Below, one piece after another: positions 1 through 64,000 of a DNA stretch of 64,000 nt. The DNA is from Scheffersomyces stipitis CBS 6054. Taxonomy: Eukaryota > Ascomycota > Pichiomycetes > Serinales > Debaryomycetaceae. A model generated the notes under the pieces. That model was not told where the DNA came from, did no database searches, and saw only the letters and a program-made list of their open reading frames with translations. Made by a program: the position numbers and the translations under genes. The stretch spans positions 1,178,001 through 1,242,000 of the forward strand of contig NC_009046.1 in assembly GCF_000209165.1 (NCBI RefSeq), in the 5' to 3' direction. Numbering within the stretch: position 1 is the stretch's first letter; each line of letters starts with the position of its first letter.

Positions 1-1491
1 TCCAACATCTTCAACAACTCGAATTCAAATGCTATTCCTACTGTAACGGTAAACTCAAACGTTGCCAGAAAGGATGTGCCTGATAGAGTGTCTAATAACA
101 AAACGCCCATCAATAACACGGGTCGTCTAGCTGATGAGGAGGGTAATACTTCTCCTATGTCTGGTGCCTTGTTCAAATCCACGTCTTCTAGTTCTAATTC
201 TGCCACTTCTGCTTCTGTAACTTCTACTTCAGCTACTTCAGTTTCCGGTACTGGTTCTTCTACAACGTCTGCTGCCAGAACTCTTCTGGGAGAAATCGGC
301 TCATTAAAGTCCATACTTCTTCAGAGACTAAGAGCTTCCACACAACACCAACAGCCTCCTCTTCGAGTACAGCAGGCGAGTACATCTTCTTCTTACCACT
401 TAAGCAATGCTCCCCACACCACCAACAACTCGCGTAATCCTTCAAACTCTAATATACAGATAGTGCCTCAACACTATCCGTTGAATCCACACTATACCAT
501 CTACCCACAGAGTGAGTATAGGGGCCCAGACTTGAATCAGAACCAGTCCCAGAATCAAAATCAGCATTCCAAACTGATAACAGAAGAGTCTGCCTCTGCC
601 AATCGCCATTTGTCCATCTTGATGGACCCCTTGCAACCGATGCCTACTCGTAATCCTATTCTAGATGAGCAATCTACCAACTTTAGATTGAGAGCCGAGT
701 CGAAAAGCTACTCTCCTCTTACTGTTGGAGGTGCCAGTGGCCAGTTACCTACCAGTTCTGGGAATGCTAATCAAGCCCAGCAAGCACATGTCACACAACT
801 ACAGCCCCCAGCGCATCTTCATTCACAGCCACCTACTGCAAATGGACCTGGAGGATCACAGCAGAATTCACAGTCTTCGTCTAGATCGTCTATCGTGGAG
901 AAGAAGACAAGCTCTCGTTCTTCCAGCTTGATCAACACTCCTGCTGGTCATGATAGTAGCAAGCCTTCGTATCAGCAGTATCCATTTCCACATGTAAATA
1001 GTCATTCGACTCATTTGCATTCATACCATAACGGCTCGACCAGAACTAATTCTCTTCCAAACCCGCCCATCGACCATAGCGTGACTACACCTTTAACTCC
1101 GCCAGAACCTCCTTCTACCAACCCTTCCTACTTCAACCAAAGAAACTCCTTCACTTCCATGTACGATTCCCATCAACAGCAGGGTCACAATTACAGAGTG
1201 CCTCCTTATTCTCAACAGCCTACGTCCATGCCTAAACCTACAGGCCCTATCACTTCTTCACCAATATCTACTACTTCTCCTCTGAGACTTCAGGAGTCCT
1301 CAGAATTTGCGACCTCCATGTCTAAGAACCAGTTGCCAAGTGTAAGTGAACTAGACAAGTCGATTAAGGGTGCCTCTTCCAATGTTCCGAAGTCGGCTAC
1401 TACCTTACCGCCATTGCATCTGAGCCCTATGTTTGCGTTGTTGAACAAGGACAATGACGATGACAAAATACTCAAGAAGCGTAAAACCTGA
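1..1491 (+). CDS. 3' part of a Ser/Asn/Gln-rich protein of unknown function (5' end outside window)
   Basis: The reading frame is open from the first base of the window to a TGA at 1489-1491, so only the C-terminal 496 or so residues are visible and the true start lies upstream. I do not recognise the protein. It is low-complexity throughout: Ser/Thr runs at 160-290, Asn/Gln/His-rich stretches at 340-560 and 760-1180, and a short acidic then basic tail (DNDDDK followed by KKRKT). There is no membrane segment and no zinc-binding or catalytic motif in the visible part. Such composition is common in the disordered tails of fungal transcription factors and RNA-binding or signalling proteins, so a regulatory role is possible but is only a guess. 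The gene is convergent with UBP2, with about 290 bp between the stops. Confidence 0.75.
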   Translation, partial: SNIFNNSNSNAIPTVTVNSNVARKDVPDRVSNNKTPINNTGRLADEEGNTSPMSGALFKSTSSSSNSATSASVTSTSATSVSGTGSSTTSAARTLLGEIGSLKSILLQRLRASTQHQQPPLRVQQASTSSSYHLSNAPHTTNNSRNPSNSNIQIVPQHYPLNPHYTIYPQSEYRGPDLNQNQSQNQNQHSKLITEESASANRHLSILMDPLQPMPTRNPILDEQSTNFRLRAESKSYSPLTVGGASGQLPTSSGNANQAQQAHVTQLQPPAHLHSQPPTANGPGGSQQNSQSSSRSSIVEKKTSSRSSSLINTPAGHDSSKPSYQQYPFPHVNSHSTHLHSYHNGSTRTNSLPNPPIDHSVTTPLTPPEPPSTNPSYFNQRNSFTSMYDSHQQQGHNYRVPPYSQQPTSMPKPTGPITSSPISTTSPLRLQESSEFATSMSKNQLPSVSELDKSIKGASSNVPKSATTLPPLHLSPMFALLNKDNDDDKILKKRKT

Positions 1492-1779
1492 TTGGGTAAC
1501 AAATGTTTCCTGTCCCATTAATGATAGTTTATAGAATCTGTATGAATACCAATGTATTTTTATTCTGCAATCCATAATAATGAAGTAGACAAGAAACTTC
1601 GTAACTAGCACTGTTGACTGCCAAATGAATAATATATAACTTCCAATCATTCAATATAATTATAGTATTATACTATACGTAAACCAAAAATGTACTTTTA
1701 CTACACAATTCTCTATATTCAAGACCTTGACCTTCACCTTTTGATAATCAGGTAACCAACACTTGCTACTCATTTTTCA

Positions 1780-4700
1780 TCAACATTTATTGATGACCCT
1801 CTTCAATGGATCAACATAATCATTCTCCAACTCATCCTTGACATACACAATGTAGTACGGAGTAGCCGTGTTACCTTCAGCAAAGTTGAAAACCTCCGAG
1901 AACGGAACTTCACTCACTGTTTCGTCGTTATACTTCCTGAAAATGTTACGTTGAGGATCTCGAATATAAACCCAGTAATGGCCATAACTAGCCTCGCCTC
2001 TATGGATAAATATAGCAAAGATGGTGTACCCGATCTTGGTATAGGACGTAAACTGATTGGCTACACTCGCACGTAAAACCTCTAGCCTTGAGTCTATGTC
2101 TAGCAATCTTTGTCTCAAGTTATCGATTTGCTCTTGAATAGCGAAAATTGTATCTGGCTTAATGCCCATTGTTTCGTGAGGGATGATTTTCAGTTCAAGA
2201 TATTTCTTCGTTGTTACAAGTGCATCAATAATGGAGAGTTTGGTTTCGTCATCAATATTGAGAATCTCATTCTTTTGCTCTGTCAATTCTTGGATCTCAG
2301 ACTTCCATTTGAACACTTCACTACGACGACGAAGAATCATCGGATCATCTGTGTCTAGATAACGGTCAAAGTAGATCTTTTCGCTGAAAGGAATTGGCTC
2401 CAAAGACTTGTATGCCATCAATCTTTCGCGATCAAACATAACTCTTTGAACATGAAACTGTAAGATATCCGGTAATTCACTCACAGTGATGGACTTCTTG
2501 GCTAAACCTTCCTCCAAGTTGACAATGTCCTCGTTGAAGAAGTTATCCAATGTGTCGTACATGCTCTTGGGATGGTCGCTGACGTTGATGATCAAACTGA
2601 AAAATCTCTCAATGGAAACACGAGGTTTACCTATAGGATTGTGTTTGTCGTCTATCGGCGTAATAGTTTGCTTGGTCTTTCCATAAAAGAGTCTTTTGAT
2701 GAGGTCATACTGTTCACCGTCGTCATCCAACCGTTCTGGCTCTAGAGCCGTTTCAATCTGGAAGGTGACATTTTCAATACATTCCGTAACATCCTGCTGT
2801 CTACCTACTTCTATTGTACTTTCCATCTGGTCTGTACTGATTGGCAACAACTTAGGACCGTTCTGCACTTCTACATAGTTCAACTGAATTAAGTCCGGTT
2901 CCAGTATAATCATATCTGAGTCTTCTTCGTTGCTGGCATTCTCAATGTGGATGTTGACAATGCTGTTGTGGCTACGAAGACCGCTTTCTTCTTGTTCGTT
3001 GGATATCTCGACATAATCATCACTACTTGGAAGCATTTCTACATCCTCTTCTGGCACTGGCAGTTGTGATGATACTAAGATAGCATTCGTTCTCGTGCTA
3101 TCCTTTCCACTGATAACGTAGTCATCGTCTTCATCAAGAATCTCGATAACTTCAGGTTCTCCTTCAGTTTTGAAATCAACAGGATTGGACAACGGCAAGA
3201 ACGATAGGTAGGCAAGATCTTTCGATGGCTGTACACATCTTTTGTTGGTGTGTATCATTTCATCAAACAAATACCTTAAATGGTACACAAACTGATTGGA
3301 ACGAGTGAGTTCCAATTCCTCGACTTTTCTACCTCCTATTTTTCTCTTCTGGCCCATCTTCTCCTGATTAACATCGTTTTCGTCAAAGGAAAGAATCAAG
3401 TCTCTTAATGGCTTGATACAGAAGTAATACTGTAATAAAGAGTTCAAATAGCAGGTGTTTCCGATATTGTCCAAACCTGCCGGCCAGTTCTCTGCTGGTA
3501 AAAGAGACGAAACTACTTTCCCATTTTTCAAAAAGCTAAACAAAATCTGTGATTTCTTCTCTTCAGCAATGAGCTTCAAGCAGTATCTCAAGATTCTAAT
3601 GTCACTATCGATATCGTTTTTGGACTTCAAAATTAATCGATTCTGGAACCTAGTAATGATTTCAAAGTCAGAGGTGCTCTCATCAGCACCAAAAAGTTCA
3701 AGTGCTTTCTGATAGGTGAAATCTTCCTTTGGAAGTTTGATGATATCAGCGAGTTTTGTTTCAATGTAGTTCAATAAAAGATAGCTCTTTCTGTTCACAG
3801 CTACTGATAACAACGCCTTGTGTAAGAACAAGATCTCACTAGCGTCGTTTCTAAACCCATTAGCCTGTAGAGTGTCGTCCAACTTGAACTCATAAGCAGT
3901 AATGACTACGTCATCTTCAGTAATTTCCTCGATATTCAATTCGTCAAGAGCGATATTTAATGGTATGATTTCATTGTTGATGAACTTCCATAAATTCGAG
4001 GATTTTCTGACTTTAGCAACGGTTTGCAAATGGTTGTTATAGTATTGATAATTCTTGGGGTCGTTTTTGAAGTTGGTTTTATACATAGCTATGATAATGC
4101 CATCATCGATGTTGTCAATATCAGCTGGATCTCTGACATCAATTCCAAGAATGTTCATTGACTCCATATACTCATGGAAACCTATCAAGTCGCCCAGAGC
4201 AGTCAAGTTTTTCAAGTAGGTATTCAACTTGTTGTTCGTGGAAGAGCCGTTTCTGAAGTTAATGGTACTTCTTAAGGAGTCTACGTAATGCAATTTGTTG
4301 GCCGGATCGGACTTGATGGTATTCTCAAAACATTTGATGATAAGCTCGTCCTGAAAATACGAACAGATACTCAAGTTGATCAAGAACGCTAATTGGTTCG
4401 AGTTGTGATTGCGGAAATGGACCTGGTTGATGTGTTTGTCGTATTCACTAATAGTCTTGAATACCAAAGAAAGATTATCGGAGTAAGAGTACAGAGTCTT
4501 GTACTCGTTGTTTTCGATGCTACTACCATAGATTCTTCCTAAGTAGATCAACTCTTGGATCATTCGGATGTACGATTCCTTCAACTCTGGCAACTCTGTC
4601 AAGTTTGGAGGGACTACATCGGACTCTTGTTCGTTCAAAGTGAATGAAAGCTTGTGGAAAAGAAGGTTTACGTCTATTTGCGCATCCATAACCGTGTGGG

Positions 4701-5940
4701 CCAAACTTATCGTCTTGAAAGAGTCTTCTGGTTTCATCAAAATCGGCCCCCTCAACACTTTGATCAAGGTCTTGAAGCAATGGGTTACGTTCGGGATAGT
4801 TTCCGGCGATAAGCTCGGGTGTTTATCTACACCAGCTAGATATCTAGCCTTTATTGTTTCCTGATCTACCAACGGAAGCAAATCTTGTTGCGAGAACTCC
4901 TGGCTATAGATGGTCACTCTTAAAATCTGGTTGCTTGGGCTGTTGGAGCTTTTAAAGAAGGCATCATCAATGATCTGGGGGTCTTCCTTGGGAAGCACAT
5001 GAAGAGCTTCTAAGTCGTCAGAAGAGATTCTCAGTTTAGGAATGATATGATATTCGTGTTTATCAAGAGCACTGGAGATGAATGGATTGGTGTTCGTTTC
5101 GAGAATCGAGATCCGGAAGTGAAATACTGCTTTGGCAGAGCTGCTGGAGCTTGTGTTGACAAGAAGACCTCTTATTGTGGAAAGTGTCTGGTTTCTGTCT
5201 TCATAATCAACTGTCTCCAACGACGGGGAGTAGTTGAGCGAATTGTTTAGAGTAAGAGCTTCATACACAAACAAAGGCGATCCAGCGAGTTTACTTAATT
5301 CTGTGGAGTAATCAAACGGTATACTGTTCAACAAGCTGATGTTGAACTTTTGTTTCATGGGAATCGTCCATTTCATATCATCTAGAATTCTGTTCAACGT
5401 TTTAAACGGATATTCTACGAGTTCAGACGGTGGTAAAACAGTTCGTTCGTATACGCGACCGCTGCTGCCATCAACACTGGTGCCACTTGGCGAAGTGCTG
5501 GTAGTAGGAGTCGAAACTGATTCTGCATTGGACACAGTGTTGTCATTATTGTTGGAGATAGAATTAACGTTTGAGATGGAACTCACGGAATTGATGGAAC
5601 TTACCTTGGAATTGATGTTGGAATTGATGTTGGAATTGACAGTAGAGTTGACATTTGAATTGGTAGACGAATCAAAAAGCGACAAGTTTCCATTTGCAGT
5701 ATTGCTTTGAGGAGAATCGACATATGTGACATCATTGGTATTTTTATCATACTTATCGTCATCTTCATCAACATCAACATCCTCGTATTTCACATCTTCG
5801 ATGACTTCCTTGTTTTCTTTGTCGTTGCTGTCATTGCTGTTTCCATCTACAAATGGATTAGAGGCTGGGGAAGGTAGAGTGATTTCATTTCTGGAGAAGG
5901 CCAGGTCTCCAGAAGACTGTGATTGGTCGTCTCGAGTCAT
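1780..5940 (-). CDS. UBP2: Ubiquitin-specific protease Ubp2 ortholog
   Basis: A 1386-residue protein, somewhat longer than S. cerevisiae Ubp2 (about 1270). The peptidase C19 (USP) catalytic domain is at the C-terminus, as in Ubp2. The Cys box GNTCYLNSLLQ has its catalytic Cys near residue 830, and the His box YGHYWVYIRD lies near residue 1320. Long acidic inserts (IEILDEDDD, YVEISNEQEES) separate the two halves of the domain. The first 150 residues are a low-complexity Asn/Ser/Asp region with short NSN/VNS repeats encoded at about 5530-5680, which probably varies between strains. In budding yeast Ubp2 works with Rup1 and the ligase Rsp5 and trims K63-linked chains. The ATG start (CAT at 5938-5940) is followed by a continuous frame. 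The identification is strong from the two catalytic boxes, the size and the architecture. Confidence 0.9.
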   Translation of the reverse strand: MTRDDQSQSSGDLAFSRNEITLPSPASNPFVDGNSNDSNDKENKEVIEDVKYEDVDVDEDDDKYDKNTNDVTYVDSPQSNTANGNLSLFDSSTNSNVNSTVNSNINSNINSKVSSINSVSSISNVNSISNNNDNTVSNAESVSTPTTSTSPSGTSVDGSSGRVYERTVLPPSELVEYPFKTLNRILDDMKWTIPMKQKFNISLLNSIPFDYSTELSKLAGSPLFVYEALTLNNSLNYSPSLETVDYEDRNQTLSTIRGLLVNTSSSSSAKAVFHFRISILETNTNPFISSALDKHEYHIIPKLRISSDDLEALHVLPKEDPQIIDDAFFKSSNSPSNQILRVTIYSQEFSQQDLLPLVDQETIKARYLAGVDKHPSLSPETIPNVTHCFKTLIKVLRGPILMKPEDSFKTISLAHTVMDAQIDVNLLFHKLSFTLNEQESDVVPPNLTELPELKESYIRMIQELIYLGRIYGSSIENNEYKTLYSYSDNLSLVFKTISEYDKHINQVHFRNHNSNQLAFLINLSICSYFQDELIIKCFENTIKSDPANKLHYVDSLRSTINFRNGSSTNNKLNTYLKNLTALGDLIGFHEYMESMNILGIDVRDPADIDNIDDGIIIAMYKTNFKNDPKNYQYYNNHLQTVAKVRKSSNLWKFINNEIIPLNIALDELNIEEITEDDVVITAYEFKLDDTLQANGFRNDASEILFLHKALLSVAVNRKSYLLLNYIETKLADIIKLPKEDFTYQKALELFGADESTSDFEIITRFQNRLILKSKNDIDSDIRILRYCLKLIAEEKKSQILFSFLKNGKVVSSLLPAENWPAGLDNIGNTCYLNSLLQYYFCIKPLRDLILSFDENDVNQEKMGQKRKIGGRKVEELELTRSNQFVYHLRYLFDEMIHTNKRCVQPSKDLAYLSFLPLSNPVDFKTEGEPEVIEILDEDDDYVISGKDSTRTNAILVSSQLPVPEEDVEMLPSSDDYVEISNEQEESGLRSHNSIVNIHIENASNEEDSDMIILEPDLIQLNYVEVQNGPKLLPISTDQMESTIEVGRQQDVTECIENVTFQIETALEPERLDDDGEQYDLIKRLFYGKTKQTITPIDDKHNPIGKPRVSIERFFSLIINVSDHPKSMYDTLDNFFNEDIVNLEEGLAKKSITVSELPDILQFHVQRVMFDRERLMAYKSLEPIPFSEKIYFDRYLDTDDPMILRRRSEVFKWKSEIQELTEQKNEILNIDDETKLSIIDALVTTKKYLELKIIPHETMGIKPDTIFAIQEQIDNLRQRLLDIDSRLEVLRASVANQFTSYTKIGYTIFAIFIHRGEASYGHYWVYIRDPQRNIFRKYNDETVSEVPFSEVFNFAEGNTATPYYIVYVKDELENDYVDPLKRVINKC

Positions 5941-7239
5941 ATGCTCAGTAGAAGATACAGACAGTGGATAGGACTATGTGACCAGCAGATATGTGGAGCT
6001 GGAAGGAAGTCGTTTGTTAGCAGAATTGTGTATTACAAGAGAAAGAAGCACTGACGGAATTTCTTGTGTGGAGGTCTGGGTTTGTGAGATCTGGCGATGG
6101 CCGCGCGGGTTCCAACCAAAGTATGCTATATATATAGTAAAGACTGTATCGGTTTAGGCAGGTCAGCTGGAGGGTCCAGGCTGTGTATTGATATGAGTAT
6201 AGGGGTATTTAGGAGTAGAGAGTGTGGAGATGGAACGGAGTTAGGTTTATGATAGAATTGTAGAAAGAGCTGCTCGATAGGGGTAGCTGGGAACAGACTG
6301 TGACATTCCTCTAAAAGATATAGAGGTGCAGAATTGCATTACAGGAAAAGATATGGAATTTTAAAGATGATATCTGAAATCGGAGCCAGTCGAATATAGA
6401 AGATATTGTTTCGTCTTGGGAGATTTTCAGTTCACAATTAGATCGCAATCTTGAATCTTACATCTGAAGCCTTTGTATCTCATAATGACGAAAGACTATC
6501 AAAGAAAACAACCAGTAGAAGGAATCAACGACATTCGGTCTTTCTGGAAAGTAAGAAATCCATTTAAAATATGGAATTGATATGAATAAATCTTGAATTA
6601 ACGGCGTATCCTTATTATTCTTCAAAATGTTGCATCTTCAAGTCTGCTGCGTTATCTACATCTGATTTGCACCCACGATTTTTCGCAGCAATTCCGTTGC
6701 AATTCTACGAAATCGTGATTGTTAGTCACGAAAGAACAACGAATCTCTGCTATATTGGTATTTTGCTATATTCAACATCCTCTGATCAGGTTCTGTTCTC
6801 TTCTTTCGGATGCTGATTTATTCTCTTGTACTTCTTCGCTAACAGCATCCAGTTTCCGATACCGCAACGTCACCTCACCGTAAAAAAAGCCAATTGGAGG
6901 AGTTATTCATGCACCTCTAGCTCTTGTCTTTCTGACCCCTTCGATACACCAATTCGATACCACAACATATCCATTCTCTGCCACTTCTCCGTGTATCGGG
7001 GTCTTCTCGTCTTCCCCATAGTACCAAATCAAATTTTCTATCTGCAGTCCATCCATAATTTTTCACTTCTACTGTTCATCTTGAATATTCTATGCTTCGT
7101 ATTCAAGTGAATATACTTACAATTATATTTCTTGAGAACTACAATTGACAGAGGCTGGCTGTATTGTTTGCCACTTCATACTCTACTTCATTTCTTAGTC
7201 TATTTTTCCTTCCATTAATTTTCAGAAAAAGTAGTTACT
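5941..7239. other. Divergent intergenic region UBP2 / BCS1
   Basis: About 1.3 kb serving as upstream region for both divergent genes. It has a TATA-like tract (tatatatag at 6128-6136) 190 bp upstream of UBP2. Two short ATG frames (6484 and 6826) were examined and not accepted. The 18-bp word at 6159-6176 recurs at 42001-42018. I see no RNA gene here. Confidence 0.5.
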
Positions 7240-8571
7240 ATGGCTTCTCCTCCTCCAATAGACTTCGACAAGATCAGAGAGAACTCAGATGGGTCTCTTG
7301 GGTCCATGATAAAGCTGGGCTTCACAGAAGTGATTCTGAATAACCCCTACTTCGCAGCTGGTGGTGGTCTAATGGTATTAGGAACAGGTTTGGCGCTTGC
7401 CCGTCAGGGTATTGTCAAGAGTTCGGGCTTCATCTATCGTCAGTTGCTTGTAGACCTAGAGATTCCTTCTAAGGACAAGTCGTACCTCTGGTTTCTCGAA
7501 TGGATGTCTCAGTATAAACACAGAACGCTGCGTCACTTATCTGTGGAAACTAACTTCGTTCAGCACGATAACGGTTCTGTTTCGACTCGGTTCTCTTTGG
7601 TTCCTGGTCCAGGTAAGCATTTAATCAAGTACAAAGGTGCCTACATGTTGGTTAATCGTGAAAGGTCTGGAAAGTTGCTTGATATGACCAGTGGAACACC
7701 GTTTGAAACAGTGACCTTAACCACATTGTACAGCGACAGAAAGTTGTTCAGCGATTTGTTAGGTGAGGCCAAGCAGCTAGCTTTGAAAGCTAGAGAGGGC
7801 AAGACTGTTTTATACACTTCGTGGGGTCCAGAATGGCGGCCCTTCGGTCAGCCTAGAAAGAAAAGAATGATCGGATCGGTTATTCTCGACAAAAGCATTG
7901 CCGAAGGCATCATTTCAGACGTCAAAGATTTCTTGGACAGTGGAGAATGGTACCATAAACGAGGCATACCCTACAGAAGAGGTTATTTGTTGTACGGACC
8001 ACCTGGAAGTGGTAAGACTTCTTTTATTCAGGCTTTGGCTGGAGAGTTAGACTACAATATCTGCATTTTGAATTTGTCGGAAAGCAACTTGACCGACGAC
8101 CGGTTGAACCACTTGATGAACCACATTCCAGAAAGATCTATATTGTTACTTGAAGATATCGATGCTGCCTTCAACAAAAGAGCTCAGACGGAAGACAAGG
8201 GCTACACTTCAGGGGTTACCTTTTCAGGTTTGTTAAATGCGCTAGATGGAGTTGCTAGTGCGGAAGAATGCATTACCTTCATGACAACTAATCATCCCGA
8301 AAAGCTTGACCCAGCCCTCATGCGTCCTGGCAGAGTCGATTATAAGGTTCTAGTGGACAATGCTACTGAATACCAGGTCAGACAGATGTTCTTACGATTC
8401 TACGAAAACGAGAACGAGCTCTGTGAAGTGTTCATGAACAAATACAGACACCTCCAATTGACAAAGGTCAGCACAGCTCAACTACAGGGATTGTTTGTCT
8501 ACAATAAAAGCAACCCACAGCTGGCCATTGACATGATCGAGACATTGCAGAACCCAAATACCGTGTTCTAG
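7240..8571 (+). CDS. BCS1: Mitochondrial AAA-ATPase Bcs1 (complex III assembly)
   Basis: A 443-residue protein, close to the 456 of S. cerevisiae Bcs1. A single N-terminal transmembrane segment at about residues 35-55 ([14 protein letters not shown]) is followed by the Bcs1-specific domain and an AAA+ ATPase module. Walker A GPPGSGKT is near residue 253, Walker [11 protein letters not shown] near 300, and the arginine-finger region MRPGRVDYK near 360. Bcs1 sits in the inner mitochondrial membrane and translocates the folded Rieske iron-sulphur protein (Rip1) into the cytochrome bc1 complex. Codon 33 is CTG, just before NNPYF. I recall Ser at this place in S. cerevisiae, which fits CUG read as serine. 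The ATG start gives the expected short matrix-excluded N-terminus. Confidence 0.95.
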
Positions 8572-8693
8572 ATTGCGAATTAAAACGAGAGTGATCAATT
8601 GAATAATATTGATAGCAAAACATTGCAAAATTTCTAAACCTGTTTATAAACTATAGACCCTTGTATATATCTACATATCTAATCATATCATAG

Positions 8694-8975
8694 TTATCCC
8701 CTGTATTTCTTCATGAGCTTGTCGTGAGCATTTTCCAACCGTGTAGCTGTTATCTGTCCCTTTGCACCCGAACCGCCGTTTTCGGGATTGCTACCTTCGG
8801 CAACCAACTCACTGAGATAGTTGACGTAGATTAAGTATATCAAAAGATCTGAGTTGTCGTTTTTCAACGACTTTTTCTTGGTCACTCTAGACTCTGACTC
8901 TGAATTGAGTTTCAGGGTGAGCATTCGCTTGAAATGCGACTGGTTGTATGTCTTTCGATGCTTTATTTCGGGCAT
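8694..8975 (-). CDS. WIP1: CENP-W / Wip1-like histone-fold kinetochore protein
   Basis: A 93-residue protein with an ATG start (CAT at 8973-8975). It has a basic N-terminus (residues 1-35, rich in K/R), then a compact helical stretch LLIYLIYVNYLSELVAEG and a final helix beginning ITATRLENAHDKLMKKYRG. The order (basic arm, hydrophobic histone-fold helix, short loop, then the I-x-x-x-x-L/V-x-x-A helix and the C-terminal KK-x-R-G) is that of CENP-W, whose budding-yeast version is Wip1 (about 89 residues). CENP-W pairs with CENP-T (Cnn1) in the inner kinetochore. An alternative is another small histone-fold subunit (Mhf or Dpb type), but the C-terminal motif favours CENP-W. It is convergent with BCS1, about 120 bp away, and divergent from ADP1. 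Confidence 0.6.
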   Translation of the reverse strand: MPEIKHRKTYNQSHFKRMLTLKLNSESESRVTKKKSLKNDNSDLLIYLIYVNYLSELVAEGSNPENGGSGAKGQITATRLENAHDKLMKKYRG

Positions 8976-9667
8976 GATATGGTGAATGATTTGATATGAT
9001 ATGAAATGAAAATTGTATGAAATGTATTAAATTTGAAAGAACGAGGCTAAAATTAAACTATACCAGTTGACGGTAAATTGTTATGCAATTATGTATCTGT
9101 TAATCGTCCCAGAGTATTGTCCAGAGTACGCTATTTCTCTGACCTTTCAGACTCAGGAAGTAGATTCTCTAGACCTCTCTGGCAGAATAAACATATACAG
9201 AAATATTCTCGGTTATGTCAGAATCTGCATATATATTATGTAATCAGTGGCTGGGTGCGAAACTTCATAGCCGGAGTAAATAGGGGCAACAAAGAGACCA
9301 AAGAAACGAATATCAATAGCTAATAGAAGTAGAAGAAGCAGTAGTTCCTCCCATATTGGTTTCTTCTTTGGCTGTGTCTACCGCTTTCTGGAATCATTCT
9401 TCTGTTTACTAAAATTATCTCCTTTTTTATAGTTATCACACGTGCTTGATCTCACGTGCCCTATGGAGCCGCCATTCATTCAGAAGCAAAGCCATTCGAG
9501 CATGAAAATAACCTGCTACCCTGACTTTTTTCCTACAGATCCACCAGTTTTCGGCCAATTGCTACTTTATAAGCACAGTTGTGTTAAGACTTTTTCGAGC
9601 TACATATCGGCGAAATTCTGGCTGCGATATTCGCATTTTTGCAGAAACTGATAAGCAGTTTTGAAAC
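8976..9667. other. Divergent intergenic region WIP1 / ADP1
   Basis: About 690 bp of promoter sequence. The only clear element is a pair of CACGTG boxes (listed separately). Short frames here have no recognisable product. Confidence 0.45.
9439..9458. promoter_or_regulatory. Two CACGTG E-boxes upstream of ADP1
   Basis: CACGTG occurs at 9439-9444 and again at 9453-9458, 14 bp apart and about 210-230 bp before the ADP1 ATG. CACGTG is the core bound by yeast bHLH factors such as Cbf1 and Pho4. The paired spacing suggests a real site, but which factor acts here is not known. Confidence 0.45.
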
Positions 9668-12600
9668 ATGAAACCCTGGGGAACACTCGCTCTAGCTACT
9701 ACGCTAGTTTTGCCATGGTTTCCTGTGGTTCTGGGAGCAGTACGAGTTGACTCTGAAGCTGAACTATATAACTCCTTTGATAGGATAAAGCGGGGAGCTG
9801 TTATAAACGATGTTTTTGAAATCAAGCAGGCTCTAATTGACCAACAAAAAGAGAAGAACGGTGATAAGGACGAATGTCCACCCTGTTTCAACTGTAATTT
9901 GCCTAATTTCGAGTGTGTTCAGTTTTCTGAATGTAACATATTCACTGGTAATTGCGGCTGTAGAGATGGTTTTGGTGGGGTTGACTGCAGTGAGCCATTG
10001 TGTGGGGCTCTTTCAGACGGGAACAACAATAGACCCGTAAGAAAGAAGGCTACTTGCGAATGCAAAGAGGGCTGGAAGGGTATAAATTGTAACATGTGTA
10101 CTGATGATTCTGTTTGTGATGCTTTCATGCCCGATGGTTTGAAGGGGACGTGCTATAAGACTGGTATTATCGTTAACAAGTTCCACCAGATGTGTGATGT
10201 AACGAATCCTAAGATCATTCTGATTTTGGGCGGAAAGAAGCCTCAAGCCACTTTCAGCTGTAACAAGACAGCAGAAAACTGTAACTTCCAGTTCTGGATT
10301 GACGAGCGGGAGTCCTTCTACTGTGACTTGAACAAATGTGTTTTAGACTATGACCTAGTAGCAAACACTACGAAGTACAACTGTGAAGAAGTCGCCTGTA
10401 AATGTTTGCCTGACAGAATGTTGTGTGGAGAAGCTGGATCTATTGATATTTCTGACTTCTTGACAGAAACCATTCGTGGACCAGGTGACTTCACCTGTGA
10501 TGTTGCTGACAGGAAGTGCCGTTTCTCAGAGCCCAGTATGAACGACTTGATCCAAAGTGTCTTTGGTGATCCGTACATCACGTTGAAGTGCAAATCTGGT
10601 GAGTGTGTTCATAAAAGTGAGATTCCGGGCTATGAAGTTCCTGATAGAAATAAGCTTACTTTGAACAACATCTTGCTATTAGCAGGAGTTGTTTTGGTTA
10701 CAGCATTATTGGTAGCAACTACTATACATAACATCCGTCAATCTCCTTTGTTTAAAGCTGGAATTGGTTCCTTCGAGCCATTAGATGGAGACTCGAGTGC
10801 TTTGAACAATAACTTTACTCCTACCAATATTGCGTTTGAAGGTATCAGCTACAGAGTTAGGAGTGGACAGCAGGTTTTGAATAATGTCTCTGGTAAAATT
10901 GAGCCAGGTGAATGTTTGGCCATTATGGGAGGCTCTGGAGCAGGTAAAACGACTCTCTTAGATATCTTGGCTGGTAAAAACAAGGGCGGTGAAGTTTATG
11001 GAAGCATCTATGTCAACGGCAACATATTGAACCCAGACGACTACAAGAAAATTGTTGGTTTTGTAGACCAAGAAGACCATTTGATTCCTACCTTGACAGT
11101 TTATGAAACTGTTTTGAACAGTGCCTTGCTTAGACTTCCAAGGAACATGACCTTGAGACAAAAGGAATCTAGAGTTATTGAAGTGTTGAACGAGTTAAGA
11201 ATTTTAAGTATCAAAGATAGAGTCATTGGCTCCAACTTCAAAAGAGGTATTTCGGGAGGTGAAAAGAGAAGAGTTTCTATTGCTTGTGAAATGGTTACCT
11301 CTCCTTCTATCTTGTTCTTGGACGAGCCCACTTCTGGTCTTGATTCCTATAATGCCAGAAATGTTGTAGAGTGTTTGGTGAAGTTATCTAGAGACTTCAA
11401 CCGCACTATTGTATTCACTATTCATCAACCAAGAAGTAATATCGTTTCTTTGTTTGACAAGTTAATTTTGTTGTCTGAAGGTGATTTGATTTACTCGGGG
11501 GATATGATCAAGTGCAACGACTTCTTTGCTAAATATGGTTACCAGTGCCCTTTGGGTTACAATATTGCTGACTACTTGATTGACATCACCATCGACCATA
11601 AAAAGATTGTTAGAGTACCATCCGAAGATGAGATTGCAGAAGAAGGAAGCTCAGAAGGACACGAAGATATTCACCAAGCTTTTGTTGAAGATACTGCGGG
11701 AGAGGTCGACACTACCAGAGAATGGGAACACTTTGCTGTTCACAGAGATGAGTACAACTACGCACCCTTAACTAAAAAAGGATCGAAGGATCAAAGCAAG
11801 TATATTCAGATCAAGAATAAGCTTCCTCAAATCTTTGCTGATTCAGTATTGGCAATCGAATTACAGACTGAAATCGATGAGGCAAAGAATAACCCTGTTC
11901 CTCTTGACTTAAAGAATCATATGATGAAGAAGGCTAGCTTCCTTAATCAGATCCTTATCTTGTCTTCCAGAACATTCAAAAACTTGTACAGAAATCCTAG
12001 ATTGTTGTTGACTAACTATGTCTTGTCTTTGGTGGTTGGTGCATTCTGTGGATATTTGTACTACAGCGTAGCCAATGATATTAGTGGATTCCAGAATAGA
12101 TTGGGTCTCTTCTTCTTCGTATTGGCTTTCTTTGGTTTTTCGGCATTGACTGGTTTACATTCATTTTCTTCAGAAAGAATCATTTTCATCCGTGAAAGAG
12201 CAAATAATTATTACCATCCATTTGCGTATTACATCAGTAAGATTGTATGTGATATTCTTCCTTTGAGAGTTCTTCCTCCCATCTTGTTGATTAGTATTGC
12301 TTATCCATTAGTTGGTTTGACAATGGAACATAACGGATTCTTGAAGGCTATGGTCGTGCTAATCTTGTTCAACGTAGCTGTTGCTGTAGAGATGTTAATT
12401 GTTGGTATCTTGATCAAAGAGCCAGGTACTTCGACTATGATTGGTGTGTTGATCTTATTGTTGTCGTTGTTGTTCGCTGGTTTGTTCATCAACAGCGAGG
12501 ATTTGAAGGTTCAAATCAAATGGCTTGAATGGATTTCGCTTTTCCATTATGCCTACGAAGCTTTGTCGATCAACGAAGTAAAGGACTTGATATTAAAAGA

Positions 12601-12769
12601 AAAGAAGTACGGTTTATCTATTGAAGTTCCAGGTGCTGTAATCTTGAGTACTTTTGGATTTGATGTTGGTGCCTTCTGGAAGGATGTTGCGTTCTTGGGT
12701 GGGTTATCTGGAGCCTTCTTAGTATTGGGATATCTTTTCTTACACAATTTTACCATAGAGAAAAGGTAA
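9668..12769 (+). CDS. ADP1: Adp1-type ABC transporter (ABCG half-transporter with extracellular EGF-like region)
   Basis: A 1033-residue protein matching the unusual Adp1 plan (S. cerevisiae Adp1 is about 1049). An N-terminal signal peptide (residues 1-22) leads into a cysteine-rich, EGF-like ectodomain (residues 58-310, many CxC/CxxC spacings) and one membrane segment near 330-352. A nucleotide-binding domain follows, with Walker A GGSGAGKTT near 420, signature SGGEKRR near 528 and Walker B LFLDEPTSGLDS near 548. After an acidic linker come about six C-terminal membrane segments (780-1028). The domain order NBD-TMD and the sequence place it in the ABCG/White family. The substrate of Adp1 is not well established. 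The ATG at 9668 directly precedes the signal peptide. It is convergent with the MAP-kinase gene, with 100 bp between the stops. Confidence 0.93.
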   Translation: MKPWGTLALATTLVLPWFPVVLGAVRVDSEAELYNSFDRIKRGAVINDVFEIKQALIDQQKEKNGDKDECPPCFNCNLPNFECVQFSECNIFTGNCGCRDGFGGVDCSEPLCGALSDGNNNRPVRKKATCECKEGWKGINCNMCTDDSVCDAFMPDGLKGTCYKTGIIVNKFHQMCDVTNPKIILILGGKKPQATFSCNKTAENCNFQFWIDERESFYCDLNKCVLDYDLVANTTKYNCEEVACKCLPDRMLCGEAGSIDISDFLTETIRGPGDFTCDVADRKCRFSEPSMNDLIQSVFGDPYITLKCKSGECVHKSEIPGYEVPDRNKLTLNNILLLAGVVLVTALLVATTIHNIRQSPLFKAGIGSFEPLDGDSSALNNNFTPTNIAFEGISYRVRSGQQVLNNVSGKIEPGECLAIMGGSGAGKTTLLDILAGKNKGGEVYGSIYVNGNILNPDDYKKIVGFVDQEDHLIPTLTVYETVLNSALLRLPRNMTLRQKESRVIEVLNELRILSIKDRVIGSNFKRGISGGEKRRVSIACEMVTSPSILFLDEPTSGLDSYNARNVVECLVKLSRDFNRTIVFTIHQPRSNIVSLFDKLILLSEGDLIYSGDMIKCNDFFAKYGYQCPLGYNIADYLIDITIDHKKIVRVPSEDEIAEEGSSEGHEDIHQAFVEDTAGEVDTTREWEHFAVHRDEYNYAPLTKKGSKDQSKYIQIKNKLPQIFADSVLAIELQTEIDEAKNNPVPLDLKNHMMKKASFLNQILILSSRTFKNLYRNPRLLLTNYVLSLVVGAFCGYLYYSVANDISGFQNRLGLFFFVLAFFGFSALTGLHSFSSERIIFIRERANNYYHPFAYYISKIVCDILPLRVLPPILLISIAYPLVGLTMEHNGFLKAMVVLILFNVAVAVEMLIVGILIKEPGTSTMIGVLILLLSLLFAGLFINSEDLKVQIKWLEWISLFHYAYEALSINEVKDLILKEKKYGLSIEVPGAVILSTFGFDVGAFWKDVAFLGGLSGAFLVLGYLFLHNFTIEKR

Positions 12770-12870
12770 TAATTCACCTTGACAGAAAAGAATGTTCTCT
12801 ATATTAGTTTGAATTTTTGTACTATTTAGAGTAATAAAGATATGTAAATTGATAGGACATCGCTGCTAAC

Positions 12871-14034
12871 CTAGCCTCTTAGTTGTTTTATTTCTCTGTA
12901 TAATTGCCTCTTCAACTCCATGGTATCTAGCTTGTCTTTTTCTACATCGAAGTCAAACTCTTCTGCTGCTATTGGCGTTGTCGTTGGTTCATCATTTGGA
13001 TCATGGTATCTGGAAACAAATGGATGTGATAAAGCTTCATCTACGGATATTCTTTTGTCTGGGTTGAAGGCCAACATCCTCTCTAAGAGATCTATTCCCT
13101 GAGGGCTGATCTTCCTTCTGCCGTGTCTTTGCAATCTTGAAGGATGGTTATTACAAAGGTCTGCAAAATCTAAACGAACTTGATGCTTTAGGGATTTTAT
13201 GAAGCTCCTTGCTCTGGCAGATTTGATGCTATGGAAATCTTCTCCCATAGGAGTTCCCAAAACTTGGAGAATCAATTGCAACTGGTTCTGATAGTCTTTG
13301 CCTGGAAACAAAGGTCTATAAGTCAACATCTCTGCAAGAATACAGCCTACAGACCAAACATCGATTTCAGATGAATACTGGGCCGAATTGAGCATGATTT
13401 CTGGAGCCCTATACCATCTAGTAGCAACATACTCTGTTAATGCCGATATTCCTCCTTTTTTTGGTATCTTCGACGAATTTGGGTGCAGAACATCCAAACG
13501 AGCCAACCCGAAATCACAGATTTTCAAGTCACAATTCTCGTTGATAAGAATATTGGACGGCTTTAAATCTCTGTGTATAACACCAGCACTATGGATGAGT
13601 TTGAGCCCTCTCAAAATTTGGTAGGTGAAGTACTGAACATGTTCCTCACTGAGAATCTGAGACTCGATCACATTTACCAAGTCAGTAGGCATATACTCCT
13701 GGATTATGTAGACCTCCTTGAAAGAGTTGAAGTCTTGAGGTTGTTGCACATCATATAGTTGTACGATATTCTCGTGGTTACTGAGACGAGACAATAGCTT
13801 GATTTCTCTCAAGGTCCGCAAGCAGAAGAGAGGCTTATCAAATGGCTCAATCTTCTTGATTGCAACCTGAGTGCCGGTAGGTACATGGATAGCAAGTGAA
13901 ACAATACCGTAGGCCCCTTCACCTAACACCCGAACTACCTTAAAGCTTTGCGAGACATTAAACACCACCATGCGTTTAACCTGCTGTTGTGGAGAGCCCC
14001 ATAGTGGTGTTCTTGGGTTTCTGGAAACAAGCAT
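12871..14034 (-). CDS. Fus3/Kss1-family MAP kinase (pheromone/filamentation type; Cek2-like)
   Basis: A 387-residue protein kinase with every catalytic element: glycine loop GEGAYG (38-43), VAIKK lysine near 60, HRDLKPSN (154-161), DFG (174-176), the dual-phosphorylation motif TEY at 200-202, RWYRAPE, and a C-terminal YHDPNDEP common-docking segment. TEY rules out the Hog1 type (TGY), and IEPFDKPLFCLRTLREIK is typical of Fus3/Kss1 rather than Slt2. An insert of about ten residues sits before TEY, and the alignment looks more divergent than typical Cek1/Kss1. That would fit the faster-evolving mating-type kinase (Cek2/Fus3 role), but the paralog is not settled from sequence alone. A second in-frame ATG at residue 22 (MVVFNVSQ) is nearer the conserved region and could be the true start. 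Confidence 0.85.
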   Translation of the reverse strand: MLVSRNPRTPLWGSPQQQVKRMVVFNVSQSFKVVRVLGEGAYGIVSLAIHVPTGTQVAIKKIEPFDKPLFCLRTLREIKLLSRLSNHENIVQLYDVQQPQDFNSFKEVYIIQEYMPTDLVNVIESQILSEEHVQYFTYQILRGLKLIHSAGVIHRDLKPSNILINENCDLKICDFGLARLDVLHPNSSKIPKKGGISALTEYVATRWYRAPEIMLNSAQYSSEIDVWSVGCILAEMLTYRPLFPGKDYQNQLQLILQVLGTPMGEDFHSIKSARARSFIKSLKHQVRLDFADLCNNHPSRLQRHGRRKISPQGIDLLERMLAFNPDKRISVDEALSHPFVSRYHDPNDEPTTTPIAAEEFDFDVEKDKLDTMELKRQLYREIKQLRG

Positions 14035-15159
14035 TTCGGGCTATATCTAGAAAAATTGATGTCTATCTTGGGCACCAGAAAGATGTCAACATTTAAGTAT
14101 TCCCACCACCATGGTTGAACAAGTGTAGACTAAGAGAATTGTGTAGATCTCCTTTGTTTCAATCTGTTTAGGATCCTTGAATTCGAAACATGTTAATCGT
14201 GTACGATTGCAAATTTTAAAGTATAAATATACTTGTCAGTTAAATTGTGTGCATATTTTACGAGAGCCGGTCAATTTACGAGCTGAGGTGCATATTTAAG
14301 GGATTGGATCTCCCAACTACTATATCTCCATGTTTCAGATGTCTCAAAATGTCCATAAACCAAAAATTTTTGAATCATATCCTTGACGAATGACACTTTT
14401 CAAACTTCTGCTTTCCATCTTGTTAACTAAAATTGCCACAATTCAAAACCAAAACTAAATCTATTCCTTTCAGCTGTGCGGGGCTTCTGTTATCAAAGAA
14501 GTTACCAAATTACTAATTCTAACCTCATTTTCCCAAATGTGAATCCAGAATTATTGTCTCCACTTATGAATCACCAGGCAGAACAGCAATTCCATTCAAC
14601 TAACAAAATATCACCAACTCTGGTCTTCGAGTTCCGTGATGGGTCGAGAGGGGAAATGTTCGAAAACTCAAGCGGCTTAGTTGAATCAGATGGAAGATAC
14701 AAAAGATGATTGCTGAATCTCTCACACTTCCGGTTATCATGCCATAAAGCGTTGCCCATGGTTACCTTCTCAACAATTCCACATGATTATGAATCCTTTA
14801 TGAAATATTTGATCATCAATATGAGACTGAAAATAAATCGTGAGTCTCGAATTCCGACCTTGCAAAAATAAATTCTATATATTCCGACTGGAAATAGAAT
14901 ATTTGCTTACAGGCTGCAGCTTACTTGCATCTCCGACCCAGACGGCTATTCAGGTAACAATTTCCTATAGTGGACTAACATCTAAGCCAAAATCTATCGA
15001 CTTACGGAATGTAGAACCATGTGTGAAATAGGCTAGTCTCTCGAAGGCAAAACCTTAGTCATTTTTCCAACAAATAGAAGATTTTTAGGAGATTTTGATT
15101 TCCTGCATATAGTGCTTTCGGAGTCCCGAGCTCTACGTTGTCTGAGGAACTCAATATCT
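14035..15159. other. Intergenic region between MAP kinase and first tRNA-Ser
   Basis: About 1.1 kb, AT-rich. The part near 14035-14300 is the upstream region of the kinase gene. Short open frames at 14476-14709 and 14840-15031 lack similarity or a convincing ATG. Nothing else is supported. Confidence 0.4.
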
Positions 15160-15241
15160 GGCAACTTGTCCGAGTGGTTAAGGAGAAAGATTAGAAATCT
15201 TTTGGGCTTTGCCCGCGCAGGTTCGAGTCCTGCAGTTGTCG
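15160..15241 (+). tRNA. tRNA-Ser(AGA), copy 1
   Basis: An 82-nt class II tRNA. The acceptor stem GGCAACT pairs with AGTTGTC, followed by discriminator G. The anticodon stem AAAGA/TCTTT encloses loop TTAGAAA with anticodon AGA (reads UCU and, as inosine, UCC/UCA). A long variable arm (GGGCTTTGCCC) marks a serine tRNA, and the T arm is GCAGGTTCGAGTCCTGC. There is no intron. A T-tract follows at 15246-15250, suitable as a Pol III terminator. Identical to the copy at 16322. Confidence 0.97.
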
Positions 15242-16321
15242 TTATATCTTTTTGCTTTCTGATATCCTTAATTGTTCAAACATCTGAAGTCAGCAATCTG
15301 AAAGTCGAAGTGTACGTTTTCTCGTAAATCCTTTGTTCGACATAGACAAATTTTTCAAGCAGTAGCTCCATTTTTTACGGACTAACTTTTCGGAAAAATA
15401 TTCCAGCGCGGATTTTACGTTGTGCATTCGTTCCGTGAAAAAGTGGGGTATGAGGATAGAAGATCGGAAAATTTTACGGCCCTATTTTCATTATCAATAT
15501 TTCATGCTTTGGTGTCTACAATAATCCGAAAAGTTTGCTCAAGTTGAAGGTTAAAGGTTTGGCTAATTTTCAAGATCTAATTTGCATTGTTTAGAAATAC
15601 TAGAAGCCCGTAAAAAAGAATAAATTAAGGAAACAGAATAGGGATCTATTACCCCTAATTAAACCCCTTTATCACTCCTTCTCGATAGTAGTAAATTGGA
15701 GTACAAATTTGGAAATGCAATTAAATCACACTTTAGGAAGTTCCTCTCATTAGAACTTCAACAAACTGTTGAAGCTATTCCGTAATATTTTTTACAAAGC
15801 AATGAAGTTGACTGTGTGTTTTGGCTTTTGAATATTTGCATTTATTTTTAACAGGTTCTAATCAAAGGAAAATCAGCTAAGTAAAGATAAGTGGTAGACA
15901 AAAAGTCTTCAACTCTTATTAAATAGTTGCAATATGTAGAACACTTCGATGAAGGATAACAGACTCCGATTAGTGTCTTTTGCTGCATTAACTGGTTTTA
16001 TCAAAGTCAAAAGATGGAATTGAAGAGTTATTTTACAAAAAGACAAAAATTGCGACTAAAGCTAAACAAATGGAGTTTTTCACTACAGATTTTTTTTTCG
16101 AGTTGGCATTCATTGCAGCTTACGGCTAACATACTTACTACATAGAAGATGGATCATATTCTAACCCATACTGAAGGAAATACCAAAATAATGATAGGTA
16201 ATAATCCAGAGCAGACAATTCAATCCTTTTATCCCGTGATATATGTCACGCTTTCCCGTGAAATATAGCACCTGACACATGAAGATGCTAAAAAAAATTA
16301 ACTTAACATTTTCACGAATAA
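15242..16321. other. Spacer between the two tRNA-Ser genes
   Basis: About 1.1 kb of AT-rich sequence with no credible ORF. The flanks of the two tRNA copies are not similar, so the duplication (if local) is old or involved only the tRNA. I see no LTR or other mobile-element ends. Confidence 0.4.
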
Positions 16322-16403
16322 GGCAACTTGTCCGAGTGGTTAAGGAGAAAGATTAGAAATCTTTTGGGCTTTGCCCGCGCAGGTTCGAGTCCTGCAGTTG
16401 TCG
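16322..16403 (+). tRNA. tRNA-Ser(AGA), copy 2
   Basis: The same 82 nt as the gene at 15160, base for base, with anticodon AGA, the long variable arm and discriminator G. It is followed by a short T-run at 16408-16412. It lies about 180 bp beyond the 3' end of VPS75, in opposite orientation. Confidence 0.97.
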
Positions 16404-16579
16404 TTACTTTTTGTTCATTCAAACTAATAGTAGATAATTAGGCAAGTGGTTGTAAGCTTCCCCCAGTTCAACAGTCTACAGCCTAATTTACTATGGTATG
16501 TTGTCTTTTTTTGCTTATATTTATAATGCTAATATTTCTGAACATGGAATCCATGATTTTTAACCAAAAAATGGCTCTT

Positions 16580-17401
16580 TCACTTTCTTCTCTTTGGTTC
16601 TTGCTCAATCTCGTCTTCACCGGAACGTTTTCCAGTGTCAACGTCTTCTTCTTCGCTCAAGTCAAGCTCCTCACCTTCTGAACTGTCTTCTTCATCACTT
16701 TGATCATCTTCATCTTCATTTGGAAGTGCCAATACGTAGTACTTTAAGGCATTCAAGAACAAATCGTCTACTATAAGCCTTGTAAGATCCTCTCCGCTTC
16801 TGAATTCTTTGCCCAGTTTTTCTCCTGTCCAAGCAAACCAAGAGAAGAACGACTTCATTCCCAATCTGTAGTTCTTTTTTTGGTCTTTGGTCAATTCTTT
16901 ACCTTTATTTTCCTTCTTGATTAGAATGGGATTTATAGATTGCAATTCTTCTGGCCATTCTATGTCTACGGGGTCTGAGACAATTGTTTCTTCACCATCT
17001 TTAACGATGGTTCTGAAGTTCTTGGTAACTTCCTGTGGTGGCACAAGCAGATCATCAGAATCAGCAAAGGTGATGGTGATAGAGAAATCCTTATAGTTGT
17101 CACCACTAGTATCATCTGAGTCTGCTACAGGGTAATAGACGTACAAATTCTCGATGGACTCAAGATACTTCAAGTCTTCTACATTGACGTACTCTGCAAA
17201 GTCGTCATTTTCTGCCAAAACAATGTACCAGAACATCTTGACCAGCTTGAGAATGTCTCGACGGGTAGCATACAGCTGTTGGGTGCGTTTGATTCTGTAT
17301 ATTTCGGCATCTTTCTCGGCCACAGACATCTCCTTCTCCCACTGGGCAAGTTGGTCTAAGCTCTTCTGGAGATTTTGGGCTTCTGAAGGATCTTGCGACA
17401 T
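16580..17401 (-). CDS. VPS75: NAP-family histone chaperone Vps75
   Basis: A 273-residue protein, close to the 264 of S. cerevisiae Vps75. An N-terminal long helix (about residues 8-60, EKEMSVAEKDAEIYRIKRTQQL) forms the dimerising coiled coil. A NAP/SET 'earmuff' domain follows (70-225, ending FFSWFAWTG and LIVDDLFLNALKYYV). The C-terminal tail is strongly acidic and ends in KRSGEDEIEQEPKRRK, a likely nuclear signal. Vps75 binds H3-H4 and stimulates the acetyltransferase Rtt109. Nap1 itself would be longer (over 400 residues), so Vps75 is the better fit. The ATG is CAT at 17399-17401. Confidence 0.85.
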   Translation of the reverse strand: MSQDPSEAQNLQKSLDQLAQWEKEMSVAEKDAEIYRIKRTQQLYATRRDILKLVKMFWYIVLAENDDFAEYVNVEDLKYLESIENLYVYYPVADSDDTSGDNYKDFSITITFADSDDLLVPPQEVTKNFRTIVKDGEETIVSDPVDIEWPEELQSINPILIKKENKGKELTKDQKKNYRLGMKSFFSWFAWTGEKLGKEFRSGEDLTRLIVDDLFLNALKYYVLALPNEDEDDQSDEEDSSEGEELDLSEEEDVDTGKRSGEDEIEQEPKRRK

Positions 17402-18234
17402 CCTGGTGATATTATCAATGGTAGAATGTAAAGATATACAATATGAATCGATTTGAAAAATCTGAAAAATTTCAAGACGATGATGAATTCAGAATCTAAG
17501 CCAATAATTGAAAAACTAAAAACTCGAAGAGTGTAAATAGTATTCTTGTTGGAAAAAGAACGTAGGTCTCCGTAACTATGTATACGACTAGGAAGAACGT
17601 ATACTCAATGGAACGCTTTAGACAGAGATGGTAGTATTGTATTATTCCTAGAACTCTCCCGTTAATTTTGTGCTCTAATATTCTACTCTCAGTGCGCCCA
17701 GATGGGACTAGACTGACCTCACAGTTACGATTCCATATATGATTCATCTTGAAAATTGGCAAAATTGCATGGGACATTCGTGACAATTATTTAGAACAAA
17801 ACTCACAAATACTAGTGACATAAAGTTATATACTGAGAGGTATTACACAGATTAGTAAAACACCATTGTTCTCTTTTGGCTCTCGTACCCTCATCCATGA
17901 ATTAACTGTACCAGATCATCACAGAAACACCAGAAACCCAACATTCGCGTCTTGCCTCATCTCACGACAACCCTATACCTGCTACGGGAAGAATATAGAG
18001 AATCTTGTTGATATTGTCAGGCTTTGGATACTTATAGATCTTCTACTACATTAAACTGACTTCTGGAATCAAATTTCATTAACTAAACACATCCTAGACA
18101 TATTTCTAGATCTAACTAAAGTCGTTTACCATTCGTATACATTTGCATTTATTGAAACTGTCACCATAAGTCAGTATTCACTTTACCCACTTTTCCATAT
18201 TCATTCACATCCTCATAATTTATTCCAGGTCAGC
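17402..18234. other. Divergent intergenic region VPS75 / GYP6-like
   Basis: About 830 bp, AT-rich, the shared upstream region of two divergent genes. The open frame at 17496-17786 (minus) starts with a non-ATG codon and is not accepted. Confidence 0.4.
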
Positions 18235-19767
18235 ATGCTCAAAGAGAACGATATCATATCAAAGGTGCTTCTCACCATCGACCACTGCAAAGCTAACATG
18301 GCTCTGTTCAAGACAGCCATCACCAGCAACGAGTATACTCCGCTTAACTCCAGCTGTTTCAGCCGAACCCTTGTCTGGAAAGCATGTCTCATCACCGATA
18401 GCTTGAAAATCCACACCTGGGAGTCGAAGCTCAGCGATTCTCGCGTAGTTTACCACCAGCTCACAAAGAGAGACGATATGGCGGTGCCGTGGTGGCATCT
18501 TGAATCTGATAGCAGTTTTTATTCTAGTAGAGAAATGTCCCGTAAGCCAAGCTTGAAGAACTCCAATTCTGCTGCCAAAAGAAGCCGGAGCTTGGGTAAA
18601 GTCCCTCTCACCCGGGTTTCCAACGTCGAAGACCCTCTTTCCAGTCACAGTAGATCCAGAAGCAGCACGCCTACGATTCCCTACGAATACACGGAAGAAG
18701 ATCTCGAGCTATTACAAACCATCATTCTCGATATTGACCGTCTTTTCCCTGGGGAAGAATTTTTCCATTCATCCAATGCCACTTCTGTTGTAGCCAAGAA
18801 ACAGATGATCGAAATTTTGTATGTTTGGGCCAAATGCAATCCACAAGTGGGCTACAAACAGGGTATCCACGAGATCTTGGGTTTATTGTACATCAATCTC
18901 AGTAAAGAAGCTGTGACAATACCTATTTCAAACACTATATCAGCAGATGACTTGAAAATCCTCACAATGTTCGATATTCACTACTTGTCGCATGATTTGT
19001 TTACCATTTTCAACAAACTTATGCTACAGAGTGGAGTCGTGACCCGCTTTTACGAAAACGAAAATGTGCTCTGGCAGTCCATCGAGAAATTCAACGTATA
19101 CTTGATGAAAGTGGATCAATTAATTCACTACAATTTGATTCAGAAACTAAGATTAGAATCTCAACTCTGGATTATTCGCTATTTACGTCTTCTATTATTG
19201 CGTGAATTGGGAAACGACTTGGAAACAACCATCTTACTCTGGGACAAGTTGGTAGCATCACAATTCTCTCACCATAACGGAAATACAATCACTGCCATCC
19301 CCGAGCTCATCATGTTCATGATCATCACACTTTTGATCCAGTTGAAGACCCCATTGATTACATGCGACTTCTCTGAAGGTTTGTCTTTACTTTTGCATTA
19401 TCCCGTTCCATCGGGATTGAAATCTAGTGCTTCAAGAAGCGACTTCATCGCTGCTCTCTATAAGGACGCCGCTAGACTTTATGAGCGTAGAGATAATGAT
19501 CTCAAGTTGTACGAGTACGGTCTCAAACTAAACAATACATACAATCGCAATCTCAAAATCACCATGAGCTACTCTGGGAGCGCTAGAAATAGCACCGACT
19601 CAGCCGGTAGCGGACGTGGTACTTCTATAAGCCCGTCACCTACTCCTCCCACATCTCAGTTGCCACCAGCTCCTCCTGGTGGTTCAAAAGAAGAACAGAT
19701 GAGGTTTGAGAAGATGCGCCTTGAGATGCGCTTGAAGAAGAAAGCGCAACTGATGTTACGAAACTAA
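18235..19767 (+). CDS. GYP6: TBC-domain Rab GTPase-activating protein, Gyp6-like
   Basis: A 510-residue protein with a TBC (Rab-GAP) domain. The arginine-finger motif IxxDxxR is present as IILDIDR (near residue 160), and the glutamine finger YxQG as GYKQGIHEILG (near 205). The spacing is short and a large variable insert precedes the IxxDxxR motif. The family resembles TBC1D5 and yeast Gyp6 (about 458 residues), a GAP for the Golgi Rab Ypt6. The C-terminus is Ser/Pro-rich (SISPSPTPPTS) and ends in a basic helix EKMRLEMRLKKKAQL. The ATG at 18235 opens a continuous frame. The assignment to a specific GYP paralog is tentative; the TBC domain itself is clear. Confidence 0.7.
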   Translation: MLKENDIISKVLLTIDHCKANMALFKTAITSNEYTPLNSSCFSRTLVWKACLITDSLKIHTWESKLSDSRVVYHQLTKRDDMAVPWWHLESDSSFYSSREMSRKPSLKNSNSAAKRSRSLGKVPLTRVSNVEDPLSSHSRSRSSTPTIPYEYTEEDLELLQTIILDIDRLFPGEEFFHSSNATSVVAKKQMIEILYVWAKCNPQVGYKQGIHEILGLLYINLSKEAVTIPISNTISADDLKILTMFDIHYLSHDLFTIFNKLMLQSGVVTRFYENENVLWQSIEKFNVYLMKVDQLIHYNLIQKLRLESQLWIIRYLRLLLLRELGNDLETTILLWDKLVASQFSHHNGNTITAIPELIMFMIITLLIQLKTPLITCDFSEGLSLLLHYPVPSGLKSSASRSDFIAALYKDAARLYERRDNDLKLYEYGLKLNNTYNRNLKITMSYSGSARNSTDSAGSGRGTSISPSPTPPTSQLPPAPPGGSKEEQMRFEKMRLEMRLKKKAQLMLRN

Positions 19768-20004
19768 ATAATTGCATTCTAGAAACGATAAGTAATACTT
19801 CTAATAGATCATCACAGTTTACGACGTAAAGATCCTTTTTGTCGGCTTAAAACTGTCGGCATAAAACTACTTAATTTCATGTACAAGTATATGTTAGTTT
19901 TCTGATATTAAAATGTGGTAGCGCCACCATTTAACTGAAAAATTCCAGATTCAACTTGTTAAGAATCCATCTCTTTTGCTCAATGAGAATTCATATTAGA
20001 CAGC

Positions 20005-20352
20005 ATGGGTAAGAGAAAGTCGTCGGCCAAACCGCAAAAGAAGATCAAACAGACGTTGGACGTCACGTTCACTTGTTTATTCTGTAATCATGAAAAGTCG
20101 GTGATATGTACATTAGATAAGAAGAACTCTTTGGGAGAGTTGCATTGCAAGATCTGTGGACAGAGTTTCCAGACCGCTATACATTCGTTATCGCAGCCAG
20201 TAGATATATACTCTGATTGGATTGATGCCTGTGAGGACTTGGCTGAAGAAGCCGAGAAGAACGGCGGAGGAGAAGAAAAGGAAGAGTACAGCGACGACGA
20301 ATATGAGACCAATAGATCCAGACCCGTTGACTCGGGCGATGACGAGTATTAG
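20005..20352 (+). CDS. ELF1: Transcription elongation factor Elf1
   Basis: A 115-residue protein with a basic N-terminus ([16 protein letters not shown]) and a zinc ribbon using Cys24, Cys27, Cys48 and Cys51 (CLFC...CKIC). The helical [16 protein letters not shown] segment is followed by an acidic tail rich in D/E. This is the Elf1 family plan. Elf1 travels with RNA polymerase II and helps it pass nucleosomes. S. cerevisiae Elf1 is about 145 residues, and the difference lies in the acidic tail. The ATG at 20005 is the only sensible start. Confidence 0.93.
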
Positions 20353-20738
20353 AGAAAGGGCATCTTAGGCACATGTGGTTGTAAATGCAATCTCCAGTAA
20401 TCAACAAAGGAGATACTGCTTGTTGTTCACATTTCGGGAATGCTGTAGGCAATTCTGAACCTATATCAATATATTTAAATTGATTTCATTGATATCTTGT
20501 GAATTTGACAAGATAGACTTCTTTGAAATTGTAAGTTATATTGCATGTTTACACTAAAATTACATATTGATTTTGATATCGGCATCCTCGTTCACTCCCA
20601 TTTGTACAATACTGTGTATTTATGTTACATTTATAAAATAATTTACGATTCAATATTGCAATATCATAATTCACTATATACCTCTATCTATGGAAAAAGC
20701 TCCATTGGCAGAACTGAATGTTTGTATAATGATTCCCA
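20353..20738. other. 3' intergenic region ELF1 / LRR gene
   Basis: About 385 bp between convergent genes, very AT-rich with tatata and aataaa-like stretches expected of yeast 3' ends. Nothing else is seen. Confidence 0.4.
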
Positions 20739-23700
20739 TTACTTATGTGCAAATGTACTCAAGACCTTGTCGTATGCTTCGTTTATGCGGTCTCCGTCTG
20801 CCGAAACAGGTTCTAATGTCTCTACACTGAGCGTCTTCTTTGCTACAGGCTTCTCAATCACTGGATGCTCCAATGTGGTGTCAGTCGACGTGGTCTTTAT
20901 TCCATCTTCTTCCTCCTTGGAAATTGCATCGGCATTAGTCTGGTTTTCGATCGATAAAGCTCTAAGTCTTTCTTTTATTTCGTTGATGTCTCCAACATCA
21001 GGAACTTGCCTATGCGGGTTCTTTCCGTGCATGTTGTAAACTTTACCAAGAGAAATTCCTTTGTTCTTCAACTCTTCTAGATAGGAAATGATCTTTTCCA
21101 AATCTGCAAACTCAACACCTCTCAATTTCTTACGAAGATCCTCGCCAGAAACATCCCCCATGTAGCCCTCTTCATGTTGATGGTGGAAGTCGTGCAATCT
21201 CGACAACTTCAAGACCGAACCCTCTTGTCTGTCCAAGTTAGACAAATTAGTTCTTGAGGTCGATCTTGACATACCAAGAGGAGATATGCTGGGTGGAATG
21301 TCGTTGCTCTTAGGAACCCCTAAGTTTTGATCATCATACTGGATGAACAACGCTTTCTTGAGATTCTTTTCGTCTTCTGCTGAATTGGCTAACTGTTCAA
21401 GGATATTGTTATCCACATCTGTCAACGATGGATCAATCAACTGAAGTCCCTTTTCAATGGAAGAATCAATGAAGATAAATCTGATCAAGGTTTCTTTTCC
21501 TTCAAGGTCCAATTCGTTTCGCAATTGTAGCTGCAATAATTCGTCGATTGTTGCCTTCAACTCCTGTCTAATCTTCAATGCTCTCCGTATGAACTTGCTG
21601 ACTTCAGGGGAAGTCAAGTCGAGTTTCTGTTTGGCCTTCATTGATAAAATCTTGTTCATGGACTCTGTCAAAGATTCGCCTGCATTTTCATTTCCGGAAT
21701 CGTTCAAATCAAGGTCCACACTCTTGGAGGCATAGAGTAATCTTTCCATGTTCCTCATACAATACAAACCAATTCTTTCTTTGAATAAATCCGGGAAGTT
21801 ATCGTTATCACAATCCAAAGCTATCAATGTCTTCGAGTTCTTCAAGGCATTGATCAACGCACTTGCTGCCGTCAACTCAATTCTATTTCCCAACAACGAG
21901 AAGTAGCCCAAGTTCTTACAGAAAGGCATAACCTTGGCAATGGAAAGGAGAGAAGATTGGCTGAAGTTGATGTTTTCCAAGTGTAATCTAATCAACTTTG
22001 GAAACAATGGAAGCTTGGAAGTGAAGTATTGAGTGATTGCAGACTCGCTTAATCCCAAGTCTTTCGAAGAAGACGATGAGGTTGAACTAGAAATACTGGA
22101 ATTATCAGAATGCAACTCTATACCTGAATTACTATCCACGCTTGGAGATTTACTGAAAGTTCCAAACAATCGCTGGTTATTGGAGAAATCTAGATATTTC
22201 AAGTTTGGAAGCTTCAAGAGGATCGACTCAAACACCTCCTTGAAATATTCGTTGAACATCGAGTTCGTTGAGTTTAAACTCAAGAAGGCCAACATAGATT
22301 TAGAAATCAATTCCTCAAAGTCCTTATGTTCGTTCTTGAAGTCGAGGAAGATCTTAAGCATCTGAATAGACAGGAAGTCGTTGTAGCCAAGATCCAAGCC
22401 TCTGGCAAAGTCTCGGAAGAGCCAGTTATCCACAACGATCTTGACATGCTTTGGAGTCAACTGATTGTAAGCAAGGCCCAACCTGTTGGTCTTTTTGGAT
22501 ACTGCCAACTTCATCAACTTCTCGAAGTTGTCCAAATCTGTGATGCAGCAACCTGTCAAGATAAGTTCTTCTATACCACCTCTGGCCACCAACGTAGCTA
22601 CGAATAAGGACCAGTCCATATCAGATCTGTTGTCTGCATTACAGGTCATTCTCTTGACTTCTTCGTCCTTCTTAGCATCAGAGTTTCTCTTCTTTCTCTT
22701 CTTCAATACATTTACTGACAAAGATGGGCATTGGGTGATATCCAATCGATTCAAGACTGTATTTCTCGATAAGAACCAACACAACATGGCCCATCCTTCT
22801 TGGTCCATAGGCGTATTACGCAAACTGATTTTCTCTAGTTGCTTCTTTGCACTCATGGCTGCTAACAATATCTTGAATTGCTCCAAAGATAAGCTGACAC
22901 CATCCAACGAGACACAGATAACCGGTGCAATTCTCAAGAAATCTGCAAACGTCTGAATCTCAACCATCGTCGGTGTTGGGTTTCTCAACTGAAGCACAGG
23001 CAATGGGGCCATTGAGCCCTTGGGAATCTGCTTGAGAATAGCAGGAATGGGTAATATTTCCCGTAAATGACAACATCTAGTATACATGAGATCAAGAGCC
23101 ATTTTCTTCACCGGAATGCTGTAGCCTGCTGGTGCTGGTTGGTGGTGAATCATGGGCTTGTCAATGTTGAGGGCTCTTGCCTTTTTATCTACGGCTGGTT
23201 CATCCTCTGTTGAACTTATGGAGTCATTCTTAATTAAGCCGTCCTTAGGAGATTCTGGGGAACCTGGCTCGCCGTTTACTTCTTCTTCATCTTCTTCATC
23301 TTCTTCATCCTTATCTTTCTTTATGAGTCCCAAAGCTCCTGTTCCTCCAACTACAATGCCTCCACCCTGGCCCATCTGGGACTTCTCCATAGCGAGTTTG
23401 TCCTCGTCGGTGAGTGGGTTGATTTTCACAGTAGTGCCGATAATTTCTACGTTTCCTTTTCTGGGAGTTCTAGAAGGAATCTGCTGAGGTGGATCGATCA
23501 AGAACGTTGACAGATGGAAAGCAACTCGTTTGAAGGGCTTCAAATTTTTGAAATTCGAATCAGAATCTAGTACCGAAGGCGCTGGAGTCGACGTAGCACT
23601 ACAGAGTGAATTAGTGGAATCTACAGCCATGATGTTTTTGTCAATTCCATTCGCATGTGTTATGGTGCTTTTACGTCTCAAGAAAGATGAAAACTTGCTG

Positions 23701-24761
23701 GTAGTCGAAGGTGGCTCAGACTCGGCAACATTTTTGTTGTATGTGACATTATCGTAGCCATTAACCAAGGCACTAGGAAGTGGGGATATTGCTGGATGGC
23801 TGGGAATCGATGCAGTGGTGCTTGCAGAAGAAGCCGACGCTACAGATGATCTACGTGAGGCTACTGAGCTACGACGGATATCCTTCTGCTGGTAGAACTT
23901 GATGTACTCCTCCAAACGTGGATCTACAGATTCCTCAAACGAATCTGTCGAAGCCATTTCAACATTGGGACTGGATCGAGCGAGTTCAAAACTGGATTCA
24001 GCAGTTCCATTCATCTTCGCTGATGGTACAGAGGGGCCAAACGAAGGAGACGACGAGCCTACATTCACATTTGTGTCGTTTGTACCCTTCTTCATGCGCA
24101 TATCGTAGTTCGACTTGAATACAGGCTGCTTTGCGGGCTTGTCTACATGTCCATTGCTACTAGCAGATGAAGCTGTATAATGAGATCCCGGTGATGGAGG
24201 GTCCTTGCTACTGTGGCCGAGTTTGACTTTGAGTTTCGAGAAAAATCCGCCAGACGATGACGACGTGCTGCCCAAAGACGAAACCAGACTTTTACGTCGA
24301 GTGCTATCCCGGCGCTGCACGGGCGACTCTGGAGCTACGATGGGTAGTACGTTTTCTTCCTGAACCGGAGCTATGGATGGCTTTGTCTTATGCAAGTTGT
24401 TCCCGTTGGTGTTGGAGATGTTTGTGTTGAGATGAGACGAAACCGGTGATAACGAGTTGTTGGATACCGTTTTTTTGGTGTCGTTGCTGCTAATATTACT
24501 GGCATTGCTATTAGTTTCAGTAACATTACTCGCATTACTGGCACTAGTCGAATTACTTCTATGTTTGCTGTTACTGGAATGGGATTTTTGATCATCGGGT
24601 CTGTCTCCCACCGCAGATATGGAATAGTCTCTGAGAAACCAGTCCACATCCGACGTTTGCACGCCCTTCAAGTTAGAGGCCTGTTTCTCTAGAATGTCTC
24701 TGATCTTGCAGAGATCGAAGGCGGAAGTGCTGTCGGAAGCTTCCACATCTTTTGACGACAT
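20739..24761 (-). CDS. Large leucine-rich-repeat protein with PP1-docking RVAF motif (Gip3/Her1-like)
   Basis: A 1340-residue protein. The first 400 residues are disordered and Ser/Thr/Asn-rich, with basic RRKS and RRSS motifs that look like kinase sites. Near residue 410 the sequence KPFKRVAFHL contains RVAF, a canonical RVxF docking motif for protein phosphatase 1 (Glc7). An acidic stretch (EDEEDEEE) precedes a leucine-rich-repeat domain from about 590 to 1000 (repeats such as LEKISLRNTPMDQEGW, LDITQCPSL, LGLAYNQL and LKYLDFSNN). A helical C-terminal region follows, with FIRRALKIRQELKATIDELL. Disordered N-terminus, RVxF, then LRRs resembles the Glc7-interacting Gip3/Her1 group of budding yeast; I cannot confirm orthology. 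Likely a cytoplasmic PP1 regulator (inference). Confidence 0.75.
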   Translation of the reverse strand: MSSKDVEASDSTSAFDLCKIRDILEKQASNLKGVQTSDVDWFLRDYSISAVGDRPDDQKSHSSNSKHRSNSTSASNASNVTETNSNASNISSNDTKKTVSNNSLSPVSSHLNTNISNTNGNNLHKTKPSIAPVQEENVLPIVAPESPVQRRDSTRRKSLVSSLGSTSSSSGGFFSKLKVKLGHSSKDPPSPGSHYTASSASSNGHVDKPAKQPVFKSNYDMRMKKGTNDTNVNVGSSSPSFGPSVPSAKMNGTAESSFELARSSPNVEMASTDSFEESVDPRLEEYIKFYQQKDIRRSSVASRRSSVASASSASTTASIPSHPAISPLPSALVNGYDNVTYNKNVAESEPPSTTSKFSSFLRRKSTITHANGIDKNIMAVDSTNSLCSATSTPAPSVLDSDSNFKNLKPFKRVAFHLSTFLIDPPQQIPSRTPRKGNVEIIGTTVKINPLTDEDKLAMEKSQMGQGGGIVVGGTGALGLIKKDKDEEDEEDEEEVNGEPGSPESPKDGLIKNDSISSTEDEPAVDKKARALNIDKPMIHHQPAPAGYSIPVKKMALDLMYTRCCHLREILPIPAILKQIPKGSMAPLPVLQLRNPTPTMVEIQTFADFLRIAPVICVSLDGVSLSLEQFKILLAAMSAKKQLEKISLRNTPMDQEGWAMLCWFLSRNTVLNRLDITQCPSLSVNVLKKRKKRNSDAKKDEEVKRMTCNADNRSDMDWSLFVATLVARGGIEELILTGCCITDLDNFEKLMKLAVSKKTNRLGLAYNQLTPKHVKIVVDNWLFRDFARGLDLGYNDFLSIQMLKIFLDFKNEHKDFEELISKSMLAFLSLNSTNSMFNEYFKEVFESILLKLPNLKYLDFSNNQRLFGTFSKSPSVDSNSGIELHSDNSSISSSTSSSSSKDLGLSESAITQYFTSKLPLFPKLIRLHLENINFSQSSLLSIAKVMPFCKNLGYFSLLGNRIELTAASALINALKNSKTLIALDCDNDNFPDLFKERIGLYCMRNMERLLYASKSVDLDLNDSGNENAGESLTESMNKILSMKAKQKLDLTSPEVSKFIRRALKIRQELKATIDELLQLQLRNELDLEGKETLIRFIFIDSSIEKGLQLIDPSLTDVDNNILEQLANSAEDEKNLKKALFIQYDDQNLGVPKSNDIPPSISPLGMSRSTSRTNLSNLDRQEGSVLKLSRLHDFHHQHEEGYMGDVSGEDLRKKLRGVEFADLEKIISYLEELKNKGISLGKVYNMHGKNPHRQVPDVGDINEIKERLRALSIENQTNADAISKEEEDGIKTTSTDTTLEHPVIEKPVAKKTLSVETLEPVSADGDRINEAYDKVLSTFAHK

Positions 24762-27429
24762 TTGGCGAAGTGCTGATGTTACTGTGAGTAAGTTCTGTTA
24801 CTGACGGATAAGCACTGGATCCGAAATGCTAATAGTGGGGAGAGGCGAATATGGACGATAGTATAGATTGCCTCGACTGCAGTGGAATAGCTAGAGGCTT
24901 TGTTTGTATAACGGTCGAAGAAGGAACGAAGTAGTGTGCTAGCAGTGCTAACAAAAATGCAAATTTGTTTGAAAAGAAAAGGAGCCCTTACTGAATGTTT
25001 TTGGCTGGCCAGAGGATGGTCTCGTATTTGCAAAGGGATGCTGCAGGAATTTGGGGAAATAAAGATGATGTCGCACTTGCCAGGTAGAAGAGGTGCGAGG
25101 GACAAACAGACAGAAATTGTACGGACTCTATCTGTTACTCAGGCTAATAGCAAATATATAAAGACATTTATTGACATAATCATTACCACCGTAACGATAT
25201 CATAAAATTACACAATATATGTCTGGGTCGCTTTCAAAATATCATAGAGAGTTTCAATTTCGAAAATCGCTGCCTGCACTAAATTAAAAGTTCGTTGGCC
25301 CCTGATCCCCAGAGTCTCCATCCACTAAGTCAGGCGAGAGAATAAGCCAACACGACTTCACAACGAGGCATTTCACTAGTGCTGCTTAAATTGTGCTACG
25401 GCGGTGGTGCCGTTGCTAATTAGCCTACAAGGTCCTAAATAAGCCTCTAGCGACGCTTTATTATTCATACCAGAAAGGTAATGAAGTTGCTAAGGAGTAC
25501 TTCCGAGCCATGGTTTGTTTCCTTCTCTCTTAGTTGTACATTCTTTTTATCAAAACTCTATTTCAACACCCACCGAACACTCTCTTGTGATCTACATTAT
25601 ATTTGAAGATTTAACTTGAAGATGTTGAAATATGAAACAAATGGAACATTCCCGGAGTTGCGAGTGTCTACGCTTGTTAAACTCATTCTTCGCCTATATT
25701 GCAACTAGCCGATGAAATAAGAAAGCTGGGAATAAAGTATTCGGTGACTTCTCAAATTAATGACACATTCAGTTATAGAAGTTACCAAGACCTCTGTATC
25801 CATATGGCCCAACCTTTCTTATGCTTCTAGTGTCTTTTGCACCCACCTACCTAAATGTGTCTGCGACATCCCGATACAACAGGCTCATATCTTTTCAAGA
25901 CAGCTGATAGCTTATATACAGACAAACTTGTGCATCGCAAGTCACTGTTTTGAATAATAATGACTGCCTTAGCGAAGCTTGGGGAAGTCATCCAACGAAA
26001 AAAGTCGCAACTGCATTTTTGTCTGTTTATCGATAAGAAGAGTTTATTCCTCATAAACTAAATAATTTTTATGTAGAAGCCTCAGAAAATTATTTGACTC
26101 AGGATTTGGTCCAAATGTGTTCTAAGTGAACCTTTGAGAAATATAAGGAACGGGATGTATTGCAATCTTTCTTCTCCCTTATATTTGTTCTGGGATGATA
26201 CTCGTTGGCGGAATGAGCCCTCCCTATCCGCTTCAACTTTTGTTTCTTGATGTAGCAAATTATATACTGCACTCTTTAGCTCTGGGAAATAAGGCGTGGG
26301 CATATCCTGGCCATACGGAGAACTGTTCCAAAAATCGTGCCATTTCAAAAGAAACCGTTCTGGTGACAACTAGAAGTGTGCTAACATTTCTTCATAGTTG
26401 CTGGAAATTGATGTAAGACGAGGCCCGGTAGTTTGACCGGCCATGCAATTAATGTCTTCAAAGGGCATTGAAGCTTCGATTCGTATCTCCCTTCATATTT
26501 TTTGCAAGCCACCTTCCAACCGCAAGTGCACGGCTGAAGATGCTGAGTTGACAATCCAGAGCTTTCTGAACTATTCTTGATTCAAAACTTGGAGTTAAAT
26601 CTTGTGATTCTGGTCGTCAGGAATACGAAATATGAGAGACGTTTGCCCTTTCAAGTGGATTAGGACATCTTTTTCCAATTAACATTGTAGTCATACCCGA
26701 GATTCTATCTTTTTGAAGGCTTTTCTAATATTCCTTCATGACAGGGCCTGACTCATGTATTTCTTTATAGCAGGATCTTCTTGTGGTCTAAAGCCAGAAG
26801 ACTGTGAAATGTTCTGATTTGTTTAAACATAACAATAGGGTGACATGACAGCAACACCATGGATTCGGCGTGAATTTCTCAACACTTCGATCAAAGGAAA
26901 TCAATCGTCGAACAATTGATTGTAGAGCTAGGCTCCTTGTACGAACGTATGGCTGTATTAGAAAATCAAATACTACCTGAAAACATCGAATTATGTTGTA
27001 GATCTGCCCTCTTTTTTTCAATTTACAGAATAAAGAAAGCAAGAAAAACTTCTTTGGGCGTAGCGAATTAACATTGAACAAAACAGAAAGAATCTTACCT
27101 AATTATGAAGGTATAATCACATTAACCAGGTAGACAGGGTTCAAAAAAACATATCCAAGATATTATATTCCCAATGGTTGCAGATTTTTATTCTTCTACC
27201 TTCCTGACTTTTTTGTAAGGGGAACAATGAAATGCCAACAAAAATGGTACCTGTAAATTACTTCCAGTATATAATGAAAATTCAAACACATTCTTACCTA
27301 TGCAATAGAAGATTCAAGCTTCAGTTAACACTAGCCGAAAGTGCACAGCAAAAATTTGGGAACCGCTTATACTTTGAAGGTCGAACCTGTAAGTAAATCA
27401 ACACTTCGGCAAGAAGTTGAACTCACACG

Positions 27430-27451
27430 GAATAATTCTTCCGAATTATTC
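27430..27451. repeat. Perfect 9-bp inverted repeat with 4-nt loop
   Basis: GAATAATTC at 27430-27438 is followed by TTCC and then its exact complement GAATTATTC at 27443-27451. It is AT-rich, so it is only a weak hairpin. No gene boundary is evident here. Confidence 0.5.
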
Positions 27452-28485
27452 ACTAGAAGATAAGCTTGAATTAACACAAAGTAGGAATGTTTTCGTAAGT
27501 GGAAAGTTTGCAGAATTTCACGGAGCCCTCGAACTTTCGCGTAAGACTACAAACTAGCTACCGCAAAGTTCCTTTAGAATTTGTTTTCATTACGTTCATG
27601 ATCCTCACGAATCATTAACTCACTTCGAAACCCAATATTTTTATGTATTCTTTGTAGAAGACTTATTCTAGAACTGCCATCATTGTCTGAACCAGATATC
27701 TCTTCAGTGACCAAAACGAGAAGTGTAACAAAATCTCAGCAACAAACTAACAAGGCTGATTCAATACATTTTGTGACACTAGGTTCTGTAGTTGTGTGAA
27801 TACTTTGCCAGCGTCCAATTTGACAAATGGTGTGTTCCGTAAATCCCCCAATTTAGACATCTATGATGTCATGCATTTGTTAATTTTCAAGAGTTAATCC
27901 CGATAGGGCATCTAGGTTGGAAAATTTTGAGAATCACCACCCGAAACTTCGAAATAAATTTTTCTTAAACTTCTGAAGATCTCAATGAGGTCAATAGACT
28001 AGCGTGTTTCTGTAATCGAACGAGATTCGGGTTCTCTTAAATCGATCCACTATTGTTCCCAATATTGTTCCTGATCGTGTTTGCTAGTTATGTTGTCTTT
28101 GTGCAAGGATACCTTATTTTTTAGTCCAGTGGGGCAGCCAAGACTTGCAATGACACTGTAAAAAAAAAGACAAATTCCATCAAGTATTTTTCTGCTGGAA
28201 ATAACTGGAGTACAGACAAAACTATTGTCATCAGCATAATGAACTTCCCGTTGATTCTACCGCCCCCTCTCCTTATTACGTGAATAATGCAGGTCGCGGT
28301 ACATTTTTTATGCAACCCCATCATATATTCACCGACTTCCGAGGGCGCATCTACATTACAGTAGGGAAGAAAATCCGAAAGGGCAATCCCCCAGAAATAT
28401 TATTTCTCTTGACTTCACATACTACTTTGTGCGTGGTAAATGTATCCAGCAAAACTAATTACCCTAGAAAATATTCACCTAACTA

Positions 28486-28496
28486 CCCCACCCCAC
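28486..28496. promoter_or_regulatory. Tandem Mig1-like CCCCAC sites
   Basis: CCCCAC occurs at 28486-28491 and again at 28491-28496, sharing one C. On the other strand this reads GTGGGG twice, matching the SYGGGG core of Mig1-type glucose repressors. It lies about 740 bp before the transporter ATG. Confidence 0.35.
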
Positions 28497-28628
28497 ATCA
28501 TTTGCGGAAGTAGAAAAAGCTTGCTAGGCTGAAGTTGTACATGCAAATAATATTCCGGACAATAGCCTTGGTGTGTGTTTGAATGTGAAAAGAAAACCCG
28601 AACCAATGTCGGTGAGAACACTACTTAC

Positions 28629-28698
28629 GAGTTTTGGCATTTGAGTTTTGGCATTTGAGTTTTGGCATTTGAGCTTTGGCATTTAAGTTTTGCCGTTT
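28629..28698. repeat. Tandem repeat, five copies of 14 bp
   Basis: Five head-to-tail 14-mers based on GAGTTTTGGCATTT. The first three copies (28629-28670) are identical, the fourth differs at one base (GAGC...) and the fifth is degenerate (AAGTTTTGCCGTTT). It lies about 530-600 bp upstream of the transporter gene. The identical copies suggest recent slippage or unequal exchange. Confidence 0.9.
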
Positions 28699-29128
28699 GG
28701 CTAGTCATAATAGGTAGTTTTGATATCATGATGTTCCTTTTCTACTCGATTGATACTTCGATGGATGGATTGCTTTCCCGATGACAAGCTTCCATGGGGC
28801 TGAAAATACGGCGCTATGCATTCCCAAAAAATGCCCGCAACAATATTCCTCCGGGGTAGAAAATCACCACCACTTAAAGTTTAGAAGGTGGATCCTTCGT
28901 CCAATTTTCGGATCAGGAGTGCATAAAAATCACGAGCAACCTCCGCATATTTACTCCACGTTACGGAATAACCTTCCTAGACATCAGTGCATTTCTGACT
29001 TTCGTCGGAATGATTTGACTTTCGACTTGGGACACAAAACCTCACCTACATGATGCATGAATTATTGAGGTGAAATTAATGTGGAGTATGGGGCAAGAAG
29101 GTGCTTACCAATACGGTGCTGCAATTCT

Positions 29129-29152
29129 GTGGGGTCAATAATCATATAAAAG
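29129..29152 (+). promoter_or_regulatory. Proximal promoter of transporter gene: Mig1-like site and TATA box
   Basis: GTGGGG at 29129-29134 matches the Mig1 core, and TATAAAAG at 29145-29152 is a good TATA box, 79 bp before the ATG at 29231. A Mig1-like site just upstream of a TATA box fits a glucose-repressible gene (inference). Confidence 0.5.
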
Positions 29153-29230
29153 AAATGAATCTGCTGATACATGAACTAATTTGAAGTAGTAATTTAATCA
29201 AATAATTCACATTCAACTAATATATTCAAA

Positions 29231-30931
29231 ATGCACGGTGGTGGTGACGGTAACGATATCACAGAAATTATTGCAGCCAGACGTCTCCAGATCGCTGGTA
29301 AGTCTGGTGTGGCTGGTTTAGTCGCAAACTCAAGATCTTTCTTCATCGCAGTCTTTGCATCTCTTGGTGGATTGGTCTACGGTTACAATCAAGGTATGTT
29401 CGGTCAAATTTCCGGTATGTACTCATTCTCCAAAGCTATTGGTGTTGAAAAGATTCAAGACAATCCTACTTTGCAAGGTTTGTTGACTTCTATTCTTGAA
29501 CTTGGTGCCTGGGTTGGTGTCTTGATGAACGGTTACATTGCTGATAGATTGGGTCGTAAGAAGTCAGTTGTTGTCGGTGTTTTCTTCTTCTTCATCGGTG
29601 TCATTGTACAAGCTGTTGCTCGTGGTGGTAACTACGACTACATCTTAGGTGGTAGATTTGTCGTCGGTATTGGTGTGGGTATTCTTTCTATGGTTGTGCC
29701 ATTGTACAATGCTGAAGTTTCTCCACCAGAAATTCGTGGTTCTTTGGTTGCTTTGCAACAATTGGCTATTACTTTCGGTATTATGATTTCTTACTGGATT
29801 ACCTACGGTACCAACTACATTGGTGGTACTGGCTCTGGTCAAAGTAAAGCTTCTTGGTTGGTTCCTATTTGTATCCAATTGGTTCCAGCTTTGCTCTTGG
29901 GTGTTGGTATCTTCTTCATGCCTGAGTCTCCAAGATGGTTGATGAACGAAGACAGAGAAGACGAATGTTTGTCCGTTCTTTCCAACTTGCGTTCCTTGAG
30001 TAAGGAAGATACTCTTGTTCAAATGGAATTCCTTGAAATGAAGGCACAAAAGTTGTTCGAAAGAGAACTTTCTGCAAAGTACTTCCCTCACCTCCAAGAC
30101 GGTTCTGCCAAGAGCAACTTCTTGATTGGTTTCAACCAATACAAGTCCATGATTACTCACTACCCAACCTTCAAGCGTGTTGCAGTTGCCTGTTTAATTA
30201 TGACCTTCCAACAATGGACTGGTGTTAACTTCATCTTGTACTATGCTCCATTCATCTTCAGTTCTTTAGGTTTGTCTGGAAACACCATTTCTCTTTTAGC
30301 TTCTGGTGTTGTCGGTATCGTCATGTTCCTTGCTACCATTCCAGCTGTTCTTTGGGTCGACAGACTTGGTAGAAAGCCAGTTTTGATTTCCGGTGCCATT
30401 ATCATGGGTATTTGTCACTTTGTTGTGGCTGCAATCTTAGGTCAGTTCGGTGGTAACTTTGTCAACCACTCCGGTGCTGGTTGGGTTGCTGTTGTCTTCG
30501 TTTGGATTTTCGCTATCGGTTTCGGTTACTCTTGGGGTCCATGTGCTTGGGTCCTTGTTGCCGAAGTCTTCCCATTGGGTTTGCGTGCTAAGGGTGTTTC
30601 TATCGGTGCCTCTTCTAACTGGTTGAACAACTTCGCTGTCGCCATGTCTACCCCAGATTTTGTTGCTAAGGCTAAGTTCGGTGCTTACATTTTCTTAGGT
30701 TTGATGTGTATTTTCGGTGCCGCATACGTTCAATTCTTCTGTCCAGAAACTAAGGGTCGTACCTTGGAAGAAATTGATGAACTTTTCGGTGACACCTCTG
30801 GTACTTCCAAGATGGAAAAGGAAATCCATGAGCAAAAGCTTAAGGAAGTTGGTTTGCTTCAATTGCTCGGTGAAGAAAATGCTTCTGAATCCGAAAACAG
30901 CAAGGCTGATGTCTACCACGTTGAAAAATAA
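29231..30931 (+). CDS. XUT1: Sugar transporter of the major facilitator superfamily, probably xylose transporter Xut1
   Basis: A 566-residue, 12-TM sugar/H+ symporter-type protein. It carries the family signatures: GRLGRKK-type loop (ADRLGRKKS), PESPRWL, the QQWTGVNF segment in TM7, DRLGRKP in the loop after TM8, and PETKGRTLEEIDELF at the end of TM12. In TM1 it has GGLVYG at residues 46-51, matching the G-G/F-x-x-x-G motif associated with xylose-transporting members. Length and sequence agree with what I recall of S. stipitis Xut1; the exact paralog should be confirmed by a database search. I found no in-frame CTG codon, and codons such as GGT, GCT, TTG and AAG dominate, pointing to high expression in a CUG-Ser yeast. 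The promoter has a TATA box and Mig1-like sites. Confidence 0.85.
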   Translation: MHGGGDGNDITEIIAARRLQIAGKSGVAGLVANSRSFFIAVFASLGGLVYGYNQGMFGQISGMYSFSKAIGVEKIQDNPTLQGLLTSILELGAWVGVLMNGYIADRLGRKKSVVVGVFFFFIGVIVQAVARGGNYDYILGGRFVVGIGVGILSMVVPLYNAEVSPPEIRGSLVALQQLAITFGIMISYWITYGTNYIGGTGSGQSKASWLVPICIQLVPALLLGVGIFFMPESPRWLMNEDREDECLSVLSNLRSLSKEDTLVQMEFLEMKAQKLFERELSAKYFPHLQDGSAKSNFLIGFNQYKSMITHYPTFKRVAVACLIMTFQQWTGVNFILYYAPFIFSSLGLSGNTISLLASGVVGIVMFLATIPAVLWVDRLGRKPVLISGAIIMGICHFVVAAILGQFGGNFVNHSGAGWVAVVFVWIFAIGFGYSWGPCAWVLVAEVFPLGLRAKGVSIGASSNWLNNFAVAMSTPDFVAKAKFGAYIFLGLMCIFGAAYVQFFCPETKGRTLEEIDELFGDTSGTSKMEKEIHEQKLKEVGLLQLLGEENASESENSKADVYHVEK

Positions 30932-31840
30932 TCGTTCTGATTGAGCTGGTCTCTTACAGAGTTAATAAATAACCTCCGTATATATCAATAATAATACTAT
31001 TTCTACTTTAAAATATCGCAAATTGGATGTAGTTCCAGGTGCGGACAGTAACTTAAAAAACTCTAGAGCATTTGGCCAAGCGGCCTTCGGCTCCTTCGGA
31101 CTTCGAAATATGGAATGTTCAGATCATATCTAGGTTTTCCACCGGAGTAGAAATTCATCCGTATCATTTTTAAGATTCCCGTTGTCCAGCCTGCATGTTA
31201 ATATGCAGGGGATCGGAAAATTAGAACAGATACGGAATTACTTGATATAGGATAATTATCCGTTGGGGGATAATTCATTTAATAGGAAAGTGCTACTAAT
31301 TAAACTTAATTGTCATTCCTCAAGTAGTGTCTTCTGCTTGTATATCCTTTTGCACTCGTAACTTAGCCAATTGAACAATCTTGGTAAATATGTTTACTGG
31401 GTCTGGGTATCTGATTGAAGCACATCAGACATTCTTCAGAGCATCAGGAGGACCATTTTTGTTGTGTTTGTTATGTTATTGCTGTATTTCATCATGCCTT
31501 GCTAGTTACATCTTATCACAATTTAATTATTCATGTCTCTTGTGCATAATTATGGGACTCGTACAATTTCCCATCAGTTATCTGGTTTCTTTTCGAAAGG
31601 TCTACCACAAGTGTTACAGATTCCGTTCTTCTCATCATGACGGCGTAAGAGATACCAAGTAGTAAAGTGGGAAGAAGCAAACAAAACGATGCCAGTGAAA
31701 ACAAAATCCAGTACAGTTCTGTTCCTCATGGTAAAAATATTTAGAAATGCTTTTGTTTGTGTTTCCTTAAAATCAATTAGATTGAATCAGCTTTGTATTT
31801 ATGAGAGAATACAAATTTACGACTTTTTTTTACGAAATGT
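30932..31840. other. Intergenic region downstream of the transporter
   Basis: About 900 bp. A small GC-rich patch at 31073-31107 contains TGGCCAAGCGGC, which resembles a Pol III A-box, but no matching B-box or tRNA fold follows. The 93-codon frame at 31381-31662 begins at TTG and has no recognisable homology. Confidence 0.4.
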
Positions 31841-32025
31841 TTTTTTTAACGTAGTGTCATACGTTGAACGTACTAACCCACATAAACAATTTTTTTTTAA
31901 CGTAGTGGCATACATTGAACATACTAACCCATATAAACAGCTAGAAACTAGAGATAATTTTTTTTTTAACGTAGTGGCATACATTGAACATACTAACCCA
32001 TATAAACAGCTATAAACTAGAGATA
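31841..32025. repeat. Three tandem copies of a 50-69-bp unit containing poly-T and TACTAAC
   Basis: The units start with 7-10 T, then AACGTAGTG(G/T)CATAC and TTGAACRTACTAACCCA, then a TATAAACA-like stretch. They span about 31841-31889, 31890-31956 and 31957-32025. Copies 2 and 3 also share a tail CTA(G/T)AAACTAGAGATA and are nearly identical. TACTAAC falls at 31871-31877, 31922-31928 and 31991-31997; in copies 2 and 3 ACAG follows 12 nt later. It lies just upstream of the tRNA-Val region. Confidence 0.85.
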
Positions 32026-32043
32026 AAGGCCATTATCATCCAA

Positions 32044-32583
32044 TGTAGCATGGGCCAACCAAGAGGAAACCCAAAGGATGAAAACCTCTGAAGAAGGCGC
32101 ATAAAAACCGAAACCTAATTAAAGGTATAAGAGCCTAAGAATAGGCGAAGTAGAAATTAAAAGTCTAGAAATTGAAAAGTCTAGAAATTAAAAAGTAATG
32201 AAAGTGAACAGTAATAAAATTGAAAATACTTTAATAATGTCGAGCCTGAAAAACCGATACCCATGAACTGAGAAAGGACAGAGAATAACATACTCTATCC
32301 TCATTCGTTCGTCGAAGGCGCAAGGAATGCACCGCATGGAGGTATTGGTTAAAAGATAAATAGGCTGACTCTGGATGTTGGGAATTTCCCATGTAATTCT
32401 GGAGAAGAAAATCTTCGTCCTGGGGTCCAATCAAGGCCCTAACGATACGACTCACTTGACAATTTTGATAAGTATGGTGAAAGACTTGTGTGTTGAGATA
32501 AATCTAGAGTGATACACGTGATCAAAACGTGATCAACAACGTGATATAAAAATCTGTTAATTAAAAACAGAACAGACTCCCAC
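32044..32583. mobile_element. Possible solo LTR or element remnant next to tRNA-Val (tentative)
   Basis: The segment starts TGTAGC and ends CCCACA, 7 bp before the mature tRNA-Val gene, the position where yeast LTR elements commonly insert. It has no coding capacity, and its base composition is unlike either flank. I found no target-site duplication or second copy in the window, so this could equally be ordinary intergenic DNA. Boundaries are approximate. Confidence 0.25.
32516..32545. repeat. Three ACGTGAT repeats upstream of tRNA-Val
   Basis: ACGTGATCA at 32516-32524, ACGTGATCA at 32527-32535 and ACGTGAT at 32539-32545 form a short irregular tandem array with 11-12 bp spacing, about one helical turn. 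It is 45-75 bp upstream of the tRNA-Val gene. Confidence 0.7.
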
Positions 32584-32590
32584 AAGAAAT

Positions 32591-32664
32591 GGTTGCGTGG
32601 TCTAGTTGGTTATGGCATCTGCTTAACACGCAGAACGTCCCCAGTTCGATCCTGGGCGGAATCA
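32591..32664 (+). tRNA. tRNA-Val(AAC)
   Basis: A 74-nt tRNA with anticodon stem TCTGC/GCAGA, loop TTAACAC and anticodon AAC. The T arm is CCCAGTTCGATCCTGGG and the discriminator is A. There is no intron, and a T-run follows (32668-32673). The acceptor stem GGTTGCG/CGGAATC has an unusual G5:G68 opposition, whereas I would expect a normal pair at this position. Apart from that the tRNA is standard and likely functional. Confidence 0.95.
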
Positions 32665-32875
32665 TTCTTTTTTGCATTTTTCATCTTTAATTGTATTTCA
32701 AATTAATATGATTCTACGAGTTATTGTAACGACTATACCATGTATTAAAAATACTAAGTATTAAAATATCCATAGAAAAGGATTGACTCTTTTTTTGGGT
32801 TCACAAAATAGTATCACACTTTAATTATAGAATCAGCAACCGAAAGTTGAAGGAATCACAATGTACGAAAGAAAA

Positions 32876-32995
32876 TTAGACGATAACACATCTGTTTGGA
32901 GTACATCCACCGTTAGAAGCAGTGAAGCTCTTGTTGTCCTTATCACCAGCTGTTTGGTTCTTGAAAGAAGCGGTCGAAGTAGATTGAGCAGCCAT
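32876..32995 (-). CDS. Candidate a-factor mating-pheromone precursor (39 residues, CaaX box)
   Basis: A short gene read on the minus strand from ATG (CAT at 32993-32995) to TAA (32876-32878). The product begins MAAQSTSTAS, has a polar K/D/N-rich middle with D18-K-D-N21, and ends GGCTPNRC followed by V-I-V. The last four residues CVIV form a CaaX box (Cys36) for farnesylation, C-terminal trimming and methylation. Length (S. cerevisiae Mfa1/Mfa2 are 36 and 38), the S/T-rich start, the K/D-D-N element about 15 residues before the CaaX Cys, and the CaaX box are all features of a-factor precursors. A TATA box lies about 75 bp upstream and an Mcm1-type palindrome about 295 bp upstream. The mature peptide boundaries are not known; a cut after N21 or N28 would be possible. 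A different small prenylated protein cannot be excluded. Confidence 0.7.
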   Translation of the reverse strand: MAAQSTSTASFKNQTAGDKDNKSFTASNGGCTPNRCVIV

Positions 32996-33067
32996 GGTAA
33001 AAGTTGTTGTTTGTTTGAGTGATAATAAGAAGAAAAGTGAGACAACTACAAGTAGATCCTAACCCAG

Positions 33068-33074
33068 TTATATA
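33068..33074 (-). promoter_or_regulatory. TATA box of the a-factor candidate
   Basis: Read on the minus strand this is TATATAA, 73-79 bp before the ATG at 32995. The 5' leader between them is AC-rich with a CAAACAAACAACAAC-like stretch, typical of well-expressed yeast genes. Confidence 0.6.
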
Positions 33075-33278
33075 CTCCTCCGGTTTCTTCGAGCTTAGAA
33101 GAGTCTACAAATATCCTGTTGATAATTTAGAAATTTTTTGCAATTACAGAATTGAAAGTATTCAGTTTGATTTATGTCTCAGTTACAATTTTCCTATTTG
33201 GGACTACACAAAGGATGATAACCAAGATCTCCACATTTTGCAATCTTATCTCGTAGCTTAAACAGGGGTCATGTCGAA

Positions 33279-33309
33279 CATTGGATTCCTAATTAGGAGG
33301 CTACAATTG
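33279..33309 (-). promoter_or_regulatory. Mcm1-type palindrome flanked by HMG-like cores (possible a-specific gene operator)
   Basis: CCTAATTAGG at 33288-33297 is a perfect MADS-box (Mcm1) P-box palindrome. CATTGG lies just left (33279-33284) and ACAAT just right (33303-33307; ATTGT on the minus strand). In Candida albicans, a-specific genes are switched on by the HMG protein a2 bound at CATTGT-like sites beside Mcm1. The arrangement here fits that and lies about 295 bp upstream of the a-factor candidate. The match to Mcm1 is seen directly; the a2 part is an inference from short cores. Confidence 0.55.
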
Positions 33310-33829
33310 ACCGAGAAAGAACGTGTTCCCCATTTATGTTTCATATTCGTGTTACCAAGGGCTTGAATCATCGTTTAACATCTCATCAACAGTTTTTCGC
33401 AGCCTTATTAATTGCCAATCTACACCATTAAGAGGAGACGTATGCAATTTAGGTTTCGTCAACTAAATGGTTAACGTGTCCTGGTTGTCTAATAATTCAA
33501 TTTCTGGAGTATCTCTGAGAGTTAGACTCAGCCTCTAATTCATTTTCCCTGTTCAATTACAAGTATAATCGGTAACCCTTACAAAAATATGTGCCCTTGC
33601 ACTCATTGCTTATCTACAAGGGTCTAATAGTCTCAGCTACCACTTCCAAGAAGAAGCGGTTAACTAATGACCTCTCCTGAATCCTTTGTTTTAATTTTGA
33701 CGAATTGCCCTAGTAGACTATGACACTGGCAACTACAACCCAACTTACCTTAAATTCGTTATTATTAAATGTAAACATATAGTACAGGTAGATGCAAGAA
33801 AAGATTACAAAATGGGTCGTTTCAGCGGA

Positions 33830-34576
33830 CTACTTCTTCTTCCAACGCAGATTGGAATAAGACGTCAAAAGTCTTCTGATATACATTGGATCCAAGTTGA
33901 TCTTCTCCCATTTCAGCTGTATATCAAGTAATATACCAGCATTCAGTTTGTCTTTGCTGATGGCATTCATGATCCATTGCAATTTCAACTGATGATTAGG
34001 GTCTTCCCTGAAGATGAACTTGTACACCTTGCTGATAGTGTCCAAGTCAATGAGGAATTGTAGGACACGAGATGAATCGAAATCAAGTTTGTTTTCCAAA
34101 CTTAACAAGAAAAAGGCATTGATCCTGGCATTGAAGTACTGCTTGAGGGCTTCGAAGTTGCAGTTGAAGGTGTAGTTGAAAGAAACCAAATGGAGCAATT
34201 CCGGTGCTACGGCTTGCATCAATTGCTGGTTCAAGTAAAGGTTACCATGGTGGTCGTCGAGACAACAATCCTCGGCATCCCGTACTTTTTGAGTGTATTC
34301 AAGTTGTGCATCATAGTCCAATGGCAAGTAGTCAAGAACCAAATACTTTGCTACTTCTGGTGAGTTTCTGACATTGGCCCTAATATTGCTGTAGAAACGC
34401 AAGTAGGACAACTCGTCCTTGACCTCGACGGTGATTTCGAAATTGCTTCTGTTTTTGTGGATGAGATCTTCCTTTGTGTGGTCGATGTGCTTCTTGCGTG
34501 GGCTCTCATGTTTCAGAGGCATGTTTGGCTCGAAATTGCGGTCGTTATTGGGGAATTGGTGTGGGTAGAACATCAT
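33830..34576 (-). CDS. Protein of unknown function (248 residues)
   Basis: The frame is open further upstream to 34738, but that extension has no ATG. The first ATG codons are adjacent, at 34576 and 34573, and give a protein of 248 or 247 residues. I do not recognise it. The N-terminal 50 residues are polar and basic (SPRKKHIDHTKEDLIHKN), followed by a mixed helical region with acidic and aromatic residues (EVAKYLVLDYLPLDYDAQLEYTQKV) and a helical C-terminus ending SNLRWKKK. There is no signal peptide, membrane segment or catalytic motif. It looks a true gene because it is long for this AT content and has normal codon use. It may be restricted to CTG-clade yeasts. Confidence 0.65.
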   Translation of the reverse strand: MMFYPHQFPNNDRNFEPNMPLKHESPRKKHIDHTKEDLIHKNRSNFEITVEVKDELSYLRFYSNIRANVRNSPEVAKYLVLDYLPLDYDAQLEYTQKVRDAEDCCLDDHHGNLYLNQQLMQAVAPELLHLVSFNYTFNCNFEALKQYFNARINAFFLLSLENKLDFDSSRVLQFLIDLDTISKVYKFIFREDPNHQLKLQWIMNAISKDKLNAGILLDIQLKWEKINLDPMYIRRLLTSYSNLRWKKK

Positions 34577-36241
34577 GAAAGATAAGCGTAATGTTCGGAC
34601 TAGTGAAAAATTATTGGTTGTATGAAAATGTGTTAGGTGTAGTGTGATCAGATGAGATGAGGTGAAACAGAAGTTGAATTCTGAAATCGACTCAAGAATC
34701 TCCGGCTGATATAAATACTCCGGAAAAGACGTTAGCAAGCATCGCTACGGCTGATGGAGGATCATTCCACCCTCAAATCCTCATCACCTTTGTACAGGCG
34801 ACCTGGTTCAGATACGGCAAGAGTGATTGTTCATGGGTTTTGTGCTGTTCGACTGCAGACAGCTGAAAAAAATCTGGTGCTTGTTGCCCATCTCGGGTGA
34901 CCACGAATGCGATGGAACAAACAGGCGATACGGAGGAAACAGGGAGGGCATTTTTAGATTAGAACAGATGTACCGGTAATGGAGAGATTTGACCAGGGTC
35001 GTTTCAGTGTGAGGTGACCCGTCATGGGATCTAGAAACTGGTGTGTGAACAATTTTTGTGTGGACTTTTCATTCGCGGTATTCTGTGCGTGAAAATTTGT
35101 GGTGAAGATTTCGGTGCGCAAATATACTGTAGTAATTTGCGCGTAATGTCAGGCAAATTTTATTAATGGGGAGCCCAATGAGAGAGTGAACATTCATTAG
35201 GTACTTGCCCAAGGTTGGATGATGTTCATAAGGGAATGTGTAGAATTATACCAGATTGGCAGTATTCAGCGATTTAGTCATCTGTGACTATAAAAAATTT
35301 TCTGCAGTAGTGTTGCACTAACGGATTATTTTCGCGATGGCTGCGAATTGACACCAGTGATCAAGCGGTCCGGGAATTTCATTCTACTCGTATATATTTT
35401 CAGTTATCGTAGCCAGGCATGGCTGATTACGTATCCAGCATGACTACCGCAGCTTTCTTGCTCTGAAAATTTGTATCCCATGATGTGTTATTCTATGGGG
35501 GTTTCATGTTCACTTTCGCTACGGTATTGAACCAGTCTCTCGTGCTTTCTAGAACCCCTGCCATCATCCTACCTATTGTAAACATTCCGAACAATGTACT
35601 GTTTTGAAATTGCCCGATCATCATGCCCGTGTTTGCTTCTATATCTCATTTTAAGGTAAACTTCATGTGATTCGACTTATGTATAGGTCCGGCTCCCGAT
35701 ATCTTAGTTCCTAGATCCACAACCTTCTAGATAACACATGCTATTATATCTCCATCATGGTGCTATCCTTTCTCTGGTCCAGCTCTCTCATAGATTGCAG
35801 AATGTTCAAATGGTGTAATTAGCTCATAATTATGATTGCTGGCTCTATACGGTCACTATCTCGTATGTCTCATCCTGCTCAGGACAAATCCGGACTTCTT
35901 TACTTTCAGTTACAGCTATCAAGACAGATAATATTCCTTCTCTGTATATTTACTATCTCTCGACTGATCAAGAACTCGATTCCTGATTTTCATTTGGTTT
36001 CTGCCGGCTATACAATATGGTACTTGTCTATAACCCCTAGCTTAGCTGCGGAAATGTTGTGGCTCTAAATCCGGGAGTAGTTAAGAACCGGCATATTTCA
36101 CAGGCTCCTCCATATCGGATTTCCCCAACATTTTGAACTTTGTTCCTCAATTTCAATCTTCAACTACTACTCTTTATCATTGGAGTCTCAGTAGCTCAAT
36201 TGCACTTTCTTGTTCATCATTAGATCACTAAGGTAGCCAAA
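34577..36241. other. Divergent intergenic region, 1.7 kb
   Basis: Long shared upstream region of the unknown gene and the DUF2470 gene. The frame at 35832-36068 has an ATG but no recognisable product. There are no RNA genes or repeats that I can support. Confidence 0.4.
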
Positions 36242-36919
36242 ATGTCTGACAGAATTAGAGGTCACATGAACGCAGACCACCAGTTGGCCTTGAAGGATTA
36301 CCTTGTAGTGTATGGAAACCTTTCACTTTCTGAGTTTGACGAATCGTCTGTTCTAATTACGGATGTCACCGAAAAGTCGATTACAATTGGCTACGTGTCT
36401 ACGAAAACATCTAATCCCGAAAGCTTCACAATCAACTGGGACGATGCTTCTGAGAAGGAAAACGTAACAGTTTCGGGTTTTGGTGATATTAAGAATAAGT
36501 TAATTGCCATGGCTAATTTCGCAGCTGAAAAACAGGGCTATTCGTCGAAACAGATTAAAAAAGCATTGGGGCCATCGAAGTTTGGAGAATATGTCATGTA
36601 TGCGGCATTCCTATACTTGTTGGCAAATGTCTACGACAAGAACCTTGTCAGACTGGTATTTGCCAAGGATGCCTTGTTCTCTGGCTACATAGCTCCCTAT
36701 GTTCCAGCTCTTGTAGCCAAAGTCAGTGGCTTGATCCAGGACCACGCCGGTTTGATCTTAAGTATCACAGAAAGTATCCATATTTTAGAGATCTTGTTGG
36801 TTACCGTTCCAAACATCAAGAAGTACAGAGTTCCATTGGTGCCTAGCTTGCAGTGGATCTTCATGCATTTCATCGAGGGTTTCTTTGTCATCAAGAGATG
36901 GAAGACATTGACCAACTAG
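36242..36919 (+). CDS. DUF2470-domain membrane protein
   Basis: A 225-residue protein. The N-terminal 95 residues form a DUF2470 domain, recognised by RGHMNADHQLALKDYL at residues 5-20, a fold related to the heme-utilisation/FMN-binding split barrel. The C-terminal half has three to four hydrophobic segments (YVMYAAFLYLLANVY, APYVPALVAKVSGLI, ILSITESIHILEILLVTV and LQWIFMHFIEGFFVI) that would place it in a membrane. This combination is known in fungal proteins of unknown function. No enzymatic residue can be named. The ATG is at 36242. Confidence 0.8.
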   Translation: MSDRIRGHMNADHQLALKDYLVVYGNLSLSEFDESSVLITDVTEKSITIGYVSTKTSNPESFTINWDDASEKENVTVSGFGDIKNKLIAMANFAAEKQGYSSKQIKKALGPSKFGEYVMYAAFLYLLANVYDKNLVRLVFAKDALFSGYIAPYVPALVAKVSGLIQDHAGLILSITESIHILEILLVTVPNIKKYRVPLVPSLQWIFMHFIEGFFVIKRWKTLTN

Positions 36920-37148
36920 TAAAGCTGGTATTTAGATAGTATGTGACTTTGAATTAGATAGTATAATAGTGAAGAAAAATTAGAAAAGATTTATAACCAA
37001 TTGGAAAAGAGAAAAGCACAATTCATAACGTAAAGAACTATTGTTGATTTAATTGATACAAGTTATACCTACAAAATACTGCAATCTCCTTTGCTCTTCA
37101 AGTAACAAATTAGAAGTATAAAATTAATTGTGATTATTACACCATTAT

Positions 37149-37598
37149 TTACTCATCTTTGACAGGAATCAATACTTTCTGGTATGGTTCATCCAAGTTG
37201 AACCATCCTGCAATACCTCCCTTCAAGATCGTCACCTTGTAATCCTTGACATCATTCTCGTTGATGTAGTCCTGGATCCAACCAGCAACTCTCACTGCTC
37301 TCTTTCTAGAACTGTTACAATGAATTACAATGTTCTTCACTTCCGGCTTCTGCTCGGTAACTACGTCAATGACACGTGCTTTGAGGTCGTCATATCCAGC
37401 AATTCCAGTTGCAGGAATATGTACCGATGTCTTTAGAACTGAGGGTTCTCTGTCGTTTCTCAAGTCAACTACGGTAGTAGTTTCAGGCGACTTGTTGATC
37501 AAGTCCAAAACTTCTTCAGGTGTGGAGTACGAGGCCTCTGCCTTTTCTGCAGGATATTCTTCCAACCACTTTTCAATGAGCTCAGCAACAGTCGACAT
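37149..37598 (-). CDS. Single-domain rhodanese-like protein
   Basis: A 149-residue protein that is almost entirely one rhodanese domain: VVDLRNDREPSVLKTSVHIPA, then the active-site loop HCNSSRKRA, then KVTILKGGIAGW. The loop is a Cys-x5-Arg motif (C-N-S-S-R-K-R), as in Cdc25/Acr2-like rhodaneses that may act as phosphatase or arsenate reductase; sulphurtransferase activity is also possible. The substrate cannot be told. The first ATG is CAT at 37596-37598; the frame extends two codons further only through a TTG. The gene is convergent with the DUF2470 gene. Confidence 0.85.
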   Translation of the reverse strand: MSTVAELIEKWLEEYPAEKAEASYSTPEEVLDLINKSPETTTVVDLRNDREPSVLKTSVHIPATGIAGYDDLKARVIDVVTEQKPEVKNIVIHCNSSRKRAVRVAGWIQDYINENDVKDYKVTILKGGIAGWFNLDEPYQKVLIPVKDE

Positions 37599-38010
37599 GT
37601 TCAATGGATTGATATTAGGAACCTGATAGGGTATGTTGTTCTAATCGGAGATGCTTGCACTTATATATTGGCTGAGATGTTAATCAAAGCGGCAACATAT
37701 GCACTTTTATAGTGAGGGTGTGTAGCCACCATAACGATTGGGGAAACTTGGCCAAGATTGCGTAATTTCCAATTTTTACAATTGGTTGCGAACTTTGGGC
37801 AGGAACACAAATATGTAATTAGAGTGTTAAGCTCAAGCAACCATTACGCTGTTGATCTGCCAAGCCAATACGCTGTCAGAAACTGACGAGCTTACTGTCA
37901 GGTTAATGTGCAGACAGTTAGATTGTTAGACTCTTAGTAGAAAGTAGTCACCACAGTTGGTGTATATACATTCTCTTAGTCTCTTAATTGGGGAATTGTT
38001 CTACTATGAA
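37599..38010. other. Upstream region of the rhodanese gene
   Basis: About 410 bp between the rhodanese start and the SPC25 stop. A tatatat stretch at 37660-37666 could be the TATA box. Nothing else is seen. Confidence 0.35.
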
Positions 38011-38694
38011 TTATACCAACTCCTTGAAGCTGTTTCTGGCCGACTTCAAGAACTTGACGATCTCCTTATGGTTGTTCAATTCAGTTTCGAGTGAATTGGT
38101 AGTCTCAGTCGATAGCTGAGGATCCGATTGGCCCACAGAGTATGTTTCTTTATCAATGGCCAAATCGATCCAGAATCGACGATCATAGTTATTGGGATCG
38201 AGGTTGGTGAAGACAAATTTCATCAAATCAAACGAAACAGCTTCGATTTTGAGTCCCAAATACATCTCATACTTGATGAGCTCTGGATAATTTTTCCTAA
38301 GCTGCTTCTCCAAATTGTCATGAGATCTGCTCAACTCTGCTGTGGAGTACTCTACGGTCCTCGATAATTCGTCTATTTGGGCCTGGAGTTCATTTTTCTC
38401 GTCGGTAAGTTCATTCTGTTTACGTGTGAGCTCGTCGACCTTGACTCGCTGGGATTGTATGGCTTCTAGGGCCTGTTTGAGGTTGTGCTTTGTCTTGCTC
38501 TCCTTGGACTGAAGTGATTCAATCTGGGCCAGAAGGGCCGTTTCCTGGTTCTTGAGCTCGTTGATACGGGAGAAGTGGTCCTGACGAGCAGATATGATAT
38601 TGGCTCTTTTCTCTGCGAGTCTACGGTCTACGTTGGCGGAGAACTCTCGCATCTGGTTCTGGAGCGCATCAAATTGGTCAAGTGCTGAAGACAT
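38011..38694 (-). CDS. SPC25: Kinetochore protein Spc25 (Ndc80 complex)
   Basis: A 227-residue protein (S. cerevisiae Spc25 is 221). Residues 20-130 form a continuous coiled coil (heptads rich in L, Q, E and K). The C-terminal globular domain contains YEMYLGLKIEAVSFDLMKFVFTNLDPN and ends with FLKSARNSFKEL, the pattern of the Spc25 RWD domain. Spc25 pairs with Spc24 and anchors the Ndc80 complex to the inner kinetochore. The ATG is CAT at 38692-38694. It is divergent from ISC1. Confidence 0.9.
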   Translation of the reverse strand: MSSALDQFDALQNQMREFSANVDRRLAEKRANIISARQDHFSRINELKNQETALLAQIESLQSKESKTKHNLKQALEAIQSQRVKVDELTRKQNELTDEKNELQAQIDELSRTVEYSTAELSRSHDNLEKQLRKNYPELIKYEMYLGLKIEAVSFDLMKFVFTNLDPNNYDRRFWIDLAIDKETYSVGQSDPQLSTETTNSLETELNNHKEIVKFLKSARNSFKELV

Positions 38695-39353
38695 TTGAGG
38701 TTGGAGATGAAAATGAACAAATGATTAACTATCAATTAAAGAAGGAACAACGAATCGATATGGATAACAGCCATCAATGTCTATATAGTGCTCAGGATTG
38801 GATGAAAGTATCAGTAACAATATACGTCAATTATGAGATTCTGCTCAAGTGATCTCTCTGGTGCAATTGCGTATGACTTGTGAGTAAGGAACAAAACAAG
38901 CAATAGGACGATTCTTCAAGTTTTCTGTATTAAATCTCAATAGACTAAATCCTCCAGGTAGACTACTCTGCAAGGCTTATTCGGTAATAGTGCTAAAACT
39001 TTCAGAAGAAACAAACATCATCTTTCTCGGTACTGGAAGTCCTGTTTGTTTGTTTTGGTGCGCGCAGCCTGAACACAAAAAACCGTTGATGTCACCCGCG
39101 GAAATTCGCTAATAAATATTCTGACTCTCCCGTAATTCTTTTTATCGCTAAAACATTTCTTACAAAACGTCCAAGCATTCCTTACATTTACTCCTCATTC
39201 TTATCATCCACACCATCCACTAACCTTCACATTACCCTATCATCTACATCTCAATACTTACTGCGCCCAATTAGTATCCCGAGTCTCAAATCTTGTCTCT
39301 CATCTCAGTTCCAGTATCTGATTTCGCATTTATTACATCACCATTAATCTGCA
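38695..39353. other. Divergent intergenic region SPC25 / ISC1
   Basis: About 660 bp. The part from 39170 to 39350 is pyrimidine-rich (CCA, CAT and TCA runs), as in many yeast 5' leaders. No specific site is assigned. Confidence 0.4.
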
Positions 39354-40682
39354 ATGACCCAGTTGTTTGCTTCGTCTGCCTCCAAAAACAGCACCAACAG
39401 CAACTCAACCACGCCGTCAGTACCAGTTAGACTCTTGACCCTCAACTGCTGGGGCCTCAAGTATATTTCCAAGTTCCGTCGCCAGCGCCTCAGAGCTATA
39501 GCCAATAAGCTCGCTTATCCTGCCACTAAGGATGACGAATACGACATTGTAGCACTCCAGGAAGTCTGGTGCGAAGACGACTGGAAATATCTCGATGGGA
39601 CTTGCAAGAAAGTGTACCCATATCGCCGAGTATTCAAGTCCGGGATTGTTACCGGCCCTGGCTTGGTGCTCTTGTCTAAGATTCCTATAGACGAGTCGTT
39701 CTTGTATAGATTCCCGATTAACGGCCGAGCCCTGGCGTTTTTCAGGGGAGACTGGCTCGTAGGCAAAAGTATAGCCATCACTCTTCTCAAACCGCACCAA
39801 CCGGGAGCAATGCCGATAGCCCTTTTGAACTCACACATGCATGCTCCCTATGCTCAGTCTGGCGAAAACAGCTACTCTACCCACAGAGCCTGTCAAGCGT
39901 GGGACTTCGCTAAGCTTGTAAAGATGTTGCGAAGATCTGGTTATGCTGTAATCCAAGTCGGTGACCTCAACTCCAAACCCGGTTCGTTGCCGTACAAGTT
40001 GTTCACCGTAGAAGGCGGTTTGTCTGACTCGTGGGATCTTTGCTACGATAAAGAGTCGCAACTTACCATCGAGGACCTCGCAGCAATGCAGCCCCTAGAA
40101 CAGATTCACAAGGCTGGAACTACCGTAAACAACCAGCTTAACACCTGGAGAGCCCATAGTGACATCAGAGACGCCTGTAGGCTCGACTACGCTCTCATCG
40201 ATGCTCATAACATCAAGCCAATATCGGCTGCTGTAAAGTTTACGGAAAAACTCCCTCCTCCGTATAACTGTTCGTTTTCTGACCACTTCGGGTATACGGC
40301 TGAGCTACAGATTAGAAGCGACGGCGAAGAGTTGGACTCAGTCCGTACGATTACCAGTGTTGACAGGCTTGAGTTGTACGAAGAGCTACTTGACGAAATT
40401 TCTGAATACAGAAAACACAATGTCAGCTGGCAAGCTACGTGGAGAAAGTATCATTTCTTTCTCTCTATCTTAGTTGTAGTGTTGCTCCATATAGGAATTA
40501 CTTTTGTCTCGCAAGAACAAGCCTGGTTATCGGTAGTGTTTATGATGTTGAACTCCATCATAGGCATCACCGGCGTAGTCAACGGCTTGATCTGGTACTG
40601 TGGCATTCGCTCCGAACTGCGGGCACTCCAGGAAGTACAATTGGAGGTAGAAGACGCCTATGTTTCGATGAAACTCGACTAG
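39354..40682 (+). CDS. ISC1: Inositol phosphosphingolipid phospholipase C (neutral sphingomyelinase family)
   Basis: A 442-residue protein with the endonuclease/exonuclease/phosphatase fold. LTLNCWGLKYISK (27-39) has the metal-site Asn, LQEVWCEDDW the Glu, VGDLNSKPGS the Asp and Asn, and CSFSDHFGYTAEL the catalytic Asp-His near 306-307. Two C-terminal transmembrane segments (about 367-387 and 392-415) match Isc1. Isc1 releases phytoceramide from inositol phosphosphingolipids in ER and mitochondrial membranes. S. cerevisiae Isc1 is 477 residues. The ATG at 39354 precedes a short Ser/Asn-rich leader. Confidence 0.93.
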   Translation: MTQLFASSASKNSTNSNSTTPSVPVRLLTLNCWGLKYISKFRRQRLRAIANKLAYPATKDDEYDIVALQEVWCEDDWKYLDGTCKKVYPYRRVFKSGIVTGPGLVLLSKIPIDESFLYRFPINGRALAFFRGDWLVGKSIAITLLKPHQPGAMPIALLNSHMHAPYAQSGENSYSTHRACQAWDFAKLVKMLRRSGYAVIQVGDLNSKPGSLPYKLFTVEGGLSDSWDLCYDKESQLTIEDLAAMQPLEQIHKAGTTVNNQLNTWRAHSDIRDACRLDYALIDAHNIKPISAAVKFTEKLPPPYNCSFSDHFGYTAELQIRSDGEELDSVRTITSVDRLELYEELLDEISEYRKHNVSWQATWRKYHFFLSILVVVLLHIGITFVSQEQAWLSVVFMMLNSIIGITGVVNGLIWYCGIRSELRALQEVQLEVEDAYVSMKLD

Positions 40683-42639
40683 TGCATGCTCTAACACGGA
40701 GTTATGCTTCCGTTTTCCTTCTTGTTATCTAATGATCTAACAATAATACTAATGCATTTGCGCAGTTATCGGTGATTCCGGTTCAGACTGCAGCCCTGAG
40801 AATCTATCCCTAATACCCCTGGATATGGTTCCACGGTTATATCTAATACTTCTATTTATTCTAGACTAGCATTCATAATCATTACAAAAGCAATTGATCA
40901 AGCAACGTTACAGGCATAGTAAATATCATCCAACTAGTTGGGTATAGAAATGATTGTAGGAAGTTACATTTGCAAATTGAAAGTATTTGCAAGACATGCA
41001 AAGCGCTAGAAAATAGAAGACAGTACTGCAGCGGCTGTCAACGGAGAGCGGTTGTGAACGGTTGAAATAACTCCAACACCAAAAAGAGAATTTGAATTGC
41101 AGTTCCGCAAACAACCGTAAGCGTGATATCAAAGGAAAACCAAAATGGCGAAAACCTGTCAACATAAGGAGGTATAGCATTGAGTGGCGTTCTAGAAAAT
41201 TAACCGCCACCGTGTCTATTACAGAAAAGAGCATTAAGGTACTGTACTTCAATTGCGTTTCCTATTATAGATTGGCTGCAGCTTCAGTAAGACCGATTTG
41301 AGCCTCTTTCGCCACCATGAAGCTCCAGTTTAATACAGAATGAGTCAAGAATTTCAGCAATCTCCGAATATTTCCTTTGTTGAGGACATGTTGTCAATTG
41401 GTTCAGCATATGGCTACTACATTTGCAATTCCATGCCGGCTGCTCTGAGAAGATGATGCTGAACGAGTTCCAGGCTTGAGCAATTTGGTTTCTCGCTCAG
41501 CTTCCCATAACGCTTCTGGTGAGACTTCCTGATTTAGAATTAGAGAGAGAAAGACAGACAGAGCCCTTTCGGATAAGCTCTGTTGTTTGCTCGGAGGCTT
41601 TCCGACCCGCACTGTTCAAAACAAACAATAAAAAAAGTTTTACCGAGTGAAAAATTCCAATTCGGCTTCAACCAGAACTCCACATTCCTAGCCAATTATC
41701 AGCTCTTCATCTACGTCTACGCCGGCACCCTGACCTCGGGCTCACCAACCATGATGACTCATTTAGGCTGATAAAAGTGTTTATTTCAGTTATCCATGGA
41801 GTGGCAAGTTCCGTGACACGCAGCCGCTTCGTAAGTCTATCCCAAAACGGCCCAAACATGCAGCCACTCCTGTAGCTGTGAATAGGCTTATGTAATTGAG
41901 CGTTTATGCCGTTCGTTATCTGGCTCCACGGAGGTGTGTCTGCGGTGATAACGGCAAGCAGCCCCATGAATCCAGCAAGGAAACACCTGGACGCCGTCAC
42001 CAGGTCAGCTGGAGGGTCTCACAAGCTCGACATTCGTCAGAACTGGCCAGCACCAGCGTCTCTGCCGCCAGCCGTCGCAGTTCGTCGAGTTTGCCTCGGA
42101 ATGGCGGCTCTGTTCTCCGTTGGATGGGTACACTATTTTTCACTCTCCATCTCTTAGGTCATCTGGCCCAGAAATAGATATCTCCGAGTTTGTATGTGTT
42201 CCAGCCGAATGTTTAAAGGCGAGTTAGTACTGGGCTGTTTCTATTTACGTCACAGCCATTCCATGATCTGCATCTCTGGAGGGTTCTTCATACAATAGAC
42301 AATAATATTCCTAACCATTTGTCACTAGTGAAACGGCCGTTTCCGTCTATCTCCTCCGACTCCTATTTGTATAGAGGCGCATATTGTGATTAATGGTGGA
42401 TTACGTTTTCAGGTTTTTCTCCACGACGTATTTATATCCTGGTCTTTTCGCCTCTATTTCGCAGAGCGAGACAATCTGCATTTGTGCTTATATACGGCTT
42501 GCTAAGTTTGGTGAACACGATTGAAATTTATAAATTGTACTTCACTTTAGAACACACTCTGCTACATTCTGTTACACTTTTTGACCGACTACTTTGTCTC
42601 TACTCATAGGCTCTACCATACAGTTACGTACAGCACAGG
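40683..42639. other. Upstream region of YOR1, 2 kb
   Basis: Long region between ISC1 and YOR1. The part from 41.7 to 42.2 kb is richer in G+C than its surroundings and has open frames on both strands (41707-42000 minus, 41896-42177 plus), but no convincing product. It includes a TCCACGGA palindrome (listed) and an 18-bp word shared with 6159-6176. A TGACTCA element is at 41755-41761. Confidence 0.4.
41925..41932. promoter_or_regulatory. PDRE-like palindrome TCCACGGA
   Basis: A perfect match to the pleiotropic drug response element TCCRYGGA/TCCACGGA known from S. cerevisiae drug-pump promoters, including YOR1. It is about 710 bp upstream of this YOR1 ATG. CTG-clade yeasts use different zinc-cluster regulators, so the factor here is unknown. 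Confidence 0.4.
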
Positions 42640-45600
42640 ATGCTGGACTACGATCTCGAAGAGAACCATCTCGTACGGCAGAACAGATTGCTATCGTCGC
42701 TCTTCAGCAAAGAACTACCACCCATACCTGAGGACGACGAGCGACCCGAACACCCAGAACGCGATGCCAACTTCTTCTCCAAGATCTTCTTCTGGTGGAT
42801 GATTCCCGTCATGAACACCGGATACAAGAGAACGTTGACACCCAAGGACTTGTTCACGTTGTCAGATGACATCAAGGTCGAAACCATGGCTGCCAGGTTC
42901 ATGGCCATATTTACTCTGGATGTAGAAAGAGCCAAGCTCAAACATGTCAAGAAGAAATGCAAAAAGAGAGGCGAAACCTTAGAATCCAGTAGTGTTGACT
43001 TTGACACTGACGTCGAAGACTTCAAGGTCAGTCCCATCATGTTCTTCTTCACTATCTGGAAAACGTATAAATATCAGTACTTTGCTGCATCTGTATGTCT
43101 CGCCATAGCCAATAGTGCCCAGGCTGTCAACCCGTTGCTTTTCAAGAAGTTAATTACCTACGTTGGCTTGAAGGCTTACGGTATCGAACAAGGTGTAGGT
43201 AAAGGTGTTGGCTATGCCATCGGCTCGTGTCTTATAGAATTTCTTGGTGCTGTGTTGTTTAACCATTTCTTCTACAAGGCCATGATGACCGGTGCTGAGA
43301 CTAAAGGTGTGTTGACCAAGGCTCTTTTGGAAAAGTCGTTCCGTTTGAGTGCTGAATCCAAACACAAGTTCCCTGTAGGTAAGATCACTTCCATGATGGG
43401 AACGGACTTGTCGAGAATAGATCTTGCTCTTGGTTTACAGCCTTTTATCTTTGTATTCCCTATTCCCATCGTGATATCTATAGCTATCTTGATTGTCAAT
43501 ATCGGTGCTGTTGCTTTAATCGGTATCGGTGTCATGCTTCTCTTCATGGCCGTTATTGGGGGCACCACAGCTAAATTGTACAGTTACAGAACCAAAGCTA
43601 ACAAGTACACCGATATACGTGTCAGTTACATGAAAGAAGTGTTGAACAACTTGAAGATGATCAAGTTCTACTCCTGGGAACCTCCCTACTATGAAAACAT
43701 TTCTTCAACGAGAACTAAGGAAATGGATATTATCTACAACATGCAAACGTTGAGAAGTATTGTCACTGCTCTTGCCATGTCTTTGACTGGTTTTGCTTCG
43801 TTGGTAGCCTTCTTAGTCTTGTTTGCTGTCGATAACGACAGAAAGAACCCTGCTTCTATTTTCTCTTCTATATCTTTATTCAACGTGTTGTTGACCCAAG
43901 TGTTTATGTTGCCCATGGCTTTGGCTACCAGTGCTGATGCCTTTGCTGGTGTTGGTCGTGTATCCACGTTCTTGACTACTGGAGAAGTTGACCCCAAGGA
44001 ACTTGAAACTGATATTAGTGCTGATGTCCTCCAAAGAATGGACAAAGAAGACGTTGTTATTGAAGTCAACAATGCCAGCTTCGAATGGGAAATTTTTGAG
44101 GACATAGAAGAAAAGGACCCAAAGAAGGAAAAGGAAGAAAAGAAAAAAGCAAAGAAGGCTGCTAAAGAAACAAAGAAGTTGGCGAAGCAGGCCAAGAATT
44201 CCCAAACAATTACTCCTTCAGAAGAAGAGTTGTCAAAGATTGATAGTCCCAAGTTCACTGAAAAGGAGCTTTCAACAGAATCAAAGTCTGTCGAAGAAAA
44301 AGTCTTTGCTGGCTTGAACAATATCAACTTGTCGATTAAGAAAAACGAATTCGTTGTTATCACTGGTATGATTGGATCAGGTAAGACATCTTTATTAAAC
44401 GCCTTGTCTGGTTTCATGAAGAAGACTTCTGGTGAAGTCCTTGTCAGTAGTTCCTTATTGTTATGTGGATATCCATGGATTCAAAATACTACTGTTCGTG
44501 AAAACATTGTCTTCGGTTCTGAATGGGACGAAGAGAAATATAACAGAGTTATTTTTGCTTGTTCATTAGAAAGTGATATCGAAATTTTGCCTGGTGGTGA
44601 TCTTACTGAAATTGGTGAAAGAGGTATCACCCTCTCGGGTGGCCAGAAGGCCAGAATCAATTTGGCTAGAGCTGTCTACGGTGGAAGAGAAATCATTCTT
44701 ATGGATGATGTATTGTCTGCTGTTGATGCCAGAGTAGGTAAACATATCATGAACAACTGTATTCTTGATTTGTTGAAAGATAGCACTAGAATATTGGCCA
44801 CACATCAGTTGTCACTTATTGACTCTGCTGACAGAGTGATTTTCTTAAATGGTGATGGTTCCATTAGTGTTGGTACTAACGAAGAACTCCAGAAGTCTAA
44901 TCCAGGTTTCGCAGCTTTGATGGCCCATAATGCAAAGACTGAAGAAGATGATGAAGACGAAAAGATCGACGTTGATCTTGACAAGCAAAAGTTCGAAGAA
45001 CACCACGAGGTTGAAAAAGAACTCATTCAGCGTCAAGTTACGAGAGCCTCTGCTGTAGATGAAGAAGCTATTCGTAAGGACTACAATAAGAACGTTGAAG
45101 AAGATGGACATTTAATAGAAGATGAAGACAGAGGTGTCAACGCAATTGCTTTAGATGTCTACTTGACATATGTCAAGCTTGGCTCTGGCAAGTACACTGC
45201 ATGGGGTATTGTGCCTCCGATGTTGGTTTTCATGGCTCTTGCTACTTTCTGTCAAATCTTCACCAATACCTGGTTGTCCTTTTGGACTGAGAATAAGTTT
45301 TCTGGCAAGGACGACAACTTCTACATTGGTATCTATGTGATGTTCACAGTATTGTCTTTTGTCTTTTTGGCTTTAGAGTTCATGTCGTTGGTATACATGA
45401 CCAATACTGCTGCTGTTAAGTTGAATATTGCAGCTGTGCAAAAAGTTTTGAAAGTCCCTATGGCTTTTATGGACACTACACCAATGGGTAGAATCTTGAA
45501 TAGGTTTACAAAGGATACAGACGTGCTTGATAACGAAATTGGAGAACAAATCAACTTTGCTTTGTTCATGCTCAGCAACGTTGTTGGTATCATTATATTG

Positions 45601-47016
45601 TGTATTATCTATTTGCCATGGTTTGCTATTGCTGTTCCATTCCTTGGTTTCATGTTCATCGCAGTTTCCAACTACTATCAAGCGTCTGCCAGAGAAATTA
45701 AAAGACTTGAGGCTGTTCTGAGGTCTTTTGTTTACAACAACTTTAATGAAGTCTTGAATGGTATCAATACTATAAATGCGTACAAGGCTGAATCAAGATT
45801 TGTGGCAAAGAATGACCGTTTGATCAATGGAATGAACGAGTCATACTATCTCACTATTGGTAACCAGCGTTGGTTGGGTATTCAAATGAACATTATTGCT
45901 GTTTTGTTTTCGTTATTGATCGCTTTGCTCTGTGTTAATAGAGTGTTTAAGATCAGTCCTGCTTCGGTTGGTTTGTTGTTGTCTTACGTTTTCCTGATTG
46001 GTGGTACGTTGTCTATGCTCATCAGAACATTCACACAAGTTGAAAACGAAATGAACTCAGTAGAAAGAATATCCTACTACTCTTTCAGTCTTCCTCAGGA
46101 AGCTCCAAGTTATATCACAGAAAACTCTCCTCCTCCCGAATGGCCGGCCAAGGGTGAAATTCATTTCAAAGATACTTCTTTGGCCTATAGACCAGGCTTG
46201 CCATTGGTCTTGAAGAACTTGAACTTCAGCATTAAAGGATCGGAAAAGATCGGAATCTGTGGTAGAACTGGTGCTGGTAAGTCATCCATTATGACAGCCT
46301 TATACAGATTGTCAGAATTAGACGGGGGTAGCATTGTGATTGATGATATTGACATTTCAACTCTTGGATTGCATGATTTGAGGTCGAAGCTTTCCATCAT
46401 CCCTCAAGACCCTGTGATGTTTAGAGGTACAATTAGGAAGAACTTGGATCCTTTCGATCAAAGTACAGATGATCAATTGTGGGGTGCTTTGGTGCGGACT
46501 GGATTGGTCGAAGCAGATAGGTTGGATGTGGTCAAGGCACAGGTCAAGGTTCAAAAAGAAGATAAATCAGACCATGGGGATAATAATAATGGTGCCGACA
46601 AGAAAGGTGCAGAAGAAGGCAGTATTCTTCACAAATTTCACCTTGACCAAATGGTTGAAGACGAAGGTGTTAACTTTTCGTTGGGTGAAAGGCAATTAAT
46701 TGCATTTGCCAGAGCTTTGGTGAGAAACTCCAAGATCTTGATTTTGGATGAAGCCACATCATCTGTTGATTATGAAACTGATGCCAAGATTCAAAACTCG
46801 ATCGTCAACGAATTTGCTGATTGTACAATCTTGTGTATCGCTCACAGATTGAAGACGATTATTAATTACGACAAAATCTTGGTTTTAGATAAGGGTGAGA
46901 TTAAAGAGTTCAATACTCCTTGGAACTTGTTCAAGACAAAGGATAGTATTTTCCAACAAATGTGTATCAAGTCTAATATTGTTGAGGAAGATTTTCACAG
47001 GGTTTCTAAGTTTTAG
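42640..47016 (+). CDS. YOR1: Yor1-type ABC multidrug (oligomycin-resistance) transporter
   Basis: A 1458-residue full ABCC transporter (S. cerevisiae Yor1 is 1477) without the extra N-terminal TMD0, as in Yor1. The first membrane domain (about 140-430) leads to NBD1 with Walker A GMIGSGKT near 575, signature LSGGQKAR near 665 and Walker B ILMDDVLSAVD, which lacks the catalytic Glu. The second membrane domain (about 850-1130) leads to NBD2 with Walker A GRTGAGKSS near 1208, signature SLGERQ near 1347 and Walker B LILDEATSSVD, which keeps the Glu. This asymmetry is usual for ABCC proteins. A lysine-rich insert (about 490-525, DPKKEKEEKKKAKKA) lies just before NBD1. Probably a plasma-membrane efflux pump for oligomycin-type drugs and lipids. 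Codon 2 is CTG, so residue 2 would be Ser in this clade. Confidence 0.93.
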   Translation: MLDYDLEENHLVRQNRLLSSLFSKELPPIPEDDERPEHPERDANFFSKIFFWWMIPVMNTGYKRTLTPKDLFTLSDDIKVETMAARFMAIFTLDVERAKLKHVKKKCKKRGETLESSSVDFDTDVEDFKVSPIMFFFTIWKTYKYQYFAASVCLAIANSAQAVNPLLFKKLITYVGLKAYGIEQGVGKGVGYAIGSCLIEFLGAVLFNHFFYKAMMTGAETKGVLTKALLEKSFRLSAESKHKFPVGKITSMMGTDLSRIDLALGLQPFIFVFPIPIVISIAILIVNIGAVALIGIGVMLLFMAVIGGTTAKLYSYRTKANKYTDIRVSYMKEVLNNLKMIKFYSWEPPYYENISSTRTKEMDIIYNMQTLRSIVTALAMSLTGFASLVAFLVLFAVDNDRKNPASIFSSISLFNVLLTQVFMLPMALATSADAFAGVGRVSTFLTTGEVDPKELETDISADVLQRMDKEDVVIEVNNASFEWEIFEDIEEKDPKKEKEEKKKAKKAAKETKKLAKQAKNSQTITPSEEELSKIDSPKFTEKELSTESKSVEEKVFAGLNNINLSIKKNEFVVITGMIGSGKTSLLNALSGFMKKTSGEVLVSSSLLLCGYPWIQNTTVRENIVFGSEWDEEKYNRVIFACSLESDIEILPGGDLTEIGERGITLSGGQKARINLARAVYGGREIILMDDVLSAVDARVGKHIMNNCILDLLKDSTRILATHQLSLIDSADRVIFLNGDGSISVGTNEELQKSNPGFAALMAHNAKTEEDDEDEKIDVDLDKQKFEEHHEVEKELIQRQVTRASAVDEEAIRKDYNKNVEEDGHLIEDEDRGVNAIALDVYLTYVKLGSGKYTAWGIVPPMLVFMALATFCQIFTNTWLSFWTENKFSGKDDNFYIGIYVMFTVLSFVFLALEFMSLVYMTNTAAVKLNIAAVQKVLKVPMAFMDTTPMGRILNRFTKDTDVLDNEIGEQINFALFMLSNVVGIIILCIIYLPWFAIAVPFLGFMFIAVSNYYQASAREIKRLEAVLRSFVYNNFNEVLNGINTINAYKAESRFVAKNDRLINGMNESYYLTIGNQRWLGIQMNIIAVLFSLLIALLCVNRVFKISPASVGLLLSYVFLIGGTLSMLIRTFTQVENEMNSVERISYYSFSLPQEAPSYITENSPPPEWPAKGEIHFKDTSLAYRPGLPLVLKNLNFSIKGSEKIGICGRTGAGKSSIMTALYRLSELDGGSIVIDDIDISTLGLHDLRSKLSIIPQDPVMFRGTIRKNLDPFDQSTDDQLWGALVRTGLVEADRLDVVKAQVKVQKEDKSDHGDNNNGADKKGAEEGSILHKFHLDQMVEDEGVNFSLGERQLIAFARALVRNSKILILDEATSSVDYETDAKIQNSIVNEFADCTILCIAHRLKTIINYDKILVLDKGEIKEFNTPWNLFKTKDSIFQQMCIKSNIVEEDFHRVSKF

Positions 47017-47478
47017 TGACTTTATCGCATTGATATAAAACGGGTTTTTTATACTTGTAAATAGGTTAGTAGATTAATTTTATAGTATTTTTTCGTAAAA
47101 TAATTCGGAATATGGTGTCTCCTGAGTCTGTCAACAAAATGACACTGTTAGTGCTTCCCATCCAAGAGTTGTGATTTGGCATCTACTTCAAGTAGACTTT
47201 GAATAATTGGCATAAATATGTACATGATCAGTTACCTTTTTCAAAAATATAGTATCGGCAGTATTATTATGAGGAAATTTCGTTGCAAGTGCCTGTAACT
47301 AAACAGATTCATACCAATCTTTTTCTTTCGCAGCAACTTATGGCATAGGAATATTTTTCGCAGCCATTTACAAAATAATAGAAAAATGCATGCATTTAGA
47401 ACCAAGAATACAAAATAAGTATCTAACTTTAAGAATTGTAACAATTAGTAACTTTTGAAGAAATAAGAAAAGATTCAC
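47017..47478. other. 3' intergenic region YOR1 / GH115
   Basis: About 460 bp between two convergent genes, strongly AT-rich, holding both 3' ends. No feature beyond terminator-like AT tracts is seen. Confidence 0.4.
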
Positions 47479-50472
47479 CTACTTTTTGATGTAAGTTTCT
47501 GGTGGTCCCAAGAACGAAGGAACAACACCACCAAAGTCGACAACAACTTTTTCAAAAACAACTGCTGGTTCCAATGCCCATAATTTCAAGGTATGTTCAC
47601 CAGCATCAAAAGTATGGGTAGTGTTATGAATCCATACACCGTCACTTGCAGCGTCTTCCCAATGGGCAGGCATGGCAGTAGGGTCAGTTGGATCAACAAC
47701 AATTTGAACTACTTGAGGTTCTTGATCGTCGATGGCAATGGCATACTTCAAAGGACGAGATGGATCAATGTTCAAGGATGAACCAGTGTAAACAGTAATG
47801 TTAGATCCATATTGTGGTGCACTAAAACTGTACAAGTTGTATTCCAAGTACGAATAGTCTTCGGTTGCTTCTTGGGAGTCAGCAGTGACGGGGAACAAAG
47901 TGACACCAGACAAGGTTCTTCCATATCTGTCAATTGTAACATAGTATGTGTCATTTGTAGATTGGTTGTTAGAGAAATGTTCTGCTTCGATGGAGATGTG
48001 TTGGTTAGTCTCCACAAAACCCTTGAAATCATCTGGTGCTTGAGTCTTGTTGATTGGCAAATTGACAGTTGGCATACCAAAGAATTCGTAAGTGGTATTG
48101 GAAGTGATATTCATGAACACGATATTGTATCCTTCTGGGGCCTGGTCCCAGTCTACCGTGACTTCAACATCAACCGAGTTCCAGATACTGTTGTTTGTTG
48201 CAGAAACAGATCCTGACGAGGGATTAACCTTAACGTAATCAGCATAAGGAGAAACCTCAAAGTAGAAATCTTCAATACCTTTGTTGAAAATAGTAATGTG
48301 TCTACTGTCAGTGTAAGGATCTAAAGTTGGCAATACCAAAGTATTGTTACTGTATGCAACAGCATTATAAGCATCATCACCTGGAACAGATCCTCTGGAT
48401 TGTTCTACAGTGACACCCAAAGAACCAGCTAATGAGTTTTCTTCAAGTTGAACATATGCAAGTGGAGGAGCAACATTTCTCATTGGCTGTTGCCAGTAGA
48501 AGTAGCCCAAGTGAGTTTGATCCATCATATGCTTCCATTTTCCACCAAGCAAGGAGTCATATTCACCTTTCCAGGTGTTGTCATATTGGAATCTGTCAAG
48601 TACATGAGTGGATAATGCATTAGCTTGATTTCTTCTTTGTTCAGCATACAAGTTGTTCTTACCAGCAGAAATCAAAATGTCGTAAACGGTGTAACCAGCA
48701 ACAGCAGGATGGAGAACCAATTGGAAAAATGATGGCTGAACATTCTTTGGCAATTTTTTGTAAACAGCCCATGCTCTGTCAGCCAAGTCTGCCCATTCAC
48801 TAAGCACGGTTTCGGCTTCGTTGTAGTTGTATAAATGAAATGTGGTGGTGTTTAATGCTTCGTACTTCTTTCTGTTTGCATAGAAACCGTAAAGATCAAT
48901 AATGTCAGCAACTTCCTTGACATCGTCTTCCTTAAGGTATGCTCCGAATTCTCTTTGAGCCCATGCGGTAGCCCAAGTCATGACCTTGTTAATTGGTCCC
49001 CATGTATCAAAGTCATAACCTAAAGAAATGAAGTATTCAATTGGAATTTCTAAAGGCTTCATGTCACCAACGTTAACAACCCAGATCTGGTCAGCTTGTT
49101 TTTGTTTTGCCAAATGCATCTGTTCCCAAGTCTTTTCCAAAGAAACAGTGTTAATCCACTTGAAATCAACTGGACTACCAACGTAGTCAAAATGATAGTA
49201 AACACCAGCACCACCAGCTCTGTCTGTTTCGTTAGCAAGGGGCAATCTTCTGTTGTTTCCCCAGTTATCATCCACCCATAACAAAGTAATGTCTTCAGGA
49301 ACTTGCATACCTTCTTGGAAGTAGGCTTGAACTTCCTTATACAAACACCAAACTTGTGGGATATCAGTGATATCGGTATTGTTAAAGTACTCAGTTAAAA
49401 GTTCTCTTTGAGTCTTGATGACGTCTTCAAGTAAACTGATTTCAACACCACCAGTGATAGGAGTGTCTCCGAATCCTCTCATACCAGTTGTCCACATGTT
49501 TTCATATGGCTTGCTTCTGGCGATACCTTCTTTCCAGAATTCAACGATGTTATCTTTGTTAGTACTGTAATCCCAAGAACCATTACCGAAAGTAGTCCAC
49601 TCATTAGTGGCTCTCATAAGTGGCTCAGTGTGGGATGTGGACATGACAATACCATAGTAGTCAGCCCAGTACTGGTTTTCGGGATCATCCTCTCCAAACA
49701 TACTGGCCCACATAGCGGGCCACAAGAAGTTGGCTCTCATTCTGAGCAACAATTCGAATAACTTCACGTAGAATTGGTGGACGAAGTAAGAGTTGTATTT
49801 TCCTTCTGGGAAGAATTCGGCAACCCAAGCTGCCAAAGCTGGTTGTTCATCGTTAAGGAAAATACCTCTGTATTTAACACTGGGCTCTCCTTGGACCTTT
49901 ACGATTGACTTGGAAACATAGATTTCACTATGAGTAGCTGGCACGACGTCGGCGAACCAGTACCATGGAGAGACACCGATTTGTTCAGAAATATCATAGG
50001 CACCAAAAATTGAACCTCTCTTGTCACTTCCAGCAATTACCAAAGCACTACTGATACATGGTGCTGGATTCTCAATAACCTTCATGACATAAGATTCCCA
50101 CTTGCCTTCAATTTCACTGACATCTAACTTCTTTGCAGAAACTAATGTATCGATAATTGAAGAGTTGCCAACAGTACCAATAATAATTGCAGATTCAACC
50201 TTACCATGTACTTTAGTACAAATTCCACTACCAGTAAAATTGACAACTGGCAAGGCTTCACCAGTGACTTTCTTGAAATCATCACTTAAGTCCAAACCAG
50301 CTCTGACAACACCTGGCCAGTCTTCAGTATCCAAGAATAACGTAGCCGACTTTTTGTGTGCAGCCAATTGCAAATCGTCTTTCAGATTTTTGAACACAAT
50401 ATTTTGCAACCCACCCAATGCGCTAACGGTGCTGCAAAGAGCAACCAACGCTGGGAAGTATGAAAACAACAT
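47479..50472 (-). CDS. Secreted GH115 alpha-glucuronidase (xylan debranching)
   Basis: A 997-residue protein with a clear signal peptide (MLFSYFPALVALCSTVSALG). The body matches glycoside hydrolase family 115, with landmark segments KYRGIFLNDEQPALAAW, FPEGKYNSYFVHQFYVKLFELLLRMRANFLWPAMW, TSHTEPLMRA and TLLWVDDNWGNNRRLP. Many N-x-S/T sequons suggest glycosylation. The C-terminal 250 residues are a beta-rich accessory region. GH115 enzymes remove 4-O-methylglucuronic acid from internal and terminal xylose units of glucuronoxylan, and S. stipitis is one of the first organisms in which this activity was assigned to the family. The gene would work outside the cell, with xylanase, supplying sugars for uptake. 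Upstream are a TATA box and a Mig1-like site. The ATG is CAT at 50470-50472. Confidence 0.93.
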   Translation of the reverse strand: MLFSYFPALVALCSTVSALGGLQNIVFKNLKDDLQLAAHKKSATLFLDTEDWPGVVRAGLDLSDDFKKVTGEALPVVNFTGSGICTKVHGKVESAIIIGTVGNSSIIDTLVSAKKLDVSEIEGKWESYVMKVIENPAPCISSALVIAGSDKRGSIFGAYDISEQIGVSPWYWFADVVPATHSEIYVSKSIVKVQGEPSVKYRGIFLNDEQPALAAWVAEFFPEGKYNSYFVHQFYVKLFELLLRMRANFLWPAMWASMFGEDDPENQYWADYYGIVMSTSHTEPLMRATNEWTTFGNGSWDYSTNKDNIVEFWKEGIARSKPYENMWTTGMRGFGDTPITGGVEISLLEDVIKTQRELLTEYFNNTDITDIPQVWCLYKEVQAYFQEGMQVPEDITLLWVDDNWGNNRRLPLANETDRAGGAGVYYHFDYVGSPVDFKWINTVSLEKTWEQMHLAKQKQADQIWVVNVGDMKPLEIPIEYFISLGYDFDTWGPINKVMTWATAWAQREFGAYLKEDDVKEVADIIDLYGFYANRKKYEALNTTTFHLYNYNEAETVLSEWADLADRAWAVYKKLPKNVQPSFFQLVLHPAVAGYTVYDILISAGKNNLYAEQRRNQANALSTHVLDRFQYDNTWKGEYDSLLGGKWKHMMDQTHLGYFYWQQPMRNVAPPLAYVQLEENSLAGSLGVTVEQSRGSVPGDDAYNAVAYSNNTLVLPTLDPYTDSRHITIFNKGIEDFYFEVSPYADYVKVNPSSGSVSATNNSIWNSVDVEVTVDWDQAPEGYNIVFMNITSNTTYEFFGMPTVNLPINKTQAPDDFKGFVETNQHISIEAEHFSNNQSTNDTYYVTIDRYGRTLSGVTLFPVTADSQEATEDYSYLEYNLYSFSAPQYGSNITVYTGSSLNIDPSRPLKYAIAIDDQEPQVVQIVVDPTDPTAMPAHWEDAASDGVWIHNTTHTFDAGEHTLKLWALEPAVVFEKVVVDFGGVVPSFLGPPETYIKK

Positions 50473-51887
50473 GATTGCTGGGTGAAAAGCTAATAATTCA
50501 TTTGAAAGAAAACGTTTCGGTGGACATGGCCTGTTAAATTTATACTCTTGCTCACATTCTTTGTTCCACAGTTGGAACCATTAAGTGGTGGGGCTACCTC
50601 GAAATCCTATTTAGGGAGTCCTAATTATTTTCAACAATATAATATCTCCACATTTTGAAATATTGTTAGGTTTACATGGGGTAGATGCATATGCCAAGGA
50701 GTACCTTAACGCATACGGTCCTATGAAATGCAACTAAGAATAGGCACAAAGCTCCATTTCATATGGAAGAGCTCTTGGACCTTCTTCTTGCTTGACAGAA
50801 ATGTCTGTATATTGACGGAAAAGTCTGTATGAAAGGGGAACAAGACATAAAAAATACGTTAAACTCGCAAAAAATATTAAATATCGGGAATCGGGAGGCT
50901 GTTCCTTTATGCTTAAATCAGGTACTAAACAAGAAGCCCCACATTAGCCCATACCTTATGCATCGGAACGCCGGCGTATTTGTAATTCTATGGGGTAAGA
51001 GTATAAGTATTGCTTGACCGCCCGAAGTAAGGTAGAAGCGAGTTATATTGGAAGCTTGCCACAAAAAACCAGACACTTCCTTCCTACCAAACTGTATTTG
51101 TTTGGACGGGACCAATACTCAATTTGGTGACAATTGAACCTACATGAACTGGGCCAGATCTACATATTTGTCATCTCTCTCTTGGGAATGTTTCAGGGAG
51201 TAGTTTCATCTGGAATTCGAAGGATCTTTTTTACTTACGGCAGAATCTTAGACTTTCCCGATAGGTTATTCTGATTTCTTTAATAAAATATTTTAAATTA
51301 CTGTTGGCACTAGTAAGCTCGTTCCTTTCTTCTCAATAATGTATTCAATAATGGAAATCCTACAGGATGTGTTCAATATTCATCTGACTTCTCTGTCTCG
51401 CATCACCTTGTGATCAGCATGTACACCGTTGCACACTCAATTTGTAACAATAGAAATATCTGTTGGGTGAGGTACAACTCCTTTCCATTTAATTGTTGGA
51501 TAGTAGACAACTCAATCGCGAAGTTAGTCATCAATTTTCGAATAGGACACCGATTCCCGGTTTTGATCTATACTTTTAAGTTTTATTGCCGAATTCTAAC
51601 AATGAAGGGATCAATATACTTTTTTTTAGATAAATTACAGAATTGCGTAAATAAACAATTTAAAAAATGCTAAAGACAAATCTCAACGTTCCCATTGCTA
51701 ACTTCCATAATTTATTCTATTACAACCGATTGAATTTTATTAGGTGGAGATCATAAGCTGGAACAAGAAGTCCCTCCACTTGTCCTGATAGTTGTTAACA
51801 TTTTCTATTTTCCCTTAACTATTGCGGTAAGGATGCAAAAAAATGAGAGATACGGACGGAATAAGTGTCCTTAGACCATAATTAAGA
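50473..51887. other. Upstream region of the GH115 gene up to tRNA-Pro
   Basis: About 1.4 kb. The first 150 bp carry the promoter elements listed. Frames at 50829-51017 and 51410-51673 are short and unlike known proteins. The rest is AT-rich with no feature I can support. Confidence 0.4.
50539..50593 (-). promoter_or_regulatory. GH115 promoter: TATA box and Mig1-like site
   Basis: TATAAA reads on the minus strand at 50539-50544, about 70 bp before the ATG at 50472. GTGGGG at 50588-50593 (CCCCAC on the gene strand) matches the Mig1 core. Glucose repression would be expected for a hemicellulase gene, but it is an inference here. Confidence 0.45.
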
Positions 51888-51996
51888 GGGCGTGTGGTCT
51901 AGTGGTATGATTCTCGCTTTGGGCGACGATTTAGCAAAACTAAATTGATTACTACAAGCATGCGAGAGGCCCTGGGTTCAATTCCCAGCTCGCCCC
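51888..51996 (+). tRNA. tRNA-Pro(TGG) with 37-nt intron
   Basis: Exons are 51888-51923 and 51961-51996. The first reads GGGCGTG, the D arm and the anticodon stem CTCGC with loop TTTGGG (anticodon TGG at 51920-51922). The intron is 51924-51960, directly 3' of position 37 as in all nuclear tRNA introns. Then come T, GCGAG, the variable loop, the T arm CTGGGTTCAATTCCCAG and CTCGCCC plus discriminator C. A T-run (52000-52007) follows. A proline tRNA of this type also carries an intron in S. cerevisiae. Confidence 0.95.
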
Positions 51997-52276
51997 TTTA
52001 ATTTTTTTATTTCACAAGAGAACATTCCTTCGATAACTAGTAATCAGAAACCAATGAACTCACATATTGGAGTACAGAGCTTAGCTACAAACAGTTTTGG
52101 AGATAAGTTGAGAACGTCTTGTAAGTAACATTTTTTCTAACTCTTTTTTCCAACTCTTTGTAATTTTGCAACTGAGGGTTACCCGGCCGAACAAATCAAG
52201 TTCAAATAGTTTACGTGGAGGTTTAATCCAACTATCTTCGTTTTATCTCTATACGATTACAAAATCACTTCTAAAA

Positions 52277-52678
52277 ATGATCCGTGTAATATCGCTATTT
52301 CTTGTATTTGTGTCGTTAGCTTCGGCCAATATATTTGACTTTTTGAATAACAACTTTGCCGGTAGGGGCCAGCAACAAGGAGGACAAGTTCAGACTCCAG
52401 AACAATATGAAAACGCAATTTTGAACACCAACTGCGGAAAATACGTCTGTCCCGATACGGGGATGTGTGTAGAAGCTCCCAAGTTTTGCCCCTGTCCATA
52501 TCCATCGTCACAATTAAGATGCTTTTTGCCAGACGGTCGCTACTTGTGTATTTCCAAACCAGCCGGAGATATTTCAGCCAAGTACGATGATCCTAAATCT
52601 AACTGGAAAGTGGATGCCAAAGATGATAACATCAGAGACTGTGGGTGGGTTAGCAGAGCTTGGAGAGGACTTGTATAA
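52277..52678 (+). CDS. LCL2: Lcl2-like small secretory-pathway protein
   Basis: A 133-residue protein starting at the ATG just before a signal peptide ([17 protein letters not shown]); the frame upstream of this ATG is open but has no better start. The mature part has a Gly/Gln-rich linker followed by a cysteine-rich core with [24 protein letters not shown] and [10 protein letters not shown], the arrangement of Lcl2 (about 131 residues in S. cerevisiae). Lcl2 is annotated as a protein affecting chronological lifespan and probably acting in the ER; its molecular role is unclear. Downstream there is 1.5 kb before RNH1. Confidence 0.85.
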
Positions 52679-54232
52679 AAATGATAGAACAAAAGTAATA
52701 GAAAGAACCAGAATCACAACTCAAGATGTAGATTATAGTTCATGTTGGTGGTTAAAAGTTAACATTGGCTTCGAAACGCAGAAGCCCTAACATAGGTCTA
52801 AGGATTGCAGCAGAATGTGATATAAAGAAGTGGCTGTCTCGAATCACGACGATAAGGTCCGATCATAACGCCAACTATAAATGCATAAGTAGAGTGCAAG
52901 TCTACTACAATCACGTGAAAACATCGAATTGAAAGCTATAGGATATAAGTCGACTACATCCCCTAATCTGACATTACATAGACAACTCACATCTCCGTTA
53001 TTGTCACCTTCGTCGGCTGATGGTATTCCGTGAGAGAAAGAGCAATTACCAATAGAAATCCAGCTGAAGACTTCGTTTTGAATGTAGTCGGACCTCGGAA
53101 TGAGTGTATACAAAAAATCCAGACATGAAAGATCCGAACTTGTATTAGACCCAATAAAGTTATACGGTCAAGAAGAAATAGAATCCCAGCAATTTCACCT
53201 TAATTGGACAGAGTTTTATGTTATTTCTAGATTAAGCAGTATTTGTTTGGATCTCGATACTGTATATTGAATCCTTAAGTCTTTTAGGCTTAATATTTAA
53301 GCTGGCTACGTCGAAGTTGTTTCTACTGATATCCCTTGCATTAATAGCTTGCTATGAAAGCTCAGATTTGACTCACTTCCAAGGAGGCTTCTAGGTTCCT
53401 TAGGAAATTCTTTTAGCTAAATATATAGACGAATTCTCGAGGCGAGAATGTGAAAAATTAAAATTTTCACGAGATTCCAACTGCCCAAAATGAGATCAAC
53501 TTGGTCGAGAAATGTACATCTAGACCCATACCAAGTAGGACCAACCATCGCAGTTACATCATATGGCTAAGCCTTCAACTTCGTTAAACATTCTTGAAGT
53601 TGATGGAATATAATGTAGGATCAATGTCGTACCACAGCGACATTATACGACATTTGGATTGAATTTCCAACAGTATTGGCCAGTAAAATCCATATGCCTA
53701 TGTATGGAAGACCGGTCTGCACATACAGGTTTCTGATGGAAAATAAGATACAGGATTCCAGGTAATTCAGATATCCGGATTTCCTCCTCGAGGAATGTTC
53801 CCGAATATCCATGGTTTCCGAGGTGAGTCACCCCGGATTGGATAAGTCTACTATAAAGAGAAATGGTTCCAGATTTTTGTTCCCACTTCAGTTTGTTGGC
53901 TAAGAGAAATTACTCAACACTCATGAGAAATGAGGGGTTACCAAAGTATTTAAGTACCAGCAGATTGTTGCTGAGTTGAACAGGAATTTAGATACTTCTT
54001 TAGTGATTAATACAAGTCCATATCCATTAATCCAAAACCCTAGTCCAAAAAGGAAAACCGGTCGCAATATACAGGTTTCCCGTCAGTCTCTTCACCTCGT
54101 TTAGCCTGTATTTAAGAGTGCCTCTATAAAACTTGAATCATTTACGCGTCCCTTACTCTACTTGCTATCTGTCTTCTTCTTTCTCCTTGAAGTACCTAAG
54201 GGTTTCAACTTCTTCTACTTACAATTTCACGA
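52679..54232. other. Intergenic region LCL2 / RNH1, 1.5 kb
   Basis: AT-rich with small frames only. A near-repeat of 23 bp occurs at 53711-53733 and 54057-54079 (19 of 23 bases alike), and a TGAGTCA site is at 53824-53830. The last 150 bp are pyrimidine-rich leader sequence of RNH1. Confidence 0.4.
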
Positions 54233-55129
54233 ATGCCTTACTACGCTGTTGCTAGAGGCAACAAAACAGGAGTCTATACCAGTTGGGACTCTGCCAAATC
54301 CAACGTCTTAAACGTTTCAAACTCATGCTACAAGAAGTTTAACACGGCTGCTGAAGCCCAAGCCTTTGTAAGCGACAACGGCTCTGGTTCCGGAAGTTCG
54401 TATAGCTCTTCTAGGAGCACAGGCGGTTCTTCATACTCTTCGGGAGGCTCGCAAAGTTCATCTTATGGAGGATCTACTTCATCTTACGGAGGCTCTTCTT
54501 CATCTTATGGAGGGTATTCTGGTGGATACTCCGGTGGCTACTCTGGCGGATACTCCAGTGGGACCAGTAAGCAAAATGGTTCTTCTAGCCACTCTAATGC
54601 TTCATCTAGTAGCAAGCCTGCTACTGGTAAGATCTACGTGGATGGTGCAGCTAGAGGTAACGGCCAGGATAGGCATGTTGCTGGAGGCTATGGAGTTTAC
54701 TACGGTCCAGGACACTCCAAAAACGCCGCTGTAGCCATGGATACTGTAGACAATCAGAAAACTACAAATCAAAGAGCTGAGTTGCACGCTTTGAAGCATG
54801 CTCTTAATGACATTGCCAACGATGACCTGTCGAATACTAAGTACAGTATTCACTCAGACTCCAAATATGCTATCAACAGTGTATCTGAATGGTCCAAGGG
54901 CTGGAACGAAAACAACTGGACTAACTCTAAGGGCCAACCTGTAGCAAATAGAGATATCATCGAGAGTTGTCTTCCAATTCTCGACAAGGTTAATGACAAG
55001 TATTCTGAAAAAGGCTGGGGTAAAGTCGAGTTCCACCATGTCAAGGGTCATGCGGGAGACCCTGGTAACGAAGCAGCCGACAGATTAGCAAACGAAGGTG
55101 CAAATCAGATGGAGTCTAGATACCGATAA
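54233..55129 (+). CDS. RNH1: Ribonuclease H1
   Basis: A 298-residue protein. An N-terminal hybrid-binding domain (MPYYAVARGNKTGVYTSW to about residue 45) binds RNA/DNA hybrids. A Ser/Gly/Tyr-rich linker (about 50-125) has near-perfect GGYS repeats. The C-terminal RNase H domain carries the catalytic acids D137 (YVDGAARGN), E183 (QRAELHA), D209 (HSDSKYA) and D283 (NEAADRLA). RNase H1 degrades RNA in RNA/DNA hybrids. S. cerevisiae Rnh1 has two hybrid-binding domains and is 348 residues; this one has a single domain with a longer linker. The ATG at 54233 is right at the domain start. Confidence 0.93.
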   Translation: MPYYAVARGNKTGVYTSWDSAKSNVLNVSNSCYKKFNTAAEAQAFVSDNGSGSGSSYSSSRSTGGSSYSSGGSQSSSYGGSTSSYGGSSSSYGGYSGGYSGGYSGGYSSGTSKQNGSSSHSNASSSSKPATGKIYVDGAARGNGQDRHVAGGYGVYYGPGHSKNAAVAMDTVDNQKTTNQRAELHALKHALNDIANDDLSNTKYSIHSDSKYAINSVSEWSKGWNENNWTNSKGQPVANRDIIESCLPILDKVNDKYSEKGWGKVEFHHVKGHAGDPGNEAADRLANEGANQMESRYR

Positions 55130-56015
55130 TGGAGTCTAGAAACCGATAGGCTGATAGATTACTAATAGCATTTCTACTTTTTTTTGCAGTATGTTTACGA
55201 GACTTCTATGGTATTCATCTCCGGAAGGAGAATAAGGATGTAAGGCACTCTTGTAGAAAAATTGAAAGTTTTAGAGTAATGTCTGAGCATTGCAAATGTG
55301 CATATACTAGATTTTGCAAAGGCTCTAATTCGTTGGTGGGGTACCTAGAAGGAGAGTACATAAGCATGGAGCCATTCAGAACTGTTCAATGCGATAAGGC
55401 TGCACCCTTTGTTCAGCAAGGCACTATATAGCGCAACAATCGACGTAGAAGTACGAATTCCAGCATATACAAATATCACCGGCTGGTCGCTTCGCAGTTA
55501 GTGACTCTACAAAGGGAATTGCCAGATGCGTTGGCTGACTCTGCGATCAGAATATTTGATCCCTCCACATACTTAAGGTATTTAATTATTTATCGAATCA
55601 ATGCTTGCATGTTTTGTATGGCGAAGTCATCTAGCATGAAATAACTGAGAAAGAGATCCCTCTTGCCAGACATGTAGAAATGGATATTCACACTTCTCTG
55701 CTCTTGGGTGTTAATTGGTGCTCACAATTAGAGGTTTTCACGTGACCGTCCTGTTTACGGCAATCATCCGTCTGAGTCATAGCTGGGGCATATCGATAGA
55801 GTTAGGCACATAATCAGAACTGAGCGATAACTCATTGGTGGATGAGCTCCGCATTCTGAGTCTATCAATTTTAAATGGTGCAAATTTAAGGTTTGAAAAA
55901 TCAGTGGTGAAAAATCTGAAAAATTTCACTGCATCACACTGATAATATTTAATTCTTCTGCTTTTCTTCATCAGCATCTTCAACTTGTAAAGATAAATCT
56001 AACTCGTGTAGCACA
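55130..56015. other. Upstream region of ACO2
   Basis: About 890 bp between the RNH1 stop and the ACO2 ATG. It holds Gcn4-type elements and a TCACGTGA box (listed separately) and no further gene. Confidence 0.45.
55502..55779. promoter_or_regulatory. Gcn4-type sites and a TCACGTGA box upstream of ACO2
   Basis: TGAGTCA at 55773-55779 is a perfect Gcn4/AP-1 site, 237 bp before the ATG. TGACTC cores occur at 55502-55507 and 55536-55541. TCACGTGA at 55738-55745 is a Cbf1-type palindrome. Amino-acid starvation control by Gcn4 would be expected of a lysine-pathway gene. Confidence 0.55.
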
Positions 56016-58418
56016 ATGTTGAGAGCTAGAACTGCTGTGAATAGCGGAGCTGCCCGGGCAGTCAGAACGTTGGCTACCTCGGCTTCTTCTCCTGTTTTCA
56101 ACTTCCCTGTACCTGAAGAGTATGTCTCGAGAACTCCTCCATACTCCAAGTTGGTGAGCAACTTGAACAAGGTGAACCAGATTTTCAACCACCAGCCGTT
56201 GACCTTGGCCGAGAAGATTCTCTACTCTCACTTGGTGGATCCAGAAGAGAGCTTGGCTGCTGCCAACGGGCTGACTGCTAATATCAGAGGGGAACAATAC
56301 TTGAAGTTGAACCCAGACAGAGTCGCTATGCAAGATGCTTCTGCACAGATGGCCCTCCTCCAGTTTATGACTTGTGGAATGGCTTCAACGGCCGTGCCAG
56401 CCTCTATCCACTGTGACCACTTGATTGTTGGCAAAGACGGTGCCGAAGAAGACTTGGTCAAATCCATTGCTACCAACAAGGAAGTGTTTGATTTCCTCCA
56501 GAGCTGTGGTGAAAAGTATGGTATCCAGTTCTGGGGCCCTGGCTCAGGTATCATCCATCAGATCGTGTTGGAGAATTTCTCTGTTCCCGGTTTAATGATG
56601 TTGGGTACCGACTCCCACACTCCCAACGCCGGAGGCTTGGGTGCTATTGCTATAGGTGTTGGTGGTGCTGACGCTGTGGATGCCTTGACAGGTACTCCAT
56701 GGGAGTTGAAGGCTCCTAAGATCTTGGGTGTCAAGCTCACTGGCCAGTTATCCGGCTGGTCGTCGCCAAAGGATGTTATCACTAAGTTGGCTGGTATCCT
56801 TACCGTCAGAGGGGGTACCGGGTACATTGTAGAGTACTTCGGTGAAGGTGTCCAGACCTTGTCATGTACCGGTATGGCCACAATCTGTAATATGGGAGCG
56901 GAAATTGGAGCCACGACGTCAACTTTCCCTTACCAGGATGCCCATAGAAGGTACTTGGTAGAAACCAACAGAGCTCCGATTGCCGAAGCTGCAGATGCCG
57001 TAAATAAACAAGTAGGCTTCCTTCAAGCTGACAAGGGTGCTGAATACGACAAGGTGGTTGAAATCAACCTCTCAGACTTGGAGCCTCACGTCAACGGGCC
57101 ATTCACGCCAGATTTGTCTACTCCCATTTCGCAGTTTGGTGCTGTAGCCCAGAAGGAAGGCTGGCCACTGACTGTGTCTGCTGGCTTGATCGGTTCCTGT
57201 ACCAACTCTTCGTACCAGGACATGTCTCGTGCTGTTTCGATTATCAAACAGGCTGAAGCAGTAGGATTAAAACCCAAAATCCCCTTCTTTGTCACTCCAG
57301 GTTCTGAGCAGATCAGAGCTACCATTGAGAGAGACGGCTTGATTGACACCTTTGAGAAGAACGGTGCCATAGTCTTGGCCAACGCCTGTGGACCATGTAT
57401 TGGCCAATGGGACAGAACCGATGTACCCAAGACCTCCACTGAGACCAACGCCATCTTCACGTCATTCAACAGAAACTTCCGTGCCAGAAACGATGGTAAC
57501 AGAAACACCATGAACTTCTTGACATCGCCAGATATGGTTACCGCAATGATCTACTCTGGTGACGTCAACTACAACCCCATCACTGATTCTATCAAGTTGG
57601 AAAATGGGGAAGAGTTCAAGTTCCAGCCTCCTCAAGGTGAAGAATTACCTCTGCATGGATTCATCAAGGGCCGTGAGCAGTTCTATCCCGAAGCTTCACC
57701 AAAACCCAAGCCTGAAGTCTCAGTCAACGTCTCTCCAGAGTCCGACAGATTACAGTTGTTGGAACCATTTTTGCCCTGGTCTGGTGAAGAGTTGTCTACT
57801 AATGTATTGTTGAAGGTAGAAGGCAAATGTACCACAGATCATATCTCTGCCGCCGGTGCATGGTTAAAGTACAAGGGACATTTGGAAAACATTTCCTACA
57901 ACACGTTGATCGGTGCTGTAAATAAGGAAACCGGTGAAGTAAACAAGGCCTACGACTTGAACGGAGACCTGTACAGCATTCCCGAGCTTATGATTAAGTG
58001 GAAGGAAGAAGCCAGACCCTGGGTTGTTGTAGCAGAGCACAATTATGGTGAAGGTTCAGCCAGAGAACATGCAGCTTTGTCTCCTAAATTCCTTGGTGGC
58101 TCGATCATCTTGGTCAAGTCGTTTGCCAGAATCCACGAGACCAACTTGAAGAAGCAGGGTATGTTGCCTTTGACTTTTGCTGACGAAGCCGACTACGACA
58201 AGATTTCATCTGGAGACCTTTTGACCACTGTCGATTTGAAGGACATGATAGCCAAGAACGGCAACAATGGTGGTGTCTTGACAGTCAAGGTCACCAAGAA
58301 GGACGGTTCTACTTTTGACATCTTGTGTAAGCACACCATGTCCAAGGACCAAGTGGATTTCTTCAAAGCTGGTTCAGCCATCAACCACATTGGTAACTTG
58401 AAAAGAGCACAAGCCTGA
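56016..58418 (+). CDS. ACO2: Mitochondrial aconitase-family protein Aco2 (homocitrate dehydratase, lysine pathway)
   Basis: An 800-residue protein with an N-terminal mitochondrial presequence (MLRARTAVNSGAARAVRTLA). The Fe-S ligands are Cys395 (GSCTNSSY), Cys458 and Cys461 (ACGPCIGQW). Signature segments include GTDSHTPNAGGLGAIAIGVGGADAVDA and TTDHISAAGAWLKYKGHLENIS. Many segments match S. cerevisiae Aco2 rather than Aco1: LAEKILYSHLVDPEES, MQDASAQMALLQFMT, STFPYQDAH, NRNTMNFLTSP and LLKVEGKCTTDHIS. Aco2 converts homocitrate to homoaconitate in alpha-aminoadipate lysine biosynthesis. Gcn4-type sites upstream agree. Convergent with VMA2. Confidence 0.92.
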   Translation: MLRARTAVNSGAARAVRTLATSASSPVFNFPVPEEYVSRTPPYSKLVSNLNKVNQIFNHQPLTLAEKILYSHLVDPEESLAAANGLTANIRGEQYLKLNPDRVAMQDASAQMALLQFMTCGMASTAVPASIHCDHLIVGKDGAEEDLVKSIATNKEVFDFLQSCGEKYGIQFWGPGSGIIHQIVLENFSVPGLMMLGTDSHTPNAGGLGAIAIGVGGADAVDALTGTPWELKAPKILGVKLTGQLSGWSSPKDVITKLAGILTVRGGTGYIVEYFGEGVQTLSCTGMATICNMGAEIGATTSTFPYQDAHRRYLVETNRAPIAEAADAVNKQVGFLQADKGAEYDKVVEINLSDLEPHVNGPFTPDLSTPISQFGAVAQKEGWPLTVSAGLIGSCTNSSYQDMSRAVSIIKQAEAVGLKPKIPFFVTPGSEQIRATIERDGLIDTFEKNGAIVLANACGPCIGQWDRTDVPKTSTETNAIFTSFNRNFRARNDGNRNTMNFLTSPDMVTAMIYSGDVNYNPITDSIKLENGEEFKFQPPQGEELPLHGFIKGREQFYPEASPKPKPEVSVNVSPESDRLQLLEPFLPWSGEELSTNVLLKVEGKCTTDHISAAGAWLKYKGHLENISYNTLIGAVNKETGEVNKAYDLNGDLYSIPELMIKWKEEARPWVVVAEHNYGEGSAREHAALSPKFLGGSIILVKSFARIHETNLKKQGMLPLTFADEADYDKISSGDLLTTVDLKDMIAKNGNNGGVLTVKVTKKDGSTFDILCKHTMSKDQVDFFKAGSAINHIGNLKRAQA

Positions 58419-58836
58419 TAACACAAACCTTTTATAACATAGCATTCTTTATTTAGTTCAACAATACTGTTGGCTATGTCAGCAGTCAATTATTTATAAA
58501 AATAATACTCCAAACAATTATCCACTCGATATATAATCTACAATACAACATTAATTCGATGTAACAATAATATTAAATCGATATATCTACAATCATGTTA
58601 TCTACATTAATATGAAATCGATAATGTTTATAATGGCAATAGTAAGATCGTTAATGAGTATTGCGAATTGGAACGACAATTCCGTCAAGAAATAAAAATG
58701 GCGATGGACAAAAATGTTAAATACGACTGCGGCTAGTGAAAGCTGACAAAGTCAAACAACAGTTAGATGATGATGATTCTAATGATGAAATGAATAGCTG
58801 AGAAAAGCAATAATAACTAAGCGATCTTTCTTTTTA
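58419..58836. other. 3' intergenic region ACO2 / VMA2
   Basis: About 420 bp between convergent genes, with several TCGAT-containing AT-rich stretches (58557-58622) resembling a loose repeat. Nothing else is seen. Confidence 0.4.
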
Positions 58837-60363
58837 TCAGGCGTCAATCAAGTCGTGGGACTTGTCTGCGTCTTCTTCTTCATCATCCTCCTGTTCCCTT
58901 TCTCTTTCGTAGAACTCGTTCAAGATCTTAGGACTAATTCTGTTCAACAATTCCTTGGGGTAGATTCTCAACAACGACCAGGCCAAGTCTAACGACTCGA
59001 AAATGGATCTGTTTTCGTAGGCTCCCTGGGAGATGAAGTTCTTTTCAAACTTCTCCAAGAATTCTAACGACAACTTGTCTTCGTTAGACAAGGCTTCCTC
59101 ACCAACGACTGCTTTCATTGCAGCGGCGTCTCTACCAATGGCGTATTTGGCATACAACTGGTTAGAAACATCACCGTGGTCCTTTCTAGTCATACCTTCA
59201 CCAATTGCAGACTTCATCAAACGAGACAAAGATGGTAACACGTTGATAGGAGGATAGATTCCTCTGTTGTGCAATTGTCTGTCGATAGAGATCTGACCTT
59301 CAGTGATATAACCAGTCAAATCAGGAATAGGATGGGTAATATCGTCGTTAGGCATAGTCAAGATAGGCACCTGGGTGATGGAACCGTTTCTGCCTTCAAC
59401 TCTACCAGCTCTTTCGTAGATAGTAGACAAATCGGTGTACATGTAACCGGGATAACCTCTTCTACCAGGGACTTCTTCTCTAGCAGCAGAGACTTCTCTC
59501 AATGCATCAGCATATGAGGACATATCCGTCAAGATAGTCAAGACATGTCTCTCAGTTTGGTAGGCCAAATATTCAGCGGTAGTTAAAGCCAAACGAGGCG
59601 TAATGATTCTTTCAATGGTTGGATCGTTGGCCAAGTTCAAGAACAACGAAGTTCTTTCTAAGGACCCGTTTTCCTCGAAATCTTGCTTGAAGAAACGGGA
59701 TGTTTCCAAGTTCACACCCATAGCAGCAAAGACAATGGAGAAATTCTCTTCATGACCGTCGTGAACGTCTTTGGTAGGTCTAACCAAACCGGCTTGTCTA
59801 CAGATTTGAGCGGCGATTTCGTTGTGAGGCAAACCAGAAGCAGAGAAAATAGGAATCTTCTGGCCTCTGGCGATGGAATTCATGGTATCGATGGCAGAGA
59901 TACCGGTAGAGATCATTTCTTCTGGGTAGATACGGGCAAAAGGATTGATTGGAGAACCGTTAATGTCCAAGTAGTCTTCGGCAAAGATCTTGGGGCCCTT
60001 ATCGATCGGTCTACCGGAACCATCAAAGATTCTTCCAAGCATATCCTCAGAAACAGCAATCTTCAAGTTCTCGCCGGTGAACTCAACACGGGTCTTTTTG
60101 ACATCGATACCGGAAGTACCTTCGAAAACTTGGACAATAGCCTTAGATCCTCTGACTTCCAAAACTTGCCCCTGTCTGATGGAGCCGTCTGGCAAAGTCA
60201 AGTTGACAATCTCGTTGTAACGGGGAAACTTGACATTGTCCAAAATCACCAAGGGCCCATTGACACCTCCAACGGTGTTGTACTTGATTCTGGGCTTGAT
60301 TTTGAACCCCTGGGTGACGGCTCTTTTGTTCAACTCGAACAATTCCTGGTCAGTGAGAGACAT
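58837..60363 (-). CDS. VMA2: Vacuolar H+-ATPase subunit B (V1)
   Basis: A 508-residue protein (S. cerevisiae Vma2 is 517). The start is the ATG at 60363 ([11 protein letters not shown]); the frame runs further upstream only through a TTG. Diagnostic segments are [21 protein letters not shown]-type [100 protein letters not shown] and [14 protein letters not shown]. As in all B subunits the P-loop is replaced (SASGLPHNE), so nucleotide binding is non-catalytic. The C-terminus is acidic. It forms the A3B3 head of the pump that acidifies the vacuole. The sequence is highly conserved and shows strong codon bias. Confidence 0.96.
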
Positions 60364-61081
60364 GGCTGCAAATGTAGTGGAAAATGTGGAAAGAAGTGAA
60401 AAGACTTCTGAGAAATTGTCTCTATTCAATCTTATCTATGTGAAGGGGGTCGTTGACTTTTCTAATTGGCCTGGAGTTTACGCGCAGAGGACAGAGAGTT
60501 ACGCGCGGGATGAGCGTTTCGCTGGAATGGCTGGGCTGAGATGGACGGGAAGGTGGTGATGTTTTGGACCTAAATGGTGCAATTGAGTATTGAAAGCTGG
60601 ATATTCTATCGACTACAGTGGTTAGAGTGGACGAAAGAAGTTTAGAGGGAAAAACTGTCCAATTGCATGAATTACAACGCTCTTCTGAAAAGTCGTGGTA
60701 CTGTAATTGGCACTATCTGGTAGATAATTAATTTATCTGTAGCCATGCGCGCTCATTGGAGCTTAACTGGGAGACTGAGTAGAGAGGCTAAGTATGAGTC
60801 TCGGTGTATATTCTCTAGATTTATAGTATCTCACTTGAAAGAGACATACGGCTTAGGGCCTTGCCATATAGAACAAGTTTGAAATTATGGAAGGTTCATA
60901 TAAACGGGAAGCCATTAAATATTGTATTTTTGTAATTCCATGCCTTCTCTTTACCAGATTCTCATATAACTTGCCCCAACAATAAATGTATTTGTACCAC
61001 GTAGTCGTCACCACTCTCTTAAATGCTATATTAGATACCCATACTCTCTAGTATTATACTCTATTTACAAGAAACCCATTA
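60364..61081. other. Upstream region of VMA2
   Basis: About 720 bp between the VMA2 start and the stop of the next minus-strand gene. TTACGCGC occurs twice, at 60478-60485 and 60499-60506, 21 bp apart and 115-145 bp before the ATG, suggesting paired binding of one factor. No ORF is convincing. Confidence 0.45.
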
Positions 61082-62677
61082 CTAAAACATTTTGCTCACC
61101 ACATCCCAGTCATCTAGCTGCATCTTGGCCTGGTTCGCTATAAGATCGCTCAAGTTCATGTCCATCAAGATCGACGGAGGGTTGATGCCCAGTTTCTTCA
61201 GTCGTGGCCCTGTCTTGATGAGCTGCTTGTACACCTTGTCCAGAAGCTTCTTGAGCTCTACAACGTCTAGGTTCTCTTCTTCACTGTCTGTTGGCGAAGT
61301 CTCAGCTATGACATTCCTTTCGTCTGTCTCAAGCTGTGAAAGCTTAGACTCAAACAATTTGTCTAGTCCATATACTTTCTCTAGGATGGCTTCAAAGCTA
61401 CAAACAGAATCGTCTTCTTCTGTTTGTCTTTCAAGAGTCATCAGATAGAAGAAAAACTGGAAATTGGCCACGATTTTGGCGACTACAAGTACAAACTTCA
61501 AGAACTCCGGGATTGTTACCTTTTTGAACGGTTTGTTGAGGATTCTATGCGGTATTATGATAAACCTTTTGCTAGATGAAGACTTTCCAGAAGTCTTAGA
61601 AGGAGATATAGATCGTTCTTTGAACACAGGAATATCTGATGTTGGCTCAGGAGTCCTTTTCAACAGCGCCCTTCGCTGCGAATTGATCGTCTTAGAAGAC
61701 AACGGCAATTTAATTTCGGCTCCTAACTTGATTATTCGTTCTATGTTTCCATTTTCATCAGCAGTCGGCTCTACACTTACTCTTCGTTCTATTGGATCTG
61801 GCGGATCATCGAAATCCTTTTCATCAATACCAATCATCTGGTTCTCCTTGTGTTTTATTGAATCGAAGAAATCGCTAGATGGAAGATATATTGCAAGTTC
61901 TGCCAAATACGGAAGTCTGGTATTGAACAACTCAGATAAGTTCTTCTGCAACACAATCAAATTTTCAAGAAATTGGTTAATAGACAAAACTCCAAGACTC
62001 AAAAACGTCTCCATCTTCAAAATTGGCTGGAAATGAAAGAGCAAGTCTCTATGGGAACTTCGCGAAAAAGTCACTTCCTTCAACACCTTGAAGTTCTTAA
62101 ACTGGAGCTTGAGTGCCTGCCGCCTCACCTGACTGATTTTATTTGTACGATACTCGGCAATAGCAGACTCAGACTCCCTTTGAGCTTCGGCAAACATTAC
62201 TTCCAAATGGCTCTTCTTTTCAGCAAGTATCTGTTGCACATGTGTTTTTTTTGCTACCGTTTTTTCGATTTCTTCAGCAACTCGTACTTTTTTTAGAGTC
62301 AAGAACTGGGTAGATCGCTTTAAAGCGTTGTTCTTCATTGCCAAATTCATCATGGCAAGCTTGTTCAACTGAAGTGACAAAGCTGCAATAGAATTCATAG
62401 TTGGAGGCGTACTACCCTCACTAGCCATCACCATATCGTCGTACAATTTTGCCGCAATTTGAAGTGAATCTTCTTGGACGTCATGCAAAACATCTGCCAA
62501 CTCAAATATATCATTTATCTGGTCTCTGGCTGCCTCGCTGGTGGTTTCTGTTTGCAGAACTCGCTTCTGCCAGTATTGGATTTCTCCATCTATCTCTTTA
62601 TCTAAGTAGGAAGTCGGTTGTGAGGGCTGCGATTTCGGAATGGTCTCGTATCGAGTCTTATAGAAGTACGATGACAT
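61082..62677 (-). CDS. Coiled-coil protein, probably Atg14/Vps38 (UVRAG) family
   Basis: A 531-residue protein from the ATG at 62677 (MSSYFYKTRYETIPK); the frame upstream is open but begins with TTG. Residues 20-220 are helical with coiled-coil character (EEIEKTVAKKTHVQQILAEKKSHLEVMFAEAQRES). A later hydrophobic region (ETFLSLGVLSINQFLENLIVLQ, then RLPYLAELAIYLPSSDFFDSI) and a further one after a polar insert (IPHRILNKPF, then IPEFLKFVLVVAKIVANFQFFF) match the layout of the Atg14/UVRAG domain, where a membrane-binding C-terminal half follows the coiled coils. Such proteins define the autophagy or endosomal forms of the Vps34 PI3-kinase complex. The family call is from pattern only. The CxxC of Atg14 is not visible, which favours Vps38. 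The middle is a variable insert rich in S, K and E. Confidence 0.5.
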   Translation of the reverse strand: MSSYFYKTRYETIPKSQPSQPTSYLDKEIDGEIQYWQKRVLQTETTSEAARDQINDIFELADVLHDVQEDSLQIAAKLYDDMVMASEGSTPPTMNSIAALSLQLNKLAMMNLAMKNNALKRSTQFLTLKKVRVAEEIEKTVAKKTHVQQILAEKKSHLEVMFAEAQRESESAIAEYRTNKISQVRRQALKLQFKNFKVLKEVTFSRSSHRDLLFHFQPILKMETFLSLGVLSINQFLENLIVLQKNLSELFNTRLPYLAELAIYLPSSDFFDSIKHKENQMIGIDEKDFDDPPDPIERRVSVEPTADENGNIERIIKLGAEIKLPLSSKTINSQRRALLKRTPEPTSDIPVFKERSISPSKTSGKSSSSKRFIIIPHRILNKPFKKVTIPEFLKFVLVVAKIVANFQFFFYLMTLERQTEEDDSVCSFEAILEKVYGLDKLFESKLSQLETDERNVIAETSPTDSEEENLDVVELKKLLDKVYKQLIKTGPRLKKLGINPPSILMDMNLSDLIANQAKMQLDDWDVVSKMF

Positions 62678-63745
62678 GCTGCATGTCGTCAGAAAGAAGT
62701 GACTGGAAATCCGAAACAAAATGAAGACTTCAAGACCCACAAGTATATTTATATTTCTAAGGTAAAATGCATAGAAACGCAACTAAAACGATAAGGTATG
62801 ATAATGGTATATACACGACCAGAGATAGTGGGAAGAACCCTGAATAAGCCAATGGAAATGGGCAATGGAGACAGACAAAAGATATAACAGCATAAGGAAA
62901 TAGCCTTTAACTTGCAATTATATTATTGACCATTTCGTTTGCATAATTACTAAAACAGAAAGCAGGCAAAAAAGTACAAAACCACTGGCAAGTCTCTTGT
63001 AAGATTACGGAAATACTGGATCTCCATTGTTGTAGGTGTAGATTACAGTGTATGGCCAGACAAATTGGTATTTGAACAAGATACAAGATCCAATCCCAGC
63101 AGACTTGGGATTCTATCAGGAGATACCGCAAATCGGTATTCACGGATGCCTTCTTGTATACCACTACCATTTTCAAGAAACTCACGTGACATAAATAGTG
63201 GTTGCACTCCGGTTTCCTTCCTGCCCTGCAATACGATTGCTGAATGACCCAAGCGGGATTCCCATGCGTTTATTTTCTGGATGTGGAACAGTTTCCGGGA
63301 TTCCATATCTAGACGTCGTTCGTGTTTCATCTATTCAGCCTCACATCTTGCTACCGGTTCACCGAAACCACACCTCAGCAGCGCGGTACGGCGTTCACAT
63401 GCTCAAAACGGCAATTTGCGTCGCACTTTAGAGAGCATTTCGGCTACTCCTGCACACTTCCAAACCCCATAGTTGCAGAACGACTTCTGTAAATCTTACA
63501 GTTTTGGCAACGGAATTATACTGAATATTTTATAAATATGTTCTTCTTTTTCCAAAAGGTGAAGATCGAAATTCTCAGTGAATCTTTTTTTTTTCGCAAC
63601 CTAAACACGAGATCATATATGATACCATTATATCTATAACATATTCATCAGATTGTACTAGATAAGGTCTAACAACAACCGGACTACTTCACGCAAACAA
63701 AGCTGTTTGACATTGCTTCACTGTATACCACAGCCGTATAGTGTA
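62678..63745. other. Divergent intergenic region, 1.1 kb
   Basis: Shared upstream region. A TCACGTGA box is at 63183-63190. An ATG-started 95-codon frame on the minus strand (63043-63330) has no recognisable product and is not accepted. A poly-T/poly-A tract lies at 63585-63595. Confidence 0.4.
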
Positions 63746-64000
63746 ATGTCGCTCCTAGGAGTAAAAAGCTCTATCTCCCTCGACTTGAAGCAGCCACTCA
63801 ATGACTGTGCTCCTGTAAGAATTGCCTTGTTGGGAGGCCCTCGATCTGGGAAGACTTCTACAATTTCAAAGTTAACTGCTGATACTTTCAACGATACCTA
63901 CTATCCCACTCATAGTATCAACCCCGTTCTTTTCCATTACAAAGCTCTGTCGTTTCTTCCTAGACTCATTCTTGACGAAACGGAACCTGAAAATAGCCTT
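63746..64000 (+). CDS. Small-GTPase-like P-loop protein, 5' part only
   Basis: A frame opens with ATG at 63746 and continues off the right edge, so 85 residues are visible. After a 24-residue leader comes RIALLGGPRSGKTS, a Walker A loop (GxxxxGKT with GGPRSGKT), then LTADTFNDTYYPTHSINP, which resembles the switch I region of Ras-superfamily GTPases (YxPT). This suggests a Ras-like or Rab-like small GTPase, but the loop GGPRSGKT is not a common one, so it may be a divergent fungal member. The downstream part (DTAG, NKxD) is not in the window. Confidence 0.6.
   Translation, partial: MSLLGVKSSISLDLKQPLNDCAPVRIALLGGPRSGKTSTISKLTADTFNDTYYPTHSINPVLFHYKALSFLPRLILDETEPENSL

What the first reader, a model, noticed from the sequence alone, without database searches (positions are those of the whole stretch)
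32876..32995. Unannotated 39-codon gene resembling an a-factor mating pheromone precursor
Seen: an ATG-to-TAA minus-strand frame of 39 codons, product starting MAAQSTSTAS and ending GGCTPNRC-VIV, with a CaaX box at Cys36. Known: a-factor precursors in yeasts are 30-45 residues, start with an S/T/K-rich pro-region and end in CaaX. S. cerevisiae has a KKDN element before the mature peptide, and here there is DKDN at the same relative place. Inference: this is the a-factor gene of this yeast. Genes this short are routinely missed, and a-factor sequences diverge so fast that homology searches often fail. The two cysteines (31 and 36) separated by TPNR are unusual and could be special to this pheromone.
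Basis: partly seen in the sequence, partly recalled or inferred. Interest (0 to 1): 0.88.

Follow-up and report, generated by a model that had tools for sequence, protein, structure and literature searches.

The report
Yeast a-factor mating pheromone gene
This 39-codon gene most likely makes the lipid-tagged "a" mating pheromone of the xylose-fermenting yeast Scheffersomyces stipitis; it is the expected missing part of a well-known mating pathway rather than a new kind of thing.

Summary
In detail: window 32876-32995, minus strand, is a 39-codon ATG..TAA frame ending Cys-Val-Ile-Val. The CaaX end alone proves little: 2 such short frames in the window against a shuffled mean of 1.0. Two tests make it a real a-specific gene. 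(1) Its codon use is the most histone-like of 278 frames of 25-60 codons (0.609, next 0.401). (2) 197 bp before its ATG lies TTGT-N5-CCCAAATAGG; the same element, same spacing and orientation, lies 169 bp before STE2 and 180 bp before the STE6-like gene. The shared motif has 5 exact hits in 15.44 Mb, reversed control 0. Genes for STE3, a STE6-like exporter, RAM2, MATa1 and MATalpha1 are present. A 100% STE2 match names the species Scheffersomyces stipitis. Best reading: its a-factor gene. It is a new member of a known kind, possibly already listed in a survey not held here. Conservation in other species, expression and processing were not tested.

The parts
32879..32995 (-). 39-codon coding frame of the a-factor precursor (stop codon 32876-32878)
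   Evidence: translation; codon use rank 1 of 278 short frames
32876..32890 (-). CaaX box Cys-Val-Ile-Val and TAA stop
   Evidence: also listed as a CaaX-type DNA match at G000:C6:1210876-1210890
33193..33211 (-). a-specific-gene type operator TTGTGTAGTCCCAAATAGG: HMG-type half TTGT and Mcm1-type half CCCAAATAGG (33193-33202); which protein binds which half is inferred
   Evidence: exact motif shared with STE2 and STE6-like promoters; the only window site with 0 or 1 mismatch
33068..33074 (-). TATATAA, TATA-like box 79 bp before the ATG
33337..33343 (-). TGAAACA, like a Ste12-type pheromone response element (motif name recalled)
   Evidence: also before STE2, STE3 and RAM2, not before the STE6-like gene or BET4; in 2 of 22 control promoters

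Best explanation
This is the a-factor mating pheromone gene of Scheffersomyces stipitis. In cells that express MATa2, MATa2 with Mcm1 binds the operator at 33193-33211 and switches the gene on together with STE2 and STE6 (the shared sequence is shown; the binding is inferred). The 39-residue precursor is made at high level (inferred from codon use). By the known a-factor pathway it is then farnesylated on Cys36, loses VIV, is methylated, is trimmed at its N-terminus (perhaps after DKDN, leaving KSFTASNGGCTPNRC) and leaves through Ste6 to act on Ste3 of partner cells (all inferred; the STE3, STE6-like and RAM2 genes were found).
For: Intact frame with CaaX end. Codon adaptation 0.609, rank 1 of 278 short frames in the window. 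Operator: motif TTGTNNNNNCNCAAAWRGG has 5 exact hits in 15.44 Mb, reversed control 0: STE2, the STE6-like gene, this gene and two others; distances to ATG 169, 180 and 197 bp, same orientation; STE3 and BET4 promoters have 4 and 5 mismatches. STE3, STE6-like exporter with a match to 7qkr, named as the exporter of a-factor, RAM2, MAT alpha1 and a1 homeodomain are in the genome. In print, S. stipitis has MATa1, MATa2 and MATalpha1 together (PMC6692504, passage) and MATa2 activates a-specific genes in C. albicans and Komagataella (PMC4850264; PMC5748462; passages).
Against: CaaX end alone is at chance level. Sequence likeness to S. cerevisiae Mfa1 is weak. No relative outside S. stipitis was found (the tool reaches only proteins sharing 5-residue words and short genes are often not annotated). 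Two of the five operator hits are not near a known mating gene. RAM2, expected to be a-specific, has only a two-mismatch version, which one unrelated promoter equals. I did not find MATa2 by Pfam. The motif left one position open that STE2 and STE6 share and this gene lacks, so it was not made blind to the candidate.
Confidence: 0.92

Rival explanations
1. A real, a-specific, prenylated small protein that is not the pheromone itself, for example a membrane-anchored mating accessory peptide.
For: The operator and codon use show an expressed gene of the a-specific set, not what the peptide does. The peptide has no family match and weak likeness to Mfa1.
Against: No other short CaaX frame of 25-60 codons was found in the 263,700 bases of loci held (overlaps included) or below the two other operator hits; S. 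stipitis is reported as homothallic with both MAT gene sets and has STE3 and a STE6-like exporter, so an a-factor gene is expected. The whole genome was not scanned for CaaX frames.
Confidence: 0.05
2. A chance open frame with a chance CaaX end.
For: Such frames occur about once per window by chance.
Against: Codon adaptation far above the other 277 short frames and an operator with 5 exact copies in the whole genome at the expected distance.
Confidence: 0.02

Closest known systems
Saccharomyces cerevisiae MFA1/MFA2 a-factor precursors
   Same: Length (36-39 residues), S/T/K-rich N-terminal part, CVI-X end, KDN at residues 19-21 (S. cerevisiae sequence recalled; compared)
   Different: Mature part shows no clear likeness; extra Cys31 and CVIV in place of CVIA; positive-type operator with a TTGT half, whereas S. 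cerevisiae a-specific genes are repressed by MATalpha2 with Mcm1 (PMC2253631, passage)
Candida albicans MFA1 (Dignard et al. 2007)
   Same: Same CTG-Ser clade; a-specific genes activated by MATa2 (PMC4850264, passage)
   Different: Sequences not compared: the paper is not held and no copy was found in the protein library with this query
Other yeast a-factor genes in the survey of Srikant, Gaudet and Murray 2023
   Same: Found there by CaaX filters rather than homology (described in PMC10569646, passage)
   Different: Survey not held; whether this gene is in it is unknown

Membership tests
Ascomycete yeast a-factor precursor (MFA) | Short precursor (about 30-60 residues) without signal peptide, ending in CaaX | tested here: met
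   39 residues ending CVIV; no signal peptide predictor was run, the hydrophilic N-terminus is judged by eye
Ascomycete yeast a-factor precursor (MFA) | Expressed as an a-specific gene (shared operator with STE2 and STE6) | tested here: met
   At sequence level only; expression not tested
Ascomycete yeast a-factor precursor (MFA) | Genome has receptor Ste3, exporter Ste6 and CaaX prenyltransferase | tested here: met
   beta subunit Ram1, proteases and methyltransferase not searched
Ascomycete yeast a-factor precursor (MFA) | Sequence likeness to known a-factor precursors | tested here: inconclusive
   Weak likeness to S. cerevisiae Mfa1, 85 of 5000 shuffles as high; no library hit but itself
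Ascomycete yeast a-factor precursor (MFA) | Conserved frame and CaaX in close relatives | not testable with these tools
   No yeast genome DNA other than G000 could be searched; one search says G000 has no relatives here
Ascomycete yeast a-factor precursor (MFA) | Farnesylation, proteolysis, methylation, export by Ste6, activity on Ste3 | not testable with these tools
   Needs experiment
C. albicans-type a-specific operator (MATa2 with Mcm1) | HMG-type half site at fixed spacing from an Mcm1-type site, shared by a-specific genes | tested here: met
   TTGT-N5-CNCAAAWRGG before STE2, STE6-like gene and candidate; RAM2 only with 2 mismatches; binding not tested

The most novel reading that the evidence does not exclude
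The mature pheromone keeps both cysteines (GG-Cys-TPNR-Cys) and Cys31 carries a second modification, an acyl chain or a disulfide, beside the farnesyl on Cys36, giving a doubly anchored a-factor. In this primary homothallic species, where a and alpha functions may sit in one cell, the extra anchor could keep signalling local.
Probability: 0.07. Interest if true: 0.55.

Novelty: new member of a known kind. Interest (0 to 1): 0.33.

Why it matters
It names the a-pheromone of a biotechnologically used, primary homothallic yeast whose MAT locus is reported to carry a1, a2 and alpha1 together (PMC6692504), so mating control and self-signalling become testable there. It also shows a way to find a-factor genes that does not rest on homology: take the operator shared by STE2 and STE6 of the same genome and look for a well-coded CaaX frame below it. 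Beyond that it is the expected part of a known pathway.

Tried and rejected
CaaX end as proof: rejected, chance level. KKDN likeness as proof: weak. A second a-factor gene: the search with the peptide found one place; below the two other operator hits (C4:633254, C5:1242142) no CaaX frame was seen within 900 bp, and none of 25-60 codons elsewhere in the loci held. A CaaX-type DNA pattern gave 81 places genome-wide against 70 for the reversed control: uninformative, and those places were not examined. STE6: chosen among 25 ABC_membrane matches as an ORF of 1257 aa with P-glycoprotein relatives and a hit to 7qkr; two other long ABC ORFs (L049, L050) have no motif with 0 or 1 mismatch (L050 has one with 2) but were not searched against solved structures, and the rest of the ABC genes were not followed. 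The promoter scan read the minus-strand loci in the wrong orientation; I did not use those rows and redid three of the genes properly. MATa2: my reading of a possible HMG gene in the MAT locus has no Pfam HMG match, so for its presence I rely on PMC6692504. The bacterial promoter scan says nothing about a yeast.

Papers. Passages seen: PMC10569646, PMC2253631, PMC6692504, PMC4850264, PMC7243462, PMC5748462, PMC10694251, PMC13037118, PMC10182648, PMC5014548. Not held: PMC10592104 (Srikant, Gaudet and Murray 2023; title seen in reference lists, content recalled), PMC1828930, PMC2834264, PMC3429625. Paper searches: in the listed part (one search lists 20 of 42, 15 of 17, 25 of 60, 15 of 189) no title or shown abstract start names an S. 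stipitis a-factor. Of the 4 papers I saw passages of one only. So no claim is made that the gene is unpublished.

Full report
Observation. The frame is as described: window 32876-32995 minus, MAAQSTSTASFKNQTAGDKDNKSFTASNGGCTPNRCVIV and TAA. The window is bases 1178001-1242000 of contig C6 of an assembly of 15.44 Mb in 8 contigs, and the peptide search finds one place in it. The STE2 protein of this assembly is 100% identical over its length to a record named Scheffersomyces stipitis (P0002), so the species is S. stipitis; size and contig number fit strain CBS 6054 (recalled). The protein library holds the 39 residues from a contig of 1,677,372 bases, the contig length also given for that STE2 record; C6 here has 1,724,953 bases. 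By inference the frame is intact in a second assembly.

Is it more than chance? A CaaX-ended short frame is not: 2 in the window against a mean of 1.02 in 60 dinucleotide shuffles; with both middle residues V, I or L, 1 against 0.67. Codon use is the first strong sign. With four histone genes as reference (three H3, one H2B, a small and partly redundant set; the fifth fetched locus, a variant histone, was left out), the frame scores 0.609. The next best of 278 frames of 25-60 codons in the window scores 0.401, the median 0.158. The 14 frames of 300 or more codons score 0.176-0.484, and 3 of their 272 39-codon pieces reach 0.609.

Promoter. Reading upstream of STE2 and of the candidate I saw one element in both: STE2 CTTTGTAGTGTCCCAAAAGGG, candidate CTTTGTGTAGTCCCAAATAGG. 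Their shared pattern has 12 hits with up to 2 mismatches in the genome (reversed control 8): 2 exact, which are these two, none with one mismatch, 10 with two. As the pattern was made from these two, that alone is circular. The gene I take for STE6 (1257 aa, with matches to P-glycoproteins and to 7qkr, named as the exporter of a-factor) has TATTGTTGCCGCTCAAATAGG in the same register. The motif TTGTNNNNNCNCAAAWRGG, in essence what STE2 and STE6 share, has 5 exact hits in 15.44 Mb and none for the reversed control: STE2, STE6, the candidate and two others. Caveat: one G between the half sites is shared by STE2 and STE6 but not by the candidate, and I left it open, so the motif was not made blind to the candidate. 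With 3 hits outside the two source promoters, the candidate's included, a given 600-bp stretch read on one strand would hold one about 6 times in 100,000 (600 x 3 / 30.9 million; my arithmetic). In the window the candidate site is the only one with 0 or 1 mismatch; looser matches are at chance (62 found, 68.6 expected). From the element to the ATG there are 169 (STE2), 180 (STE6) and 197 bp (candidate), in the same orientation.

Controls. One search compared 44 promoters: the candidate, 5 named genes, and ORFs of 150 or more codons in the window and in ten fetched loci. Four have the motif exactly: the three above and one in a locus fetched because it had the motif (248 bp before a mannosyltransferase-like gene, named by eye). 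RAM2, an a-specific gene in C. albicans (recalled), has a two-mismatch version 416 bp upstream, which one other promoter (L050, fetched as an exporter candidate) equals. STE3, expected to be alpha-specific, and BET4 have 4 and 5 mismatches. The heptamer TGAAACA lies before the candidate, STE2, STE3 and RAM2 (twice), not before STE6 or BET4; 2 of 22 window promoters have it. The reading fits what is in print: MATa2 activates a-specific genes in C. albicans (PMC4850264, passage) and in Komagataella and other yeasts (PMC5748462, passages), and Mcm1 acts with it (PMC2253631, passages). That the TTGT half binds the HMG protein MATa2 and the CCCAAATAGG half binds Mcm1 is my inference.

Pathway. The genome has STE3, the a-factor receptor, STE2, RAM2, whose protein matches farnesyltransferase alpha subunits, and the exporter. 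The MAT locus holds an alpha1 gene and an a1 homeodomain beside PAP-, PIK- and OBP-like ORFs (named by eye). This agrees with the published S. stipitis locus with MATa1, MATa2 and MATalpha1 and its classing as primary homothallic (PMC6692504, passages). I did not find MATa2 by Pfam. RAM1, the CaaX proteases, the methyltransferase and AXL1 were not searched.

How it works, and what is inferred. a-Factor must be farnesylated, cleaved and methylated to be secreted and act, and the CVIA end is cut by Rce1 and Ste24 (PMC5014548, passages); it leaves by Ste6 and is read by Ste3 (PMC7243462, passages). By analogy this precursor is farnesylated on Cys36, loses VIV and is methylated. KDN stands at residues 19-21 both here and in S. 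cerevisiae Mfa1 (recalled), so a cut after it would leave KSFTASNGGCTPNRC. This is a guess: overall likeness is weak, 85 of 5000 shuffles with fixed ends score as high. Cys31 cannot be interpreted without relatives.

Verdict. It is best filed as the a-factor gene of S. stipitis, a new member of a known kind. A survey of yeast a-factor genes (Srikant, Gaudet and Murray 2023, not held) may already list it, so I make no claim that it is unpublished.

Noticed in passing
window 31839-32026: Three direct copies of a 51-69 bp unit (TTTTTTTTTAACGTAGTGGCATACATTGAACATACTAACCC..., the last two 99% alike) lie between an ORF end and a tRNA-Val gene at 32590-32665; perhaps a mobile-element remnant near a tRNA.
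   Followed up: partly
L063, G000:C5:1242142-1242160 (minus): An exact operator motif 248 bp before a protein mannosyltransferase-like ORF (named by eye): chance, or an unexpected a-specific gene.
   Followed up: partly
L062, G000:C4:633254-633272 (plus): An exact operator motif in a gap between two ORFs, about 970 bp before a 432-codon ORF of unknown kind; no CaaX frame below it.
   Followed up: partly
L060-L061 (G000:C7:695500-715499): MAT locus with an a1 homeodomain ORF and an alpha1 ORF together; no HMG-box MATa2 was recognised by Pfam in the reading I tried, though PMC6692504 reports the gene.
   Followed up: partly
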